Shown piece by piece: positions 1 through 64,000 of a stretch of DNA of 64,000 nucleotides (the stretch's first letter is position 1; every line of letters begins with the position of its first letter). Made by a program: the position numbers and the translations under genes. The stretch is from an uncultured Gemmata sp. (GTDB lineage: Bacteria; Planctomycetota; Planctomycetia; Gemmatales; Gemmataceae), in NCBI GenBank assembly GCA_937924775.1, contig CALDUT010000010.1, forward strand, positions 496,001 to 560,000. The letters are read 5' to 3'. The notes beneath the pieces are model-generated. The model saw only the letters and a program-made list of their open reading frames with translations. It was not told the origin of the DNA and did not search any database.

Positions 1-2
1 AG

Positions 3-1520
3 GAAGCTCAACGAAAGATAATCACTGATTGTGGCAAGGCCATTCGTGAAGAACCCTTGCGTCTGATCGAGTACATCGTGCGGAACGATCGCCCATTCAC
101 GGAAATCGTGACGGCCGATTATATCCTCGTCTCGCCATACTCGGCGCGCTGCTACGGGATCTTCGAGCAAATCCGTTCGCAATTCAAGAATCCGGAGGAT
201 CCGTTTGAATACATTCCGGTAAAGCTCAAAGCTCTCGTCAGTCGAAATCCCTTGGGAAAACAGGAATCCCCAACCGGCTTTTATCCGCATGCCGGACTGC
301 TCAGCACATTTCAGTATCTGCGTCGCTACCCAACCACTGAGACTAATCGGAACCGACTGCGAGCGCGCATGTTTTATCAGCACTTCCTAGGTGTTGACGT
401 TCTCGAATTGGCCGCTCGGGTGACAGATGCTGCCGAAGTGTCGGCGAAGTACCCCAACCCGACGATGCAAGCCGCCGAGTGTACGGTCTGTCACAAAGTG
501 ATCGACCCCGTTGCAGGACTGTTTCAGGACTATTGGACATTTGGGAAAGGGTATGGTCGCCGCAAGGGCGGCTGGTTCACGGATATGTTTGCTCCCGGGT
601 TCGAGGGCGAAGATTTGCCGACGGAAGATCGTTGGCGGGCGCTGCAATGGCTCGGCGAACGCACCGCGAAAGATCCCCGTTTCGCTGTTGCGATGGTCGA
701 GCATGCCTATTACCTGCTCACCGGTCGAAAAGTATTGTTGCCGCCCAAAGATATTAACGAGCCGCTTTATATGGCTCGTCGGCGTGCCTACTTAGCCCAA
801 CGCAAAGAGATCGATGCGATTGCGAAACGGTTCACCGCCAGTCAATTCAACTTCAGAAACGTCATCAAGGATTGGATTGTGTCCGAATTCTATCGAGCCG
901 ATGGCTTGGCGACAGCGGACTTGACAGTTGAACGTCGCGCCGAGTTGGAGGATGTCGGCCTGGTTCGCATGCTCACGCCCGAACAACTCGAACGCAAGGT
1001 AGCAGCGATCTTCGGGGAGCCCTGGGGGCGTTTGAACGGCAACCTGGCGTTGCTGTACGGCGGGATTGATTCGCGTGAAGTGACCGAACGGGTGACCGAG
1101 CCAAGCGGCGTGATGGGGGCTATTCAGCGAATCCTGTCGAACGACCTGGCCTGCAAACATACAGCGCTTGATTTCAGCCGTCCATCGACCGAGCGTCGGT
1201 TGTTCCCTCACGTTGAACCGGACGTACTACCAGGTGCCTCACCCGAAGCTGATTCCAAAATTCGCAAAACGATCGTTCATCTCCATTGGCTTATCCTGGG
1301 ACGGAGCGATCGTGCCGATTCCCGCGAAGTCGATCGCACATTCCAGCTTTTTTCGGGGATTGTGACTGAGGCCGCTCAACGCAAAGATCTCAACCCGAAC
1401 GAACTCGACGCCTGCTGTCAAGGTCTCAACGGGCGCGTTGCGGATCCTCATTACACGATTCGTGCGTGGCGCGGTGTGCTGACTTATCTGCTTCGCCAAC
1501 ACGATTTCCTTTACGAGTAA
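3..1520 (+). CDS. DUF1588/DUF1585-like planctomycete cytochrome-type protein, truncated at the left window edge
   Basis: Frame is open from base 3 with no upstream stop. It contains CTVCHKVIDPVAGLFQDYW, similar to the CxxCH...DP motif of DUF1588-type proteins, and is followed by a DUF1501-like gene. Confidence 0.6.
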   Translation, partial: EAQRKIITDCGKAIREEPLRLIEYIVRNDRPFTEIVTADYILVSPYSARCYGIFEQIRSQFKNPEDPFEYIPVKLKALVSRNPLGKQESPTGFYPHAGLLSTFQYLRRYPTTETNRNRLRARMFYQHFLGVDVLELAARVTDAAEVSAKYPNPTMQAAECTVCHKVIDPVAGLFQDYWTFGKGYGRRKGGWFTDMFAPGFEGEDLPTEDRWRALQWLGERTAKDPRFAVAMVEHAYYLLTGRKVLLPPKDINEPLYMARRRAYLAQRKEIDAIAKRFTASQFNFRNVIKDWIVSEFYRADGLATADLTVERRAELEDVGLVRMLTPEQLERKVAAIFGEPWGRLNGNLALLYGGIDSREVTERVTEPSGVMGAIQRILSNDLACKHTALDFSRPSTERRLFPHVEPDVLPGASPEADSKIRKTIVHLHWLILGRSDRADSREVDRTFQLFSGIVTEAAQRKDLNPNELDACCQGLNGRVADPHYTIRAWRGVLTYLLRQHDFLYE

Positions 1521-1530
1521 GGAGCAGTCG

Positions 1531-2817
1531 ATGATCCGTCGCGATTTTCTGAGACAATGCAGTTTGGCTGGCTTAGGGTTGGCTTGGCCAGAGACTTCTT
1601 CGTCACTTGCGCAACAGAAACCACGGGATGATGCTCCCTACGACGGGCCGTTTTACGTCGTCTACAACGCCGCCGGGGGTTGGGATACCACCTATCTCAT
1701 GGACCCCAAAGGCATCAATGGCATGAATCGGCTGTACAAGGAAGGTGATATTCAAACGCATGGTGCCCACAAGTTTGCACCCACGGGTAAAACTATCAAA
1801 GCGGGTATGAGCAACGAGGATTTTTACAAGGAGTTCGGAAAGGAACTGCTCGTGCTCAACGGCCTCGACTACTCGGTCAACAATCACGAACCCGGCTCCC
1901 GCTACATGGCCACGGGCAAATTGGACACGCTTTCGTATCCCACTTTTGCTGCTTTGGTCGCTGGGTGCAAGGGCCCGCAATGCCCGCTCGGATTTCTAAC
2001 CTTCGGCGGTTACTCGAACACCGGCAATCTGATCCCCATGTCGCGGATCACTGATGCCACCGCGCTTCTGCAGCTGGCCAATGCCGACTGCGTCAAGGGG
2101 CAACAGAACCGTCCTTATCAAGACGACTTTGTCATCAATCACATTGAGCATGCACTGCGGAATCAGGCTCAAGAACGAAACCGCAATGAGCGTTTGCCGC
2201 GCCTCGAACGTGCTCACAACATGCTCTATGCCGCCCAAGTGAACTCAAAGTCGCTGGAGCGGATTGTTCCTTGGCTTCCGAAAACTCCACCGAAAGGACG
2301 ACTCACGAGCAGTGCCGACATTGTACTTGCGGCTTTCAAAGGCGGCGTTGGTGTGTCGGCAAACTTAACCCTGAGCAGCTTCGATAGCCATGCCAACAAC
2401 GATGACGATCAAATGGCGCGAATTCCCGAGTTGCTCGCTGGTGTTGCATACCTGCTGCGTCGGGCGGAGGAGCTGAAGATTCGCGACAAAGTCGTCGTCA
2501 TTATGCAAAGTGAGATGGGCCGAACCCCCAACTACAACCAGCAGAACGGCAAGGATCATTGGTCTGTCGGCTCGATCATGTTCCTCGGACCCAACATCAA
2601 GGGGAATCGTGTTATTGGTGCGACCGATGAAAAATTTTTCGCTGTTCCGCTCAGTTCGCGCACCCTGACTCCTGACAAAGAAAACGGGATTCGCGTGCGG
2701 CCCGAACATATACACGATGCGTTGCGTCGGTATGCCGGCATCGTTGATCATCCCTTCAGCAAACGGTTTCCTCTCAACGTAGCAGAGTCGGAAAGGCTGA
2801 ACACCTTATGGGGCTGA
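1531..2817 (+). CDS. DUF1501-like secreted protein with Tat-type leader
   Basis: 428 aa. N-terminus MIRRDFLRQCSLAGLGLA; contains VVIMQSEMGRTPNYNQQNGKDHW typical of DUF1501/sulfatase-like proteins. Starts 10 nt after the upstream gene. Confidence 0.65.
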   Translation: MIRRDFLRQCSLAGLGLAWPETSSSLAQQKPRDDAPYDGPFYVVYNAAGGWDTTYLMDPKGINGMNRLYKEGDIQTHGAHKFAPTGKTIKAGMSNEDFYKEFGKELLVLNGLDYSVNNHEPGSRYMATGKLDTLSYPTFAALVAGCKGPQCPLGFLTFGGYSNTGNLIPMSRITDATALLQLANADCVKGQQNRPYQDDFVINHIEHALRNQAQERNRNERLPRLERAHNMLYAAQVNSKSLERIVPWLPKTPPKGRLTSSADIVLAAFKGGVGVSANLTLSSFDSHANNDDDQMARIPELLAGVAYLLRRAEELKIRDKVVVIMQSEMGRTPNYNQQNGKDHWSVGSIMFLGPNIKGNRVIGATDEKFFAVPLSSRTLTPDKENGIRVRPEHIHDALRRYAGIVDHPFSKRFPLNVAESERLNTLWG

Positions 2818-2906
2818 TCTCAGACGTTTTTAAATCAGAACATGTTTAAGTGACGTATGTTTAATCCCCCGGCGATTGATCACAGAAACTAACTCCCCCT
2901 GCATGA

Positions 2907-4301
2907 TTGAAAAGGAACTTTTACATGCGTTTGCGTTTCCCATTACCACAAAAATTGACGTGTATCTGCCTTAGTGGCTTAGCTTTAATCGTTGTCGCAT
3001 GCTCGAGAGGACCCTCATCACCGGAAGCCATCGCTCAAGGCAACCCGAATCCCAGCAACACTCCATTCCAGTCCAAGCTGGAAAAGGATCCTGTATCCAA
3101 CAATTGGCTGCAATTCCGCGGACCCAATGGACTCGGCATCAGTCAATCTCAAGGGCTACCAGACACCTGGAGCAACGACAAAAACTTGCTCTGGAAAACG
3201 GAGTTGCCTGGTGCCGGCGCGTCCAGCCCCATCATTGTTGGTGATCGAGCATTCGTGACATGCTACAGCGGCTACGGCGTGCCCGGACAGCCCAAGGGGG
3301 ATCTCAGCCAACTCAAACGCCATCTCTTGTGCGTCAACATCTCAACCGGCAAAATCCTTTGGAACAAGGACGTGGCTGCCGTTCTTCCGGAGAATGAAAC
3401 GATCCGCGAGCATGGCTATGCCACAAACACCCCCGCATGCGATGGCGAACGGGTCTATGCGTTTTTTGGCAAGTCCGGAGTTTACGCTTTCGATCTTGAC
3501 GGGAAACAGCTTTGGAAAGCCGATGTCGGCGACAAGCACCACGGTTGGGGTACAGCCGCCTCGCCAGTCATCTACAAAGATTTGCTCATCATTAATGCCT
3601 GTGTCGAAAGTGAATCGCTCATCGCCTTGGACAAGAAAACTGGACAAGAGAAATGGCGAGCTCGAGGCATCAAGGAATCGTGGAATACACCGATATTGGT
3701 CAATAGTCCTGACCGCAAGCCGGAACTCATCGTCGCCGTCATCGGTAAAATTCTGGCGTTCGATCCTGATACCGGCAAATCTCTGTGGAGCTGTGATACC
3801 GACATCAAGTGGTACATGGTTCCGAGTATGGTCGCCGAAGACGGCGTGGTGTATGCTCTGGGCGGCCGCAGCGGCATTGCCGCCTTGGCAGTCCGCACCG
3901 GAGGCAAGGGAGACGTCACAAAAACACATCGACTTTGGACAGGCACCAAGGGATCGAATGTGTCGTCGCCCGTTGTCCATAACGGGCATCTGTACTGGAT
4001 GCACGACAGCTTGGGCACAGCGTTCTGCGCCGAAGCCAAGACCGGTAAAATCATCTACGAAGAGCGTCTTCCTAGAGCAGGTCAAATCTATGCTTCTCCG
4101 CTTCTTGCGGACGGCAAATTGTATTACGTCTGTCGCAATGGCCGTACCTTCGTCGTGAAAGCAGCTCCGAAATTTGAACTGCTGGCTACGAATGACTTGT
4201 CCGACGGGGACAAAACCATTTTCGATGGCAGTCCTGCTGCCGCCAACGGTCGCCTTTACCTCCGATCGGGTCGTTATCTCTATTGCCTGGGGAATAAGTA
4301 A
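2907..4301 (+). CDS. PQQ-binding-like beta-propeller lipoprotein
   Basis: 464 aa. Lipobox-like LIVVACS; WLQFRGPNGLGISQ...LLWKTELPG and repeated DxxTGKxLW blades. Confidence 0.8.
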   Translation: MKRNFYMRLRFPLPQKLTCICLSGLALIVVACSRGPSSPEAIAQGNPNPSNTPFQSKLEKDPVSNNWLQFRGPNGLGISQSQGLPDTWSNDKNLLWKTELPGAGASSPIIVGDRAFVTCYSGYGVPGQPKGDLSQLKRHLLCVNISTGKILWNKDVAAVLPENETIREHGYATNTPACDGERVYAFFGKSGVYAFDLDGKQLWKADVGDKHHGWGTAASPVIYKDLLIINACVESESLIALDKKTGQEKWRARGIKESWNTPILVNSPDRKPELIVAVIGKILAFDPDTGKSLWSCDTDIKWYMVPSMVAEDGVVYALGGRSGIAALAVRTGGKGDVTKTHRLWTGTKGSNVSSPVVHNGHLYWMHDSLGTAFCAEAKTGKIIYEERLPRAGQIYASPLLADGKLYYVCRNGRTFVVKAAPKFELLATNDLSDGDKTIFDGSPAAANGRLYLRSGRYLYCLGNK

Positions 4302-4349
4302 TATCCCCTTGGTTCTAATTATTTTTGTTGCGATCAGAAGTGTTTGTGT

Positions 4350-4395
4350 GGCCAGTCGGAGCGAGCGACACACTCACCACCCGTCCCGACTGGCC
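4350..4395. repeat. Inverted repeat GGCCAGTCGG...CCGACTGGCC (10-bp stem, 26-nt loop)
   Basis: Exact complementary arms at 4350-4359 and 4386-4395, between the propeller gene and the integrase remnant. Confidence 0.5.
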
Positions 4396-4410
4396 GGCCC
4401 ATCGAAGTGA

Positions 4411-5742
4411 GTGCAAAGCATGTCAAAGGCTACTCCACCGCCGGACGGCCCGGTTCCGAATCTGGACGAACTGGGACGGGTCGTCAACCCGGCCGCGTCG
4501 CCGGAGTATGAGGAGCGGTTCGCGGAGTTGATGCAGGGCATCGTCCCGCTGGCCGAGTTGCTCCAACCCGCGCGTCTGGAGCCGCCCACGTTGCCGCCGC
4601 ATCAACCGCAGCCGGATCACGCGCTGGCCGCGTTGCTGCGGGTGTTCACCAACGGTGTCGCGGACGAATGATTGCGACAGGCGGCCCAGGTTCTCACGGA
4701 CGAAAGGCAGCAGCCGTGCCGCAACCTGACTGAGTTCTTCGGTGAGGAAAAGCCGCTGCGAAGCATCACCACCGGCGACGGTGACCAGTTCAAGGCGTGG
4801 CTGCTGACGCAGAAACTCGCGGCGGCGACCGTGGCCAAGCAGCTCTCCTTCGCCCGCAAGCACAAGCTGATCGACGAGAACCCGTTCTCGGAGGTGAAGA
4901 TCCCGACGGCCAACGTGAGCCTGCGGCAGCGGTTCATCGACCGCGACATGGTTCAGAAACTACTCGACGCGGCCAACCCGACGTGGCGAACAATCATCGC
5001 CCTAGCCCGGTTCGGCGGCCTACGTTGCCCGTCTGAAGTACTGTCGTTGGAGTGGCAGCACGTCGATTGGGAACACGCTCGACTGACTGTACCGTCGCCC
5101 AAGACCGACCGCTACGACGGCAAGGCATCCCGCATGATTCCGTTGTTCCCGGAACTGCGGAAGTATCTGGAGGAGGCCTTCGAGTTGGCCGAGCCGGGCC
5201 AGACGCACGTCATCGGTGGCAACCACCTGGCGAAGGCGAGGCGGCCGACCGGCTGGAAGTCGTGCAACCTGCGGACGACGTTCGGCAAGCTGATCAAGCG
5301 GGCCGGATTGAAACCCTGGCCGCGCCTGTTCCACAACCTACGTTCAAGCCACAAGACGGAGTTGCTTGAGGAGTTCCCGGTCCATGTCGTCGCGCTGTGG
5401 ATGGGCCACGATGCCAAGGTAAGCCTGAAGCACTACGCCCAGACCACGGACGAGCATTTCGAGCGAGCCACGCGCGCTGCAGAAAGCGATGCACCCGCGC
5501 TGCAAAAAGCGGTGCAGCAGGCAGCGGTGGGGAACGGCAGCGACTCGCCGACCGAAGACGTAAACGACGACGGGGTGGCCACTTGTGCCACCTCGTGCGA
5601 TTTTCCGCGAAATTCTGTACGTGCGTTTAGCGGAGAGGGAGGGATTCGAACCCTCGATACCCTTGCGGGTATATCGGTTTTCGAGACCGACGCATTCAAC
5701 CACTCTGCCACCTCTCCGGGTGAATTACCGCCTCTTTTGTGA
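4411..5742 (+). pseudogene. Tyrosine-type recombinase/integrase, interrupted by an in-frame TGA (4669-4671)
   Basis: ORFs 4411-4671 and 4672-5742 are in the same frame, separated only by TGA. The downstream part has ALARFGGLRCPSEVLSLEWQHVDW, LFHNLRSSHKTEL and WMGHDAKVSLKHYAQTTDEHF (integrase catalytic motifs). The core-binding region looks shortened. Confidence 0.7.
5631..5717 (-). tRNA. tRNA-Ser, anticodon CGA
   Basis: Reverse complement GGAGAGGTGGCAGAGTGGTTGAATGCGTCGGTCTCGAAAACCGATATACCCGCAAGGGTATCGAGGGTTCGAATCCCTCCCTCTCCG: 7-bp acceptor, long variable arm, CTCGAAA anticodon loop, GGTTCGAATCC T-loop. CCA does not appear to be encoded. Confidence 0.95.
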
Positions 5743-6456
5743 CAATAGCAGAAATCTTATGCTCCACCATAGAAGCTTGTGCAACTTCTGCATCGACCGT
5801 TTTCGGTACACTCAATCTCGTATCATTTCGAAAGCTTCACTCTGGGTGCATTAGGTCCGCTGAAGTTCGAGGTTTGGGGTATCAGGGTGTGGATGGTTTC
5901 ATCCGCATCATCCATTCCATTTCTTTACGTTGGATTCACCAGCTTTTCAGTATCTTGACTTCGCAGCAACTCAGTTCACGGCGTTCGAGAAACCGCAAGA
6001 GGGCGAATTTGTGCCGACCGCTGAGTTTGATTGACCCTTCGGTTTTGAGTATAGCCTACTAGTGTAAAGAAATCCTAGCAATTCGTTCGCAGTGTGGAAA
6101 TCCCACCTCCACCACAAGAAGGGACCGCTTCACCTAGCCGCTGATGGGAAATGACCAGCCCACCGCAGTGCAGATACTGAACTATCACTGTTGGTACTGT
6201 TGTTTTTTCTAGGGCCTATTGTTACAAATCCGTTGATGCCTTCCCGGACACGGCTGGCCATGGCAAAATGCGAGTTCCTGATAGATCAACACAGTCACTC
6301 GACTCCAACGGACAGGACGCGAGGTTTGGCGAACAACCCGATGGCCACGGTTCACCCACCGTTGAGAAACCATATCGTGGATAATGAGTACGGGTTGAAA
6401 AAGTTGAACCTGACCTGTCCATCGCTGAATACCACCCAAGCTGGAACTCCACACTT

Positions 6457-7149
6457 ATGATTCCGATTCAGGACACGGTGCAGTCGCGGAGCGTGCCGTT
6501 CGTCACATGGGTGTTGATCCTCCTCAATGGTCTTGTGTTTCTTCATGAGCTGACATTGCCCCTCGAACGGCTTGAGCAATTCGTGGCCCTCTGGGGTATG
6601 ATCCCGGCGCAGCTGAATGCCGATCCCACAACTTGGTTCACCCTCATCACGTGCATGTTTTTGCATGGCGGTTGGATGCATTTCATCGGCAATATGTGGA
6701 CGTTGTACCTCTTTGGAGACAATGTGGAAGACCGTATGGGTTCGGGGCGTTTTTTGCTTTTTTATCTCGTCTGCGGGATTATCGCGAGTCTGACGCACAT
6801 TCTGATTGATCCCCGCAGTGAAGTACCGACGATCGGGGCCTCCGGAGCCATCGCCGGCGTGCTGGGAGCTTACTTTGTTCTGTTCCCCACGTCGCGGATT
6901 ATTACACTGGTGCCTGTCTTTTTCATCCCGATGATTGTGGAAATTCCGGCGGTTTTCTTTATTGGGGTATGGTTTCTGAGCCAACTTTTTAGCGGTACCC
7001 TCGCCTTGATCGGACCGGGGCATTACGCAGGTGTGGCGTGGTGGGCTCACATCGGAGGATTCGTGGCGGGGTTGGCTGTGCTCCCGATTTTCAAGCAATC
7101 ACGGCGACAGTATGGTCGCTTTTACGCTGACGAATATTGGCCTTGGTAA
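6457..7149 (+). CDS. Rhomboid family intramembrane serine protease
   Basis: 230 aa, multiple TM segments, GASGAIAGVLGAYFVLFP (GxSG motif), HGGWMHFIGNMWTLYLFGDNVEDRMG, AHIGGFVAG. Confidence 0.9.
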   Translation: MIPIQDTVQSRSVPFVTWVLILLNGLVFLHELTLPLERLEQFVALWGMIPAQLNADPTTWFTLITCMFLHGGWMHFIGNMWTLYLFGDNVEDRMGSGRFLLFYLVCGIIASLTHILIDPRSEVPTIGASGAIAGVLGAYFVLFPTSRIITLVPVFFIPMIVEIPAVFFIGVWFLSQLFSGTLALIGPGHYAGVAWWAHIGGFVAGLAVLPIFKQSRRQYGRFYADEYWPW

Positions 7150-7172
7150 CAACACGCAAAGGGAAGCCTTCC

Positions 7173-8012
7173 ATGAGTGGCGGAATCGGTGAGATTTTTT
7201 GGATTTTTTTGATCATCATCTTTCTGCAACCGTGGCTCCGGCAAAAAATGCTCGATAATGCCCGATTGCGCCTGATGCGGCGTATCGAACGCCAACGGGG
7301 TAGCCGTGTCATCTTGCTGGTGCACCGGCAGGAAACGATGAGCTTGTTGGGTATCCCGCTCTTTCGCTTCATCGACATCAATGACGCGGAGGAGGTCATT
7401 CGAGCCATTCACCTGACGGATGAAAACATCCCTATTGACTTGGTCCTCCATACGCCCGGAGGTTTGGTGTTGGCAAGCCTGCAGATAGCCCGCGCGGTGA
7501 AGGCCCGCAAAGCCAAGGTCACAGTCCATGTCCCGCACTATGCGATGTCCGGAGGAACACTCATCGCTCTGGCGGCGGATGAAATCGTGATGGATTGTCA
7601 CGCGGTTCTCGGACCGGTGGATCCGCAATTGGGAGAATATCCGGCGGCTTCACTGGTGAAGGTTGTCAAATCGAAAGACATCAACGAAATCCACGACAAG
7701 ACGCTCATACTCGCCGACGTGGCCGAAAAGGCTCTGCAGCAGATTCGAGCGGAAGTGCTGGAACTTCTGGAAGGCAAAATGCCCCGCGACCAGGCGGCAG
7801 CACTGGCTGACAAACTCTCACAAGGCACCTGGACGCACGATCACCCAATCGGCTTCCAGCAAGCTAAGGAGTTGGGTCTGCCGGTGCAAAGTGATATGCC
7901 CCCAGAGTTCTATCAGCTCATGGCTCTCTTCCCCCAACCGCTTCAGCGCCAGCCGACCGTGCAATACATTCCCACCCCGTATGGTTCGCCCAGTGATGAC
8001 AACAAGCAATAA
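7173..8012 (+). CDS. Clp-fold serine protease (SDH/SppA-like) with N-terminal membrane anchor
   Basis: HTPGGLVLASLQIARAV and HYAMSGGTLIALAADEIVMDCHAVLGPVDPQLGEYPAAS are typical of serine dehydrogenase proteinase family. ATG at 7173 is preferred over 7137. Confidence 0.85.
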   Translation: MSGGIGEIFWIFLIIIFLQPWLRQKMLDNARLRLMRRIERQRGSRVILLVHRQETMSLLGIPLFRFIDINDAEEVIRAIHLTDENIPIDLVLHTPGGLVLASLQIARAVKARKAKVTVHVPHYAMSGGTLIALAADEIVMDCHAVLGPVDPQLGEYPAASLVKVVKSKDINEIHDKTLILADVAEKALQQIRAEVLELLEGKMPRDQAAALADKLSQGTWTHDHPIGFQQAKELGLPVQSDMPPEFYQLMALFPQPLQRQPTVQYIPTPYGSPSDDNKQ

Positions 8013-8049
8013 CGCCGTTGGTGACTGAAGAGTCTCCTACTGAAATCTG

Positions 8050-9624
8050 TCAAACGCCTGTGGCGAGAGTGGGGACAGTGGGTTGAGGGAGGTCTGTGTC
8101 GCGGCCCTCGGTAGCGGCGGGCCCTCGGCAACACTGCCAGGTGCTGGCAACAGACCCGCCACAGGTTCGACGCCTTCCACACTGATTCCACCAAGAAAAC
8201 TCCCTCCCATGGAACCGCTGAGCGCGGTCACAATTCCGGGGAGCCACTGCCCCCAATGGCGGGAATTGGTCGGGGATTGTGACTGATGCAGCCCACCTTT
8301 CCTGCACATCTTGGGGATGGACACCCACCATGGAGAATTTTTGTGCGGAACGGTCGATTCCCGCGGCCGACACCACACACCGGGGCGGTAGCTCAGGACG
8401 TAGGGAGCTGATACCGCCCTGGCCTTTCACCGCCATCACGATGGCGATAATCGCCCCAATGATCAGAGCAATGATCGCAATGAGGCGGAGAATCTTCAAC
8501 CAACTCCACGGCCGTTCACCGGCGACTTTCCCGGTCCGCCCGTTGATGAGGATTTGGAACAGTTTCTCGTGATAGCGGTAGTGAGCCAGCCAGACCGGTA
8601 ACAGGCAGTGTTTGAAGGTGACACCCAAATAACGGGTATTCATGGTGAGAATGCGTTGGTGATCCCCGCCAATGTCGCGGCGGATAAGATTTTCGATCAC
8701 CGGTTGCATCTTCTGTTTGGCAATGCCCAGACCTTCTTGAAGGTCGATGGCGTAGCGTTCCGTTTTCAGCCCTGCCAGAAACGAATCCTGAAACGGCTCC
8801 AATTCCTTCGTGTTCCACGGTTCCAAGCGATCGATGAGATGAGGGGGCACGCTGCGGGAACCACACACAAGGACGTCGTCGAAGAAATGATCCACTTCTC
8901 CAGCCACAGGGTACCAGCGGATTTTGGTAACGGTCCGGGTCCGGGTCACCATGTTGCCGTTGGCATCGCGTTCGGTGTAGGTTTCGGTGGTCTGGTAGTT
9001 ATCGCCACGCATCCCGGTATAGCGGGTGTAGGTCATGGCGTCGTAAGTCCAATAAGGGAGGTAGACGCCCGTCAGTTGGCCGAGATTGGCGACCCGTGTC
9101 AGCTCGCTGGGAGCGAACCATAACCCGTGCAGCCAGCGGGTGAACGCTTCGCGGGCCTGGCGAAGATCGATGCGGAAGGGGATCAATGATTCGGGCGGAA
9201 TCATGTTTTTCACGGCTTCCGGTTGATTTTCCAGATGAGTGCCACAAAAGGGGCATTCATCCGTCACCACTTTATCTTCCAGCAGCACTATCGCGCCGCA
9301 GCCACCACAGCGGGTTTGGGTGGAACGCCCTTCGATAGGCGTAAAGCTTTGTTGCGCCAGCCGTTGGGCGTATTCGTAGAAGTCACGTTCCTGCACTTCC
9401 CCGCGGCCATCTTCCACGGCGGAGCTATGCCCGCAGTAGGGGCATGTCAATGCCCGCAGGCGTGGGTCGAACTCCACCTTCGCCCCGCAACTCAGACACG
9501 GAAAGAGTTTGCCTGTGGGGGGGGCTTTGGAAAGTGTGGGGGCCTTCGTCACCGCCGGTGCGTCCGGGGTTGGCAATGGGGGAGGGGTGGAATCCGCTGA
9601 CGGCAGGGGCGGTGGTGTACTCAT
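8050..9624 (-). CDS. Zinc-ribbon (TFIIB/YdjG-like) protein with C-terminal TM segment
   Basis: CLSCGAKVEFDPRLRALTCPYCGHSSAVE and CGGCGAIVLLEDKVVTDECPFCGTHL zinc ribbons; hydrophobic IAIIALIIGAIIAIVMAV. The last ~130 codons look atypical (see findings). Confidence 0.7.
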   Translation of the reverse strand: MSTPPPLPSADSTPPPLPTPDAPAVTKAPTLSKAPPTGKLFPCLSCGAKVEFDPRLRALTCPYCGHSSAVEDGRGEVQERDFYEYAQRLAQQSFTPIEGRSTQTRCGGCGAIVLLEDKVVTDECPFCGTHLENQPEAVKNMIPPESLIPFRIDLRQAREAFTRWLHGLWFAPSELTRVANLGQLTGVYLPYWTYDAMTYTRYTGMRGDNYQTTETYTERDANGNMVTRTRTVTKIRWYPVAGEVDHFFDDVLVCGSRSVPPHLIDRLEPWNTKELEPFQDSFLAGLKTERYAIDLQEGLGIAKQKMQPVIENLIRRDIGGDHQRILTMNTRYLGVTFKHCLLPVWLAHYRYHEKLFQILINGRTGKVAGERPWSWLKILRLIAIIALIIGAIIAIVMAVKGQGGISSLRPELPPRCVVSAAGIDRSAQKFSMVGVHPQDVQERWAASVTIPDQFPPLGAVAPRNCDRAQRFHGREFSWWNQCGRRRTCGGSVASTWQCCRGPAATEGRDTDLPQPTVPTLATGV

Positions 9625-9780
9625 GGCAGCAGTCTCACAAGTCGTCCAGGGTGAACAATCACGATGAGGAGCCGTCCGCTTCCCGGATAGCAGCGTGTTT
9701 TTTAATGATGCTTTATCCTGACGTTCGAGTCGGGCCGAACGGGAAATCGTCGTCCTGCCCGCGTATCACTTGGCATCGGT

Positions 9781-10923
9781 TCAACTGGGTAAAGGCGGTG
9801 GAACATTAGCAAACAGCGATTGTAATTCAGGAACCGTTTCAGCCGCAGCCCAACTGGCCATCCCCGTTTTCCATACGAGTGTGGTGCGGCTGATTTTGCC
9901 GGAAGCGACATACTGGGCGAGTGTAGCCAGATCGAAGGGACCGGCAGCGGTCCCATCAATCGCGGCATGGAAAGCGACCGCAGTAGGTAATGGTGGAGGA
10001 CCACTGGCAGCAGTCGCTGGTGACGCGGTGTTGCTGGGAGTCACTGTACCGGGGCTGGCGGCCGCGCTAGCGAACGCGCTACCCATCTGTTGGCCCACCG
10101 CGATCCCAGCCCCCAACCCTGCCCCCATACCGGCCAAGCCGCTGGGATTGGCCGCGGCGGTGGGGATGGCTTCCGCCGTTTGGAACTTCGTATATTGATC
10201 GAGATTGCCCAAGACCGACATCTGCGAACGTTTGTCGAGAGCGGCTTCCACCTCCGGCGGCAGCGAAATGTTCTCCACGAAGAATTGCGTCAGTGAAACG
10301 CCCATCTTCGCTAATTCTGGAGCAATCTTTTCCAGGGCGATCTTACTGACCTTTTCATAATTTCCGGCCAAATCCAGCATCGGGATCCGCGACGAGCCGA
10401 GAGCATCGACAAACCGCGAAACGATCACGTTGCGAAACTGAGCCGAGATTTCGTAAAGTTCAAAGGAGGGATCAGTGGCTACCAATTCCTTCAAAAACGT
10501 CCCCGGGTCGGTAACTTTGAACGCGTAGTTGCCAAACGCTCGCAGCCGCACTGGACCAAATTCCGGGTCCCGGTACATGATGGGGTTTTGGGTACCCCAT
10601 TTCTGATTGGTCCACTGCCGCGTGGAGATGAAATACACTTCGCATTTAAACGGCGATTCGAAACCGTACTTCCAGCCCAGAATGGTCGAGAGGATGGGGA
10701 GATTTTTTGTATCGAGGGTATAAATTCCTGGGTATTTCACGTCGGCGAGTTGCCCCTCTTTGACAAATCCGGCCGCTTGACCTTCGCGAACGACGAGTTT
10801 CGCCCCGTTTTTGATCTCATTTTTGTGCCGGGTGAAACGGTGGGCCAGAATTTCGTTCTGACTGGGTTCTGTCCATTCGATGATGTCGATGAACTGTCCT
10901 TTAGCCCAATCCATAATTCCCAT
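9781..10923 (-). CDS. SPFH-domain (YdjI / virion-core-like) protein with C-terminal GYF_2-like domain
   Basis: MGIMDWAKGQFIDIIEWTEPSQNEILAHRFTRHKNEIKNGAKLVVREGQAAGFV...; C-terminus AAIDGTAAGPFDLATLAQYVASGKISRTTLVWKTGMASW fits GYF_2. Confidence 0.85.
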   Translation of the reverse strand: MGIMDWAKGQFIDIIEWTEPSQNEILAHRFTRHKNEIKNGAKLVVREGQAAGFVKEGQLADVKYPGIYTLDTKNLPILSTILGWKYGFESPFKCEVYFISTRQWTNQKWGTQNPIMYRDPEFGPVRLRAFGNYAFKVTDPGTFLKELVATDPSFELYEISAQFRNVIVSRFVDALGSSRIPMLDLAGNYEKVSKIALEKIAPELAKMGVSLTQFFVENISLPPEVEAALDKRSQMSVLGNLDQYTKFQTAEAIPTAAANPSGLAGMGAGLGAGIAVGQQMGSAFASAAASPGTVTPSNTASPATAASGPPPLPTAVAFHAAIDGTAAGPFDLATLAQYVASGKISRTTLVWKTGMASWAAAETVPELQSLFANVPPPLPS

Positions 10924-11168
10924 GACGATGCTCCCCGAAAGAAGTGATGCGCGTTGGGTCTTCGCTCAGTGTCCCCGAAAAGGGCGGTTGGGTAAAGTAT
11001 TAACTCACTTTCGCTGACAAATCGTTGCACAGTCGCGAGTCATTTCCCATTCAAACATTGTTTACCCCGGCAGGAACAATGCGGACCTTTCGGGGATAAG
11101 TCCACCCAGAAGCTTGTTCGACGCCAAGCCACTGAGATTTACGGCATTCTCCGTTTTTCATGCCGACT

Positions 11169-11405
11169 TCAGCGACCAATCGGGCTGGGGCGGTCGATAT
11201 AGCCTTTGGGGCCGATGCGGAAGTCGTCTTCCGAGATAGCCAACCGTTCGCGGCCTCGCTTTTGCTGTTCATAGATGGAGTAGGGAATGCCATCGGGCGA
11301 CGGGGCATCTGGGCGTTCCAAGCGTCGCGTTTCCAGGGGCCCGCTGAAGCGGTTGCACCCTACAAGCAAACTAACGGCCAAAAGGCCCATCATCCATCGG
11401 CCCAT
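11169..11405 (-). CDS. Small lipoprotein
   Basis: 78 aa with signal sequence and lipobox MGRWMMGLLAVSLLVGCNRFSG. Confidence 0.5.
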   Translation of the reverse strand: MGRWMMGLLAVSLLVGCNRFSGPLETRRLERPDAPSPDGIPYSIYEQQKRGRERLAISEDDFRIGPKGYIDRPSPIGR

Positions 11406-11849
11406 GGTTGGCTCCTTTCTGTCCCAATCCCCGGCCCTCCTCCGCCATTATCGCTTCAGCGCGATCGAAGCGTGCAGTAACTTCCCGCTACACCCTATAG
11501 GTTCGACACCGGAATCCCTTACAAACGGGAATCTTTTCCTCATTACCCTCCTTTCCCGAGAAGCCTTATCATCGACCTAACAACTGAGTTTGCCGCGAGC
11601 GTGGGGCTTTCGCAAGGTCCGTTGCATCTTCGGTAGAAAACTAATTAACATCTTGGCAGGAAAGAATTTAGAGAGAATTTGGGCAAATTAACACCACCTC
11701 GGAGCCAGCGGCGAAGGGCTGCCCACAAGCTGTCTTGAGTCGTGCTTGACCGATTCATACGATAAGAGTGACCTTCCGCCTTGAACTCTTCTGCCAACCG
11801 GTTGGGCACCTTCGCCTCGGGTTGGGCTTCCCAGCGCGGGGTTGCCGTC

Positions 11850-13040
11850 ATGGCTACCAAAGCCCTGAAAAAATTCGTCAAAAAGTACGACGAATATCCG
11901 GACGACATCTTCGCCAGCTCGCGGATGCCCTTGGGCGATCATATCGAAGAACTCCGCACCCGGATGATCTATGCCCTCAAGTGGCTTTTGCTGTTTCTCG
12001 TCCTCGGCTTCATTCTTGACGCGATTGGCGAAATGGTGGGCAACAAGAACATTGGGATTGGCAAGCCGATGCTTGCGGTAATTACCGAACCGGTCGAATC
12101 CCAGGTCCGGGACTTCTACTACCGTCGCCATCGGCGGATTGAAGACGAGAAGTTGAGAGAACTCACACACACCGATGCTGAGGAAATCCGGCGAATTCGC
12201 CAAAAATTGGAACTTCATGACAACAACCTGACGGAACTGACGGCCGACGAGCGGGCCAAACTCATGGGAGCCCCCCAAACGCTGCCGATGTTGGTGAAAA
12301 CCGCCCCGCTCGCGAAGGCCTTGGGCATTCCTCCAGACCAAGTGACGGCTGCCGAAGTCCAACTGGAAGTCGATGTCATCCCGGCCCAGATCAGCTCGTT
12401 TAGCGAACAAGGGGCTGCATTGCTTGAAGCGCGGCAATATCTGACAACGCTAAGTGTGCAAGAAGGCTTCGTGGTGTACTTCAAAGTGTCGATTCTCTGT
12501 GGGACTGTGCTGGCCAGCCCATTCATTTTCTACCAATTTTGGGCCTTCGTCGCCGCGGGTTTATATCCGCATGAAAAACGCTATGTTTATATGTTTTTCG
12601 GCCCCAGCTTGTTTTTGTTTGTAGCCGGGGTGCTACTGTGTCAGTTCATCGTGCTGCCCGGGGCCGTGAAAGCCTTGCTTCGCTTCAACGAGCTTTTGGG
12701 TTTTGACCCTGATATTCGGCTCAACGAATGGCTTAGTCTCGCTATTATCCTACCGTTGGTGTTCGGCGTATCGTTTCAGACGCCGTTGGTGATGATTTTC
12801 CTGAATCGCATTGGGGTGTTTTCGGCGGAAGATTATCTGTCGAAATGGCGTTATGCCTGCTTTTTTCTCGCTCTGTTTGCCGCCATCATCACGCCCACAC
12901 CGGATGTCGTCACCATGATGTATTTATTTACACCAATGTTTGGACTTTACATGTTGGGCATAGCGATTTGTCACTTCTTCCCGGGCTTTGATCCCGACGA
13001 GGACGAAGAATATCAAGAAGCGGAAGAGATGGCTGTTTGA
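11850..13040 (+). CDS. tatC: Twin-arginine translocase subunit TatC with enlarged loop
   Basis: PLGDHIEELRTRMIYALKWLLLFL start; PFIFYQFWAFVAAGLYPHEKRYVY; FGVSFQTPLVMIFLNRIGVFSAEDY; ITPTPDVVTMMYLFTPMFGLYMLGI. ATG at 11850 chosen. Confidence 0.92.
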   Translation: MATKALKKFVKKYDEYPDDIFASSRMPLGDHIEELRTRMIYALKWLLLFLVLGFILDAIGEMVGNKNIGIGKPMLAVITEPVESQVRDFYYRRHRRIEDEKLRELTHTDAEEIRRIRQKLELHDNNLTELTADERAKLMGAPQTLPMLVKTAPLAKALGIPPDQVTAAEVQLEVDVIPAQISSFSEQGAALLEARQYLTTLSVQEGFVVYFKVSILCGTVLASPFIFYQFWAFVAAGLYPHEKRYVYMFFGPSLFLFVAGVLLCQFIVLPGAVKALLRFNELLGFDPDIRLNEWLSLAIILPLVFGVSFQTPLVMIFLNRIGVFSAEDYLSKWRYACFFLALFAAIITPTPDVVTMMYLFTPMFGLYMLGIAICHFFPGFDPDEDEEYQEAEEMAV

Positions 13041-13127
13041 GCGTTATCACCCAGCCCGACCTGTGAGTTCTCAACGAGACTCTGACAATCCGTTTCCGAC
13101 CGCCGTCAACCGTGGCGTGAGTTGCGA

Positions 13128-14678
13128 ATGAAAGTTGATCCTCTCGCTCCGCGTGTGTATCTGGTGGGTGCTGGTCCTGGTAACCCGGGGCTGCTGACGT
13201 TGCGCGGAGCCGAAGTGCTGGCGCAGGCCGATGTGGTCGTGTACGACCAATTGGTCCCCGCGCGCTTGCTCGATTATGCGCCGGCCACCGCCGAACGCAT
13301 TTGCGTCCGTGATCTGCCCGGCCTACACCCGGACAAATACCCACACATTCATCAAAAACTCATCAGCGCCGCCCAAGCCGGGCAAACCGTTGTCCGGCTG
13401 AAAGGGGGCGATCCCCTGATTTTTGGTCGCGGCGGGGAGGAGATTGAAGCGTTGCGGGCTGCGGGAGTCCCTTATGAGATCGTACCGGGGGTGACCGCAG
13501 CTCTCGCTGCCGGGGCCTACCTGGAACTGCCCCTGACCCATCGGCTCTACGCCAGCGCCATCGCCTTGGTCACCGGTCACGAACTTCCCAATAAACCCGG
13601 CAATAAGCTCGATTGGAAAGCGATTGCCGCATTCCCCGGCACATTGGCCATCTATATGGGCATTGCCCGTTTGCCGATTATTATCGCCGAACTGCTCAAG
13701 CACGGGAAAGCCCCGGATACACCGGCTGGAATCATCGAACGGGCTTCCACCGGGGAACAGCGCTCAGTTTTTTCCACACTGGCCAATCTCGAAGAGGCGC
13801 GCCGTCACGCCGGTTTGGAAGCCCCAGGGCTGATCCTTATTGGCGAAGCCGTCGCTCATCGGGCCAGTCAACCGTGGTTTGAGCGCCGCCCGCTGTTTGG
13901 TCAACGGATCTTGGTCACACGCCCCCGCGAACAGGCCGATGGATTGGTACGCAAGCTCGAGCATTGGGGTGCGGTCGTGACACGTCTGCCGGTAGTGGAA
14001 ATTCGGGAACCAAGCGATTGGGCCCCCATCGACCATGCTCTGGAGGAAATCCGCGGCGGCCTGTGGGATTGGTTGGTCTTCACCAGTGCCAACGGGGTTC
14101 ATGCCCTGATTCGTCGATTGGATGGCGTGGGTCGGGACCTACGCGACTTGGGACCCATTCGCTTCGCGGCCATCGGCCCCAAAACCGCCCAAGCCCTGCG
14201 GGAATACCGATTGCGAGCTGATGTTGTGCCGAGCGAGAACTTTTCATCGGAGGGGTTAGCCGAGGCGTTGAAATCGCATGTGGCTGGCCAACGGGTGTTG
14301 TTGGCCCGGGCCAACCGTGGCCGGGATGTACTGCGCGAACAACTCGCTGCAGTGGCCCAGGTGCAGCAAATCGCGGTCTACGAGCAGGTGGACATAGTCG
14401 AGCCTGATCCGCGGATCATGGATGCCTTACGCCGGGGGGAAATTCGTTTCATTCTGCTTTCGAGTTCCAACATCGCCCGTCGGCTGATTCGAGCATTTGA
14501 CGAAACCATTTGCGGTCGCGTGGAACGGGGCGAGCTCCAGTTGGTCGCCATCAGCCCGGTCACCGGGGCGGCGATCCGCGACTCTGGCCTACCCGTCGCG
14601 GCCGAAGCCCGGTCGTACACTGAAGATGGTTTGATCGAGGCCGTCGTGGAGTTGCTCCATCGCGAACACCCCAGGTAA
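13128..14678 (+). CDS. cobA/hemD: Uroporphyrinogen-III C-methyltransferase / uroporphyrinogen-III synthase fusion
   Basis: VYLVGAGPGNPGLLTLRGAEVLAQADVVVYD and VVRLKGGDPLIFGRGGEE (CobA), followed by a HemD domain (RILVTRPREQADGL...VFTSANGVHAL). Confidence 0.92.
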   Translation: MKVDPLAPRVYLVGAGPGNPGLLTLRGAEVLAQADVVVYDQLVPARLLDYAPATAERICVRDLPGLHPDKYPHIHQKLISAAQAGQTVVRLKGGDPLIFGRGGEEIEALRAAGVPYEIVPGVTAALAAGAYLELPLTHRLYASAIALVTGHELPNKPGNKLDWKAIAAFPGTLAIYMGIARLPIIIAELLKHGKAPDTPAGIIERASTGEQRSVFSTLANLEEARRHAGLEAPGLILIGEAVAHRASQPWFERRPLFGQRILVTRPREQADGLVRKLEHWGAVVTRLPVVEIREPSDWAPIDHALEEIRGGLWDWLVFTSANGVHALIRRLDGVGRDLRDLGPIRFAAIGPKTAQALREYRLRADVVPSENFSSEGLAEALKSHVAGQRVLLARANRGRDVLREQLAAVAQVQQIAVYEQVDIVEPDPRIMDALRRGEIRFILLSSSNIARRLIRAFDETICGRVERGELQLVAISPVTGAAIRDSGLPVAAEARSYTEDGLIEAVVELLHREHPR

Positions 14679-15568
14679 CCTCCCGATGGTCAACTGGAGC
14701 GTTTCTCGCACCCGAAATCAGTAAGCCGAAGCCATACCTGCCATCAAAATTCCCAATCTGGGAGGAACCCCACCGACGGAGGCCGCTCAGCGGCAGAACC
14801 CAACCACCGTGCCGACGTTCGATCCCTCCGGGACGGTCTTTCCATCGGAACGTGCCGCATTTGCCGGGTAGCTCCGGCTTCGCGAGCGGCTTCCTCCGTG
14901 GTTAAAAACGGATCGAGTAGCAACGTCAGGTAGGGATCTAGCCAGTTCTGATTCATCGATTCATCCTTGTAATTTCGATGGGAAATCTGGTCAGTTTTTT
15001 CTCGCGCCTGCCAGAGTTTACAGGAGTGTCTCGCTCAGAACGCCAAAGTGGGGTTTTTCTGCACGTTGATATCGCCGAACTCAACGTATCCCAATTCCAA
15101 CCACCAGCGGGGGTCGAGATCGCGGTTATGGTCTTCATCCACAAAAAAACACGGATTTTCCCCGGGACCAGCCGTGTGCGGTTCGGTTGTTTGGCAAGAG
15201 CTGAACATTATGGCCTCGCAAAAATTGTCATTGACTGCTCCCCGCGTTGGAGCTGGTTGAAACTTATGCATGCCAGATGCCAAAGGATGAGGATTCTCCG
15301 GTGACATGACCTGAGTCATAGCCGCGGAATTGGCAAAATTGATTCTGTTGCTGAAAAAATTCACTCTCTTGCTGAAACCAGCTATTCTGCTGAGGACTGA
15401 AAAATTGCGCGATCAGCACAAATTACCGTTCGGGACTTCAACACGATTTTTGCTGTTTTTTCTGATTTGACCAGTTGGAATTCGTGTACCACATTCAAGC
15501 GATGCAGGTTTTCTTCACCTGCCTGAACAGTTCCCGACTCGCACTGGTCATCCTTTCGGGCTACAACC

Positions 15569-16384
15569 GTGAGTACCGCATCGGATCGAGCACCTTTCAG
15601 CACTTACTTGGGCGAAATCGATTGCACACCTCTGTTGAGCGCCAAGGAAGAACGCGAATTGGCCAAACGCGTGCTTTGTGGCGATGTAGAAGCGCGGGAT
15701 CAGATGGTCCGCGCCAATCTTCGGTTGGTTGTGAACATTGCTCGGGGTTATGTCGGCAAGGGTCTTCCGCTCGAAGATCTCGTTGCGGAGGGGAATATGG
15801 GGCTTTTGCGGGCTGTGGAGGGTTTCGACCCGGCAATGAACACCCGCTTCAGCACATATGCCAGCTATTGGATCAAGCAAAGCATCAAGCGGGCGATCAT
15901 CAACACCTCCCGGACCATCCGCATTCCCGCGTACATGGCCGAGCTGCTCACCAAGTGGCGGCGGGCTACAAACAAGTTGACCGACGAACTTGGTCGTCCG
16001 CCGACACAGGACGAAATCGCGAAATTCCTCGGTTTATCGAAGAAAAAGTTGGCGATCATCAGGAAGGCCATCCGTGTGGCCAACGCCGGCACGCAAGCGG
16101 AATGTGTGGAAGAGGGGTGGACCATTGAGGAAATGCTGACCGACTCGCGGGGCCGCTCCGCCGACGAGATTTTGGGCGAAACCGATGATCTCAAACAAGT
16201 GATGGTCCTGCTCGACCAAATGGACCCGCGTGAAGCGACCGTATTGCGGATGCGCTTTGGGTTGGACGATGAAGAACCCAAAACCCTCAAGGAAATCGGG
16301 GAGCAACTCGGCCTCACACGCGAGCGTGTCCGACAAATCGAATACGAAGCCCTCGCGAAACTGTGTGAAGGTCTCTCGGCGTAA
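15569..16384 (+). CDS. RNA polymerase sigma-70 family factor (short RpoD/SigA-type)
   Basis: NLRLVVNIARGYVGKGLPLEDLVAEGNMGLLRAVEGFDP, FSTYASYWIKQSIKRAI, and region 4 TLKEIGEQLGLTRERVRQIEYEALAKL. GTG start. Confidence 0.92.
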   Translation: MSTASDRAPFSTYLGEIDCTPLLSAKEERELAKRVLCGDVEARDQMVRANLRLVVNIARGYVGKGLPLEDLVAEGNMGLLRAVEGFDPAMNTRFSTYASYWIKQSIKRAIINTSRTIRIPAYMAELLTKWRRATNKLTDELGRPPTQDEIAKFLGLSKKKLAIIRKAIRVANAGTQAECVEEGWTIEEMLTDSRGRSADEILGETDDLKQVMVLLDQMDPREATVLRMRFGLDDEEPKTLKEIGEQLGLTRERVRQIEYEALAKLCEGLSA

Positions 16385-16569
16385 TTTCCCAACGAGAACC
16401 CTGGGATGTTCCCCACAGTCACGAGGAACCAGCCATCTTTGGAGCTAGAGTCCACCGGGCAGATTCGCGGCCAGATAGTCTTGTCGAGAACCATCGCTCC
16501 GGATGAGCCGAGGTCTGTCCTCCACGCTGCGGCAATCGGTCCCGGAGGGCCCCCAGTGGCCCACATAAT

Positions 16570-16606
16570 ACTGATGAGCTGTCAGATTTTCTGACAACTC
16601 ATCAGT
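16570..16606. repeat. Long hairpin, 17-bp stem and 3-nt loop
   Basis: ACTGATGAGCTGTCAGA-TTT-TCTGACAACTCATCAGT; a single non-complementary position on the plus strand, which becomes G-U in a minus-strand RNA. Confidence 0.85.
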
Positions 16607-16809
16607 GGTTCACCATACCAGTCATCTCGCCATTGAAGCGTTCGTATGGAATTTTCTGATCCGGTCTGTCGACTGCAATTGGCAGTTTCATCGATGAAAT
16701 GCAGGGGTTTTCCGGAAGTGTAAAGCCATTCCCTTGTCTGGGTATGTTATTTGGGATAGGATGGACTTGGTATAACGCTGTTATCCCGAATAGGAGTTGG
16801 AGAGTCGTC

Positions 16810-17805
16810 ATGCGTTGGGGTTCTCTAGCCCGCCGAAGTCTGGAATGGAGTGTTTTCAGCTTGGTGGTGGCTGTGGTCGTGTCGGGATGCGATCGTTCTC
16901 TCTCGGAAACTGATAGCTGGCCCAACAAGCCGGGACCCAAAGTGGTGGTTTCGTTTGCTCCGCTTTATTGTTTTGCCGTCAATGTGGCTGGCGACGATGC
17001 CGCTGTCAAAAACGTCATGACCACCACTGGGCCGCACGACTTCAACCCCACCGAACAGGACGCCCGGTTGCTGTCTCAGGCCGACATCATGTTTGTCATC
17101 GGTCTGGGGTTGGATGAACATATCGCGAAAAAGATGAAGGATGGTTCTGGCAACACCAAACTGCGGATTGTGGAGCTGGCCGAACGCATTCCCAAAGAGA
17201 AACTCTGCGAGGGCGTTTGCACACACGCTCACCATAAAGATGATCCTGATCACAAACATGATCTCGACCCTCACGTTTGGCTCAGCCCCGAGCATGCGAT
17301 TTACCTGGTGAAGGCTATCCGCGACGAACTGAAAGCCGCTGATCCTGAGCGTGCGGCCAACTACGACCGTCGTGCGGCCGAATACATCGCCAAGTTGGAA
17401 AAGCTGAAAGCCGACGGCTTAGCGATGCTGGCTGGCAAAGCCGATAACCGGCTCATCAGTTTCCACGATTCACTGGCCTACTTTGCTGATTGCTTCCGGC
17501 TCGAAATCCGCGGAGTGCTGACCCCCAAACCCGGTCAAGAACCCGATGAACGGGAAATGAAAAAACTCATTCGGATCTGTACCGATGAAACCAAACCGAC
17601 GCGGGTGATCGCCGTCGAACCGCAATACTCCAAGAGCAACTCCGGGGAAGTGCTTCGCAAAGAACTGGAACTCAAAGGTGTCAACAACCCTGTTTTGGCC
17701 GAAATCGACACTCTCGAAACGGTCAAACCCGCGGATTTAACCCCCGATTGGTACGAGCAACGCATGCGGGCCAATCTGGCGGAATTGGCCGAGAAATTGA
17801 AATGA
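16810..17805 (+). CDS. Zinc/manganese ABC transporter substrate-binding lipoprotein (ZnuA-like)
   Basis: Lipobox VVVSGCD; VSFAPLYCFAVNVAGDDAAVKNVMTTTGPHDFNPTEQDARLL; His-rich THAHHKDDPDHKHDLDPHVWLSP. Confidence 0.88.
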   Translation: MRWGSLARRSLEWSVFSLVVAVVVSGCDRSLSETDSWPNKPGPKVVVSFAPLYCFAVNVAGDDAAVKNVMTTTGPHDFNPTEQDARLLSQADIMFVIGLGLDEHIAKKMKDGSGNTKLRIVELAERIPKEKLCEGVCTHAHHKDDPDHKHDLDPHVWLSPEHAIYLVKAIRDELKAADPERAANYDRRAAEYIAKLEKLKADGLAMLAGKADNRLISFHDSLAYFADCFRLEIRGVLTPKPGQEPDEREMKKLIRICTDETKPTRVIAVEPQYSKSNSGEVLRKELELKGVNNPVLAEIDTLETVKPADLTPDWYEQRMRANLAELAEKLK

Positions 17806-18587
17806 CGGGTGTATTTCGACTGGCTAGCCTGCCAATCGCTACCAAGCCGCTGGTTTCCCTTCGCGATGTCCGGGTCGTGCTGGGCGGGCAACCGATTTTG
17901 CGCGGGGTGACGGCCAACATTGCCCCTGGCCGGATCACCGCGCTCATTGGCCTGAACGGTTCGGGGAAAACCACCCTGCTGCGTACCCTGGTCAACGAGT
18001 ATCCCCACACCGGCACCATCGAATTCCACTGCGGCCACGATCACTCGCAACCGTATCCGGAAGCTATTGGCTACGTCCCCCAGCGGCTCACATTGGATGC
18101 CCGCCTGCCTCTGACAGTCCGCGACTTCCTCGCTCTGACCCTCTCACGCAGGCCATTATTTCTCGGAATTTCGCGGGCAACCGCCGAAAAAAGCCGACGT
18201 ATCCTGGAGCGAGTCGGAGCGGCCGATTGCCTCGATGTCCCGGTGGAAGGACTCTCCGGCGGACAATTGCAGCGCGTACTGCTTGCCCTGGCTCTCGAAC
18301 CCCAACCGGAACTGCTCCTGCTCGACGAACCAGCCGCCGGCATCGATTTCCGCGATCAGCGGAAGTTCTACGACTTGATTGCCACCATCAACCGCGAAAC
18401 CAAGGTGACCGTCCTGATGGTTTCACACGATCTCAACATGGTGCGAACATATGCCCATGAGGTCATGTGCCTGCGTCATGGGGCAATCCAATGTCAGGGA
18501 GCGCCGGAGGAAGTCCTGACGCCGACGAACCTAGCACTCGTTTTCGGCGCGGAGATGCAAACCCTGGGGGCACAGTACCGGGATTGA
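17802..18587 (+). CDS. Metal ABC transporter ATP-binding protein (ZnuC-like)
   Basis: Walker A GLNGSGKTTLL, signature VEGLSGGQLQRVLLALAL, Walker B ELLLLDEPAAGID. Start overlaps the upstream stop (ATGA). Confidence 0.9.
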   Translation: MTGVFRLASLPIATKPLVSLRDVRVVLGGQPILRGVTANIAPGRITALIGLNGSGKTTLLRTLVNEYPHTGTIEFHCGHDHSQPYPEAIGYVPQRLTLDARLPLTVRDFLALTLSRRPLFLGISRATAEKSRRILERVGAADCLDVPVEGLSGGQLQRVLLALALEPQPELLLLDEPAAGIDFRDQRKFYDLIATINRETKVTVLMVSHDLNMVRTYAHEVMCLRHGAIQCQGAPEEVLTPTNLALVFGAEMQTLGAQYRD

Positions 18588-18668
18588 TGCTCCCACCCAT
18601 GAGCTGGGCGTCGTAACCCGTCAAGTTTTTCCCGCGGCGAGAAATTTCCTCTCACCCGCGTCGAATAG

Positions 18669-18685
18669 TCCCATCATTGATGGGA
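18669..18685. terminator. Short palindrome between convergent genes, possible terminator
   Basis: TCCCATCA-T-TGATGGGA between znuC-like (+) and tyrS (-); no clear T-tract. Confidence 0.3.
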
Positions 18686-18696
18686 TCCCCATCCGA

Positions 18697-19914
18697 TCAT
18701 TGGCAAACACGCACGCGAACGATTTTCCGACCCAGGCGAACCACCAACCCATCGCTCACCGCTACAGTGGCTTTCACATCGGTCAGTTTGGTCCGCTCTG
18801 GGCCGTAGTTGAATGCTCCCTCCTCGATTTTCCGGCGTGCTTCGCTTTTACTGGAAGCCAGCTTGGTTTCCACGATCAAATCCACGGCAGCCAGCTGCCC
18901 GTGGATCAGTTTACTGGCTGAAATCATCACCTCGGGCATATCATCTGGGTCACCCTTCTCTTCAAACTGCTTGCGCCAATCGTCGAGGACATGGGCCGCG
19001 GCACTCTCTCCGTGGTAGAAGCGAACGATAGCCGCGGCCAGAGCCTTTTTGGCTTCGTTGGGCTTACCGCTCAAAAAAGTCGCGATTTGTTCATCGGAGA
19101 AGTCGGTGAGAAGCTCAAACCATTCTCGCATCAGGCTGTCGGGAATGCGCATTGTCTTGCCGAACATGTCTTTGGGCGGTTCGTTGAGGCCGATGTAGTT
19201 GTTGAGACTTTTGCCCATTTTCTTCTCGCCATCCAGGCCCCGCAGAATGGGCATGGTAAGGCAAATCTGTGGCTCTTGGCCGGCAGCTCGTTGCAAGTCG
19301 CGGCCAACTATGAGGTTATACAACTGCTCGGTACCGCCCAACTCGACATCGGCCCGAACCACCACGGAATCATGCCCCTGCATCAGCGGGTAGAGGCATT
19401 CATGCAGGTAAATCGGGGTGCCAGATCTGAGCCGTTTGGTGAAGTCATCACGCTCAAGCATTCGCTGGATGGTGGTGTGGGCTAATAGCCGCAGTATGTC
19501 GGCAAACCGGAAGGCATTGAACCAGTCTCCGTTGGGGCGAACTTCCGCCTTCGTAACATCAATGACCTTCGCAATTTGGGTCAAGTAGGTCTGGGCGTTG
19601 TGTTCAATTTGCTCCGGGGTCAGGCCCTGCCGGCTGACATCGCGGCCCGAAGGATCGCCCACCGCGGCTGTCGCGGTGCCAATGATGAGAACAGCCGTGT
19701 GGCCGAGTTCTTGGAATTGACGAAGCTTCCGCAAAGGCACGGTGTGCCCCAAGTGGACATCAAAGCCCGTCGGATCGATCCCATATTTGATCCGCAAGGG
19801 TTGACCGGTTGCGGCACTGCGTTCGAGTTTTTTCCGAAGTTCCTCACGCGTCTCGACTTGCGCCACACCGCGCAAAATGATCGTGAGCTGTTCGTCAACC
19901 GGTGGAAAGAGCAT
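18697..19914 (-). CDS. tyrS: Tyrosyl-tRNA synthetase
   Basis: KYGIDPTGFDVHLGHTVPLRKLRQFQELGHTAVLIIG, DGEKKMGKSLNNYIGL (KMSKS-like), C-terminal S4-like domain. Confidence 0.95.
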   Translation of the reverse strand: MLFPPVDEQLTIILRGVAQVETREELRKKLERSAATGQPLRIKYGIDPTGFDVHLGHTVPLRKLRQFQELGHTAVLIIGTATAAVGDPSGRDVSRQGLTPEQIEHNAQTYLTQIAKVIDVTKAEVRPNGDWFNAFRFADILRLLAHTTIQRMLERDDFTKRLRSGTPIYLHECLYPLMQGHDSVVVRADVELGGTEQLYNLIVGRDLQRAAGQEPQICLTMPILRGLDGEKKMGKSLNNYIGLNEPPKDMFGKTMRIPDSLMREWFELLTDFSDEQIATFLSGKPNEAKKALAAAIVRFYHGESAAAHVLDDWRKQFEEKGDPDDMPEVMISASKLIHGQLAAVDLIVETKLASSKSEARRKIEEGAFNYGPERTKLTDVKATVAVSDGLVVRLGRKIVRVRVCQ

Positions 19915-19942
19915 GGCAACCTCAAGGAACTATCATCATCAT

Positions 19943-20401
19943 TTAAGTGAAGAATTGGAACCGCCCGGTCGCTTCAAAGGCATTCTGGATGTGCCGGATC
20001 GTGGGTTGCCGGGCCGCGGGAGGCCAACGGATGGCTAACACATCGTAGCGGACGGTGATTCGGCCCAGTAATCCCCGGTGAGCCAGAAACCGCGTAGTGG
20101 CCGCTGTGATTTGCTGTTGTTTGCGGAAATCGACTGTGGCCGCGGTTTGGGTAAGCGCATCAGGATGGTCGCTGGAGGTCGAGCGAACTTCCACAACAAC
20201 CAGTGTTTCACCATCAAGGGCCAGGAGGTCGAGTTCACCCCAACGATCGGCCACATTGGTGGCCACAATGCGATAACCCAGCCGCCGCAGGAATTGAGCG
20301 GCGGCCCGTTCACTGCGTTGACCCAACCAGCGTCGCCACCACCGCCACGGGTAGAATCGCGGCAGTTCTGGGTCGCGGGTACTAGCATCGCGTGAGGCCA
20401 C
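19943..20401 (-). CDS. YraN/UPF0102 family endonuclease-like protein
   Basis: GQRSERAAAQFLRRLGYRIVATNVADRWGELDLLALDGETLVVVEVRS. Confidence 0.88.
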   Translation of the reverse strand: MASRDASTRDPELPRFYPWRWWRRWLGQRSERAAAQFLRRLGYRIVATNVADRWGELDLLALDGETLVVVEVRSTSSDHPDALTQTAATVDFRKQQQITAATTRFLAHRGLLGRITVRYDVLAIRWPPAARQPTIRHIQNAFEATGRFQFFT

Positions 20402-20404
20402 AGG

Positions 20405-20911
20405 TTACTTCTTCTTGGCGGCTTCCGCTTCCTTCCGAGCCCGTTTCTTGGCTGCCGATTTGCTTTCCCCACCGGCGGCCGTCGCCGCTGCTGCTGCCTC
20501 CTGAGCAGCTTTGGCGGCTGCCTCGGCCGCTTGCTTCAGTAGCAAGTCGATGTGAGCTTGCCGCTTAACATCGTCGCGAATCTTGGTGGCCTTGCCCACC
20601 CGGTCGCGGAGGTAGTACAGCTTGGCCCGGCGAACCATCCCAGCCTTCTTGACAACAATTTTGGCAATCCGTGGCGAATGAATGGGGAAAATCCGCTCCA
20701 CCCCTTCCCCTTGAACGATGCGGCGAACCGTCACCGTTTCCCGAACGCCGCCGTTGTGTCGAGCGATCACATCGCCTTCGAAGACCTGAATCCGCTCTTT
20801 GGCTCCGTCCAAAATTTTCTGGTGGACCTCAATTCGGTCGCCCACACGAAAATCCGGAAGGTCCGTTTTCAGTTGTGGTTGTTCAACCAATTGGATAAGT
20901 GGGGTTAACAT
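20405..20911 (-). CDS. rplS: 50S ribosomal protein L19 with Ala/Lys-rich C-terminal tail
   Basis: [62 protein letters not shown]. Confidence 0.95.
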
Positions 20912-20976
20912 GGTTCACCTGGGATTCGCTCACTCTTGACATCGGAGGGAATGTTGAACTCTATTATTGATTTTTG

Positions 20977-21723
20977 TCAGCTCGCTGCTGGCGGCGAATC
21001 TTCTGGGGGCCGTTGGCTCGGCTCCTGGCCGGAGGTCGATTGGCTTCGGCAACGGCTGCGGAGTTCACTTTGTTCTTTCCGCCACTGCGCCACGGCCTGA
21101 TGATTGCCGCTCACGAGTACTTCGGGCACCGCCAAGCCGCGGTAGACCCGGGGTCGCGTGTATTGAGGGTATTCGAGCCGTCCGGGTTGGCTGTGGCTTT
21201 CGTCCACCGTACTCGCTTCTTCGCCCAATACTCCGGGAATCAGGCGAATAACACTATCAATGATTACCATCGCCGGGACTTCACCACCGTTACAGACGAA
21301 ATCGCCGATGGAGATTTCCCACGGGTTGAGCAATTGGCGGATGCGGTCGTCGAAGCCTTCGTAGCGTCCGCACACAAGTAGAAGCCGCGGCTGTTGAGCT
21401 AATCGCTCAACAATCCGCTGGGTCAGCCGCTCGCCCGCCGGGGTGAGCAGGATGATGCGCCCCGGCGGATCCGCCATAGCCTGGACAGCTTCGGCACAAT
21501 CCACCACCGGCTGCGGGGCGAGTATCATTCCCGGTCCGCCACCATAGGGCCGATCATCGACGCGGTGGTGCTTATTTTGAGTCCAATCGCGGATGTTCCA
21601 AGTGTGAACTTGCACCAATCCGGCCGTGATCGCATCTTCCAGAATGCTTTGCTGCAGGTAGCTGGTGAAGATGCCGGGGAACAGCGTCAGCACATCGAAG
21701 CGGATTGTGCGGGTCATGGCCAC
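20977..21723 (-). CDS. trmD: tRNA (guanine-N1)-methyltransferase
   Basis: FDVLTLFPGIFTSYLQQSILEDA, VDDRPYGGGPGMIL, LLVCGRYEGFDDRI, SIGDFVCNGGEVPAMVIIDSVIRLIPGVLG. Confidence 0.95.
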   Translation of the reverse strand: MAMTRTIRFDVLTLFPGIFTSYLQQSILEDAITAGLVQVHTWNIRDWTQNKHHRVDDRPYGGGPGMILAPQPVVDCAEAVQAMADPPGRIILLTPAGERLTQRIVERLAQQPRLLLVCGRYEGFDDRIRQLLNPWEISIGDFVCNGGEVPAMVIIDSVIRLIPGVLGEEASTVDESHSQPGRLEYPQYTRPRVYRGLAVPEVLVSGNHQAVAQWRKEQSELRSRCRSQSTSGQEPSQRPPEDSPPAAS

Positions 21724-21751
21724 AGGGTGTTGCTTCGGGCCGCTATACGCC

Positions 21752-22090
21752 CTAAGCCGTTGCTGCCGAAGACGTTGCGGCTTGTTGAGCCGTGGCTTCG
21801 GCGGCTTGGGCCGCTTGTTGGGCTTCGATCTCTTCCCACTTTTTCATGTACTTCTTGAAGATCGCTTCGCAGTGTTCTGAAGCTTTTGCCCCGACACTTT
21901 GCCAATATTTGATCCGCGACGGCCGCAGGGTTACCGACTTGTCCGCATCGGCAACGTGCGGGTCATAAGTTCCCAATTCTTCGATAACCTTGCCGTCACG
22001 CGGCTGGCGGCTGTCGATCGCGACAATTCGATAGAAGTGCCGGTGTGTCCGGCCCATTTGTTTCATCCGAATACGAACGGCCACGTCCAA
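21752..22090 (-). CDS. rpsP: 30S ribosomal protein S16 with Ala-rich tail
   Basis: VRIRMKQMGRTHRHFYRIVAIDSRQPRDGKVIEELGTYDPH. Confidence 0.94.
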   Translation of the reverse strand: MDVAVRIRMKQMGRTHRHFYRIVAIDSRQPRDGKVIEELGTYDPHVADADKSVTLRPSRIKYWQSVGAKASEHCEAIFKKYMKKWEEIEAQQAAQAAEATAQQAATSSAATA

Positions 22091-22245
22091 TTCTCCCCAA
22101 CACCAAAATTCCCAGAGAACAGATATGATAGCGAAGCGATGACCAACTGACTACCACCGCCTGAGGAGGGAGGGAAGTTTTTCGTACACCCGCCAGGAGG
22201 CGAAGACCAAGAAACGTTGCGCGTTATACCTGAGAATATCCTCGA

Positions 22246-23700
22246 TCAACGGCGTTTTTTCTTCTTTTTGCGCTCTTCGGCACGCTCTTTGGCACTTTTG
22301 CGGTGCCCGGTATCGCCCTTGAGTTTCAGCCCATCCATACCGCCGGGGAGAAAGGCGCCCATCTTCCCCAACCCGGTGACCATCTTCAACCGCTGCCAGA
22401 GGCTCATCTGGGCCATTTGCTTCATCAACACACGGACCTGCTCGAACTGCTTGAGGAACTGATTGACCTCGTGTGGTTCGACCCCCGCGCCTTTGGCAAT
22501 TCGACGGCGACGGGGGGTGTCGATGATGTCCGGATTGGCCCGCTCTTGCTTGGTCATGGAGTCGATCATGCCTTGGACGCGTTTGAGCGCCACTTCCGGG
22601 TCTTCCCCTTCCGGGATCATCTCCGCCATCCCGGGCATGCGGCTGATGAGATCTTTCATGCCCATTTGGGCGATCATGCTGAATTGTTTGCGGAAGTCGT
22701 CGAGTGTGAATTGGCCTTTCTGGATCGCCTCCTGCTGTTTGCGTAGCTCCTCTTCGGACATTTGCCGTTGGATCGACGCGATCTTCTCGACGACACCCAT
22801 CATGTCGCCCTGACCGAGAATACGACCGGCCATCCGCTCAGGCACAAATTCTTCAAGCTTTTCGACCTTTTCGCCCATCCCGATGAACTTGATGGGCACC
22901 CCGGTAACACCTTTGATCGAAAGCGCCGCCCCACCCCGGGCGTCGCCATCCAGTTTTGTGAGAATACAGGCGTTCAGTTCTAGAGCATCGTTGAAGGCTT
23001 TAGCGACATTCGCGGCCTCTTGGCCGATCATGGCATCGACCACCAGATACACCTCATCGGGTTTCACTAGTTTGTCGATGCGTTTCAATTCCTCCATCAA
23101 TTCCTGGTCGATTTGCAACCGGCCGGCAGTATCGAGAATGACGGCGTCGCACAGGGTGCGCTTGGCTTGAGCGACCGCATTGCGGCAGACATCGACCGGA
23201 TTGGTGGCTTCGCTATAAACCGGTACGCCGATCTGGTCCCCCAAAGTGCGCAACTGCTCCACGGCGCCGGGGCGTTGTAGGTCGGCGGCGGCCAGCAGAG
23301 GTTTGCGGCCTTGGCTTTTGAGATTGAGGGCCAATTTCGCCGCGGTGGTGGTTTTCCCAGACCCTTGCAGACCGCAGAGCATCAACACCACCGGGCGATC
23401 CGAACGCCGCGGGATGGTGTGATCGACCGGCCCCATCAAAGCGACAAGTTCTTCGTAGACATTTTTAATGATCTGTTCCGATGGATCGACCCGCGCCAGA
23501 ACGTCTTGGCCCAACGACTTGGCTTCCACCCGCGCGATGAAATCGTTGGCGACGTTGAAGTTGACATCCGCTTCCAAAAAAGCACGGCGAACCTCGCGGA
23601 GCCCTTCTTTGATGTTTTCCGCCGTTAAACGTCCGCGACCGCGGAGTTTCTTCAGCGCTTCACCCAACGATCGCGTGATCCCTTCAAACATAGATGGCAC
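22246..23700 (-). CDS. ffh: Signal recognition particle protein
   Basis: GLQGSGKTTTAAKLALNLKSQGRKPLLAAADLQRPGAVEQL, VILDTAGRLQID, TKLDGDARGGAALSI, Met-rich M domain. Confidence 0.96.
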   Translation of the reverse strand: MPSMFEGITRSLGEALKKLRGRGRLTAENIKEGLREVRRAFLEADVNFNVANDFIARVEAKSLGQDVLARVDPSEQIIKNVYEELVALMGPVDHTIPRRSDRPVVLMLCGLQGSGKTTTAAKLALNLKSQGRKPLLAAADLQRPGAVEQLRTLGDQIGVPVYSEATNPVDVCRNAVAQAKRTLCDAVILDTAGRLQIDQELMEELKRIDKLVKPDEVYLVVDAMIGQEAANVAKAFNDALELNACILTKLDGDARGGAALSIKGVTGVPIKFIGMGEKVEKLEEFVPERMAGRILGQGDMMGVVEKIASIQRQMSEEELRKQQEAIQKGQFTLDDFRKQFSMIAQMGMKDLISRMPGMAEMIPEGEDPEVALKRVQGMIDSMTKQERANPDIIDTPRRRRIAKGAGVEPHEVNQFLKQFEQVRVLMKQMAQMSLWQRLKMVTGLGKMGAFLPGGMDGLKLKGDTGHRKSAKERAEERKKKKKRR

Positions 23701-23943
23701 CTGAACGGAATTGGGACGTGCCGTCGCCTCGGGTATGCGTTTACTCTAAGACAATTACCAACCCGCTTCAACAGGACCCCGTGGCGCGTCCTTCTTGCCA
23801 ACGCGGGTCGTGCCGTGTCGGGAATGCCCCCCCGCATCGGTGTTTAGCCCGATGGCCGGTGCGAGTCGGGAGGTTATCCCGAACTGAGCAATAGTTATGC
23901 CCCGGCAGAATTTTTCACGCCTAAACTTATTTTAGGAGGCACC

Positions 23944-25323
23944 ATGCGTTGGTTGTGCAGTAGTATTGCTCTCGCTGCATGGGTGAGTATGGCTATCGCG
24001 GACGATTGGCCACAGTGGCTGGGTCCGCACCGCGACGGTGTCTGGCGGGAAGACGGTATCCTCGAGAAATTCCCTCCCGGCGGCCCAAAACTCTTGTGGA
24101 AGACGGAAATCGGCATCGGCTACGCAGGGCCAGCCGTTGCTCAGGGGAAAGTCTTTGTGACAGATTTCACAAAGGGTGAAAAAACCACGTTGCCCGCCAG
24201 TGGTTTTACCAAAGGTCGTTTTGCCGGTCACGAACGCGTGTTGTGCTTCGACGCCGCCACAGGTCGCGAGTTGTGGAAGGTCGGCTACCCGGTCGAGTAC
24301 ACCATGAGCTATCCGGCGGGTCCGCGCTGTACGCCCAGCGTCGATGGAGATCTGGTTTTCACGTTGGGGGCGATGGGCGATCTCAAAGCCCTCAACACTG
24401 CCGACGGGAGTGAAGTTTGGTCGAAAAACTTCATGACAAACTACGAGGCGGGGCTCCCCGTGTGGGGCTTCGCCGCTCACCCCTTGGTCGATGGCGACAA
24501 GCTCATCTGCCTTGTGGGCGGAAGTAATAACCGCCTCGTCGTCGCGTTCAACAAGAAAACAGGCCAGGAAATTTGGGCGGCCGAAAGCTGTGCGGGTGAT
24601 TTTGGATATTGCCCACCGATGATTTATGCCTTTGGCGGGAAGCGCCAGCTGATCATTTGGCATACCCGGGCCATCCTGGGCCTCGAACCCGAAACCGGCA
24701 AACGCCTGTGGAAGGTCGATTTCGATGTTCGCTCGGCACTCACCGCCCCCACTCCGCGGCAAGTGGGTACCGATCAACTGTTTGTCACCTCGTTTTACAA
24801 CGGTTCGATGTTGCTGAAAGTTTCCGCGGACAAAGCCGAGGTGGTCTGGAAAAGCCAGGCCCGCGGCGAGCGGCCCACGCAAACGACCGATCTCAGCTCG
24901 ATCATGCCAACCCCGGTGGTTCGTGATAACTACATCTACGGCATTTGCAGCTACGGACAACTTCGCTGTATTGAAGCCGCCACTGGCAAGCGTATTTGGG
25001 AGACGATGCAAGCCACGCGCGGCGCTCGCACCGATCCCAAAGTGGCCGCGGAAGACACCCCCGCTGAAAGCGAACGCTGGAGCAACGCCTTCCTCATCCC
25101 CCACGGCGACCGCTATTTCCTATTCAACGAACAGGGGGATCTGATCATCGCGGAACTAAGCCCGGAGGGTTACAAAGAAATCGACCGGGCCACCATCATC
25201 GAACCCACCAACACCATGGCTGGCCGCGGCCGACGGGTAGTGTGGATGCACCCGGCCTTCGCCAACCGGTGCATCTTCGTTCGTAACGATAAAGAGCTGA
25301 AATGCTTCAGTCTGGCGAGGTGA
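23944..25323 (+). CDS. PQQ-binding-like beta-propeller secreted protein
   Basis: Signal peptide; DDWPQWLGPHRDGVWREDGILEKFPPGGPKLLWKTEIG; repeated TGRELWKV and TGQEIWAAE blades. Confidence 0.85.
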   Translation: MRWLCSSIALAAWVSMAIADDWPQWLGPHRDGVWREDGILEKFPPGGPKLLWKTEIGIGYAGPAVAQGKVFVTDFTKGEKTTLPASGFTKGRFAGHERVLCFDAATGRELWKVGYPVEYTMSYPAGPRCTPSVDGDLVFTLGAMGDLKALNTADGSEVWSKNFMTNYEAGLPVWGFAAHPLVDGDKLICLVGGSNNRLVVAFNKKTGQEIWAAESCAGDFGYCPPMIYAFGGKRQLIIWHTRAILGLEPETGKRLWKVDFDVRSALTAPTPRQVGTDQLFVTSFYNGSMLLKVSADKAEVVWKSQARGERPTQTTDLSSIMPTPVVRDNYIYGICSYGQLRCIEAATGKRIWETMQATRGARTDPKVAAEDTPAESERWSNAFLIPHGDRYFLFNEQGDLIIAELSPEGYKEIDRATIIEPTNTMAGRGRRVVWMHPAFANRCIFVRNDKELKCFSLAR

Positions 25324-25407
25324 TTCCAATAGAGTGATCAGATTTTGGACAGATAGCCAGTAGAAACATAAGTTCGCATTGGAGAGTCGGTTGCGCCCAC
25401 GCTACAG

Positions 25408-25440
25408 GAATTCTGGTCGCTAGCGACCAGAATTCTTTTC
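25408..25440 (+). terminator. Rho-independent terminator-like perfect palindrome followed by TTTTC
   Basis: GAATTCTGGTCGCTAGCGACCAGAATTC (28-nt perfect palindrome) followed by TTTT, in the convergent gap between 23944-25323 (+) and pilT (-). Confidence 0.65.
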
Positions 25441-25476
25441 TGGACGAAAATTTTTGCTCTTGGCGAAAAAATAGAC

Positions 25477-26724
25477 CTAAACCAGACCGCTGGCCGCGAC
25501 TTTGATCCCCTTGAGCGCCATGCGTAGTTGCTCGGGATTGGGGGAAAACTCCAACGCGGTGGCTTTGTCGATCCGTTGGAGTTCGACGAGTTGCCGGAGA
25601 TTCTCGTTAAAGTCCACCATACCTTCGTTGTAGTTAGCTCGGATGGCATCGAGCAGTTTTGAGTCTTCGCCTTTGAGAATCAGTTCGCGAATCCGCGGGT
25701 TGACGATCATGATTTCGTTGGTTGGCACCCGGGAGACACCTGGAATGATCGACGGCAGCAGCTTCTGAGCTACTACTGCTTTCAGGTTGAACGACAGGGA
25801 TTGCCGCACGGCCCCGTGCTGACTGGGTGGGAACAGGCCCAAAATGCGGTCGATGGTGTTATAGGCATTCGAGGCGTGAATCGTCCCGAACACAACGTGA
25901 CCGGTTTCCGAGGCATGAACCGCGGCTTCGAACGTCTCTGAGTCGCGTAACTCGCCAACAAGGATGATGTCGGGATCTTCCCGGACCGCGTGTTTGAGCC
26001 CGGTGTGCCAATCGCACACATCGAGGTAGATTTCCCGCTGATTCACCACACTCATTTTGTCGGTGAAGACGAATTCGATGGGGTCTTCGAGCGTGAGAAT
26101 GTGCAAGGGTTCGTTCTGGTTGATGTAGTCGAGCATCGCGGCGATGGTGGTGGATTTGCCTGAGCCAGTCACCCCGGCGAGCAATACCATCCCCATCTCG
26201 TAATGGCAGAGCTTTTCAATCTGCGGCGGCAGATAAAGCTTCTCGAACGAGGGAATGGTTTGATTCACCAATCGGGCCACCAACGCCAATTGACCGCGTT
26301 GTTTCATCAGGTTGACGCGGAAGCGGGCCTCGCCATTGCCGACGACGTGAGCAAAGTCGGCCCCGCCAGTGTCTTCAAATACCTTTTTGTCCTTTTCCCG
26401 CATGATGGGGAAGATGAGTTTTTCCAACGTTTCTTGCGTCAGAATGGGTGTGTTCATTTTCTGAATCACCCCACGCAGCCGCATCATCCCCGGCAAGCCG
26501 GCTTTCAGGTGCAAGTCCGAGCCTTTGTGCAGCATCACGGTTCGGAACAATTGGTTAACGGGTGGTTCCCCCGGGGGCAGCGGGGCCACTTTCAGGCCTG
26601 GTTCGGGCGAGTTGATCGGAATCGGCGGAGCATGGGCCGATGCCGGAGCCGGAGCCGGGGGTGGAGGTGGTGACGTTGGAGGCATAAGAACTGTTCCTAG
26701 TGACGAGGAAAAGACCCAGAACAA
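25477..26724 (-). CDS. pilT: PilT-type twitching motility ATPase
   Basis: LLAGVTGSGKSTTIAAMLDYIN, ILTLEDPIEFVF, REDPDIILVGELRDSETFEAAVHASETGHVVFGTIHA. A Pro-rich N-terminus may start at 26685. Confidence 0.92.
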   Translation of the reverse strand: MFWVFSSSLGTVLMPPTSPPPPPAPAPASAHAPPIPINSPEPGLKVAPLPPGEPPVNQLFRTVMLHKGSDLHLKAGLPGMMRLRGVIQKMNTPILTQETLEKLIFPIMREKDKKVFEDTGGADFAHVVGNGEARFRVNLMKQRGQLALVARLVNQTIPSFEKLYLPPQIEKLCHYEMGMVLLAGVTGSGKSTTIAAMLDYINQNEPLHILTLEDPIEFVFTDKMSVVNQREIYLDVCDWHTGLKHAVREDPDIILVGELRDSETFEAAVHASETGHVVFGTIHASNAYNTIDRILGLFPPSQHGAVRQSLSFNLKAVVAQKLLPSIIPGVSRVPTNEIMIVNPRIRELILKGEDSKLLDAIRANYNEGMVDFNENLRQLVELQRIDKATALEFSPNPEQLRMALKGIKVAASGLV

Positions 26725-26804
26725 GACAATATCGTTCCGACGACGTTCAACACGAGCCGCACGGATTTCCCCTCGGATGGCCGATACGTTCGGCGTTTCT
26801 GAGT

Positions 26805-27614
26805 TTACACCAAACGTACCGGTATGGCGCGTGCAGCGAGATACGCTTTCGTTTCCGCAATCGTATATTCGTTATAGTGAAAGATACTGGCCGCGAGTGC
26901 GGCATCAGCTCCCGCGGCGAAGGCTTGCCGGAGATGCTCGGGGTGTCCGGCCCCGCCGCTGGCGACCACCGGCACGCTCACGGCTCGGCTCACGGCTTCG
27001 AGCATGGGCAGATCGTAGCCGTTTTTGGTACCGTCGGCATCCATGGACGTGAGAACGATTTCCCCGGCCCCCAATTCCGCGACCTGGCGGGCCCACGCCA
27101 CCGCTTCCAGACCCGTCGGAAGGCGCCCTCCATGGATGTGGACTTCCCACCACTCCTCATTGCCCCCACGCGATGTGTCGTGCCCCGGGCCGGGCCGCTT
27201 CACGCGTCGGGGATCAATGTTGACCACGGTGGCACAAGACCCAAAGCGGCGGCTGACTTGTTCAATCAATTCCGGGGTTTTGACGGCGGCCGAGTTGAGA
27301 CTGACTTTCTCCGCACCGGCTTGAATCAATTGCGTGGCGTCGTCCAGAGAACGAATACCCCCACCGACGGTGAACGGCATAAAAATCGCCTCGGCGACAC
27401 GCCGAACCATCTCGAGCATGATCGCCCGGCCTTCATGACTAGCCGAAATGTCGAGAAAAACAAGTTCGTCGGCCCCCTGCTCATCGTAGCGGCGGGCCAC
27501 CTCGACCGGATCACCCGCATCACGCAGGCCGACAAAGTTCGTGCCTTTCACCACGCGTCCGCGGTCCACATCCAAACACGGTATGATTCGCTTGGTGAGC
27601 ATCGTGATTTGCAT
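26805..27614 (-). CDS. hisF: Imidazole glycerol phosphate synthase cyclase subunit
   Basis: [79 protein letters not shown]. Confidence 0.96.
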
Positions 27615-27733
27615 CTGATCGGTATTTCAACACTTCTGAATAGTAGCGGACAACAGAAATGAAGGCAACAGCTCCCCCCGACTTCGAAGCCTGTCGCGGG
27701 AACCGTCGAATGCTGGTCGGTGGTCGTCACCGA

Positions 27734-28321
27734 TCACTTTTTCGGTATCAGGCGATGGGGATAATTCCGCAAATAGCCGGCAATGTGCTCGTGCAGGTCT
27801 TCTGGTGCGAAACCGTAGAGTTCCATCTCGTCGATGGCGCGATCGGCCGGCCAGCCTTGGAAGTACATACGGTAGATCGCACACAGGGTTCCGGTGCGGT
27901 GAATACCCGCGAAGCAATGCACCAGCACCGGATGATTCTGAGAATCGGCCAATAATTCAACGAAACGCGTCACATTCTGTTGTGCCGGGATTTCCCCTTT
28001 CTCATTTTCGCCCCAAACTCGGGGTTCAAGACGCACAAATTGCACCCCCCGCTCGTGACAAAAGGCCTCTTCCCACGCATCGGGGGGAGGGTTTCCAGGC
28101 TGTCGCGAACCCCGCAGTGAGATCACGGTGCGAATGTTCTTCTCCCGCAGAATACGATCGAGTCCTTCGGGCGTTAACTGCCCACTGCGGTACAGTATGC
28201 CGTCCTCAACCACCCGAAAATTCCGCCGGTGGGTTTGCTGATGGGAGGAATACACCAAAGGGGCTGCGACGATCAAAGCCATCACCACCGTGGCCAAGCA
28301 TACTTGCCATCGCGTCGGCAT
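27734..28321 (-). CDS. Secreted or membrane-anchored dual-specificity/tyrosine phosphatase-like protein
   Basis: VLVHCFAGIHRTGTLCAIYR matches the HCxxGxxR(T) catalytic loop; N-terminal hydrophobic segment. Confidence 0.82.
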   Translation of the reverse strand: MPTRWQVCLATVVMALIVAAPLVYSSHQQTHRRNFRVVEDGILYRSGQLTPEGLDRILREKNIRTVISLRGSRQPGNPPPDAWEEAFCHERGVQFVRLEPRVWGENEKGEIPAQQNVTRFVELLADSQNHPVLVHCFAGIHRTGTLCAIYRMYFQGWPADRAIDEMELYGFAPEDLHEHIAGYLRNYPHRLIPKK

Positions 28322-28498
28322 GAACTTCTCCTGGAAAAACCCGCCGACACCTTACCGCGTTCGGCCCTGATGGAGGAAGACCGATCCCGTTTTCGTCCAT
28401 AAGATATTGACAAGAAAGAACTTATAGACGATATACGCATACCGTAAGCTTCACGGCTCGGGGTGCAAGTTTCTTATCTTGTGCCCTTCGCCGCCGTG

Positions 28499-28981
28499 TT
28501 AATGTTCTGCGGCCTGCTCCCGCAACTCCAATACTGCTTTCCGGAAAGGACGCAACGTGCCAATGTCCGTGAGCCGCGGACCTTCCGCCCGGTAGTTCCA
28601 ACTGATCGGATACCCCCGCGAAGGATCGTTGGAAGGAGCTAAGAACACCCGGCTTAACCGCTGCCGAAAACCGCCAAAATCGGTCCCGTAGGTTCCTGTT
28701 TGCAGAGGACCGGTTGCCGACATCGGACCGCGGGCCAGCAAAGGATTATTCTTCAACGACCCCCCACCGACATAGCCGCCCAACTCATTACGCATTAGAC
28801 TGGGCGCCGCTAAGCGGTTGACCGACAGCGGATAACCAGCCCGTTGCATGGTATGGTCAACCGGTTTCCGCGGTTGTGGCGTGCGCATCGCCCAACGTTC
28901 CAGAAAAGTGAATTCACCCGCCCGTACTGACGGTGAAAGAAGTATGAGAAGGCCAACGGAAATCAGAAAATACCGGCGCAT
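28499..28981 (-). CDS. Hypothetical secreted protein
   Basis: MRRYFLISVGLLILLSPSVRAGEF signal peptide; start chosen at 28981 inside ORF 28499-29020. Confidence 0.5.
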   Translation of the reverse strand: MRRYFLISVGLLILLSPSVRAGEFTFLERWAMRTPQPRKPVDHTMQRAGYPLSVNRLAAPSLMRNELGGYVGGGSLKNNPLLARGPMSATGPLQTGTYGTDFGGFRQRLSRVFLAPSNDPSRGYPISWNYRAEGPRLTDIGTLRPFRKAVLELREQAAEH

Positions 28982-29076
28982 CGGCGAGCGAGCCTTTATC
29001 CCAGAAGATCGCAGCCGCACGGTCGGGTGAACGCTCCCGACCCGTGTTCGCGTGCTTCACTGGTTTATCGGCTCGA

Positions 29077-31461
29077 TCAACCTTCGGGGTTGCGATTGAA
29101 TTTCTGATAAGGTGGACGAACACCGTTGACAAAGAACTGATCAATCCGAATAGCCAACGGGGCGTCAAAACCGCTATGACCAGCCACGGTAACGACATCG
29201 TCTTGGTCCACCCCGTCGCCGCTGATGCCAAAACCGCCAATCAAAACGCTGCTTCCCCCCCTATTGCGGTAAAGCGGAGCACTGCCGGGGAAGAAAACGA
29301 TACCGTTTTGATTCAAAATGTTGCCCGGATTGCGGAAATTGGTCCCCGGATTGAAGGCATCGTAACCCACGACACTCTGATAGGCCGACGCGGGCCGAGG
29401 GTCACCGGCGAAGCGACCGGTGAAGCGATTAGTGCCCACAGGGTCGTCGTTGAGTTGGGAGAAGGGCCCCGGGAACGCGGCATCAATCCCCTCCGGATAA
29501 CGCGGTTGGCCCAAGTAACGGAAACTGCGATTGGTCAACGCAGTCCCGGGGGGAATTCCGGGAAGCTGATCCGGCGGTTGCAACAGCGCTGGATTGGCAT
29601 AGTAGGCCGTATTTCGAGCTTTCGCCACCGCGACATCGATCGAGAAAACCGTGGCATCCGGTTCGCGGAAAAGACCAACGATATTCCCTTCCAAATCGCT
29701 GACCGCGATGACGAATTTGGCCCGTGTTCCCACCGGCAAGCGAATCGCCGCACGGGTTTTCGCCTGCTGCTTCAGCGACGCAACAATAATCGCCGTAACC
29801 TCTTGTGCCGTAATTCCCACCCCATCGTGCGGCAGCACCAAGAAACCTTCAGGAACCGGTAAGCCGTCGCGGAAAAAAATGTCGTCGGCGGTGCCGGGGA
29901 TGTTATCGGGGCCCGGATTCACGGCCAAGTTGGTGCCGCTATTCGGGTCACCCCGGCCAACGGTGTTGCCCACTTGCATTAACACCCGCGGACCTTCCAC
30001 CGACCCCCCCGGCCCAAAGACTTCTAACTGAATGCCCACCAGGTCGATCCGACCCGCCGGTAAACCGATCCCCGGTGGGAGAGGAATGCCATTGAGGTCA
30101 TCCACCGGGGTGATGGGTACATTGCCTACCGCTGTTCGGGTTCCCCCCAAGGCCGCAAATGCGATCCATTCAGCCTCCAGCGACCGATCGGGCAATGCCG
30201 GGTTGTAAGTTGTGCTCAGAACAGAATTTTCTTCTGTGGCATAACCAGTTTTGCCGGGGAAAAACACCCCAATCCCGCCCACACTTTGCCCGTTTTTGAA
30301 GATCGGGATACCCCCCGGCAATGTCGCAATCCCCCGATTCTGCGCGCCGGGAAAGAAACCGGATTGGAAACCGTAGGAATCCGGCGGAAAGAGTATGTTA
30401 CCCGGTGGCACAAAGGCCGGGTTGATATTGAATCGCGCCGGCAAAAGAACATCGTCGAAGGTGCCTTTGATGCGGTCGTTACCGACATGGAATGTACCAT
30501 CCCGGTTGGTATGTTCGATTTGGAACAGGTCCACTTGGGGGGTGAAGGGAACATTGGGCGGGAAATGGGCCCGCACCCCGACCGGAGCGACAAATCCCGG
30601 CCCGCGGATGGTCGAATGCGGATCAGTGATGTTGGGATTCGAATGGACCTCGCGTTCGGTGATGGTTGATTGACTGATAAATTGAATGGTCCGCGACGTT
30701 AGCGGGGCTTGATTGTTGCCAAAGTAAGCCCCCGTGAGGGCTTTGGCATACGCCCCATCGACCGCGAACACCAAGGTGTTGATGTTGCTGGTGATAACCG
30801 GATCGACACCGGCTTCGACACGGACCCCGAGAATGCGGCCGTTGCGATCGGCAATCACAATGATCGCGTCGTCGCTGGCTGAAGCCGCTGCGGCGCGTTG
30901 AAGTAAAATCTCCACTTCCGCCGCGGTGAGGGTTTCCTGGGGAGCTACCACCGCCACACCTGGCGGTAGAGCCGCCAAAAAGCGATCACCGGCATTGGGA
31001 ACCACGACATCCCCAGGCTTCACTTGGTAAATGTCGTTTTCTCCGCTACCCGCGTTGACAGTGTTGGCGGTGTTACTGCCAAAGATAATATCGCGATCCG
31101 GCCCCCCCAGAAAGGTCGTCGGGCCGCCGCCACCGACGAACTTGTTGCGACCAGAAGCCCCGCTGATGGTGGCCGGTTGAATCACCTGCGGATCAATGAT
31201 GACCGCATCGTGGCCATCGCCCGTGGCAATCGCGATGGCCGAGAACGTGGCTGGATCAAACGCTCCGATTTCTACCGTTCCCTCGAAAACACGAACCCAA
31301 GGGCCATCGGAAACGACGCGAATGCGATCGTCGCCCGCAGTACCCGCGATGTTCAGCGTGCCAGCGAAGACGGTGGCCGTGGTCGGCAAAGTACGGTCCT
31401 CAAGCGACTCGCCGCGAAGAACGGTACGTCGGGACCAGCATTGGGTGTCGGTGGTGTCCAT
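29077..31461 (-). CDS. LEDRT-motif protein with two GlcG/HbpS (DUF336)-like domains
   Basis: N-terminal RGESLEDRTLPT motif; two similar blocks: LTAAEVEILLQRAAAAS...VIADRNGRILGV...TSRTIQFISQ and ITAQEVTAIIVASLKQQAK...AVSDLEGNIVGLFR...TNRSFRYLGQ. Confidence 0.75.
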   Translation of the reverse strand: MDTTDTQCWSRRTVLRGESLEDRTLPTTATVFAGTLNIAGTAGDDRIRVVSDGPWVRVFEGTVEIGAFDPATFSAIAIATGDGHDAVIIDPQVIQPATISGASGRNKFVGGGGPTTFLGGPDRDIIFGSNTANTVNAGSGENDIYQVKPGDVVVPNAGDRFLAALPPGVAVVAPQETLTAAEVEILLQRAAAASASDDAIIVIADRNGRILGVRVEAGVDPVITSNINTLVFAVDGAYAKALTGAYFGNNQAPLTSRTIQFISQSTITEREVHSNPNITDPHSTIRGPGFVAPVGVRAHFPPNVPFTPQVDLFQIEHTNRDGTFHVGNDRIKGTFDDVLLPARFNINPAFVPPGNILFPPDSYGFQSGFFPGAQNRGIATLPGGIPIFKNGQSVGGIGVFFPGKTGYATEENSVLSTTYNPALPDRSLEAEWIAFAALGGTRTAVGNVPITPVDDLNGIPLPPGIGLPAGRIDLVGIQLEVFGPGGSVEGPRVLMQVGNTVGRGDPNSGTNLAVNPGPDNIPGTADDIFFRDGLPVPEGFLVLPHDGVGITAQEVTAIIVASLKQQAKTRAAIRLPVGTRAKFVIAVSDLEGNIVGLFREPDATVFSIDVAVAKARNTAYYANPALLQPPDQLPGIPPGTALTNRSFRYLGQPRYPEGIDAAFPGPFSQLNDDPVGTNRFTGRFAGDPRPASAYQSVVGYDAFNPGTNFRNPGNILNQNGIVFFPGSAPLYRNRGGSSVLIGGFGISGDGVDQDDVVTVAGHSGFDAPLAIRIDQFFVNGVRPPYQKFNRNPEG

Positions 31462-31654
31462 GATCCACCCCGCTAACGGTCGATTTCTTCCCTCATCTGC
31501 TCATCGGAGGCGCGGAATCTCGAACTGCACAAATTTTCTAACACAATTGCTACATTCTGAAGAATCCTCATGATCGTTAGCTTAGGAACCGATGGAAAAT
31601 TGCGGATGCCAGGACATATGGACTTCACCACCGGGAATCTCACGGGATTCAGAC

Positions 31655-33706
31655 ATGGGCCATCGGTGGACATGGAGACGAGCTGTCGCAAGTGGTTTCG
31701 TCCTTTTGGGTGGGGCGACGGTATCAGCAGACGTGCCGCTGCCGATACCGTCGGCGGTGTTGGCCATCCCGGTAGGACGAACGCCGACCGCTGCAAACTC
31801 ACCGGCTCATTCCAGCCTCACAGGCCAGGGGCCTGAGGACCGGCCGCTCGGTCGGGTGGGGCCTGACCTACCTCTTGACCTGCCTTGGCTCGCAACGGCG
31901 TCGGCTGCAGACAGGCCCAATCCGCTGAACGCCCAGCTACCCCGCGATACTACTCGTCAACCCATCGACCGCCTGCTCCAGCCGGCGAGCCCTCTGCCCG
32001 CTCTGGACCGTTTGCCCCTCAGTGATGAAGCCGCGGCTTACCCCTACTTCCCGACCCCGGGTTTTGCGGGCAAAAGCGGTGTCATGCCCCGCAGCGGTGC
32101 CAACGAAGAATATGAACCGATGGAAGATCGCTGGCGGATTGGTCTACCCGAATATGATCGCTACGGTCTGGGTCATCCCCGGGTGTTCGATTATCCCTGG
32201 CAGCCGGGTCGCTGGTACGATCCTTACCGGCAAAATGTGCTGAAAGGCGATTACCCTATCATCGGGCAGCACATCTTCTTCAATTTCACCGGAACCAGTA
32301 GCAGCTTGTTTGAAGGCCGGATGATCCCCACGGCCACCACCCCGTTTGAAAGCACGCAACGACCATTCACCACCGAGTTCTTTGGTCGCCCCGGTCAGTT
32401 CGTCTTCTCCGAATTGGTCACTGCCCGGTTTGAACTCTTCCGGGGCGATGCCGCTTTCAAACCGCGGGATTGGGCCGTGGTTCTCACTCCCGCTTTCAAT
32501 GCTAATACACTCAGTGCCCAGGAATTGGCGGTGATTAATCCTGATGTGCGCAAAGGGTTGATTCGGAATCGCTCATGGACGACCCTCCAAGAGTGGTTTG
32601 TGGAGTACAAGCTGGCCGATTTAAGCCCCCAATACGATTTCATCTCCGTGCGCGCCGGTTCACAACCCTTCACGTCCGACTTCCGGGGCTTCATTTTTAG
32701 CGACGTGAACCGCGGTATCCGCCTTTTTGGCAACTACGATGGCAACCGGACACAGTTCAACCTCGCCTACTTCCGCCAGCTCGACAAAGACATTAACAGC
32801 GGTTTGAATACTTTCACTGATCGCGATCAAGACATCATCATCGCCAACATCTACCGACAAGACTTCATTTTCCCCGGTTATACCGCCTCGCTGAGTTATC
32901 ACTACAACAACGACGGCCCCGACTTTCAGTTCGACAAAAACGACTTTCTGGCCCGTCCGGATCCCGTCGGGGTGTTCCGCCCGCATCGCGTGGAAGCGCA
33001 TTACTTCGGCTGGGCCGGCGACGGCCATATCGACCGCTACAACATTTCCCACGCTTTCTACTGGGTGATCGGGCGAGATAGCCGCAACCCGATTGCCGGC
33101 CAACCCATCGCCATCAACGCCCAATTCGCCGCGTTGGAACTGTCCTACGACCGGGATTGGGCCCGGTTCCGCGTCAGTGGTTTGTACGCCTCGGGCGACG
33201 GCAACGCCAATAACGGTATTGGCACCGGTTTCGATACTATCATCGACCAACAGAATTTCGGGGGGGAATTCAGCTTCTGGCGACGGCAGCGGATTCCGCT
33301 ATTTGGTGTTGGGTTAACCAACGACCAAAGCCAACTGGTGAACCTGCGGTCCAGCCGGATTCAGGGGCAGAGCAACTTCGTCAACCCGGGGTTGTGGCTG
33401 ATCAATAGCGGGGTGGATTTTGATGTCACGCCGCGGCTGCGGTCTGTCAACAACGTCAATGTTCTGTTTTTCGACAAGACAAATTCGCTGGAAACCTTTC
33501 TCTACCAAAGAGTTACGAACCGTTTCATTGGGGTCGACCTGAGCACAGGAGCCGAATATCGCCCCCGCCTGAATAACCAAGCCATTATGCTCACCGGGCT
33601 ATCCTGCTTGATCCCCGGGGGTGGTTTCCGGCAGTTGTACAATAATCAGAAAAGCAAAGTCCCGACTCTCTTTTCGGGCTTCGTGGAAATGATTTTCGCC
33701 TTCTGA
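31655..33706 (+). CDS. Putative outer-membrane beta-barrel protein
   Basis: Signal-like N-terminus, many alternating aromatic strands (FFNFTGTSS, YTASLSYHYNNDG), terminal phenylalanine (EMIFAF). Confidence 0.55.
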   Translation: MGHRWTWRRAVASGFVLLGGATVSADVPLPIPSAVLAIPVGRTPTAANSPAHSSLTGQGPEDRPLGRVGPDLPLDLPWLATASAADRPNPLNAQLPRDTTRQPIDRLLQPASPLPALDRLPLSDEAAAYPYFPTPGFAGKSGVMPRSGANEEYEPMEDRWRIGLPEYDRYGLGHPRVFDYPWQPGRWYDPYRQNVLKGDYPIIGQHIFFNFTGTSSSLFEGRMIPTATTPFESTQRPFTTEFFGRPGQFVFSELVTARFELFRGDAAFKPRDWAVVLTPAFNANTLSAQELAVINPDVRKGLIRNRSWTTLQEWFVEYKLADLSPQYDFISVRAGSQPFTSDFRGFIFSDVNRGIRLFGNYDGNRTQFNLAYFRQLDKDINSGLNTFTDRDQDIIIANIYRQDFIFPGYTASLSYHYNNDGPDFQFDKNDFLARPDPVGVFRPHRVEAHYFGWAGDGHIDRYNISHAFYWVIGRDSRNPIAGQPIAINAQFAALELSYDRDWARFRVSGLYASGDGNANNGIGTGFDTIIDQQNFGGEFSFWRRQRIPLFGVGLTNDQSQLVNLRSSRIQGQSNFVNPGLWLINSGVDFDVTPRLRSVNNVNVLFFDKTNSLETFLYQRVTNRFIGVDLSTGAEYRPRLNNQAIMLTGLSCLIPGGGFRQLYNNQKSKVPTLFSGFVEMIFAF

Positions 33707-33766
33707 TGGTGGCGAATCCCGGAGAGAAGACTCCTTGTCAGTCTCTCCTTGTCAGTCTACCGGGCG

Positions 33767-34618
33767 TCAAATCCACAGCTTCATCCGGGCTTTGAGTTCC
33801 GGAGGCAATTTCGCATCGAGAAGCTTCCGAACTTCGTTGGGGTGGTAACGGGTACTATAATGGGCCGCGATAATCAATTCGTTGTTGAATTGTGAAGCCC
33901 GTTCCATAAAATCGTCGAGGTGCATATGGCCAAATTTGTGGATTTTGTCCCGGCGGTGGGCGGCACGGATGAAACTCATTTCGGTGATGAGAATTTTCGC
34001 GTTGAAGCAAGCCGGGCAAGCATCTAAGCCGGCCGGTGCTGTATCGCCCGTGTAGGCCACCAGGGGTATGCGGACTTCCCGCGTGATCGCCACACCACTG
34101 AGCTTCAAGTCGCGGATTTTTTCCCCCGGCAGGCCGAGGAACTCCTCTTTCAGCTTGTGGCGACGCTCAAAAACGACGAAGCCGCGGCTGGGCACCGTGT
34201 GAACCGTGTCGAACACATGAACGACATGCTCGCGGCCCAGTTCCACTTCATCGCCCGCTTTCACCCCCTGCACTTCCGCGAGTTGCCGGCCGCGATCCAG
34301 CCGGTGCATGATGTGTAAGAGCCGGCGGATGTCGTCCATCATTTCCACGGGCACATATAGGGTCGGCGGCTCCATCTTCATCATGCGCCGCCGGGCCACA
34401 TAAACCGGCAAGGCCGCGACGTGATCCAAATGGGTGTGCGAGACGAACCAAGTGGGGGTTCCCATGAAGTCCCACGGTTGTGCGCCCAAATCGAAGCCGA
34501 TCTTCAACTCGGGAATCCGCCAATAGCTTTGGACTGCCGCCCGAGACCAACCTTCGATGGTCAAATGGCCGTGCGTGTGTGTCAGGTAGGGAGCGTTTTC
34601 GACGGGCCGGTCAGTCAT
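33767..34618 (-). CDS. MBL-fold / ribonuclease Z-like hydrolase
   Basis: [17 protein letters not shown] motif, [22 protein letters not shown]. Start at 34618 (MTDRPVEN) preferred over 34798. Confidence 0.85.
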
Positions 34619-34899
34619 AGCGGCTCTTTCGTAGACAACACCTGCTAACCTTCCGCATTCTACTGACAGCCGCAGCGAGAGCCGAGGTTCGGACCGCACT
34701 TTCCGGATGGGCCTGGGGCCTTCGGCTGGGGAAACGAAGGATTCGCCAGAAATTGCGCAGGGTACGAAGCTATAGAAACCCGCCGGTCGCCAGTGCAAGT
34801 CGGCGAATCGGGCGCATTAGAACCGTGGAAGGAACCGGGATTGACCCCGGTTGCCAAGTTGGGCATACACTCGCGGCCAAGCGACCGGAGTATCGACCG

Positions 34900-35532
34900 A
34901 TGGATGGAACGAATTGGCGGGCCTACGGGCTTTTGGCAGCTGTAATATCTTGCTGGATAAGTGGTTGCGCCACGATGAACAATACCGAACGCGGTGCCCT
35001 GGGCGGCGGCATCATCGGTACCGCCGCGGGCACGGCGATCGGTGCCGCCACCGGCAAACCCCTGTTGGGGGCAACTATCGGCGGCTTGGCTGGGACTGCC
35101 GGCGGTGCCCTTTTGGGCAACGAAGCCGACAAGGACGAAGCCCAGCAGCGTGAAATCGCTCAAGCGGCCGCTTTGGCAGAAGCCCAGCAGCAGCGGGAGC
35201 GATTGGGCATTGCCGACGTGATTGCCCTCGCACAGGCCGGGCACAACGATCAGGTGATTATCAACCAAATCCGCAGCACCCGCAGCACCTTCCAACTGAC
35301 GGTTTCTGATCTGACAATGCTCAAAAATAGTGGAGTATCTGACCGTGTCATCGCGGAGATGCAAGCTTCGCGTGCCGCGACTCCGTCACCAGTCATTATA
35401 CGGGAACCGCGCTCCACAACAGTGATCTACGAGGCTGTTCCGCCACCGGTGGTGGTCCGCCCGGCGCCGGTGATGGTGGTGGGACCTCCGGTCCGCTACC
35501 GCTATAGCGGTGGGTTCTACTTCTGCCGCTAG
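34900..35532 (+). CDS. Glycine-zipper lipoprotein
   Basis: Lipobox WISGCATM; RGALGGGIIGTAAGTAIGAATGKPLLGATIGGLAGTAGGALLGNEAD glycine zipper. Confidence 0.75.
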   Translation: MDGTNWRAYGLLAAVISCWISGCATMNNTERGALGGGIIGTAAGTAIGAATGKPLLGATIGGLAGTAGGALLGNEADKDEAQQREIAQAAALAEAQQQRERLGIADVIALAQAGHNDQVIINQIRSTRSTFQLTVSDLTMLKNSGVSDRVIAEMQASRAATPSPVIIREPRSTTVIYEAVPPPVVVRPAPVMVVGPPVRYRYSGGFYFCR

Positions 35533-35828
35533 CCACCCCCGGCACCAGAGCCGATGATTTTGGTCCTGTTGCTAATACCTGACGGCATGGCACGACAAAC
35601 TGTACAAATTTCTAACAAGTCGCGAACCGGATTTGTCGCGTTTTCTTTGAGTCGAAATAGATAGTTTTTCCTCCAGTTAGGGGGACAACGCCTCATATCG
35701 CGGGGTAAATACATGTAACTCCGCCGCACGAGTGTTTCTTCGCGTGGGGTGTTCAGTGAGACTCTTGGCCAGTACATTGATACTCTCTCCCCTGTATCCT
35801 GCCGAAACTCCTTCTGGAGTCGCTGCTT

Positions 35829-37127
35829 ATGACCTTGCGAATTCCGCTTCTGGTAAGTGTGTTCGGGATGGCGGCCACGGCCGTCGCGGCTGATTGGCCG
35901 GCGTTCCGCGGCCCTAACCGCGATGGGATTTGTCCCGAAACTGGCTTGTTGCAAGCTTGGCCCAAAGATGGCCCCACCAAACTCTGGACGGCCAAGAACC
36001 TCGGTCTCGGTTGGGGCACGCCCTCGGTGGCCGATGGCAAGATCTTCGGTATCGGCACCCGGGATGGGAAAGATGGTATCTGGGCCTTGAAAGAAGCCGA
36101 TGGCTCGGAACTGTGGTTCACCCCGATTGCCCCGGCTGCCAGTGGCTTGGGCGGGCAAACCAACGGCCCCGCTAGCACCCCGACTTACCACAACGGCAAA
36201 GTGTACGCTGTCAGTGCCAGTGGGAAATTGGCCTGCCTCGATGCCACCACCGGAAAATCTCTCTGGACCAAGGATTACGTCAAGGACTTCGGCGGTGCCC
36301 AACCCAAATGGGGCTTCACCGAATCCCCCTTGGTCGATGGCGACAAGGTCATTTGCCTACCCGGTGGTCGTGGAGCCGCGGTCGTTGCTCTCAAAGCCGA
36401 CAACGGTCAGGTGATCTGGAAAACTGATGTGGGCAACGTCGGTGGGGCCAACGGCTACTCCTCGGCCTTAAAGGCTACCATTCACGGCACTCCTATGTAT
36501 GTGGCGTTGTTAGGGGCTTCCTCGGGGGTGGTGGGCGTTCATACTGAAACCGGCAAGCTGCTGTGGCAATATAAAGGCACGGCTGCTACTGGTGGCATCG
36601 CGCAAATTCCCATCCCCATCGTCAAAGACAATAAAGTGTGGGTTTCCACCAGTTACAGCGGGGGTGCCGCGTTGTTGGAGATCCAATCCGAAGGGAACGA
36701 TCAGTTTAAAGTGAAGGAAGTGAAAACTTACAAGAAGCCGCAATTGAACAACCACCACGGCGGCATGGTCCTGGTAGGCGACTACATTTACTTTGGTCAC
36801 GATCAAAACGGTGGCAGCCCCGTGTGTGTGGACTTCAAGACAGGCGAAATCAAATGGGGGCCGGAACGTTCCCCCGCCGGCGGGCAGCGTTCCGCGGCGA
36901 TACTGTATGCCGACGGACGACTGTACTTCCGCTACGAGAATGGCGTGATGGTCCTAATTGAACCCTCACCCGAAGAGCTGAAAGTCGTCTCATCGTTCAA
37001 ACTGCCGCCCCCGGATCAACCGAATTACCGGGCTAGCTGGCCTCATCCGGTGATCGTCAACGGAAAAATGTACATCCGCGATCAAACTGTCCTACACTGT
37101 TACGACGTCAAAGCGGCCGGAAACTGA
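35829..37127 (+). CDS. PQQ-binding-like beta-propeller secreted protein
   Basis: DWPAFRGPNRDGICPETGLLQAWPKDGPTKLWTAKNLGLGWGTPSVADGKIF; blade repeats. Confidence 0.85.
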   Translation: MTLRIPLLVSVFGMAATAVAADWPAFRGPNRDGICPETGLLQAWPKDGPTKLWTAKNLGLGWGTPSVADGKIFGIGTRDGKDGIWALKEADGSELWFTPIAPAASGLGGQTNGPASTPTYHNGKVYAVSASGKLACLDATTGKSLWTKDYVKDFGGAQPKWGFTESPLVDGDKVICLPGGRGAAVVALKADNGQVIWKTDVGNVGGANGYSSALKATIHGTPMYVALLGASSGVVGVHTETGKLLWQYKGTAATGGIAQIPIPIVKDNKVWVSTSYSGGAALLEIQSEGNDQFKVKEVKTYKKPQLNNHHGGMVLVGDYIYFGHDQNGGSPVCVDFKTGEIKWGPERSPAGGQRSAAILYADGRLYFRYENGVMVLIEPSPEELKVVSSFKLPPPDQPNYRASWPHPVIVNGKMYIRDQTVLHCYDVKAAGN

Positions 37128-37160
37128 TCTTCATAGGTTATCAAGACTTACGAAATACTT

Positions 37161-37192
37161 AGGGCGTGGCGATGCAATTGTCGCGACGCCCT
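37161..37192 (+). terminator. Hairpin downstream of propeller gene, possible terminator
   Basis: AGGGCGTGGCGA-TGCAATTG-TCGCGACGCCCT, 12-bp stem with one mismatch; no strong T-tract. Confidence 0.35.
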
Positions 37193-37217
37193 GTGTTGCG
37201 CGCAGCGCCACTTGACG

Positions 37218-38012
37218 TCAACGATGGGGCGTGTGATGAGCGGAAGGTACCAACGGCGGTAGTGTTGCCGGAATTGAACTGGAGGGTACCGGGGCACTCG
37301 GAGCCATGGCGCTATTCAAGTAGCCGGCATGAGTTCGCCCACTGAGGGCCGGATGTAACGCGGATCCGCTCACACCCCGGGTCGGCATCACCGGAGGAAG
37401 ACTGTCGCTGGAGCCGGGTTTGGGCATGGGCACCGGAACCGAGGGGTGCATGGGCGATGCCGGAAGTGTCAGACAGCTTCCGGGATAACCGCATGGTTCT
37501 CCACTGCTGACCGACAGGCACGGAAACATCCCTTGAAGCGGTGTTGTATACGGCACTGGGTTCAGCTTCGGCAAATCCGATTTCGACGGCCGATAGCAAA
37601 TCCACGCTTTGATCCGTTCCCAACACCAGCCGCTTTTCCCCTGACGGTTCTCAAGCGCCGCCATTTCCACCGGGACGACCGAAACCGGCCGGGCATCCCC
37701 GATCGCCCCAGCATCGCTTACACCCGCGGGCAACGGCGGCAAGGTGTAGCCGTGGTAAGGATAGGAAGAAGCAATCATCGATGCACTCGGGCTGGCCACC
37801 GCAGGGTTGCGAAACGGCGACCAATTCGCGGAAAACAGCCGCGGCGTGGTGGTTGCGTTCCAACGGCGGCTATCCCCGGGGTTCTGAATCCGTCCATCTT
37901 GCAACACCGGTGCGGGCACCACCGGGACTGTGGGGGCGAGCATCCCCGTTTGGGCAAAGAGAGCCGGATGTGTGCAAAAACTGGTCAGGACGGCTATGAG
38001 GAACCGCTTCAT
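37218..38012 (-). CDS. Pro/Ser-rich hypothetical secreted protein
   Basis: MKRFLIAVLTSFCTHPALFAQTG signal peptide; low-complexity Pro-rich body. Confidence 0.5.
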   Translation of the reverse strand: MKRFLIAVLTSFCTHPALFAQTGMLAPTVPVVPAPVLQDGRIQNPGDSRRWNATTTPRLFSANWSPFRNPAVASPSASMIASSYPYHGYTLPPLPAGVSDAGAIGDARPVSVVPVEMAALENRQGKSGWCWERIKAWICYRPSKSDLPKLNPVPYTTPLQGMFPCLSVSSGEPCGYPGSCLTLPASPMHPSVPVPMPKPGSSDSLPPVMPTRGVSGSALHPALSGRTHAGYLNSAMAPSAPVPSSSIPATLPPLVPSAHHTPHR

Positions 38013-38267
38013 GTCCTGCCTCCGTGCGGACAAATCACTTCCCACTGAAGGTTCGGTAACCCCAGCTCTTCTGATGCAGCCGCAATGCTCATCACAGCCC
38101 GAATTGTCTCCAGCGTACCGGCACAACCCGCAGAAGTTACCCCCGATGCCCATTACGGGACTCCGCCTCGTGGGGTCGGGGTTACCGCGTGGCGTTATAA
38201 TACCAATCCCGTGAAAATGCATTCGACGTGGAGTGTGAAAGGGTTCCACTTACCCCTTCTTGCGACG

Positions 38268-38444
38268 TGTGGATGTTCCCAAACCCAGTGAATGGCCCGC
38301 CGATTCGCGGTCGTCGCATACACCAGCAGCCTGCGGTGTGTGGGTGTTCCCAAGCCTAGTGAAGTGGCCCCTAAGCCCTGTAGAGCGTACCCGGCTGACA
38401 ACGTTCTAGCGTGGAATTGTGTTCCTAAGCCCAGCGAGGGGTTG
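38268..38444. repeat. Three degenerate ~20-nt direct repeats (GTTCCCAAgCCcAGtGAa) at ~71-75 nt spacing
   Basis: GTTCCCAAACCCAGTGAA (38275), GTTCCCAAGCCTAGTGAA (38346), GTTCCTAAGCCCAGCGAG (38421). Confidence 0.7.
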
Positions 38445-38447
38445 GAT

Positions 38448-39422
38448 TTACCAGATGCCGTCGAATCCCGGCAGTTGCGGTTGCACGTTTTGGCGTTTCC
38501 CGGGCCTGTTCATGGATGGAATCGATCGTTGGGGCGAGTTGGCTTGACGGGTCAGCAGAATCGTTTTGGTTGGCTGATCTTGTTTGGCGATAATAACTTC
38601 CGTTCGGGGCCGCCGGGCCACGAGGGCTTCGCGTCCGGCCAGGGCGGCCAATGCGGGCCGGTTGCATTCCCGGCTCAGATGCAGTTGAACCAGATACGAC
38701 GGAAACCCCTCCGCGGATTGCGTCACAATCGCGGCTGTCAACTCTGCGGCTTGTTTGTTCGACAAATGGCCCGAATCGCTAAGAACTCGCTTGATCAGCC
38801 ACGGGGGGCGCCGGCTGGTTTGCTGAAGAAAGACATCGTGATTATACTCCAACGCGAGCACATCCGCCCCAGCGAAGGCCGTCACCAATTCGGCCGAACT
38901 GCAGCCTAAATCTGAGGCATAGCCGATGACCCAGGCTGGGTTCACCGGCCACGGCGAGGAATTCTCCTCCGGCCAACTCGACTGGCTATCGAGTCCATCG
39001 AACCGGAAGGCGAAAGTGGGTTCGGCATCATGCGACACCTGCACCGGCCAGCACGTCAGCGATGAACTCAAGCGCAGCAGGGTATCTTCTTCGTAAGGAT
39101 GGATCAGACCGGCTTGGCGGAGCGACACAAACGACGGGGCTATCCGATCGAGGTGTTCAAAATGTAAACAGTGGCCGTAGATCGGAATCCCGCGATCGCG
39201 CAACTCGGCGAAGGTGCTCACCTTCCAATGGTCGGCGTGGATGTGAGTGAGAATGGCTGCGGAAATTTGGGACCACGACTTGCCAATGGATCGCAACCGG
39301 TCGGCGAGAACGTCGGCATGGAGGCCTATGTCAATCAACAAGCCAAAGCCGTTGTACTCCAAGAAAGCGGCGTTGCCGTGGCTCCCACTGGCCAAAACCG
39401 TGAACCGCGCCGGTTGAGTCAT
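38448..39422 (-). CDS. MBL-fold metallo-hydrolase (YycJ/WalJ-like)
   Basis: FTVLASGSHGNAAFLEYNGFGLLIDIGL, ILTHIHADHWKVSTFAELRDRGIPIYGH. Confidence 0.82.
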   Translation of the reverse strand: MTQPARFTVLASGSHGNAAFLEYNGFGLLIDIGLHADVLADRLRSIGKSWSQISAAILTHIHADHWKVSTFAELRDRGIPIYGHCLHFEHLDRIAPSFVSLRQAGLIHPYEEDTLLRLSSSLTCWPVQVSHDAEPTFAFRFDGLDSQSSWPEENSSPWPVNPAWVIGYASDLGCSSAELVTAFAGADVLALEYNHDVFLQQTSRRPPWLIKRVLSDSGHLSNKQAAELTAAIVTQSAEGFPSYLVQLHLSRECNRPALAALAGREALVARRPRTEVIIAKQDQPTKTILLTRQANSPQRSIPSMNRPGKRQNVQPQLPGFDGIW

Positions 39423-39568
39423 TCCTATTTCCTTGCAAACAATATCTTATCATTGATCCGTCAAGAAGTTACGACCATTCATCTTTTGTATCGCTTGCAA
39501 ACGATAAGCGGAAGGTAAGTAGTGCCGTCGCAATTGTCAAATTTTCTTGGAGAAGAGAGAATGCCACC

Positions 39569-40786
39569 ATGTTAACTGGGAAATTGGTTCGTGTGCGGCA
39601 TGCCAAGAATAAGCTGCTGCCGCTGTATGTCCAACCCACCGACGCCGGCCTGCTGGGCTTAGCGGAGCAAATATTGCTGGTGTATCGTTGTGCCGTGGGG
39701 CGAAGCCGGGGGGAAATTGATGAGGAATTGAAGGATTTCATTCCCGAAGGACCACGGGGTTTGCTTCCGGCAGGTCTGGCCAAACTGTGTGAAGATCGCT
39801 GCGAATTCGAGATCGCGGCCGATTTTCCGCCGGAACAGCTCCGCGACGCTGTCTTCCAAGCTGCCGCCCGTGCCCGCCTCCAAGCCGCCACACAAAAGCA
39901 ACTCTTCGATCGGCACGCCGTACTCCACGACCTTGCGTCGCAGTTATCTTTAACCCTGACACCCGAGCAGATCGACCACAGCCTCTTTGCCGACCTGAAA
40001 GCCGAACAGCGGGTGGTGGCGTTCGAAGATCTGACTGCCGAGCAGCTGCTCAACCGCTACAACGTGGCCCTGGCTCAGGCGATTCTTCTCCGTTGCACCC
40101 ACATGGAAGTGCGGGTTTACGCGGAAACTCCGGCCCGCTTCCGGCAATTGTTTCGGGCTGTGAAATTCCATCGGCTGATTTGCACCATTGAAGAAACCCC
40201 GGGCAACAGTTACAAATTCACCCTCGATGGGCCACTGTCACTCTTTTCCTCAACGAACAAGTATGGGTTGCAATTGGCCTTATTTCTTCCCACCCTGCTG
40301 CATTGCAAAGCCTTCGATCTGCGGGCGAACATCCGTTGGGGCAGTGAGCGCAAAGAGAAGCTCTTTCATCTGTCCGGTTTGGATGGTTTGAAATCCCCGG
40401 CCCCGGATTTTGGGGTCTATACTCCTCCGGAATTGCAGCTTTTTGCGGACAGCTTCCGTGCCAAGATTCCTGATTGGATTTTGGACACCGACCCTCACCC
40501 GATGGCCTTACCCAGCGGGATTTGGGTTCCTGATTTCAAGCTCACCCATCCAGCCACGGGCCGTGAGGTTTTTGTCGAGGTCTTTGGCTTTTGGCGCAAA
40601 GGAGACATTGAAACACACTATCACAAACTGCGCCGCGAGGCCCCGGGTCGATTCGTGCTGTGTATTTCCGACCAGTACCGGGCCGACGACAACGACGCGA
40701 CTTTCGGCCCGGGGGTTTACCGCTACAAACGGAATCCCTTACCCGACGAAGTGGTCCGTGTCGCGGAACTGGTCCAAAAACTGTGA
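39569..40786 (+). CDS. DUF790 / Bax1-like protein (XPB-partner nuclease family)
   Basis: N-term MLTGKLVRVRHAKNKLLPLYV; KYGLQLALFLPTLLHCKAFDLRANIRWG; WVPDFKLTHPATGREVFVEVFGFWRKGDIETHYHKL (PDF...VEVFGFW nuclease-like core). Confidence 0.72.
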   Translation: MLTGKLVRVRHAKNKLLPLYVQPTDAGLLGLAEQILLVYRCAVGRSRGEIDEELKDFIPEGPRGLLPAGLAKLCEDRCEFEIAADFPPEQLRDAVFQAAARARLQAATQKQLFDRHAVLHDLASQLSLTLTPEQIDHSLFADLKAEQRVVAFEDLTAEQLLNRYNVALAQAILLRCTHMEVRVYAETPARFRQLFRAVKFHRLICTIEETPGNSYKFTLDGPLSLFSSTNKYGLQLALFLPTLLHCKAFDLRANIRWGSERKEKLFHLSGLDGLKSPAPDFGVYTPPELQLFADSFRAKIPDWILDTDPHPMALPSGIWVPDFKLTHPATGREVFVEVFGFWRKGDIETHYHKLRREAPGRFVLCISDQYRADDNDATFGPGVYRYKRNPLPDEVVRVAELVQKL

Positions 40787-40889
40787 TGGCAACTTCTGCG
40801 GCAGGAGCCCTCCCGCGGGGCCCCTGCCCTGGTATTTCTACGCAAATTCTTGCCTTATTGAGACTTATGATGATAAACAGTCATCTCCA

Positions 40890-43454
40890 TCAGCCCCAGG
40901 TGACCAATCCGGGTTCAAACAGGTGCGGCAAATCGGGATGCCGGGGTAAGACCCGAACACAGTAGCCGAAATGTCCACTATTGGTACAGGGCACTTCGCC
41001 CGTGAATACCACACTTGAACCTTCGGCCACACCATCCACGCCCAACGGGGTAACTTGGGGTTCTGCGATGTCCCCCATGGCGTCCAAGACCCCATGATAG
41101 AGTTGGACCTCAACCTCCTCGGGCTTGAAGGGCCCGAGGTGAACGCGAGCCCGCACGGGGAATTTATGGCCCACCCGCATGACATCGCCCACCTTGGCTT
41201 CTACGGCTTCGACCTTCACGTGCGGCCAATCGGCCAGCACCCGCCGCCGCCACGCCGCCAGTTCCCGGGCCGCTTTGAGGTGATCAGCACTCAACTTCGC
41301 GGCCCGGCGATGGCTCGGCAGATAGCACAATTCGGTGTACTGCTCCACCATACGGTTGGTGTTGAAAACCGGAACAAGGCTCATGATCGAGCGTTTCATA
41401 CGGCGAATCCATTCCCGCGGCAGGCCGCTGGCATCCCGTTTGTAGAACATCGGGACAATTTCATCTTCAATCAGCTCCAATAACGCCCGACTTTCCACTT
41501 CATCCTGGTAGACGATATTATCGCCGTACTCCTCGCCGGCACCGATGGCCCAGCCGTTATCGCCGTCGTACCCCTCCACCCACCATCCGTCGAGGATGGA
41601 AAGGTTGAGGCCGCCGTTGCCGCAAATTTTCATCCCGCTGGTACCCGAGGCTTCCTGAGGTCGTCGCGGATTGTTGAGCCACACATCGACCCCCTGCACC
41701 AGGTAGCGGGCAATATTCATGTCGTAATCTTCGATGAAGACGATATGATTGCGGAACTCCGGCTTCCGGGAGTGATGGACGACCCGCTGTATCAATTCTT
41801 TGCCGCCGCGGTCCTGCGGGTGGGCCTTGCCCGAGAAGATGAACTGCACCGGGCGATCCTTGTTGTTGACGATCGCCGCCAGCCGCTCGGGATTGCGGAA
41901 GATCAGATCGCCCCGTTTGTATGTGGCGAAGCGTCGGGCAAAGCCGATTGTCAGAGCATCGGGATTGAGGACTTCGTCGGCGGCATCGACTTCCGACGGC
42001 GGCGACCCGCGGCGCTTGAGTTGAGCCTTCAAGCGGGCGCGGGCCAGAGCCACCAAACGTTCACGGCCGCGCTCGTGTGTTCGCCACAACTCCCCATCCG
42101 GAATGTGTTCCACCCGCTTCCAGATGGCGAAATCGGTGGGCCGGGCTTCCCACTGAATGCCCAAATATCGATCGTACAGTTGGGCAACCTCCGGGGCCAA
42201 CCAACTTTGGGTGTGGACGCCGTTGGTGATGCTCATGATCGGCACTTCGTTGACGGGCAATTCGGGCCACAGTTCCCGCCACATTTTCCGCGACACTTGC
42301 CCGTGTAGTTGGCTGACACCGTTGGAGGTATTGGATAGTTTGATGGCCAGCACGGTCATGCTGAACAATTCCTGTTCGTTGTGGGGATGCTGGCGACCCA
42401 AACCAGCGAGAGTGGCCCGATCGATACCTATTTTGCCGACATAGTCCCCGAGGTATTGTTCGATCATGTGCATGGGGAAGGCGTCGTTGCCCGCCGGTAC
42501 TGGCGTGTGCGTGGTGAAGCAGCTTCCGGCTTTGACCGCCTCAAGGGCCGTTGCAAAATCGAGTCTGTGTTCCTCCATCAATAACCGAATGCGTTCTAAC
42601 CCCGTGAACGCAGCATGTCCTTCGTTCATGTGGCAGACGGTCGGCATCCGTCCCAACGCCCGCAGGGCGCGAATCCCTCCAATGCCCAATACGATTTCTT
42701 GCTGAATACGCGTATGCTGGTCGCCGCCATAGAGTTGCGCGGTGATTTCCCGATCGTGCGGGGCATTCTGAGGAATGTTAGCGTCTAACAAATACAGGGG
42801 CACACGGCCAACCTGGATATGCCAGATCCGTAACGCCACTTCCCGCCCGGGCAGGGGAACGGTGACGATGATCGGCTGGCCGTGGGCATCCACTTCTGGT
42901 ACCAGCGGCAGGGTGAAAAAGTCATTCTCCGGATACCGTTCCTGCTGCCAGCCATCGACATCCAAATACTGCCGGAAGTATCCTTGCCGGTACATGAGGC
43001 TCACTCCCACGAGCGGCAAGCCCAGATCGCTGGCACTTTTCAGGTGGTCGCCCGCGAGAACACCTAACCCCCCCGAATACACTGGAATGCTCTCATGAAT
43101 GCCAAATTCCGCCGAGAAGTACGCGATGCGCGTGTCCCGATCGCTGGGGAAAGTTTCCTGAAACCAGGTGGGCGCTTGCAAGTAGTGGTCGAGTGCCGTG
43201 GCAACACGGTCCATGTGGGCCAAGAAGCCGTCGTCATGCTCCAGTTGCTCGAACCGCTTCTGGTCCGTGGACCCCAACAGCCGGATGGGGCTGTGGTCCA
43301 ACGCTTCAAAAAGGTCCGGATTGATCCGCCGAAACAGGGCTACCGCGTCGGCATTCCACGACCACCACAGATTGTAAGCCAGTTTCTGAAGGGGACGAAG
43401 CCGGTCGGGCAAGCACGGCAGCACGGTAAACGAACGAATAGTACGACCGGGCAT
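40890..43454 (-). CDS. glgP: Alpha-glucan family phosphorylase
   Basis: VLPCLPDRLRPLQKLAYNLWWSWN (DUF3417-type start), YFSAEFGIHESIPVYSGGLGVLAGDHLKSASDLGLPLVGVSLMYRQGYF, ASGTSGMKICGNGGLNLSILDGWW. Confidence 0.93.
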   Translation of the reverse strand: MPGRTIRSFTVLPCLPDRLRPLQKLAYNLWWSWNADAVALFRRINPDLFEALDHSPIRLLGSTDQKRFEQLEHDDGFLAHMDRVATALDHYLQAPTWFQETFPSDRDTRIAYFSAEFGIHESIPVYSGGLGVLAGDHLKSASDLGLPLVGVSLMYRQGYFRQYLDVDGWQQERYPENDFFTLPLVPEVDAHGQPIIVTVPLPGREVALRIWHIQVGRVPLYLLDANIPQNAPHDREITAQLYGGDQHTRIQQEIVLGIGGIRALRALGRMPTVCHMNEGHAAFTGLERIRLLMEEHRLDFATALEAVKAGSCFTTHTPVPAGNDAFPMHMIEQYLGDYVGKIGIDRATLAGLGRQHPHNEQELFSMTVLAIKLSNTSNGVSQLHGQVSRKMWRELWPELPVNEVPIMSITNGVHTQSWLAPEVAQLYDRYLGIQWEARPTDFAIWKRVEHIPDGELWRTHERGRERLVALARARLKAQLKRRGSPPSEVDAADEVLNPDALTIGFARRFATYKRGDLIFRNPERLAAIVNNKDRPVQFIFSGKAHPQDRGGKELIQRVVHHSRKPEFRNHIVFIEDYDMNIARYLVQGVDVWLNNPRRPQEASGTSGMKICGNGGLNLSILDGWWVEGYDGDNGWAIGAGEEYGDNIVYQDEVESRALLELIEDEIVPMFYKRDASGLPREWIRRMKRSIMSLVPVFNTNRMVEQYTELCYLPSHRRAAKLSADHLKAARELAAWRRRVLADWPHVKVEAVEAKVGDVMRVGHKFPVRARVHLGPFKPEEVEVQLYHGVLDAMGDIAEPQVTPLGVDGVAEGSSVVFTGEVPCTNSGHFGYCVRVLPRHPDLPHLFEPGLVTWG

Positions 43455-43866
43455 GCAGCATCCTCTGCCGAGAAGGGAACATGGAACTCATAACCCTGGC
43501 GGTGGGAGCGGAACCCGCCAACTTACGCGTACACGCGACGTTAATTTAGGCAGGATGCAACGACTTTCAATTCCGAACCCCCACTTCCTTGCCTCCCAGA
43601 TGTTCTCCAGTTTATTTAGAAAATGTCCCCGCCACACGATTGAGTGGGTGTCAGATAACCCAGAGAGTGAACTGCATCTTCAAGCCTTGAGACACCGAAG
43701 AGGAGTTTTCAATAGAAAGCAACGTTTTTTGCTTGCACAAAGCTCGTTTGAGCAGTTACGATACGATTTAATTTGGAGATGAAGCGGGATTGTAAACTCG
43801 CATTACCAATTCCCTTCATCCGCTCCTCCTGTTAGATTCGCGACTCGTTTCACTATCGGCCTTTGC

Positions 43867-44934
43867 GTGAGGGTTACCATGTCGACTGTCACTCCTCTCG
43901 ATCGGTCCCGGCGTGGGTTCACACTGATCGAACTGCTTGTTGTCATTGCGATCATCGCGATTTTGATTGGTTTGCTGCTGCCCGCCGTTCAAAAGGTCCG
44001 GGAAGCGGCCGCCCGCATGCGGTGTCAAAACAATTTGAAGCAAATTGGCATCGCCATTCACTCGTTCCAGGATGCCCGCGGCCACCTGCCGCCCGGTGGG
44101 GTCACGGATACGCCCCCGTTTGGTAGCGGCGGTGGTTGGGGCAGTGCCTGGACGGTGTTCATCCTGCCCTTCATCGAACAAGAAAACCTGTTCCGCAACT
44201 TTGTTTTCAATGGCGGCTCCGGCTGGGGTGCCTCCGCCAGTATCAACTGTCAGGCAGCAAGCAATGTCCGGATGCCCATTTACCTGTGCCCGTCGTCTTC
44301 GGTGGGGGACATCGCTCCCAGCCCGCACAGCGGTTCGAACATCTCGATGAATCACTATGTCGCCGTCACCGGTGCGGCCCCAGGTACGATCCCCGGATTC
44401 AATGAAACCCGGTTCTTCCAAGGTAACACCGGAACCGCGAACTGCTGCTCCGGGGGGATCGCCAGTGGGGGGGGAGCGCTGATTCCCGGCATCACCTTCC
44501 GCTTGGGCATCCATCAAATCCCCGATGGCAGCAGCAATCAAATTTTCATCAGTGAACAAAACGACTGGTTGATTACCCAAGACGGCACCCGTCAACGGTG
44601 GGGCAGTGGGCTGTTGCACGGCTGGATGATCGGTTGGCACTCAGCCGCGACCCCTGCCAACGGCGGTGTTACCGACGCGCGGACGTTCCAAATGACCACG
44701 ATTCGCTACACGATCAACCGCAAGGCGGGCTGGCCCGACGCACCGGGCCACTGCGGCCAAACGGGGGTTTGTCAGAACACGGGCACCAACATTCCGCTCA
44801 ACTCAGCCCACAGCGGTGGCGTGAATGTGCTGATGGGCGACGGTTCTGTGCGATTCCTGCGGGATTCCACCCCCTTGGCAACACTGGCCGCGTTGGCCAC
44901 TCGCGACGACGGGATGCCCGTGTCCAATAATTGA
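43867..44934 (+). CDS. DUF1559 prepilin-like protein
   Basis: [49 protein letters not shown] and C-terminal [16 protein letters not shown] (H-X9-DG type). Confidence 0.93.
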
Positions 44935-45015
44935 CCAACTTTCAGCTCCTTGTTAGGACAACCGCCTTCAGGCACCCACCGATGAGAGCCCGGGGGTGCC
45001 ACTCATCGTATTCTC

Positions 45016-45447
45016 ATGAGGTTGACCGTGCGTACTGGAATTCGTGTTGGCTTCTCCATCGTGCTGGCTTGGCTAGTTTCCCTCGGATGTGAACCAAAGA
45101 CCAAAGATGTCAAGCGGGTGCGTATCTCCGGAAAGGTGACCCTCGATGGGAAAGAACTGCCAACCGGAACCATCGTTTTCGACCCCGAAAACGGGGAAGC
45201 CCCCGCGGTGATGAACATTCTCGACGGACGCTATGAGGGCTTGGCCGCCGTCGGGAAGAACCGCGTGCGCATCGCGGCGATTCGCAAAACGTCAATGAAG
45301 GAAAAGATGGGCTTCGACGGACCCGGTTACGACTCCGAAGTAGAAGAAAACGCTCTGCCCCCCCGCTACGGCGACAAAAGCGAAATCGTCCGCGAAGTTA
45401 CTCCCGAGGGGCCCAACGAATTCAACTTCGATACCAAGTCGAAGTGA
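45016..45447 (+). CDS. Small lipoprotein (transthyretin / carboxypeptidase-regulatory-like)
   Basis: Lipobox WLVSLGCEP; VRISGKVTLDGKELPTGTIVFDPENG; located after the DUF1559 gene. Confidence 0.7.
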   Translation: MRLTVRTGIRVGFSIVLAWLVSLGCEPKTKDVKRVRISGKVTLDGKELPTGTIVFDPENGEAPAVMNILDGRYEGLAAVGKNRVRIAAIRKTSMKEKMGFDGPGYDSEVEENALPPRYGDKSEIVREVTPEGPNEFNFDTKSK

Positions 45448-45599
45448 TGGAGTGCGGGTAGAACTTAGCCTGTCGGGCAATCCCGTAGTGGTAAAGCCCG
45501 GCAGCCCTTGAGCTTGGCCAACGCGGCGGCCGACGGCTCCGCCGCCAAGGGTGAAATCATTCCTGCCGGTGAGAATGTCGCAATATTGGGGGTTGGCGA

Positions 45600-46140
45600 C
45601 TACTGACCTTCCTCCTGGAAAGTGGACAGTGTTTTAGCCGGTGGGGAGTTGTGCGTTTGTTCGTAGTCGTTGGGGCTGACGTAGCCGAGGGTCGGGTGCC
45701 TTCGTTCGCGGTTCCAGAAGCCTTCGAGGTAGACGAAGACACTCGCCCACGCTTCGCCCGCGTCTTGATAACGAACCTGGGATCCCAGCTCCTCCTTCAG
45801 CCGACCGAAGGAAGGTACTCTCGGCCACGGCGTTGTCCCAGCAATCACCGCGACGGCTCATGCTCGGCGTGATGCCGTGCTTCGCTCACTCGCGTTGATA
45901 ATGGTCGCTCGTATACTGACTACCACGGTCGCTGTGAAACTCCAACCCCGGCGTCACTTCACAACGGCTCACCGCTTGCTCTTCATGGAGTTTCGCCAAA
46001 CTCGGTTCACGCTTAGACCACACGCATAAAACCCTGACCGTGAAACGTCCAACACGCCACACATCACCACCACTGGCCACTGCGTTCGATGCCGATTTAT
46101 CCAGGCGAAGATTACTCCATCTGACGGGCAAAGATCGCAC
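45600..46140 (-). pseudogene. IS3-type transposase orfB remnant (internal deletion and frameshifts)
   Basis: Fragments in different frames: [90 protein letters not shown]. Confidence 0.8.
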
Positions 46141-46421
46141 TCGCTGTTTTTAAGATGTCCCATTCCATTTCGGGCCGCTTGATCTTGGCTTTGAGCGTGC
46201 AATGCTCTTCTTCGAGTGGTGTCAGGTGCCCCGAGCCGGGGATAGCCGCCACCATCCCTGCGAGGCGTGCTTTCTTTCGCCAGTCGTAAAGCTGGCTTTG
46301 AGCGACGCCCAACTTCTTCGAGACTTTGGTGACACCCAGACCCAGTTCGGTCATCATCCGAACGGCCTCACGTTTGAACCCCGCCGTGTACTTCATGGCC
46401 ATCAGTCACTCCGAGGGAAGG
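45604..46421 (-). mobile_element. Degenerate IS3-type insertion sequence remnant
   Basis: Intact-looking orfA plus frameshifted/deleted orfB; imperfect terminal inverted repeats (TGACCTTCCTCCTGG... at 45604; TGTCCTTCCCTCGGAGTG on the minus strand near 46421). Confidence 0.7.
46112..46402 (-). CDS. IS3-type transposase orfA (probably non-functional in context)
   Basis: MKYTAGFKREAVRMMTELGLGVTKVSKKLGVAQSQLYDWRKKA helix-turn-helix. Confidence 0.8.
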   Translation of the reverse strand: MAMKYTAGFKREAVRMMTELGLGVTKVSKKLGVAQSQLYDWRKKARLAGMVAAIPGSGHLTPLEEEHCTLKAKIKRPEMEWDILKTASAIFARQME

Positions 46422-46510
46422 ACAGGATACATCGCGTTCCATCTGTCCACAAACCAAGGGGAGGGTTAGGTAGCCTTTCGTACCCAACAGAAACTGCCTA
46501 ATGCCTGTGG

Positions 46511-47953
46511 CTACAGATGAACCGCACCCTCGTAATAAATACTGGCCCCTCCAATAGCACTCGCGGCCCGGGTGAAACCTCCTTCGAGCGGTTGGGCGAG
46601 CTGGTTTTTGTCAAGCGACGAGGGAATGGCACACGCGTAAACTTTTTTCGGTTTCAGAAGCGTATCGACTGCTTTTAACAGAGTCTCGCGCACCACAGGG
46701 ATGTTCGATCCCCCTCCGGTCAGAATGAATTCCTGCATCGACGCGGGGGCAGACCAACGCTGACAGAAGCAACGCAGTTCCTCTACCAAACGGCCCGCAA
46801 AGTCGCGGAGGCATTGCTGAATCATTGGTTGATCGGCTTCGCCGCCGAGGATCCGTCCCCGGGCCAGGCGGTAGCCGATGCCTTCCGTATAGGCATTGAT
46901 TTGAAACGCTTCGAAATCCTTGCGTGGTAATGCCGCCAGGGCGGTCTGTTGCTCGGAGGGTAAATTATCGCGGACCATCTGATCCAGATTGGTGACCCCA
47001 TAGGCCAGCGAATGTTGTTCAATCGTAAAGTGAATTCCTTCGTCGAGGTCGGGAATTTGGCCTCCCGTATCCACTGACAAAGCGGCGAAATCGGTGGTGA
47101 AGGCCCCAATATCGACGATCAGCACGCGATAGGTAGGATAGTGGCGATTGCCCTTCAATACGGTTAGCAGCGGACCATGACCAAACATACTCCCGTAATC
47201 GATAGTTCGAATTTTGGGCCTCAGCGTGTTCAGGCCTTGGGTGAGAATGCCGATCGCATTCGATTCTGGCTCTGGAACAAAGGGGCGTTCGTCGAGTTTC
47301 CAACCGGTGTTCACCAGTGCTTCGCGTAAGCGTTGGCAACCCACATGCTGTGCTAACGTGTCGCGGGGAGCCACCGCCGGCACCGCGAAGCGAACGGGGA
47401 TGTCCTCCAGTTTGACTTTGTTACGACCGGCCCATGTCTGGCAGGCTGTCATTACGCGTTGGCGCAACCATTTCAGGTAGTGATGGGTGGCGGCTTTTGC
47501 GTTGTGGATCTCTCGTGAGACCCCCGAAGAGCCGGTCGCCCCGCGTGGGCCGTTCAAGTCCCGCGCGGCCGCCACCAGATGACGCAGGGCGGCCAGTTCC
47601 GTGGATTTGACAGCAAATTTCGCGGCCAGTTGCGCTAACTCCGAAGAACGAAGCAGTCTTTCCAAGGGGGAAAGTTCGGTCTGGGTGGGTAGAGCCGCTG
47701 TCGAAAAGAGATGACGTTTAAAGTCGGTATAAACAGTAATCGAACCCCCGGGTTTGATACCCGCGGCTTCATAGCCAAACTTCACTTGCGGACTGGTGCC
47801 GGCACTCCAATCCGCGGCCACAACTGTGGGCACCCACAGTTCCACGGCAGTATCGTCACAACGGACCAGCACCGTTTTCTCTTGAGGAGCTCGGCGCAAG
47901 GCCACTTTTGTATAAGCGCTGCCGAAGTCGATACAAAACACTCCCTCGAGCAC
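46511..47953 (-). CDS. Divergent actin/Hsp70-fold ATPase
   Basis: Phosphate-1 VFCIDFGSAYTKVALRR, phosphate-2 VLIVDIGAFTTDFAAL, adenosine motif FILTGGGSNIPVVRETLLKAV. No recognisable DnaK substrate-binding domain. Confidence 0.75.
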   Translation of the reverse strand: MLEGVFCIDFGSAYTKVALRRAPQEKTVLVRCDDTAVELWVPTVVAADWSAGTSPQVKFGYEAAGIKPGGSITVYTDFKRHLFSTAALPTQTELSPLERLLRSSELAQLAAKFAVKSTELAALRHLVAAARDLNGPRGATGSSGVSREIHNAKAATHHYLKWLRQRVMTACQTWAGRNKVKLEDIPVRFAVPAVAPRDTLAQHVGCQRLREALVNTGWKLDERPFVPEPESNAIGILTQGLNTLRPKIRTIDYGSMFGHGPLLTVLKGNRHYPTYRVLIVDIGAFTTDFAALSVDTGGQIPDLDEGIHFTIEQHSLAYGVTNLDQMVRDNLPSEQQTALAALPRKDFEAFQINAYTEGIGYRLARGRILGGEADQPMIQQCLRDFAGRLVEELRCFCQRWSAPASMQEFILTGGGSNIPVVRETLLKAVDTLLKPKKVYACAIPSSLDKNQLAQPLEGGFTRAASAIGGASIYYEGAVHL

Positions 47954-47961
47954 GACGGACC

Positions 47962-48915
47962 TCAGACTTTCGTGACGACCGCTTTGAGAGCGACATAATC
48001 TCCCTCAGACTCTTTCAGTAACCACCCCGGCCGGACAATCTTGACCTTCCCGCTCAGAAGAGGCTGATCGCAGTCGTGGTAGCGGGGCTGAAAATCGACA
48101 GTCGCCCCCACGTCCCCAATCCTACGGAAACCGCGGATATTCCACATCGCGCTTTCGAGATAATCGCGGGCGTCATCTTTTCCATCCTCCCAAGCGTCCC
48201 GCCAGGCGGCCGCCAAGCGATCGCACTCGCAACGGCGGAAATCCATCTCCTCGGGCGTTTTGAGGGGGGGGGCGTTACCGTTGGCCGATGGCGGAAAGCG
48301 TTCCCGGGAGGGCAACAGTTGCAGCAATTCGTGCGGGTCTTGACCTTCGGCTTCCCATTCCCGCTTCAAAACCTCGAGCCGGGCCAGGTGCCGCTGACGG
48401 AGCAATTCCATGGCTTTTTGCAAGGCGTTCTGGACTGCTAACTCTTCGGCTCGTCGCTTCTGGGCCGCTTGAATCCGGGCTTCGGCTTCCGCTTTCTCGG
48501 CGGCTATCGTCTCTTCGAGGAGCGGATTGAGTTCTCCCGCGGCGGCGGGAACGCGAGCTATCACGGCCTGGATCAACGGGGCGCGCTGCGTTAGCGGAGC
48601 CTCACGAATCACGGTTGTGGTGATCCGCCCCACCTTCTCTTCCGGCAAGAGGGGTAACACCCGCTCCAGACCAGCCGGAGCGAGAACTACCTGTTCGTTC
48701 CGGCCCTGTTTCGCAACCACTCTGAGGAGTGGTTGTTCCGGGTTTAGGCAAATGGCGATCGCTTCCTTATTGGCTCCGCTGGTCGAACGGAAGAGTCCGC
48801 CGTTTTTCCCCGCCAAGAGCATGGGTTGGGAAGAGTCGGCGGCTTTCACCAGCGCGGTGGTAATAAGTTCGTCGACGGAAATCGTTTTGGGTGTTTTTGT
48901 TTTGGCCACGTCCAT
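47962..48915 (-). CDS. Coiled-coil protein with GrpE-like C-terminus, partner of the actin/Hsp70-like ATPase
   Basis: Helical middle (AEKAEAEARIQAAQKRRAEELAVQNALQKAMELL) and RRIGDVGATVDFQPRYHDCDQPLLSGKVKIVRPGWLLKESEGDYVALKAVVTKV, resembling the GrpE beta-domain. 8-nt gap to the ATPase. Confidence 0.55.
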   Translation of the reverse strand: MDVAKTKTPKTISVDELITTALVKAADSSQPMLLAGKNGGLFRSTSGANKEAIAICLNPEQPLLRVVAKQGRNEQVVLAPAGLERVLPLLPEEKVGRITTTVIREAPLTQRAPLIQAVIARVPAAAGELNPLLEETIAAEKAEAEARIQAAQKRRAEELAVQNALQKAMELLRQRHLARLEVLKREWEAEGQDPHELLQLLPSRERFPPSANGNAPPLKTPEEMDFRRCECDRLAAAWRDAWEDGKDDARDYLESAMWNIRGFRRIGDVGATVDFQPRYHDCDQPLLSGKVKIVRPGWLLKESEGDYVALKAVVTKV

Positions 48916-49073
48916 GTCCTCATTTTCAGGCTATCATCCGCTGGGAATAGCACAAATCGTTCGTCTGTCCAGCGTGACGGATTGCGGCCAGACAGCCGAC
49001 ACGCTCGAGATCAGATCATAGAAAATGATACGTAATGCGGTGAAGAGAAAAACGGATCCCATGTGGGCATTGG

Positions 49074-49661
49074 CTACAAAAGGCCCTTGGTGGAAGGGAT
49101 GCCGCTGACGCGGGGGTCGATTTCCGTGGCGGCCCGCAAGGCCCGGGCCGTGGCTTTGAAAATCGCCTCGAGAATATGGTGGGTGTTACGGCCGTGATGA
49201 AGGATCACATGCAGGTTGAATAACCCGGTAGAACTGACGGCCCGCCAAAATTCCTCGCCCAACTGCGAGGAGAAACTGCCCAGAATTTCGAGTGGGACCT
49301 CGGCGCGCCACAGCAAATATGGCCGGCCGCTCAGATCGACCGCGGCGGTCACCAAAGTCTCGTCCATCGGTAGCGTGCAATCGCCGAATCGGCGGATACC
49401 GCGTTTATCCCCCAGCGCTTGCCCCAACGCCTGACCAAAACACAGGCCGACATCCTCCACGGTATGATGAGCGTCGATGTGGGTATCACCGCGGCAATTC
49501 ACACTCAAATCGAACAGAGCGTGTTTGGCGATGTGCGTGAGCATATGGTCGAAGAAGCCCACCCCTGTGGCCACCGCTGCGGTACCGGTGCCGTCGAGGT
49601 TCAGGGTCAGCCGAATGTCGGTTTCGGCGGTTCGACGCTCAATCTGCGCGGTGCGAGGCAT
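49074..49661 (-). CDS. hisB: Imidazoleglycerol-phosphate dehydratase
   Basis: ERRTAETDIRLTLNLDGTG, GFFDHMLTHIAKHALFDL, DAHHTVEDVGLCFGQAL. Confidence 0.96.
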   Translation of the reverse strand: MPRTAQIERRTAETDIRLTLNLDGTGTAAVATGVGFFDHMLTHIAKHALFDLSVNCRGDTHIDAHHTVEDVGLCFGQALGQALGDKRGIRRFGDCTLPMDETLVTAAVDLSGRPYLLWRAEVPLEILGSFSSQLGEEFWRAVSSTGLFNLHVILHHGRNTHHILEAIFKATARALRAATEIDPRVSGIPSTKGLL

Positions 49662-50728
49662 CAGACAATCGCTTTCAGCTCAGCCAGCAAACGGTCCATT
49701 TCCTCATCGGTTCCCACGGAAATCCGCAGACCGGTGTAGGGTGAGTCGTCGTGACCTGTGGGTCCCACCGGATAGCTCATGTAACGAACGAGAATCTTGC
49801 GGCGTTTGAGTTCTTCGTAGATGGTCTTGAGGTCCCGATCGGGTCGGCGGCACCATAGGAAATTGGCCTGACTCGGGGTCACGTCCCAACCGAGGGCCCG
49901 CAGTTGGACTGCGCAGCGCTCGCGGGTCGCAATGATCTTGGCGCGAATTTCTTGGAAATAGGCTTGATCTTGAATAGCGGCCGTGGCCGCGGCGAGGCTC
50001 AAGACATCACAATTATAGGAATCCTTGACTTTGATGAATTCGCGAATCCACACCGGGCGGGCGATAGCAAACCCGAAGCGTATGCCAGCCAGGGCATAGG
50101 ATTTACTGAAACTGCGGGTAAGGATCACGTTCGGGGTGTTGGACCACCCTTGGTGAAGGCCATTGCTGTCGGCGAAATCCGCGTAAGCTTCGTCGAGGAC
50201 CAGGGGCCGGGGCTCAAGCTTTTGCACCAGTTGCGCCAAAAATTCGGGAGCAACAACCGTTCCCGAGGGCGAATTGGGGTTCGGTAGGAAGGTGATGTCG
50301 GCTGCCGCTGGAATTTCCGCAAAACGGCTCCAGTCGGCTTCGAAGCGGAGAGTCTGGAAACGGGCGCCTTGGATCTCCGCGAGGCTTTGGTAGAGAATAT
50401 AACTGGGTGTGGGTGAGGCGATGAGGCCGCCTTCGGGCACAAAAGCCCGCGTCAGGATGGTCAGGAGGTCGTCTGAACCGTTGCCGACGAGAATCGCTTC
50501 TGGGTCGACCCCTAGGACTGCGGCCGCTGCCTGGCGGAACTGATCGCCCAGCGGTTGCGGATATTTCCGCAAATTGTTCGCAGTGAGGGCCCTTTGGATC
50601 GCCTCCACAACGCGGGGGCTGGGCGGGTAGGGATTTTCGTTGGTGTTGAGTTTGATGATGCCCGGATCGTTTAGTTGTTCCCCGGGCGTGTAACCTTTCA
50701 TCGCGCGGATGTTCGCTCGCAGGGTCAT
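49661..50728 (-). CDS. hisC: Histidinol-phosphate aminotransferase
   Basis: IKLNTNENPYPPSPRV, VGNGSDDLLTILTRAF, LTRSFSKSYALAGIRFGFAIA. Stop overlaps the hisB start (ATGA). Confidence 0.95.
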   Translation of the reverse strand: MTLRANIRAMKGYTPGEQLNDPGIIKLNTNENPYPPSPRVVEAIQRALTANNLRKYPQPLGDQFRQAAAAVLGVDPEAILVGNGSDDLLTILTRAFVPEGGLIASPTPSYILYQSLAEIQGARFQTLRFEADWSRFAEIPAAADITFLPNPNSPSGTVVAPEFLAQLVQKLEPRPLVLDEAYADFADSNGLHQGWSNTPNVILTRSFSKSYALAGIRFGFAIARPVWIREFIKVKDSYNCDVLSLAAATAAIQDQAYFQEIRAKIIATRERCAVQLRALGWDVTPSQANFLWCRRPDRDLKTIYEELKRRKILVRYMSYPVGPTGHDDSPYTGLRISVGTDEEMDRLLAELKAIV

Positions 50729-50737
50729 AGCGCACCG

Positions 50738-52162
50738 TCACTTCTTGGTCGGCAGCGACGAGGCGAGCTTATCCGGCTTGGGTTTGGGCCGGGCGGCCGG
50801 GCCATTGTCGGTGGCACGCAGCTCAACACTGGCGGCATGGCCCGTCAAGCCCTCCTTATTGGAAATGAAGATGACATCCTCGGCGATTTCTTGAAGCCCT
50901 TTGCGAGTGAATCGAATGATGCTGGTCCTCTTGCGGAAGTCGTTAGCGTTGAGCCCACTGGCGAAGCGGGCTGTGCCGCCGGTTGGCAGAACATGACTGG
51001 GGCCGGCGAGGTAGTCGCCGATCGCCACCGGGGTGAAGGGCCCGAGGAAGACAGCGCCGGCGCTATCAATGTCTTCCAGCATCGCGTCGGGATCGCGGGT
51101 TTGGATATGGAGGTGTTCGGGGGCCAGCGTGTTGACACAGTCCGCGGCGGCGGCCTTGTTGGGAGCCAAGATCATCGCCCCGTAGCGTTCGAGGCTGTCG
51201 CGGGCGAGATCAGCACGGGCCAGTTTGGCCAGTCGTTTTTGTAAGGCGTTATGAACTTCATCCAGGAGGGGTTCGTACCAAGTCACCAAAATGGCGACAC
51301 CGGGCGAATGTTCCGCTTGCGCGATCAGATCGAGGGCGACATAATCCGGGTGGGCCGAATCATCCGCTAATACCACGATTTCGCTAGGCCCGGCGATGCA
51401 ATCAATGGCCACCTGGCCGAAGACATATTTCTTGGCCAAAGCCACATATTGGTTGCCCGGACCGACGATCATATCCACCGGTTTGAGGCCTTCAACACCG
51501 TAGGCCATCGCCGCGATCGCTTGGGCCCCGCCGAAACGATAAACCTCGGTAATTCCTAGCTCGTGGCAGGTGGCGAGCATTTCGCGGTTGTAAGCCCCGC
51601 GGTCGTTGGGAGGCATACAGACCACAATTTGCTGCACGCCAGCCACTTGCGCTGGGCAAACCGTCATTAGCAACGTGGATGGATAGGCGGCGGCGCCCCC
51701 GGGGCAATAGACACCGACTCGTTTGAGGGGACGGTAGCGAACCTGAAGGTCGTGCTTGAGCGGCTTGCGCATCTCCACATCGCTATGCAACAAACCGGAT
51801 TGAAATAGTACGATATTATCCCGAACTTGACGAATGACCTCGAGAAATTGGGGTTCAACCGATGCGTGGGCTTCGGCCATTTCCTGAGCCGAGACACGAA
51901 TTTGGTCCGGCTTGAGTTTTACATTGTCAAACAGTTCGGTATAGTGCAAAACCGCGGACAGTCCCCTATCCCGCACCTCGGTGCAAATGCGCTCCACGGC
52001 ACGGCTGGGCGGCAGCGGTTCACCAAAAACCGCCTGCGTTTTCTTTTTGCTGGTCGCCGATACGACCTCGGCATCAGTACGGAACTGATCACGCAATTTG
52101 ATGATCTGGGCTGCAGCATTCGAGGCTGTCAGATCGATCCGCCGCAGCTTCAAAGATGGCAT
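50738..52162 (-). CDS. hisD: Histidinol dehydrogenase
   Basis: GVYCPGGAAAYPSTLLMTVCPAQVAGV, GPGNQYVALAKKYVFGQVAIDCIAGPSEIVVLADDSA, GPSHVLPTGGTARF. Confidence 0.95.
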   Translation of the reverse strand: MPSLKLRRIDLTASNAAAQIIKLRDQFRTDAEVVSATSKKKTQAVFGEPLPPSRAVERICTEVRDRGLSAVLHYTELFDNVKLKPDQIRVSAQEMAEAHASVEPQFLEVIRQVRDNIVLFQSGLLHSDVEMRKPLKHDLQVRYRPLKRVGVYCPGGAAAYPSTLLMTVCPAQVAGVQQIVVCMPPNDRGAYNREMLATCHELGITEVYRFGGAQAIAAMAYGVEGLKPVDMIVGPGNQYVALAKKYVFGQVAIDCIAGPSEIVVLADDSAHPDYVALDLIAQAEHSPGVAILVTWYEPLLDEVHNALQKRLAKLARADLARDSLERYGAMILAPNKAAAADCVNTLAPEHLHIQTRDPDAMLEDIDSAGAVFLGPFTPVAIGDYLAGPSHVLPTGGTARFASGLNANDFRKRTSIIRFTRKGLQEIAEDVIFISNKEGLTGHAASVELRATDNGPAARPKPKPDKLASSLPTKK

Positions 52163-52638
52163 TGCTAAGCCTCGCGGGTAACTCGACTCGACTCAGCGTT
52201 GTCACCCGTTCGATATGGGACAACAAATTGTATAGCGTAGTGGCGTCATCCACGGCTCGCCACAACACTAGTTTTCTTTCGTTATACAGTTGAATAGACC
52301 GATCTGCAAGGCGTGGAAGTTCCGATGCCGATCGCCACGCGATGCAAGTTCTTCCAGAAAAAGGGTTTATGTCGCCGTCTCTTGCAAAAGAACATTTTCC
52401 CCAGTTTCCGCCGAACGAGGGCAACGACGTCGGAATCGACGCGGTCGCAAATCACAACGATAGCCCATCGGCTTTGAGAAGCCAAATCGCCTCAACCACT
52501 ATTCGCAGGAATCGATGAAAATCGCATTAACTTCTTTTAGGTTCTTGCGTTTTGGCGGTAATCGCGGTTTACTAGCGGTATCCTGTCGGGTCGATTCGCC
52601 CAAGGATTGATTCATGTCCCTGCCGCGGAGGCGGCCTT

Positions 52639-53952
52639 ATGACGGAAGCGCCCGACTTCTTCGATACCGAACCGCGCAACTGGCGGACTCGTTTGGCCGT
52701 CAGCGTGGAAGTGATGCGTGACCTGAGCCGCGCCCAAGACCCTCAGGAAATGTACACCGTCTTCACTCGGCGGATCGCTCAACTTTTTCCCGTCAGCCGG
52801 TATTTGACCATTTCCCGCCGAGGGCTGCGCTATCCTGATTACCGCGTTGCCCGCTTCAGTTTATGGAAAGAACCGATCAACCCTTGGAAAGAGGCCCATC
52901 GGCTACCGGTTCATAGCGGGGGATTGTTGGCAGAACTGCTTTACGGCGACCAACCGCGGATAATCGATAACCTGAATCTCGCGGCCGACGACCCTGCGAC
53001 CCATTACCTTGCCGGTCAACGGGCACTGTTGGCGATCCCGCATTACGAAGCGGGCAGCGCGCAAACGATGGTCGTTGTATCCCGCGACGACACCGAGAAT
53101 TTCCCCCGGGAACGGGTGGCGGACTTAGTGCTACTGAGTAACTTGTTCGCCCGAGCGACCCAGACGGTTGTTCTCTCACAAGCGGTCAAAGAAGCCTTTG
53201 ATGGATTGGATTACGAACTGCGTTCGATCGCGGAAATTCAGCGATCGCTGCTCCCCGCGGCCAAGCCGCGCGTGCCAGGGTTGGATGTGGCCGTGCATTA
53301 CCACACCGCCAAGCGGGCTGGCGGCGATTATTATGACTTCTTCCCGCTCCCCAACGATCGCTTGGGCGTTTTGATCGCTGATGCTAGCGGGCATGGTGCC
53401 CCGGCCGCGGTTCTCATGGCGGTGGTTCACACCATCGCCCATACCCGGGTGGAGCCCCCCCAACGCCCAGCGGAGTTTCTTACCTACTTGAATGCCCATC
53501 TGACGCGCCGCTACACCCGCCCGACGGGGAGCTTCGTTACGGCGTTCTACGCGGTTTTTGATCCCGCCCATGGTACCCTGAGCTACGCCAGCGCCGGTCA
53601 CAACCCGCCCCGGCTCCTGCGTGCGGCCGACGGCTTCAAAATGGCTCTCAACCGTGCCCAAAAACTCCCCTTGGGAATCAAACTCGACGAAACCTATCTG
53701 GAACAAACCGTACCGCTTTTACCGGGGGATCAGGTGGTTTTCTTCACGGATGGTGTAATCGAGGCGGTGAATACCGAGGGGGAAGTGTTCGGTACGATTC
53801 ATATCGATGAGGAATTGACCACTTGCTATCCCACCGCGGAGGCGCTGCTCAAGGCAATTTTGGTGTCATTCTCCCTCTTTACGGCCGGTACCACTCCTGC
53901 GGATGATCAAACTTTGGTCGTTGTCAAACGTGTGGATTCTTCCTCACGCTAA
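52639..53952 (+). CDS. GAF-like plus PP2C/SpoIIE-type serine phosphatase
   Basis: EIQRSLLPAAKPRVPGLDVAVHYHTAKRAGGDYYDFFPLPNDRLGVLIADASGHGAPAAVLMA; LSYASAGHNPPRLL. Confidence 0.9.
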   Translation: MTEAPDFFDTEPRNWRTRLAVSVEVMRDLSRAQDPQEMYTVFTRRIAQLFPVSRYLTISRRGLRYPDYRVARFSLWKEPINPWKEAHRLPVHSGGLLAELLYGDQPRIIDNLNLAADDPATHYLAGQRALLAIPHYEAGSAQTMVVVSRDDTENFPRERVADLVLLSNLFARATQTVVLSQAVKEAFDGLDYELRSIAEIQRSLLPAAKPRVPGLDVAVHYHTAKRAGGDYYDFFPLPNDRLGVLIADASGHGAPAAVLMAVVHTIAHTRVEPPQRPAEFLTYLNAHLTRRYTRPTGSFVTAFYAVFDPAHGTLSYASAGHNPPRLLRAADGFKMALNRAQKLPLGIKLDETYLEQTVPLLPGDQVVFFTDGVIEAVNTEGEVFGTIHIDEELTTCYPTAEALLKAILVSFSLFTAGTTPADDQTLVVVKRVDSSSR

Positions 53953-54086
53953 GCCAAACTCCACCACGGATGGCCAATCGCTCCAGTGGACGCTTTCCCC
54001 TCTACTCAGTCGGTGCCGGCACGCTTACAATCGGTTTGCTCACACCGTGGGTCAGTCCCTCCTTGACCTGTGTTTGGAGTCTCATC

Positions 54087-54998
54087 ATGAAACGAGCGAT
54101 TCTCGCGGTGGCCGTTGCGGCTGCGGCCTTTGGTGGCATGTCCTGCTTGGTGGCGCAGCCGCCGCAGCCCAATGCTCCCTCCACCAACAAGCGGCTTCTG
54201 CTTGTTACTCACAGTGGCGGCTTCATTCATGCCTCGGTGGCCACGGCGGAGGAAGTCCTGAAGGAAATCGGGCCCAAGCACGGTTTTGACGTCACCTGTT
54301 GGCGGTTCACCGGCGATCCGGACGCCCGCGACAAATCCGGCCGCAGTGCCTTGGAAGTCTACCGCGACCGCTTCCGTGCAGCAACGAAACTGCCGGTCGA
54401 AAAGGAGCATTGCGGCCGCATCAATAAAGAAACGCTCCAGAATTTCGATATTGTGTTGTTTTTCACCACCGGCGACCCCGTCACGCCGGATGAACTGACC
54501 GACTTGCGGGAATGGGTGCGCGCTGGCGGAGCCTTGGCTGGTACCCACTGTGCAACCGATACCCTTTATCGACAAGCGATTTACGGTGATCTCATCGGCG
54601 CTTACTTCAAAACTCACCCCCCCGGGTTGCAAAAGATCAAGGTGAAAGTTGAAGACCCGCAGCACCCGGCGGCGGCCGGCTTCACCGAGGGTATGGAATA
54701 TCAGGACGAAATGTACATCTTCCGCGATGAACCGTTCTCACGGGAGCGGCTGCACATCATCCTCAGCATCGGGGAATGGGTAAACACCAAACTCAATGAT
54801 AAACAAGAGCGGAACGATGGGGATTATGCCATTTCGTGGTGCCGCGAAGAGGGCAAGGGTAAAGTCTTTTACACATCCTTTGGCCACGATCCGAAAGTTT
54901 GGCGGGATGAACGCTTCCAGCAGCACCTGTTTGGTGGGTTGAAGTGGGCGACGGGGCTGCTTCCGGGCGACGCCACCCCCAGCGGTGCCAAGAAATGA
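54087..54998 (+). CDS. ThuA domain secreted protein
   Basis: Signal peptide MKRAILAVAVAAAAFGG; LLLVTHSGGFIHASV, DLREWVRAGGALAGTHCATDT, VFYTSFGHDPKVW. Confidence 0.85.
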   Translation: MKRAILAVAVAAAAFGGMSCLVAQPPQPNAPSTNKRLLLVTHSGGFIHASVATAEEVLKEIGPKHGFDVTCWRFTGDPDARDKSGRSALEVYRDRFRAATKLPVEKEHCGRINKETLQNFDIVLFFTTGDPVTPDELTDLREWVRAGGALAGTHCATDTLYRQAIYGDLIGAYFKTHPPGLQKIKVKVEDPQHPAAAGFTEGMEYQDEMYIFRDEPFSRERLHIILSIGEWVNTKLNDKQERNDGDYAISWCREEGKGKVFYTSFGHDPKVWRDERFQQHLFGGLKWATGLLPGDATPSGAKK

Positions 54999-55108
54999 TT
55001 CGGCGTCGCCCGATAAGCCACGGCTTTGGTGGTAGCTGTAAAATCCCCGCGACTGAGCGTCCCCCGGCCACGTAAATTGGGACGAGCGGATCATCGGAAC
55101 ACCCACGC

Positions 55109-55705
55109 ATGAACTTTCTGGCCCATCTACATTTGGCCGACGGCGACCCCGGCGATATGACGGGGGGCGTCGCGGCCGATTTCATCCGCAACCCCGATCT
55201 GCCCCATTTACAGCCCGACATTCTCCGCGGTGTCATGCTTCATCGGCTCATCGACGGCTTCACCGACCGCCACCCCATCACTCTCCGCAGTATCAGCCGT
55301 ATCGCCCGTGTGATGGGCTGGTTTAGTGGAATCGTGATCGACATCTACTACGATCACATCCTAGCGCGGGAGTGGTCCCGCTATAGCCGAGTTCCCTTGG
55401 CAGAGTTTGCGGCCCGCAGTTACCGTGTTTTGGAAGACCATCTGCCGCTTCTAGTGGAGGACGCCCGCGACTTTATCCGCAAGTTCATCGACCAGGATCG
55501 CCTCAACCGCTACGCCACACGCGAAGGGATCGAAGATACTCTTGCTCGCGTCTCCAAGGTGATCGCCAAACGCTTGCCCCACCGGGCCATTCCCCTCACG
55601 GATGCCCTCCCTGTTCTTATTCAAAACGATGCAGCTATTGCCGCGGACTTCCACACCTTTTATCCCGAGCTGATGGCGTTTGTGGCCGAAAAGAAGCTCC
55701 GCTGA
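55109..55705 (+). CDS. ACP phosphodiesterase-like (DUF479) protein
   Basis: MNFLAHLHLADGDPGDMTGGVAADFIR...GVMLHRLIDGFTDRHP. Confidence 0.85.
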   Translation: MNFLAHLHLADGDPGDMTGGVAADFIRNPDLPHLQPDILRGVMLHRLIDGFTDRHPITLRSISRIARVMGWFSGIVIDIYYDHILAREWSRYSRVPLAEFAARSYRVLEDHLPLLVEDARDFIRKFIDQDRLNRYATREGIEDTLARVSKVIAKRLPHRAIPLTDALPVLIQNDAAIAADFHTFYPELMAFVAEKKLR

Positions 55706-55785
55706 ATCCACTCAGATGCCACGCCGGCTTCGCCAGGGAAAATGAGCTTCCGTGAGCAAAGTTTCCAGTTCACAACAGCTTGAGG

Positions 55786-55874
55786 GTGTTCAAAAAACCG
55801 ACAGGACTATGGCTCGCGTGGCCTCACCAGCTATTTATGAAGGTTTTGCGAGGAGTGTTCAAAAAACCGACAGG
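55786..55874. repeat. Exact 20-nt direct repeat, two copies 69 nt apart
   Basis: GTGTTCAAAAAACCGACAGG at 55786-55805 and 55855-55874, intergenic. Confidence 0.9.
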
Positions 55875-55945
55875 GCGCTTATATTGCGGGTAGACGGCTG
55901 GTCGCGAGGTCGGCCGCCGGCTTTTGACCTCCTTGGAGAACAACC

Positions 55946-56443
55946 ATGCAGTGGATTCGCTGGTGCAGTCTGGGCTTAGGGTTTCTACTTCTCACCTCGG
56001 TGATCGCCCAAGACACGCCCGAAAACAAACTCCCCGAGGACGTGGCGAAGGCTTTGGAGAAAGCCGACGAAATCGTAATCTATTCCCTCAACGGGGAACT
56101 TAACCATCCCGACGGTTGGCACGGGGCGAAGGTGCTGGGCAAAACGACCCTTGCCACCGCGGCAGATCGCAGGGCTGTCGTTTCAGGCATCAAGAAAGGG
56201 ATTGAGGAAGGCACTCGCGGTGCCCGCTGCTTCATCCCCCGGCATGGGCTGCGAGTCACATACCAAGGGACAACCTACGATTTTCTCATCTGTTTTGAAT
56301 GTCATTGGGTTTACATCTACACAAACCCCTCCGATAAACCATTGGTGCTGCTGATCAGTGAATCACCCGAGAAGGCTTTCAACAAAATTCTCACGGCCGC
56401 TAAGATTGAACTCGCAAAGCCAGAAACTGAAGAGAAAGATTAA
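55946..56443 (+). CDS. Hypothetical secreted protein
   Basis: 165 aa, signal peptide MQWIRWCSLGLGFLLLTSVIAQD. Confidence 0.6.
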   Translation: MQWIRWCSLGLGFLLLTSVIAQDTPENKLPEDVAKALEKADEIVIYSLNGELNHPDGWHGAKVLGKTTLATAADRRAVVSGIKKGIEEGTRGARCFIPRHGLRVTYQGTTYDFLICFECHWVYIYTNPSDKPLVLLISESPEKAFNKILTAAKIELAKPETEEKD

Positions 56444-56526
56444 AAAGGCAATCCCAAAGCCGAGGAAGAAGGATAACCTCAGCCGTGGTGGAGTGTTGCA
56501 GAACGGCGGGAAGCTCCACAACACTC

Positions 56527-58257
56527 CTACCGTGGGATTTTGGCAATCTCGTCGGGCCAATGAAGGTCACAGCCGGCGTGGGTGAGTTGTCCCTGGAAAT
56601 CGGCTAGTAATTTCTCATCTTTGCGGACCTGTCGGGGCACCCGCTTCTTGGATAGACAAAAAGCGACCAATTCTCCCACAGCTTCCCCAATACTCCATTC
56701 CACCGGATGCAACCGGTAACAACCGTTGGTGATGTGGGTAGTGCCGATGTTTTTGCATGCCGGCAGGAGGTTCTCCACTCGAATGGGAATCAGCGCGCCC
56801 AGTGGGATTTGGAAGGGCAGTGAACTGATATCGACGTAGTTATCCCCGCCGCTGGTGGGGTGGAGGTCGATGCGGTAACTTCCGGTCCCCACAGTGTCCT
56901 TAAAGGGTTCTGCGGTGACTTCGCCGATTTTTTTCCCAGTGGCTTTGGCGCGGGCTTCTGTACCGATGTGGGTTTCCGTGACCGTGAAGACCGCACGAAT
57001 CCGGCGGCTTTCGCGAACATAGGGGGCCATCGCCAGCCCATCTCCAGTGTCGGTACCCGTGACATCGCCGCGTAACCGCAACCCTTTCCAACCTTGTTTT
57101 TTACCATCCGGATGGGGGGCTTCCGTCTGTAGCCAATAAAGGAGCGATAAACTGAGGTCGCGGGCGGCGAGGTAATGTTCCCGGTCGTTGGGTCCGCCCC
57201 CCAAGAGATTCCCCAACCAGTAATCGTTCTGAGGCCAGTTCACCAAGCAAATATCTCGGATTTCGGCATCATTGGAGAAATGCGACTGGGCCAAGATACG
57301 CCGATAGGTCCAAAGATTTAGGCCTTGGAGAGGATGGCCGGTGGGATCGAAGGCAAGTTCCCGCTTCTTGAGCGTCCGCGGATCGGACATGGCCCACGAC
57401 AGGAGGGGGCCTGGCCACGGGGGATTGAGTCGGGGAATGTACTCCCGCCACATTTTGTAGTTTCGCGGTGGATCGATCGTGTTGTTGCGATCGGGCTGAT
57501 AGTCCATCGCGAAGCACAGGGTAAAGGCTTGGTGATTGTCGGGCCGAGCCTCCGGGCTGGCATGGGGTTCGCAAGTGTCGTTTTGGGATTCCGAACCGGT
57601 CACATACTCGACTTTCGCTAGCGGAAGTAAGTCGCCCAACTCGGTGGCATCCACGAAGTAACTCGCCTCCAAAACGATCATTCGCCCTGTAGAAGTGCGA
57701 CCGACAACCGCCGTCACGTTGTCGCGATCCAGCTCAGCCGCTGTGGCCAAAAAAGGCTGCAGAATCCGAACCCGCCCGGCACTGACATACGGGGCCAGCA
57801 TCTCCAGCAGAACTGCCAACGCCACTTTCGGCTCATGGCACAATTTTGAGACGGTGCCTAAACCGGGATTGAGCTGCGGATCGTTCGCGGCCTTGTCGGT
57901 CAGTGGGTAATGACGACGGTAATACTCCCGGACTTTGTTCCGGAAGGTACGATAAGTTCGAGTACTGCCGCGTTCTTCAATCCACGGGTGTTCATCGGGG
58001 GGAACCGCTTGGGCCGTCAATTGGCCTCCAATCCAATCTGTTTCTTCAGTAAGGATAACTTTCAGCCCCCTGCGAGCCGCAGCTAAAGCACACGCCACTC
58101 CCCCCACACCGCCACCTACGATGGCCACATCCGCTCGCAACTCCCGGGGGGTTTCGCGTGACTGCCCAAAGGCCTGAGATTCCGTAAGTGGTTCTATGGG
58201 AAGAAGATGTGCAAACGGACCTACAGCCGAGCAAGCCAGAAACGCACGGCGGTTCAT
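56527..58257 (-). CDS. FAD-dependent oxidoreductase, secreted
   Basis: ADVAIVGGGVGGVACALAAARRGLKVILTEETDWIGGQLTAQ (dinucleotide-binding motif); LPACKNIGTTHITNGCYRLHPVEWSIGEAVG. Confidence 0.9.
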   Translation of the reverse strand: MNRRAFLACSAVGPFAHLLPIEPLTESQAFGQSRETPRELRADVAIVGGGVGGVACALAAARRGLKVILTEETDWIGGQLTAQAVPPDEHPWIEERGSTRTYRTFRNKVREYYRRHYPLTDKAANDPQLNPGLGTVSKLCHEPKVALAVLLEMLAPYVSAGRVRILQPFLATAAELDRDNVTAVVGRTSTGRMIVLEASYFVDATELGDLLPLAKVEYVTGSESQNDTCEPHASPEARPDNHQAFTLCFAMDYQPDRNNTIDPPRNYKMWREYIPRLNPPWPGPLLSWAMSDPRTLKKRELAFDPTGHPLQGLNLWTYRRILAQSHFSNDAEIRDICLVNWPQNDYWLGNLLGGGPNDREHYLAARDLSLSLLYWLQTEAPHPDGKKQGWKGLRLRGDVTGTDTGDGLAMAPYVRESRRIRAVFTVTETHIGTEARAKATGKKIGEVTAEPFKDTVGTGSYRIDLHPTSGGDNYVDISSLPFQIPLGALIPIRVENLLPACKNIGTTHITNGCYRLHPVEWSIGEAVGELVAFCLSKKRVPRQVRKDEKLLADFQGQLTHAGCDLHWPDEIAKIPR

Positions 58258-58399
58258 AGGTCTTACGGCCCCTCCGAGGGCGAAGTTTCTGTGAGGAAAA
58301 AATCTTGAGGCCCGAGCAAAAATCTAGCCGCGATGAACCGGCCTGTGCCGCGGACAACACTTGCCCGGCCATCGCGGCGGGAAGAATGCGTCGTCGCCT

Positions 58400-58975
58400 T
58401 CAGTCTTCGCGTTTGGCGTCTGCGATACTTTTAATTTTTTCGCTGAGTAACGCGATGTCGAAGGGTTTTTTGAAGACATCGTTAAAACCGTACTGCGTTA
58501 GTTGCTCGGGGGCCGCTTCGTCCTCGCTGGCCATCCCGATAATTAGCGTGGTGGCGAAGGCTTCGTCTTTGCGTAAGTTGGAGACAATTTGGATCGATTC
58601 GGCTCGACCTAAGCCCAAGTCTATGATAATCGTATCAGGATGGAAACTACTGGCGAGAATCCCCGCTTGGAAACCGCTATCGGCTAGCTCGAATTTGAAG
58701 TCTTGATCTTCGGGGAGCAGTTCTTTGATGCGGTCGTTGAAAAGTTTTTCGGTCCCGATCAGCAAGATTTTGTGCCATTCTTCCTCTTCCAACTCACCCA
58801 ATGGCATTCCGTGTTCCTTCAGGAAGCGGATAAGTTGTTCGCGAGGAATGCGGCGATCTTGGCTGCCGGGAATGCGATAGCCTTTCAAGCGACCCGAATC
58901 GAACCATTTGGAAACCGTCCGGGGGGCTACTTTGCAAATTTTGGCGACCTGCCCGGTGGTGAACACCTTTTTCAT
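58400..58975 (-). CDS. Excisionase-type HTH fused to a response-regulator receiver-like domain
   Basis: MKKVFTTGQVAKICKVAPRTVSKWFDSGRLKGYRIPGSQDRRIPREQLIRFLKEH (HTH_17) followed by HKILLIGTEKL...PDTIIIDLGLG...TLIIGMAS...GFNDVFKKPFD. Confidence 0.85.
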   Translation of the reverse strand: MKKVFTTGQVAKICKVAPRTVSKWFDSGRLKGYRIPGSQDRRIPREQLIRFLKEHGMPLGELEEEEWHKILLIGTEKLFNDRIKELLPEDQDFKFELADSGFQAGILASSFHPDTIIIDLGLGRAESIQIVSNLRKDEAFATTLIIGMASEDEAAPEQLTQYGFNDVFKKPFDIALLSEKIKSIADAKRED

Positions 58976-59783
58976 GGCGAGACACTCCGTTTGAACTCGC
59001 TCGACCCCGCGCCGCCACCAAACCCCAAGAAAAACGCGATGCGATAGTTCCTATCGTCGCTTTCGCGAGGCCGTCGCCTTGACTGTGACACAGCGAACAG
59101 CCTGGGGTTGTAGCGGATCAACCCTCGGGGCGAGGGTAACCATCGTGGTAGGGGTGCCACGACGGCGAGGTTATATGAACACGACCAGCAGTCATCCGGG
59201 TTGCCGGTCTTAGGCGTCACTCGGCTCCGCATGTCTCCTCGGGGGTTAACCCCGTGGAGGGGGGCAACCTTGGGAAGTCAACCCGAACACGCGGATAACG
59301 ATTGCGACGCTAACTCCATCGGCTAGACCAACCGTCGAACTTCGCAAAACTCGCGAATTTAGGCGGTTCATGGCGACGATGGCTTCCGGCACAAGACGAA
59401 CCACTGGCACGGGCGAACGACTCAAGACCGACCACCGGCCTCCGGACGTCCGCTCTGTCAGTCACAATGATCGTTCGGGCTGGATGCGTAACTTCGGTGT
59501 GAACTCTTCGCCGAGACATGCCTTCCGTGGCAGGACGACCGGTCGAACCGGTTGCTCCGGTTCTACCGCCCGCAACCCATCTTACAGCGACCGACAAGTC
59601 CCATCGCTCAGGGGGATCGGCCGACACGGGCAAAAATCGCCCAACACCCACACTTCACCATCGTTTCCAACCCCAAGCGCCGAATCTCCATGGGTTTCCG
59701 ACCCGAGCCGAGGTATTGATGTGCTAAACGCCGTGGGTATCAGGGGGAAGCCCGAGAACCCCCGTTGCCTGCAAACCGCGTCA

Positions 59784-60260
59784 TCACCCTTCAAGGCGTT
59801 TGGAAAAAATGACCATGCCATCGCCATCGGCATAAAAGTCGGGGATGTGAGCCGTCGGCGTATAGCCGCACTTCTGATAAAAGCTCCGCGTCGGTTCGTA
59901 TTTCGCGGTGTCAGAGGTTTCGATCAACAACAACCGGCCACCGCTGGCCTGTATGTCGCGTTCGGCGAATTGTAAAAGTTGCCGGCCAATGCCCTGCCCT
60001 TGCCATGGCGGGGCAACTGCCATCCACCAGACATACCAGGTGCGGTCGGTCATTTCCTCGGGAGCGTAGTACAAATAGCCCGTGAGGGCCTCGGGCTTGT
60101 CCCAGATAATACAGCGGTGGCCGTAATCATCGCGGGTGCAACTGAAATAATCGGCCAAGACGGTGTCGAGGGTGTCGAGTTCGAGGGGTTTGAAGAATCC
60201 GGTTTGGGCCGAAAGGGCCACCAGTGCGGCTTGGTCGCATTCACGCGCAGGTCGGATCAT
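59784..60260 (-). CDS. GNAT family N-acetyltransferase
   Basis: IRPARECDQAALVAL...WWMAVAPPWQGQGIGRQLLQFAERD...TRSFYQKCGYTP. Confidence 0.9.
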   Translation of the reverse strand: MIRPARECDQAALVALSAQTGFFKPLELDTLDTVLADYFSCTRDDYGHRCIIWDKPEALTGYLYYAPEEMTDRTWYVWWMAVAPPWQGQGIGRQLLQFAERDIQASGGRLLLIETSDTAKYEPTRSFYQKCGYTPTAHIPDFYADGDGMVIFSKRLEG

Positions 60261-60330
60261 GCCCGCAGTTTAGCATATTTCCGATTTTCCCGCGGAGGCT
60301 TTGGCATTTGCGAGAATGTCCGCCGGCTTG

Positions 60331-61500
60331 TCAATCCAACCAGGAGTATGGGTACTGGGGGTCGTCGATTGCCAGCGCCTGTTGGGTCACAAAGAGTGGG
60401 CGGAAGGTGTCCACCATTACGGCCAGTTCATCAGTCCATTTCATGTCGCGGCTGGCCATGATCGTACCGGGGTGGGGCCCATGGGGAATGCCGTGCGGGT
60501 GCAGCGTCAACGACGCCTCCTCCACCCCCCGGCGACTGCCAAACTTCCCGCGAACGTAATACAGCACTTCATCACTTTCTACGTTGCTATGGGCATACGG
60601 AACTTTGATGGCTTCGGGGTGGGTATCGAGCATGCGTGGAGCGAACGTGCAAAGCACAAAGCCGGTGGTTTCAAACGTCAGATGAATCGGTGGGGGCTGG
60701 TGGATGGTACCGGTGATGGGTTCAAAATCGTCGGCATTGAAGGTGAACGGATAGACGCAGCCATCCCAGCCAACGACATCGAAGGGGTGGCTCGCGAGGA
60801 TGTAGCGAGTCAACCGGGTACCGTCTTTGATAACCACCGGCGTATCGTTTTCTTCGTCGATGGTGAAAAGCTCTGTTGGTCCGTGCAGATCGCGTTCGCA
60901 ATAGGGGGCACCCAGCCGTAGCTGACCATCGTGGTTAAAGTAGCGGGGGGGGATATTCACCTGCCCCGCGGATTCAATCACCAAAAGATCGGGGGCAATC
61001 TCCGGGTCGAACTCGAAGCGGTAGGTGGTACAGCGAGGAATGACGACATAATCGAAAGGTTTGAAGGGCAAAATACCAAAGTGCGTCAGCAAACGGCCAT
61101 GACCTTTGTGAATGAAGATGATCTCGTCGGCCCAAGCATTGCGGAACAGTTCGGCTTGGGGCTGCGTGGGGCGGCACCGCCAGAGGGTGACGTCACTGTT
61201 GGTCAAAAGGGGGACACGCCCGGTAATGGGGTTGCCCTGCAGCGGCAGCCGCCCGCTTTGGAGGTGGAAATGCCGCAGTTCGCGCACTTCAGCTTTCTCC
61301 ACGCGCATTTCCCCCGCTGCTTCAAGATGTTTGACGCGTGTCGGTGGCCGCAAATGATAGGCAATCGAGTAGGCCCGGGAAAATCCTTGTGTGGTGATCA
61401 CCTCTTCATAGTAAATCCCCTCCCCTTTGAACCCGGGGCTGGTGCGATGGGCGATGTGCCGTTTCTTGGGGATATTGCCGCGGGAGAGGTAGTGGGGCAT
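60331..61500 (-). CDS. hmgA: Homogentisate 1,2-dioxygenase
   Basis: MPHYLSRGNIPKKRHIAHR...YYEEVITTQGFSRAYSIAYHLRPPT; FIHKGHGRLLTHFG; PHGIPHGPHPG. Confidence 0.87.
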   Translation of the reverse strand: MPHYLSRGNIPKKRHIAHRTSPGFKGEGIYYEEVITTQGFSRAYSIAYHLRPPTRVKHLEAAGEMRVEKAEVRELRHFHLQSGRLPLQGNPITGRVPLLTNSDVTLWRCRPTQPQAELFRNAWADEIIFIHKGHGRLLTHFGILPFKPFDYVVIPRCTTYRFEFDPEIAPDLLVIESAGQVNIPPRYFNHDGQLRLGAPYCERDLHGPTELFTIDEENDTPVVIKDGTRLTRYILASHPFDVVGWDGCVYPFTFNADDFEPITGTIHQPPPIHLTFETTGFVLCTFAPRMLDTHPEAIKVPYAHSNVESDEVLYYVRGKFGSRRGVEEASLTLHPHGIPHGPHPGTIMASRDMKWTDELAVMVDTFRPLFVTQQALAIDDPQYPYSWLD

Positions 61501-61750
61501 CGGTGACGCTCCGAATTCTCAAGTTCCTTCAAATCTTGATGTTACGTCAATTCAAAAGACAGCACGGTCTGCCTCAACAGGTTCTGGGAGGAGGGGTGAG
61601 GGGGGTGAATCTATACCGCACACAAGCCTTTGATTGTATAGCACTTTATGACCCCTTGTACCAAGGGCCTAGCGGTTTTGGGCGACACAGGGGAGCAGGG
61701 AGCGCTCCTTTGCTGTGGTTCGGTTATCTGTCGGGTCGGAAAGCGGCAGG

Positions 61751-62851
61751 TCACAGTGTGCCGCGGAGCGCTTGTTCTCGTTCAATGGCTTCAAAGAGGG
61801 CTTTGAAATTGCCTTTCCCAAAGCTTTTGGAACCGCGGCGCTGGATAATCTCGAAAAACAGTGTCGGCCGGTCGGACACAGGTTTGGTGAATATTTGTAG
61901 CATATAACCTTCGTCGTCGCGGTCGACGAGAATGCCCAATTCGGCCAACTCGGCAACATCTTCTTGGATGGTCCCCACACGATCAGTGAGGGCCTCGTAA
62001 TAGGTTTTGGGCACGCGGAGAAAGGAAACATCGTTGGCCCGCATGGCCCGCACGGTTTTGATGATGTCCCCGGTCATCATGGCGATGTGTTGCACGCCGG
62101 GGCCACCGTAATATGTGAGGTATTCCTCGATTTGGCTGCGGCGTTTGGCCTTGGCCGGTTCGTTGATGGGGAATTTGATCCGGCCGGTGCCGTTTTGCAT
62201 CACTTTGGACATAAGCGCTGAGTATTCAGTGCTGATGTCTTTGTCGTCGAACGAAATCAGTTGTTTGAAGCCCAAGACTTTGGCGTACCACTCGACCCAC
62301 TCGTTCATTTTGCCTTCTTCGACGTTAGCGACCATGTGATCGATCGCCACCAACCCTACCGGGCGGGCCGTGCTGGGGTTGTAGCGGTCGGGGTCGATGG
62401 GCTTGAAACCAGGGGCGAAGACTCCGCGATAGCGATCGCGGTTGACAAACGAGTGTGTCGTATCGCCATAGGCGAGGATACTGGCCGTTTCGTAGACACC
62501 ATATTCATCTTCGAGGGCTTCGGGTGGGCGAACGGCTTTGGCACCGCGGCGTACCGCCTCGTCGAACGCCGCCCGGACATCGGGCACTTCCAAAGCAATA
62601 TCCATCACACCATCGCCGTGTTTGATCAGCCGGTAACACTCCGGGTGCTGGTCGGAAAGCGGTGAGGTAAGAACAAAGGTGATGTCGCCCTGTTTGAGAA
62701 CATATCCGGCTTCGTGCCGCACTTTGGTTTCCAAACCGGCATAAGCCACGACATCGAAGCCGAAGGCATTGCGATAGAAAAAGGCGCTTTGCCGCGCATT
62801 GCCGACAAAGAAGCGAACATGATCAATCTTGCGTAAAGGAATGTCGTTCAT
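61751..62851 (-). CDS. hppD: 4-hydroxyphenylpyruvate dioxygenase
   Basis: VRFFVGNARQSAFFYRNAFGFDVVAYAG, VAIDHMVANVEEGKMNEWVEWYAKVLGFKQL, GPGVQHIAMMTGDIIKTV, LFFEIIQRRGSKSFGKGNFKALFEAIEREQ. Confidence 0.95.
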   Translation of the reverse strand: MNDIPLRKIDHVRFFVGNARQSAFFYRNAFGFDVVAYAGLETKVRHEAGYVLKQGDITFVLTSPLSDQHPECYRLIKHGDGVMDIALEVPDVRAAFDEAVRRGAKAVRPPEALEDEYGVYETASILAYGDTTHSFVNRDRYRGVFAPGFKPIDPDRYNPSTARPVGLVAIDHMVANVEEGKMNEWVEWYAKVLGFKQLISFDDKDISTEYSALMSKVMQNGTGRIKFPINEPAKAKRRSQIEEYLTYYGGPGVQHIAMMTGDIIKTVRAMRANDVSFLRVPKTYYEALTDRVGTIQEDVAELAELGILVDRDDEGYMLQIFTKPVSDRPTLFFEIIQRRGSKSFGKGNFKALFEAIEREQALRGTL

Positions 62852-62954
62852 GGCTGTTTCAATGGTTTTGTTCGCCCGCGGCGGCGGGGGATGGAGAGCA
62901 AAAGGTATCTGCCGCGGCGATCATCGCCGCAGGGGCTTATGGTCATGGTTCAGG

Positions 62955-63851
62955 TTACAACACGGGAATCCCGAAGCGGCGAACGAGAGCTTCCAACTCG
63001 CGACGCAGGAATTGCAACGAGGGGGCGATGAAAAAGTCCTTTTGCATATACGATGGATCGTAGTCGGTATTGATGACCGTCTCGGTGACAAACGGCCGCC
63101 GGGTGACATCTTGGGAGAATAGCGAATGCGGAATCTCGCCGGTGCTGGACAGGATACCGGCTCCAAAGACTTTCACCTCCCCATGCTCTTCGATCAGCCC
63201 AAATTCAATGCTGAACCAACTGAAGCGTTTGAGTGCCAGCACCTGATCGCCGCGCCGGGTGGTGGAAGCCGCTTTGCCAATGAGCGTGAGCAATTCCGCG
63301 TAATCCTGGTTCATCAGCGGCGGGACATGGCCGAGGCAGTCGTGAATCATGTCCGGCTCGGGGGTGAATTCGGGGTGGGAGCCGTGCCGGATGAATTGAG
63401 TAACGGGAAAACCCCGCTGGGCGATGTACTGGTAGAAGGTTCGATAGGGTAATGCTCCCTCCGCCGGTACCAGATGCATGTTGGTTTCGCGCTCCAGCCG
63501 TTGGCTGATGGTGCGTAGCTGGGGAATTTCCGTTTGCGTGATGGCCAGATCGTCTTTGGCTTTGTTGTAGAGGCTGCAGGCATACTTACGGTGCAGTTCG
63601 TCCAACTTGGGGGCCACTTCCCGCCAGATGCGGGTTTCTTCCGCGGTGTATTGGATGAAGGGCGGGCCCAATTTTTCGAGACGGTGTTTGCGGGTGAGGG
63701 CAAACAGTTCTTTCCGGCGCGCAATGTACGCTGGGTCGTTTTCCCCCGGGTGACCAGGGTCAAGAACCAGCTCGGTCACATCCGGGGGTTCAACCATCAG
63801 GTTGGCGTCGATCACCACGCCGTATTCCACCAGGGTTTCGGGTTGATTCAT
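62955..63851 (-). CDS. phhA: Phenylalanine 4-monooxygenase / aromatic amino acid hydroxylase
   Basis: FPVTQFIRHGSHPEFTPEPDMIHDCLGHVPPLMNQDYAEL...FSWFSIEFGLIEEHGEVKVFGAGILSSTGEI. Confidence 0.92.
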   Translation of the reverse strand: MNQPETLVEYGVVIDANLMVEPPDVTELVLDPGHPGENDPAYIARRKELFALTRKHRLEKLGPPFIQYTAEETRIWREVAPKLDELHRKYACSLYNKAKDDLAITQTEIPQLRTISQRLERETNMHLVPAEGALPYRTFYQYIAQRGFPVTQFIRHGSHPEFTPEPDMIHDCLGHVPPLMNQDYAELLTLIGKAASTTRRGDQVLALKRFSWFSIEFGLIEEHGEVKVFGAGILSSTGEIPHSLFSQDVTRRPFVTETVINTDYDPSYMQKDFFIAPSLQFLRRELEALVRRFGIPVL

Positions 63852-64000
63852 CGCAACACCTTCGGAGCCAAGTCCGGTTGAGGGAGAGGTTTATCACCGG
63901 AACCGCGTGACCGCGGTGATCGTATTAGATATTCTAGCGGGTATAAGCTCGCCAGACTGCGTTTGTAACAGCATTCTTCCCAAGAAAAACGAACGTACCG

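What the first reader, a model, noticed from the sequence alone, without database searches (positions are those of the whole stretch)
46511..48915. Two-gene cassette: divergent actin/Hsp70-fold ATPase plus a protein with a GrpE-like C-terminus
Seen: two minus-strand genes with an 8-nt gap. The downstream gene has phosphate-1 (DFGSAYTKVAL), phosphate-2 (VDIGAFTTDFA) and adenosine (LTGGGSNIPVVRE) motifs, but no DnaK-like substrate-binding domain. The upstream protein is helical with a C-terminus (IGDVGATVDFQPRYHD...GKVKIVRPGW) resembling the GrpE beta-domain. No dnaJ or canonical dnaK is adjacent. Inference: a dedicated chaperone-like ATPase with its own nucleotide-exchange-like partner, function unknown.
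Basis: partly seen in the sequence, partly recalled or inferred. Interest (0 to 1): 0.62.

Follow-up and report, generated by a model that had tools for sequence, protein, structure and literature searches.

The report
Hsp70-like ATPase with GrpE-like partner
Two neighbouring genes in a Gemmata-type bacterium encode a shortened relative of the Hsp70 chaperone motor and a GrpE-like partner carrying an extra, possibly DNA- or protein-binding head; the pair is inherited as a unit in this one bacterial family, is found beside the ordinary chaperones, and its job is unknown.

Summary
Gene A (46511-47953, minus, 480 aa) has all three nucleotide motifs, and its AlphaFold model matches Hsp70 ATPase domains best (Foldseek E 3e-12; all 50 listed hits are Hsp70-type, none is actin). 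Profile alignment covers the whole Hsp70 NBD, and five residues aligning with DnaK's catalytic set are invariant. It stops at the end of the NBD: no substrate-binding domain. Gene B (47962-48915, 317 aa) has a 67-residue helix, two short helices and a seven-strand C-terminal domain, the GrpE order; GrpE tops its fold search (weakly, E 0.13), and profile comparison beats all shuffled decoys. A occurs in 26 of 95 Gemmataceae genomes and in essentially no other planctomycetes surveyed. In 24 of 25 intact loci B lies directly upstream, usually behind hisB. Canonical grpE and five Hsp70 genes lie elsewhere in the genome. The pair is under purifying selection but is lost in three sister genomes and a decayed remnant in a fourth. 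Most likely it is a dedicated, substrate-domain-less Hsp70/GrpE-type ATPase switch: a new variant of a known kind. Complex formation, exchange activity and target remain unshown.

The parts
46511..47953 (-). Gene A: 480-aa Hsp70-NBD-like ATPase without a substrate-binding domain
   Evidence: Foldseek best hits are Hsp70 NBDs, E 3.1e-12; hhalign to Hsp70 P 8e-12 over the whole NBD; motif core residues invariant in 16 homologues
47962..48915 (-). Gene B: 317-aa protein with N-terminal module, long helix, GrpE-like C-terminus
   Evidence: AlphaFold mean pLDDT 88; Foldseek ranks 1, 2 and 5 are GrpE; hhalign vs GrpE above all decoys
47965..48132 (-). B residues 262-317: seven-strand C-terminal domain resembling the GrpE beta domain
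   Evidence: strands 263-316 in the model; profile alignment FD..HE.../V..V.RPGW.L against GrpE FDPnLH.../V..V...Gf.L
48142..48255 (-). B residues 221-258: two helices at the place of the GrpE four-helix-bundle pair
   Evidence: H221-243 and H247-258
48349..48549 (-). B residues 123-189: one 67-residue helix, likely dimer coiled coil as in GrpE
   Evidence: H123-189; dimerisation itself inferred
48553..48876 (-). B residues 14-121: N-terminal module, probably winged-helix-like
   Evidence: element order and 'LTxAGF' after the beta hairpin; MarR, PadR and ScpA WHD among Foldseek hits; homologous to the N-terminus of a second Gemmataceae protein
47090..47113 (-). A phosphate-2 motif DIGAFTTD (residues 281-288)
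   Evidence: D281, G283, T286, D288 invariant
47714..47719 (-). A residues K79-R80 (FKR), counterpart of the DnaK K70 motif
   Evidence: K79 invariant; aligned with Hsp70 'KR' by hhalign

Best explanation
A is an ATPase descended from, or sharing ancestry with, the Hsp70 nucleotide-binding domain, and B is its dedicated GrpE-fold partner. Inferred working: two B subunits pair through the long helix; the C-terminal beta domain (with the short helices) grips lobe II of A and opens its cleft to release ADP; ATP rebinding releases B. The N-terminal module of B ties the ATPase to a target (a DNA site or a partner protein). As A has no substrate-binding domain and no J-protein gene adjoins, the pair would act as a nucleotide-driven switch or remodeller on whatever that module or A's enlarged insertion (about residues 85-185) holds, rather than as a general folding chaperone. 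Shown here: folds, homology, conservation of catalytic positions, linkage, purifying selection. Inferred: the A-B complex, nucleotide exchange, dimerisation, target and biological role.
For: A: all 50 listed Foldseek hits are Hsp70-type, E from 3.1e-12; hhalign P 8e-12 across the NBD; D9, K79, E228, D281, T286 invariant at the positions of DnaK D8, K70, E171, D194, T199 (residue roles from general knowledge). B: GrpE element order, GrpE at Foldseek ranks 1, 2, 5, profile score above all decoys, invariant H280, G297-W298, L300, V314 in the GrpE signature region. Pairing: 24 of 25 intact A loci have B directly upstream, mostly 3-12 nt apart or overlapping; A and B distances correlate beyond HisB (partial r 0.59, 0 of 2000 permutations). 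In the same phylum other GrpE-like genes adjoin true Hsp70 genes, so such dedicated pairs exist.
Against: Neither protein meets the Pfam HSP70 or GrpE models (A also absent). The Foldseek E-values for GrpE are weak (0.13-0.26) and global TM-scores low; the hhalign match covers 56 columns with probability 70%. G497 has A with no adjacent B and no convincing B elsewhere. No complex was modelled. The winged-helix call rests on element order and weak fold hits; no HTH family model matched.
Confidence: 0.65

Rival explanations
1. A two-gene actin-like partition or cytoskeletal system: A forms filaments like ParM or MreB, and B is a DNA-binding adaptor (winged helix plus coiled coil) that caps or recruits the filament.
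For: A has a ParM/BcrAD-like 'D.GS..TK' phosphate-1 motif, and its weak Pfam/NCBIfam hits are MreB-like_C, MamK and Alp7A; B has a probable winged-helix N-terminus.
Against: All 50 listed fold hits of A are Hsp70; it carries the Hsp70-type K79; B's C-terminus resembles GrpE; no direct repeats upstream of B; chromosomal, no plasmid or phage relative.
Confidence: 0.15
2. An anti-phage or conflict cassette: A-B is a sensor or switch in immunity.
For: 14 of 16 A proteins weakly match the PADLOC candidate PDC-M61B; patchy loss within the genus and a decayed copy.
Against: In the window's A the match covers about 70 residues of the shared adenosine region, and PDC-M61B itself matches Hsp70-like genes. 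The locus is syntenic with the his genes in 20 of 24, has no effector gene, and is not on plasmids or phages.
Confidence: 0.1
3. B's C-terminal resemblance to GrpE is convergence of a small beta domain, and B is a DNA-binding regulator with no exchange role.
For: Weak E-values; 56 aligned columns.
Against: The whole order (long helix, two helices, beta domain) matches, not only the sheet; GrpE ranks first in an unguided search; the linked partner is an Hsp70 fold.
Confidence: 0.12
4. B regulates or serves histidine biosynthesis, being co-transcribed with the hisDCB genes.
For: hisB-B-A association in 20 of 24 loci.
Against: The 158-nt gap behind hisB in the window, other neighbours in G026, G454, G497 and G461, and loss of the pair while hisB stays in G005, G006, G008 fit plain synteny.
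Confidence: 0.05

Closest known systems
DnaK/Hsp70 nucleotide-binding domain (Pfam PF00012)
   Same: Fold, all five catalytic positions, EP.xNA and LTGGG-type motifs, 'plGvsdLD' at the start of the IIB subdomain
   Different: 12-15% identity in the fold matches; no PF00012 match; 'DFGS..TK' instead of 'DLGTTNS'; a longer helical insertion between K79 and E228; no substrate-binding domain or linker
GrpE (Pfam PF01025)
   Same: Long helix, helix pair, C-terminal beta domain; FD..H and RPGW.L...LKA.V where GrpE has FDPnLH and GY.L...LRPA.V
   Different: No PF01025 match; extra N-terminal module; 317 aa against about 180-200 aa
Accessory J-domain/GrpE/Hsp70 cassettes of other planctomycetes (L121, L131 and others)
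   Same: Dedicated GrpE-like gene with an N-terminal extension, next to its own Hsp70 gene
   Different: Those are full-length Hsp70s above the Pfam cut-off, with a J-domain gene and usually a zinc-ribbon gene; A-B has neither
NBD-only Hsp70 relatives (E. coli YegD, human HSPA13/Stch; from general knowledge, not tested here)
   Same: ATPase domain with little or no substrate-binding domain
   Different: Not known to me to be encoded with a GrpE-like partner
PADLOC candidate PDC-M61B
   Same: Weak match in the shared adenosine region (9e-07)
   Different: 588-position Hsp70-like model; a GrpE-like neighbour was found at only one of the five loci examined

Membership tests
HSP70 (PF00012) | Match to the family model over its cut-off | tested here: not met
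   No member of A1 hits PF00012; A absent from the own-genome PF00012 search
HSP70 (PF00012) | Hsp70-type NBD fold | tested here: met
   Foldseek, E 3.1e-12; hhalign P 8e-12
HSP70 (PF00012) | Catalytic D/K/E/D/T set | tested here: met
   D9, K79, E228, D281, T286 invariant in 16 sequences, matched by motif and hhalign
HSP70 (PF00012) | Interdomain linker and substrate-binding domain | tested here: not met
   Protein ends at residue 480, about 65 residues after GGG
GrpE (PF01025) | Match to the family model | tested here: not met
   No member of A2 matches
GrpE (PF01025) | Long paired helix, helix pair, C-terminal beta domain | tested here: met
   AlphaFold order; Foldseek ranks 1, 2, 5; pairing of the helix not tested
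GrpE (PF01025) | Sequence signature FDPxxHxA ... G[YF]xL ... LRPAxV | tested here: inconclusive
   Core H, G, aromatic, L, V kept; A after H and the RPA motif changed
GrpE (PF01025) | Exchange of ADP on the partner ATPase | not testable with these tools
   Needs biochemistry
Actin-like partition systems (ParM, MreB) | Best fold match among actin-like filament proteins | tested here: not met
   All 50 listed hits are Hsp70
Actin-like partition systems (ParM, MreB) | Centromere-like repeats beside the genes | tested here: not met
   No direct repeats in 48860-49110 or 46300-46530

The most novel reading that the evidence does not exclude
A DNA-anchored Hsp70 motor: B is a GrpE-type exchange factor fused to a winged-helix DNA-binding module, so an Hsp70-type ATPase without a substrate domain is cycled at a DNA site or on DNA-bound proteins, remodelling them independently of the general chaperone system.
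Probability: 0.2. Interest if true: 0.7.

Novelty: new variant of a known kind. Interest (0 to 1): 0.45.

Why it matters
Hsp70 machines normally need a substrate-binding domain, a J-protein and GrpE. A vertically kept pair with only the ATPase domain and a GrpE-like partner, beside the complete canonical set, would show the ATPase/exchange-factor core used as a free-standing switch. It gives a small two-protein system in which to ask what a GrpE-type factor does without client binding, and it replaces 'hypothetical protein' for two genes kept in many Gemmata-type genomes.

Tried and rejected
Whole-protein Pfam, NCBIfam and PADLOC scans gave only weak actin-superfamily hits for A and none sensible for B. 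Sequence and profile searches of the PDB gave nothing convincing for B and only weak actin/Hsp70 hits for A. My first GrpE reference set was built from wrong reading frames and was redone. A conserved ~545-aa downstream gene looked like a third component, but it is a zinc-ribbon plus membrane protein present in only some loci, and it is still there in G008, where A-B is missing. The defence reading from PDC-M61B was dropped once that model proved generically Hsp70-like. No plasmid or phage homologue. Paper searches found no description of such a pair; the library holds only open-licence papers. One structural caution: B's pTM is only 0.48, probably because the long helix leaves the domains free.

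Full report
Observation. Upstream lie the hisB (49074-49661), hisC and hisD-type genes (names from my reading of the translations); downstream are fragments of an IS3-like transposase. The nearest named relative is a Gemmata sp. MAG, SKYG68, 77% identical in A.

What A is. No Pfam HSP70 match exists for any of 16 homologues; the weak hits are scattered over the actin superfamily. The fold is clear: the AlphaFold model (mean pLDDT 83, pTM 0.80) has 322 PDB matches at E <= 0.001, and all 50 listed are Hsp70-type, led by 3d2e_B at 3.1e-12. Profile alignment of A homologues with Hsp70-like proteins from planctomycete genomes gives P 8e-12 across the NBD. By motif and that alignment, D9, K79, E228, D281 and T286 take the places of DnaK D8, K70, E171, D194 and T199, and all five are invariant. 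The chain ends with the NBD, so no substrate-binding domain exists. The stretch between K79 and E228 is about 50 residues longer than in DnaK (my count); its residues about 85-185 are poorly conserved and partly low-confidence.

What B is. The model (mean pLDDT 88, pTM 0.48) shows an N-terminal domain (14-121), one 67-residue helix (123-189), a disordered linker, helices 221-243 and 247-258, and seven strands 263-316. The last three blocks follow the GrpE order. Foldseek puts M. tuberculosis GrpE first, human GrpEL1 second and E. coli GrpE fifth, at weak E-values of 0.13-0.26. As a separate test, 24 B sequences were aligned by profile with 40 GrpE and GrpE-like sequences: score 42.4, P 3.9e-5, with the match in the beta domain. 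150 column-shuffled and 150 block-shuffled decoys reached at most 22.3 and 34.4. Each line alone is modest; together, and with an Hsp70-fold neighbour, they make GrpE homology likely.

B's N-terminal domain runs helix, strands, helix, beta hairpin, then 'LTxAGF' and helix. MarR, PadR and ScpA winged-helix structures appear among its Foldseek hits, though Foldseek does not report which part of B they cover. A profile of this domain also hits the N-terminus of another Gemmataceae protein of about 290 aa, also present in the window's genome (G000:C20), encoded beside an AAA-type ATPase gene. So the module is shared between proteins; winged helix is probable, DNA binding unproven.

Distribution and linkage. 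A was found in 26 of 95 Gemmataceae genomes and 5 of 39 genera; a phylum-wide sample of 392 genomes gave only the window's own genome and three marginal partial hits. No plasmid or phage match. Of the 26, 24 have B directly upstream on the same strand. G004 keeps only a remnant: B with a frameshift, and the end of B plus most of A deleted. G497 has A with no B found. In 20 of 24 the pair sits with hisB; elsewhere the neighbours differ and show no theme. G005, G006 and G008 lack the pair but keep hisB; in G008 a DDE transposase lies between hisB and the next conserved gene. A-B distances correlate after removing HisB (partial r 0.59, 0 of 2000 permutations), and both genes are under purifying selection (dN/dS about 0.10 and 0.16).

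Not the housekeeping system. Canonical grpE is at G000:C16:57561-57977, and five PF00012 genes lie elsewhere, two of them full-length. Other planctomycetes carry a different accessory cassette, J-domain/GrpE/Hsp70/zinc ribbon. A-B is thus one of several dedicated Hsp70/GrpE-type units in the phylum, the most stripped-down seen here.

Mechanism. Best supported: B dimerises through the long helix and opens A's cleft as GrpE does to DnaK, while the N-terminal module brings in a target. Fold, catalytic positions, linkage and selection are shown; complex, exchange, dimer and target are inferred. The main rival is an actin-type filament system with a DNA-binding adaptor; the Hsp70-type fold and lysine, GrpE resemblance and lack of repeats speak against it. 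An immunity role has only a generic Hsp70-type profile hit behind it.

Verdict. Observation confirmed; interpretation supported and extended; a new variant of a known kind, of moderate interest until a target is known.

Noticed in passing
L131:636-6537; also L121, L123, L124, L126, L129: A second accessory chaperone cassette in several planctomycetes: ~500-900-aa protein, short J-domain protein, GrpE-like protein with an N-terminal extension, full-length Hsp70 and (in most) a zinc-ribbon protein, in this order.
   Followed up: partly
L119:3578-9621: In G005, a genus member lacking A-B: a cluster of three Hsp70-like genes around one GrpE-like gene.
   Followed up: partly
L178:2420-5501 (G000:C20); L179-L184, L189, L190: A conserved Gemmataceae gene pair, ~290-aa protein sharing B's N-terminal module plus an AAA-type ATPase with only a marginal Pfam match; function unknown.
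   Followed up: partly
window 45889-46402: Fragments of an IS3-like transposase (HTH_Tnp_1 and a weak rve match) directly downstream of A.
   Followed up: partly
L185:3609-4724: In G008, which lacks A-B, a DDE transposase gene sits between hisB and the next conserved gene, where A-B lies in relatives.
   Followed up: partly
L052:8931-9938: Decayed A-B remnant in G004, between the his genes and the conserved downstream gene.
   Followed up: yes
L140:6142-10717: Tandem Hsp70-like genes, the second with a DUF3731 (DnaK-related) C-terminus; in the set of loci matching the PADLOC candidate PDC-M61B.
   Followed up: no
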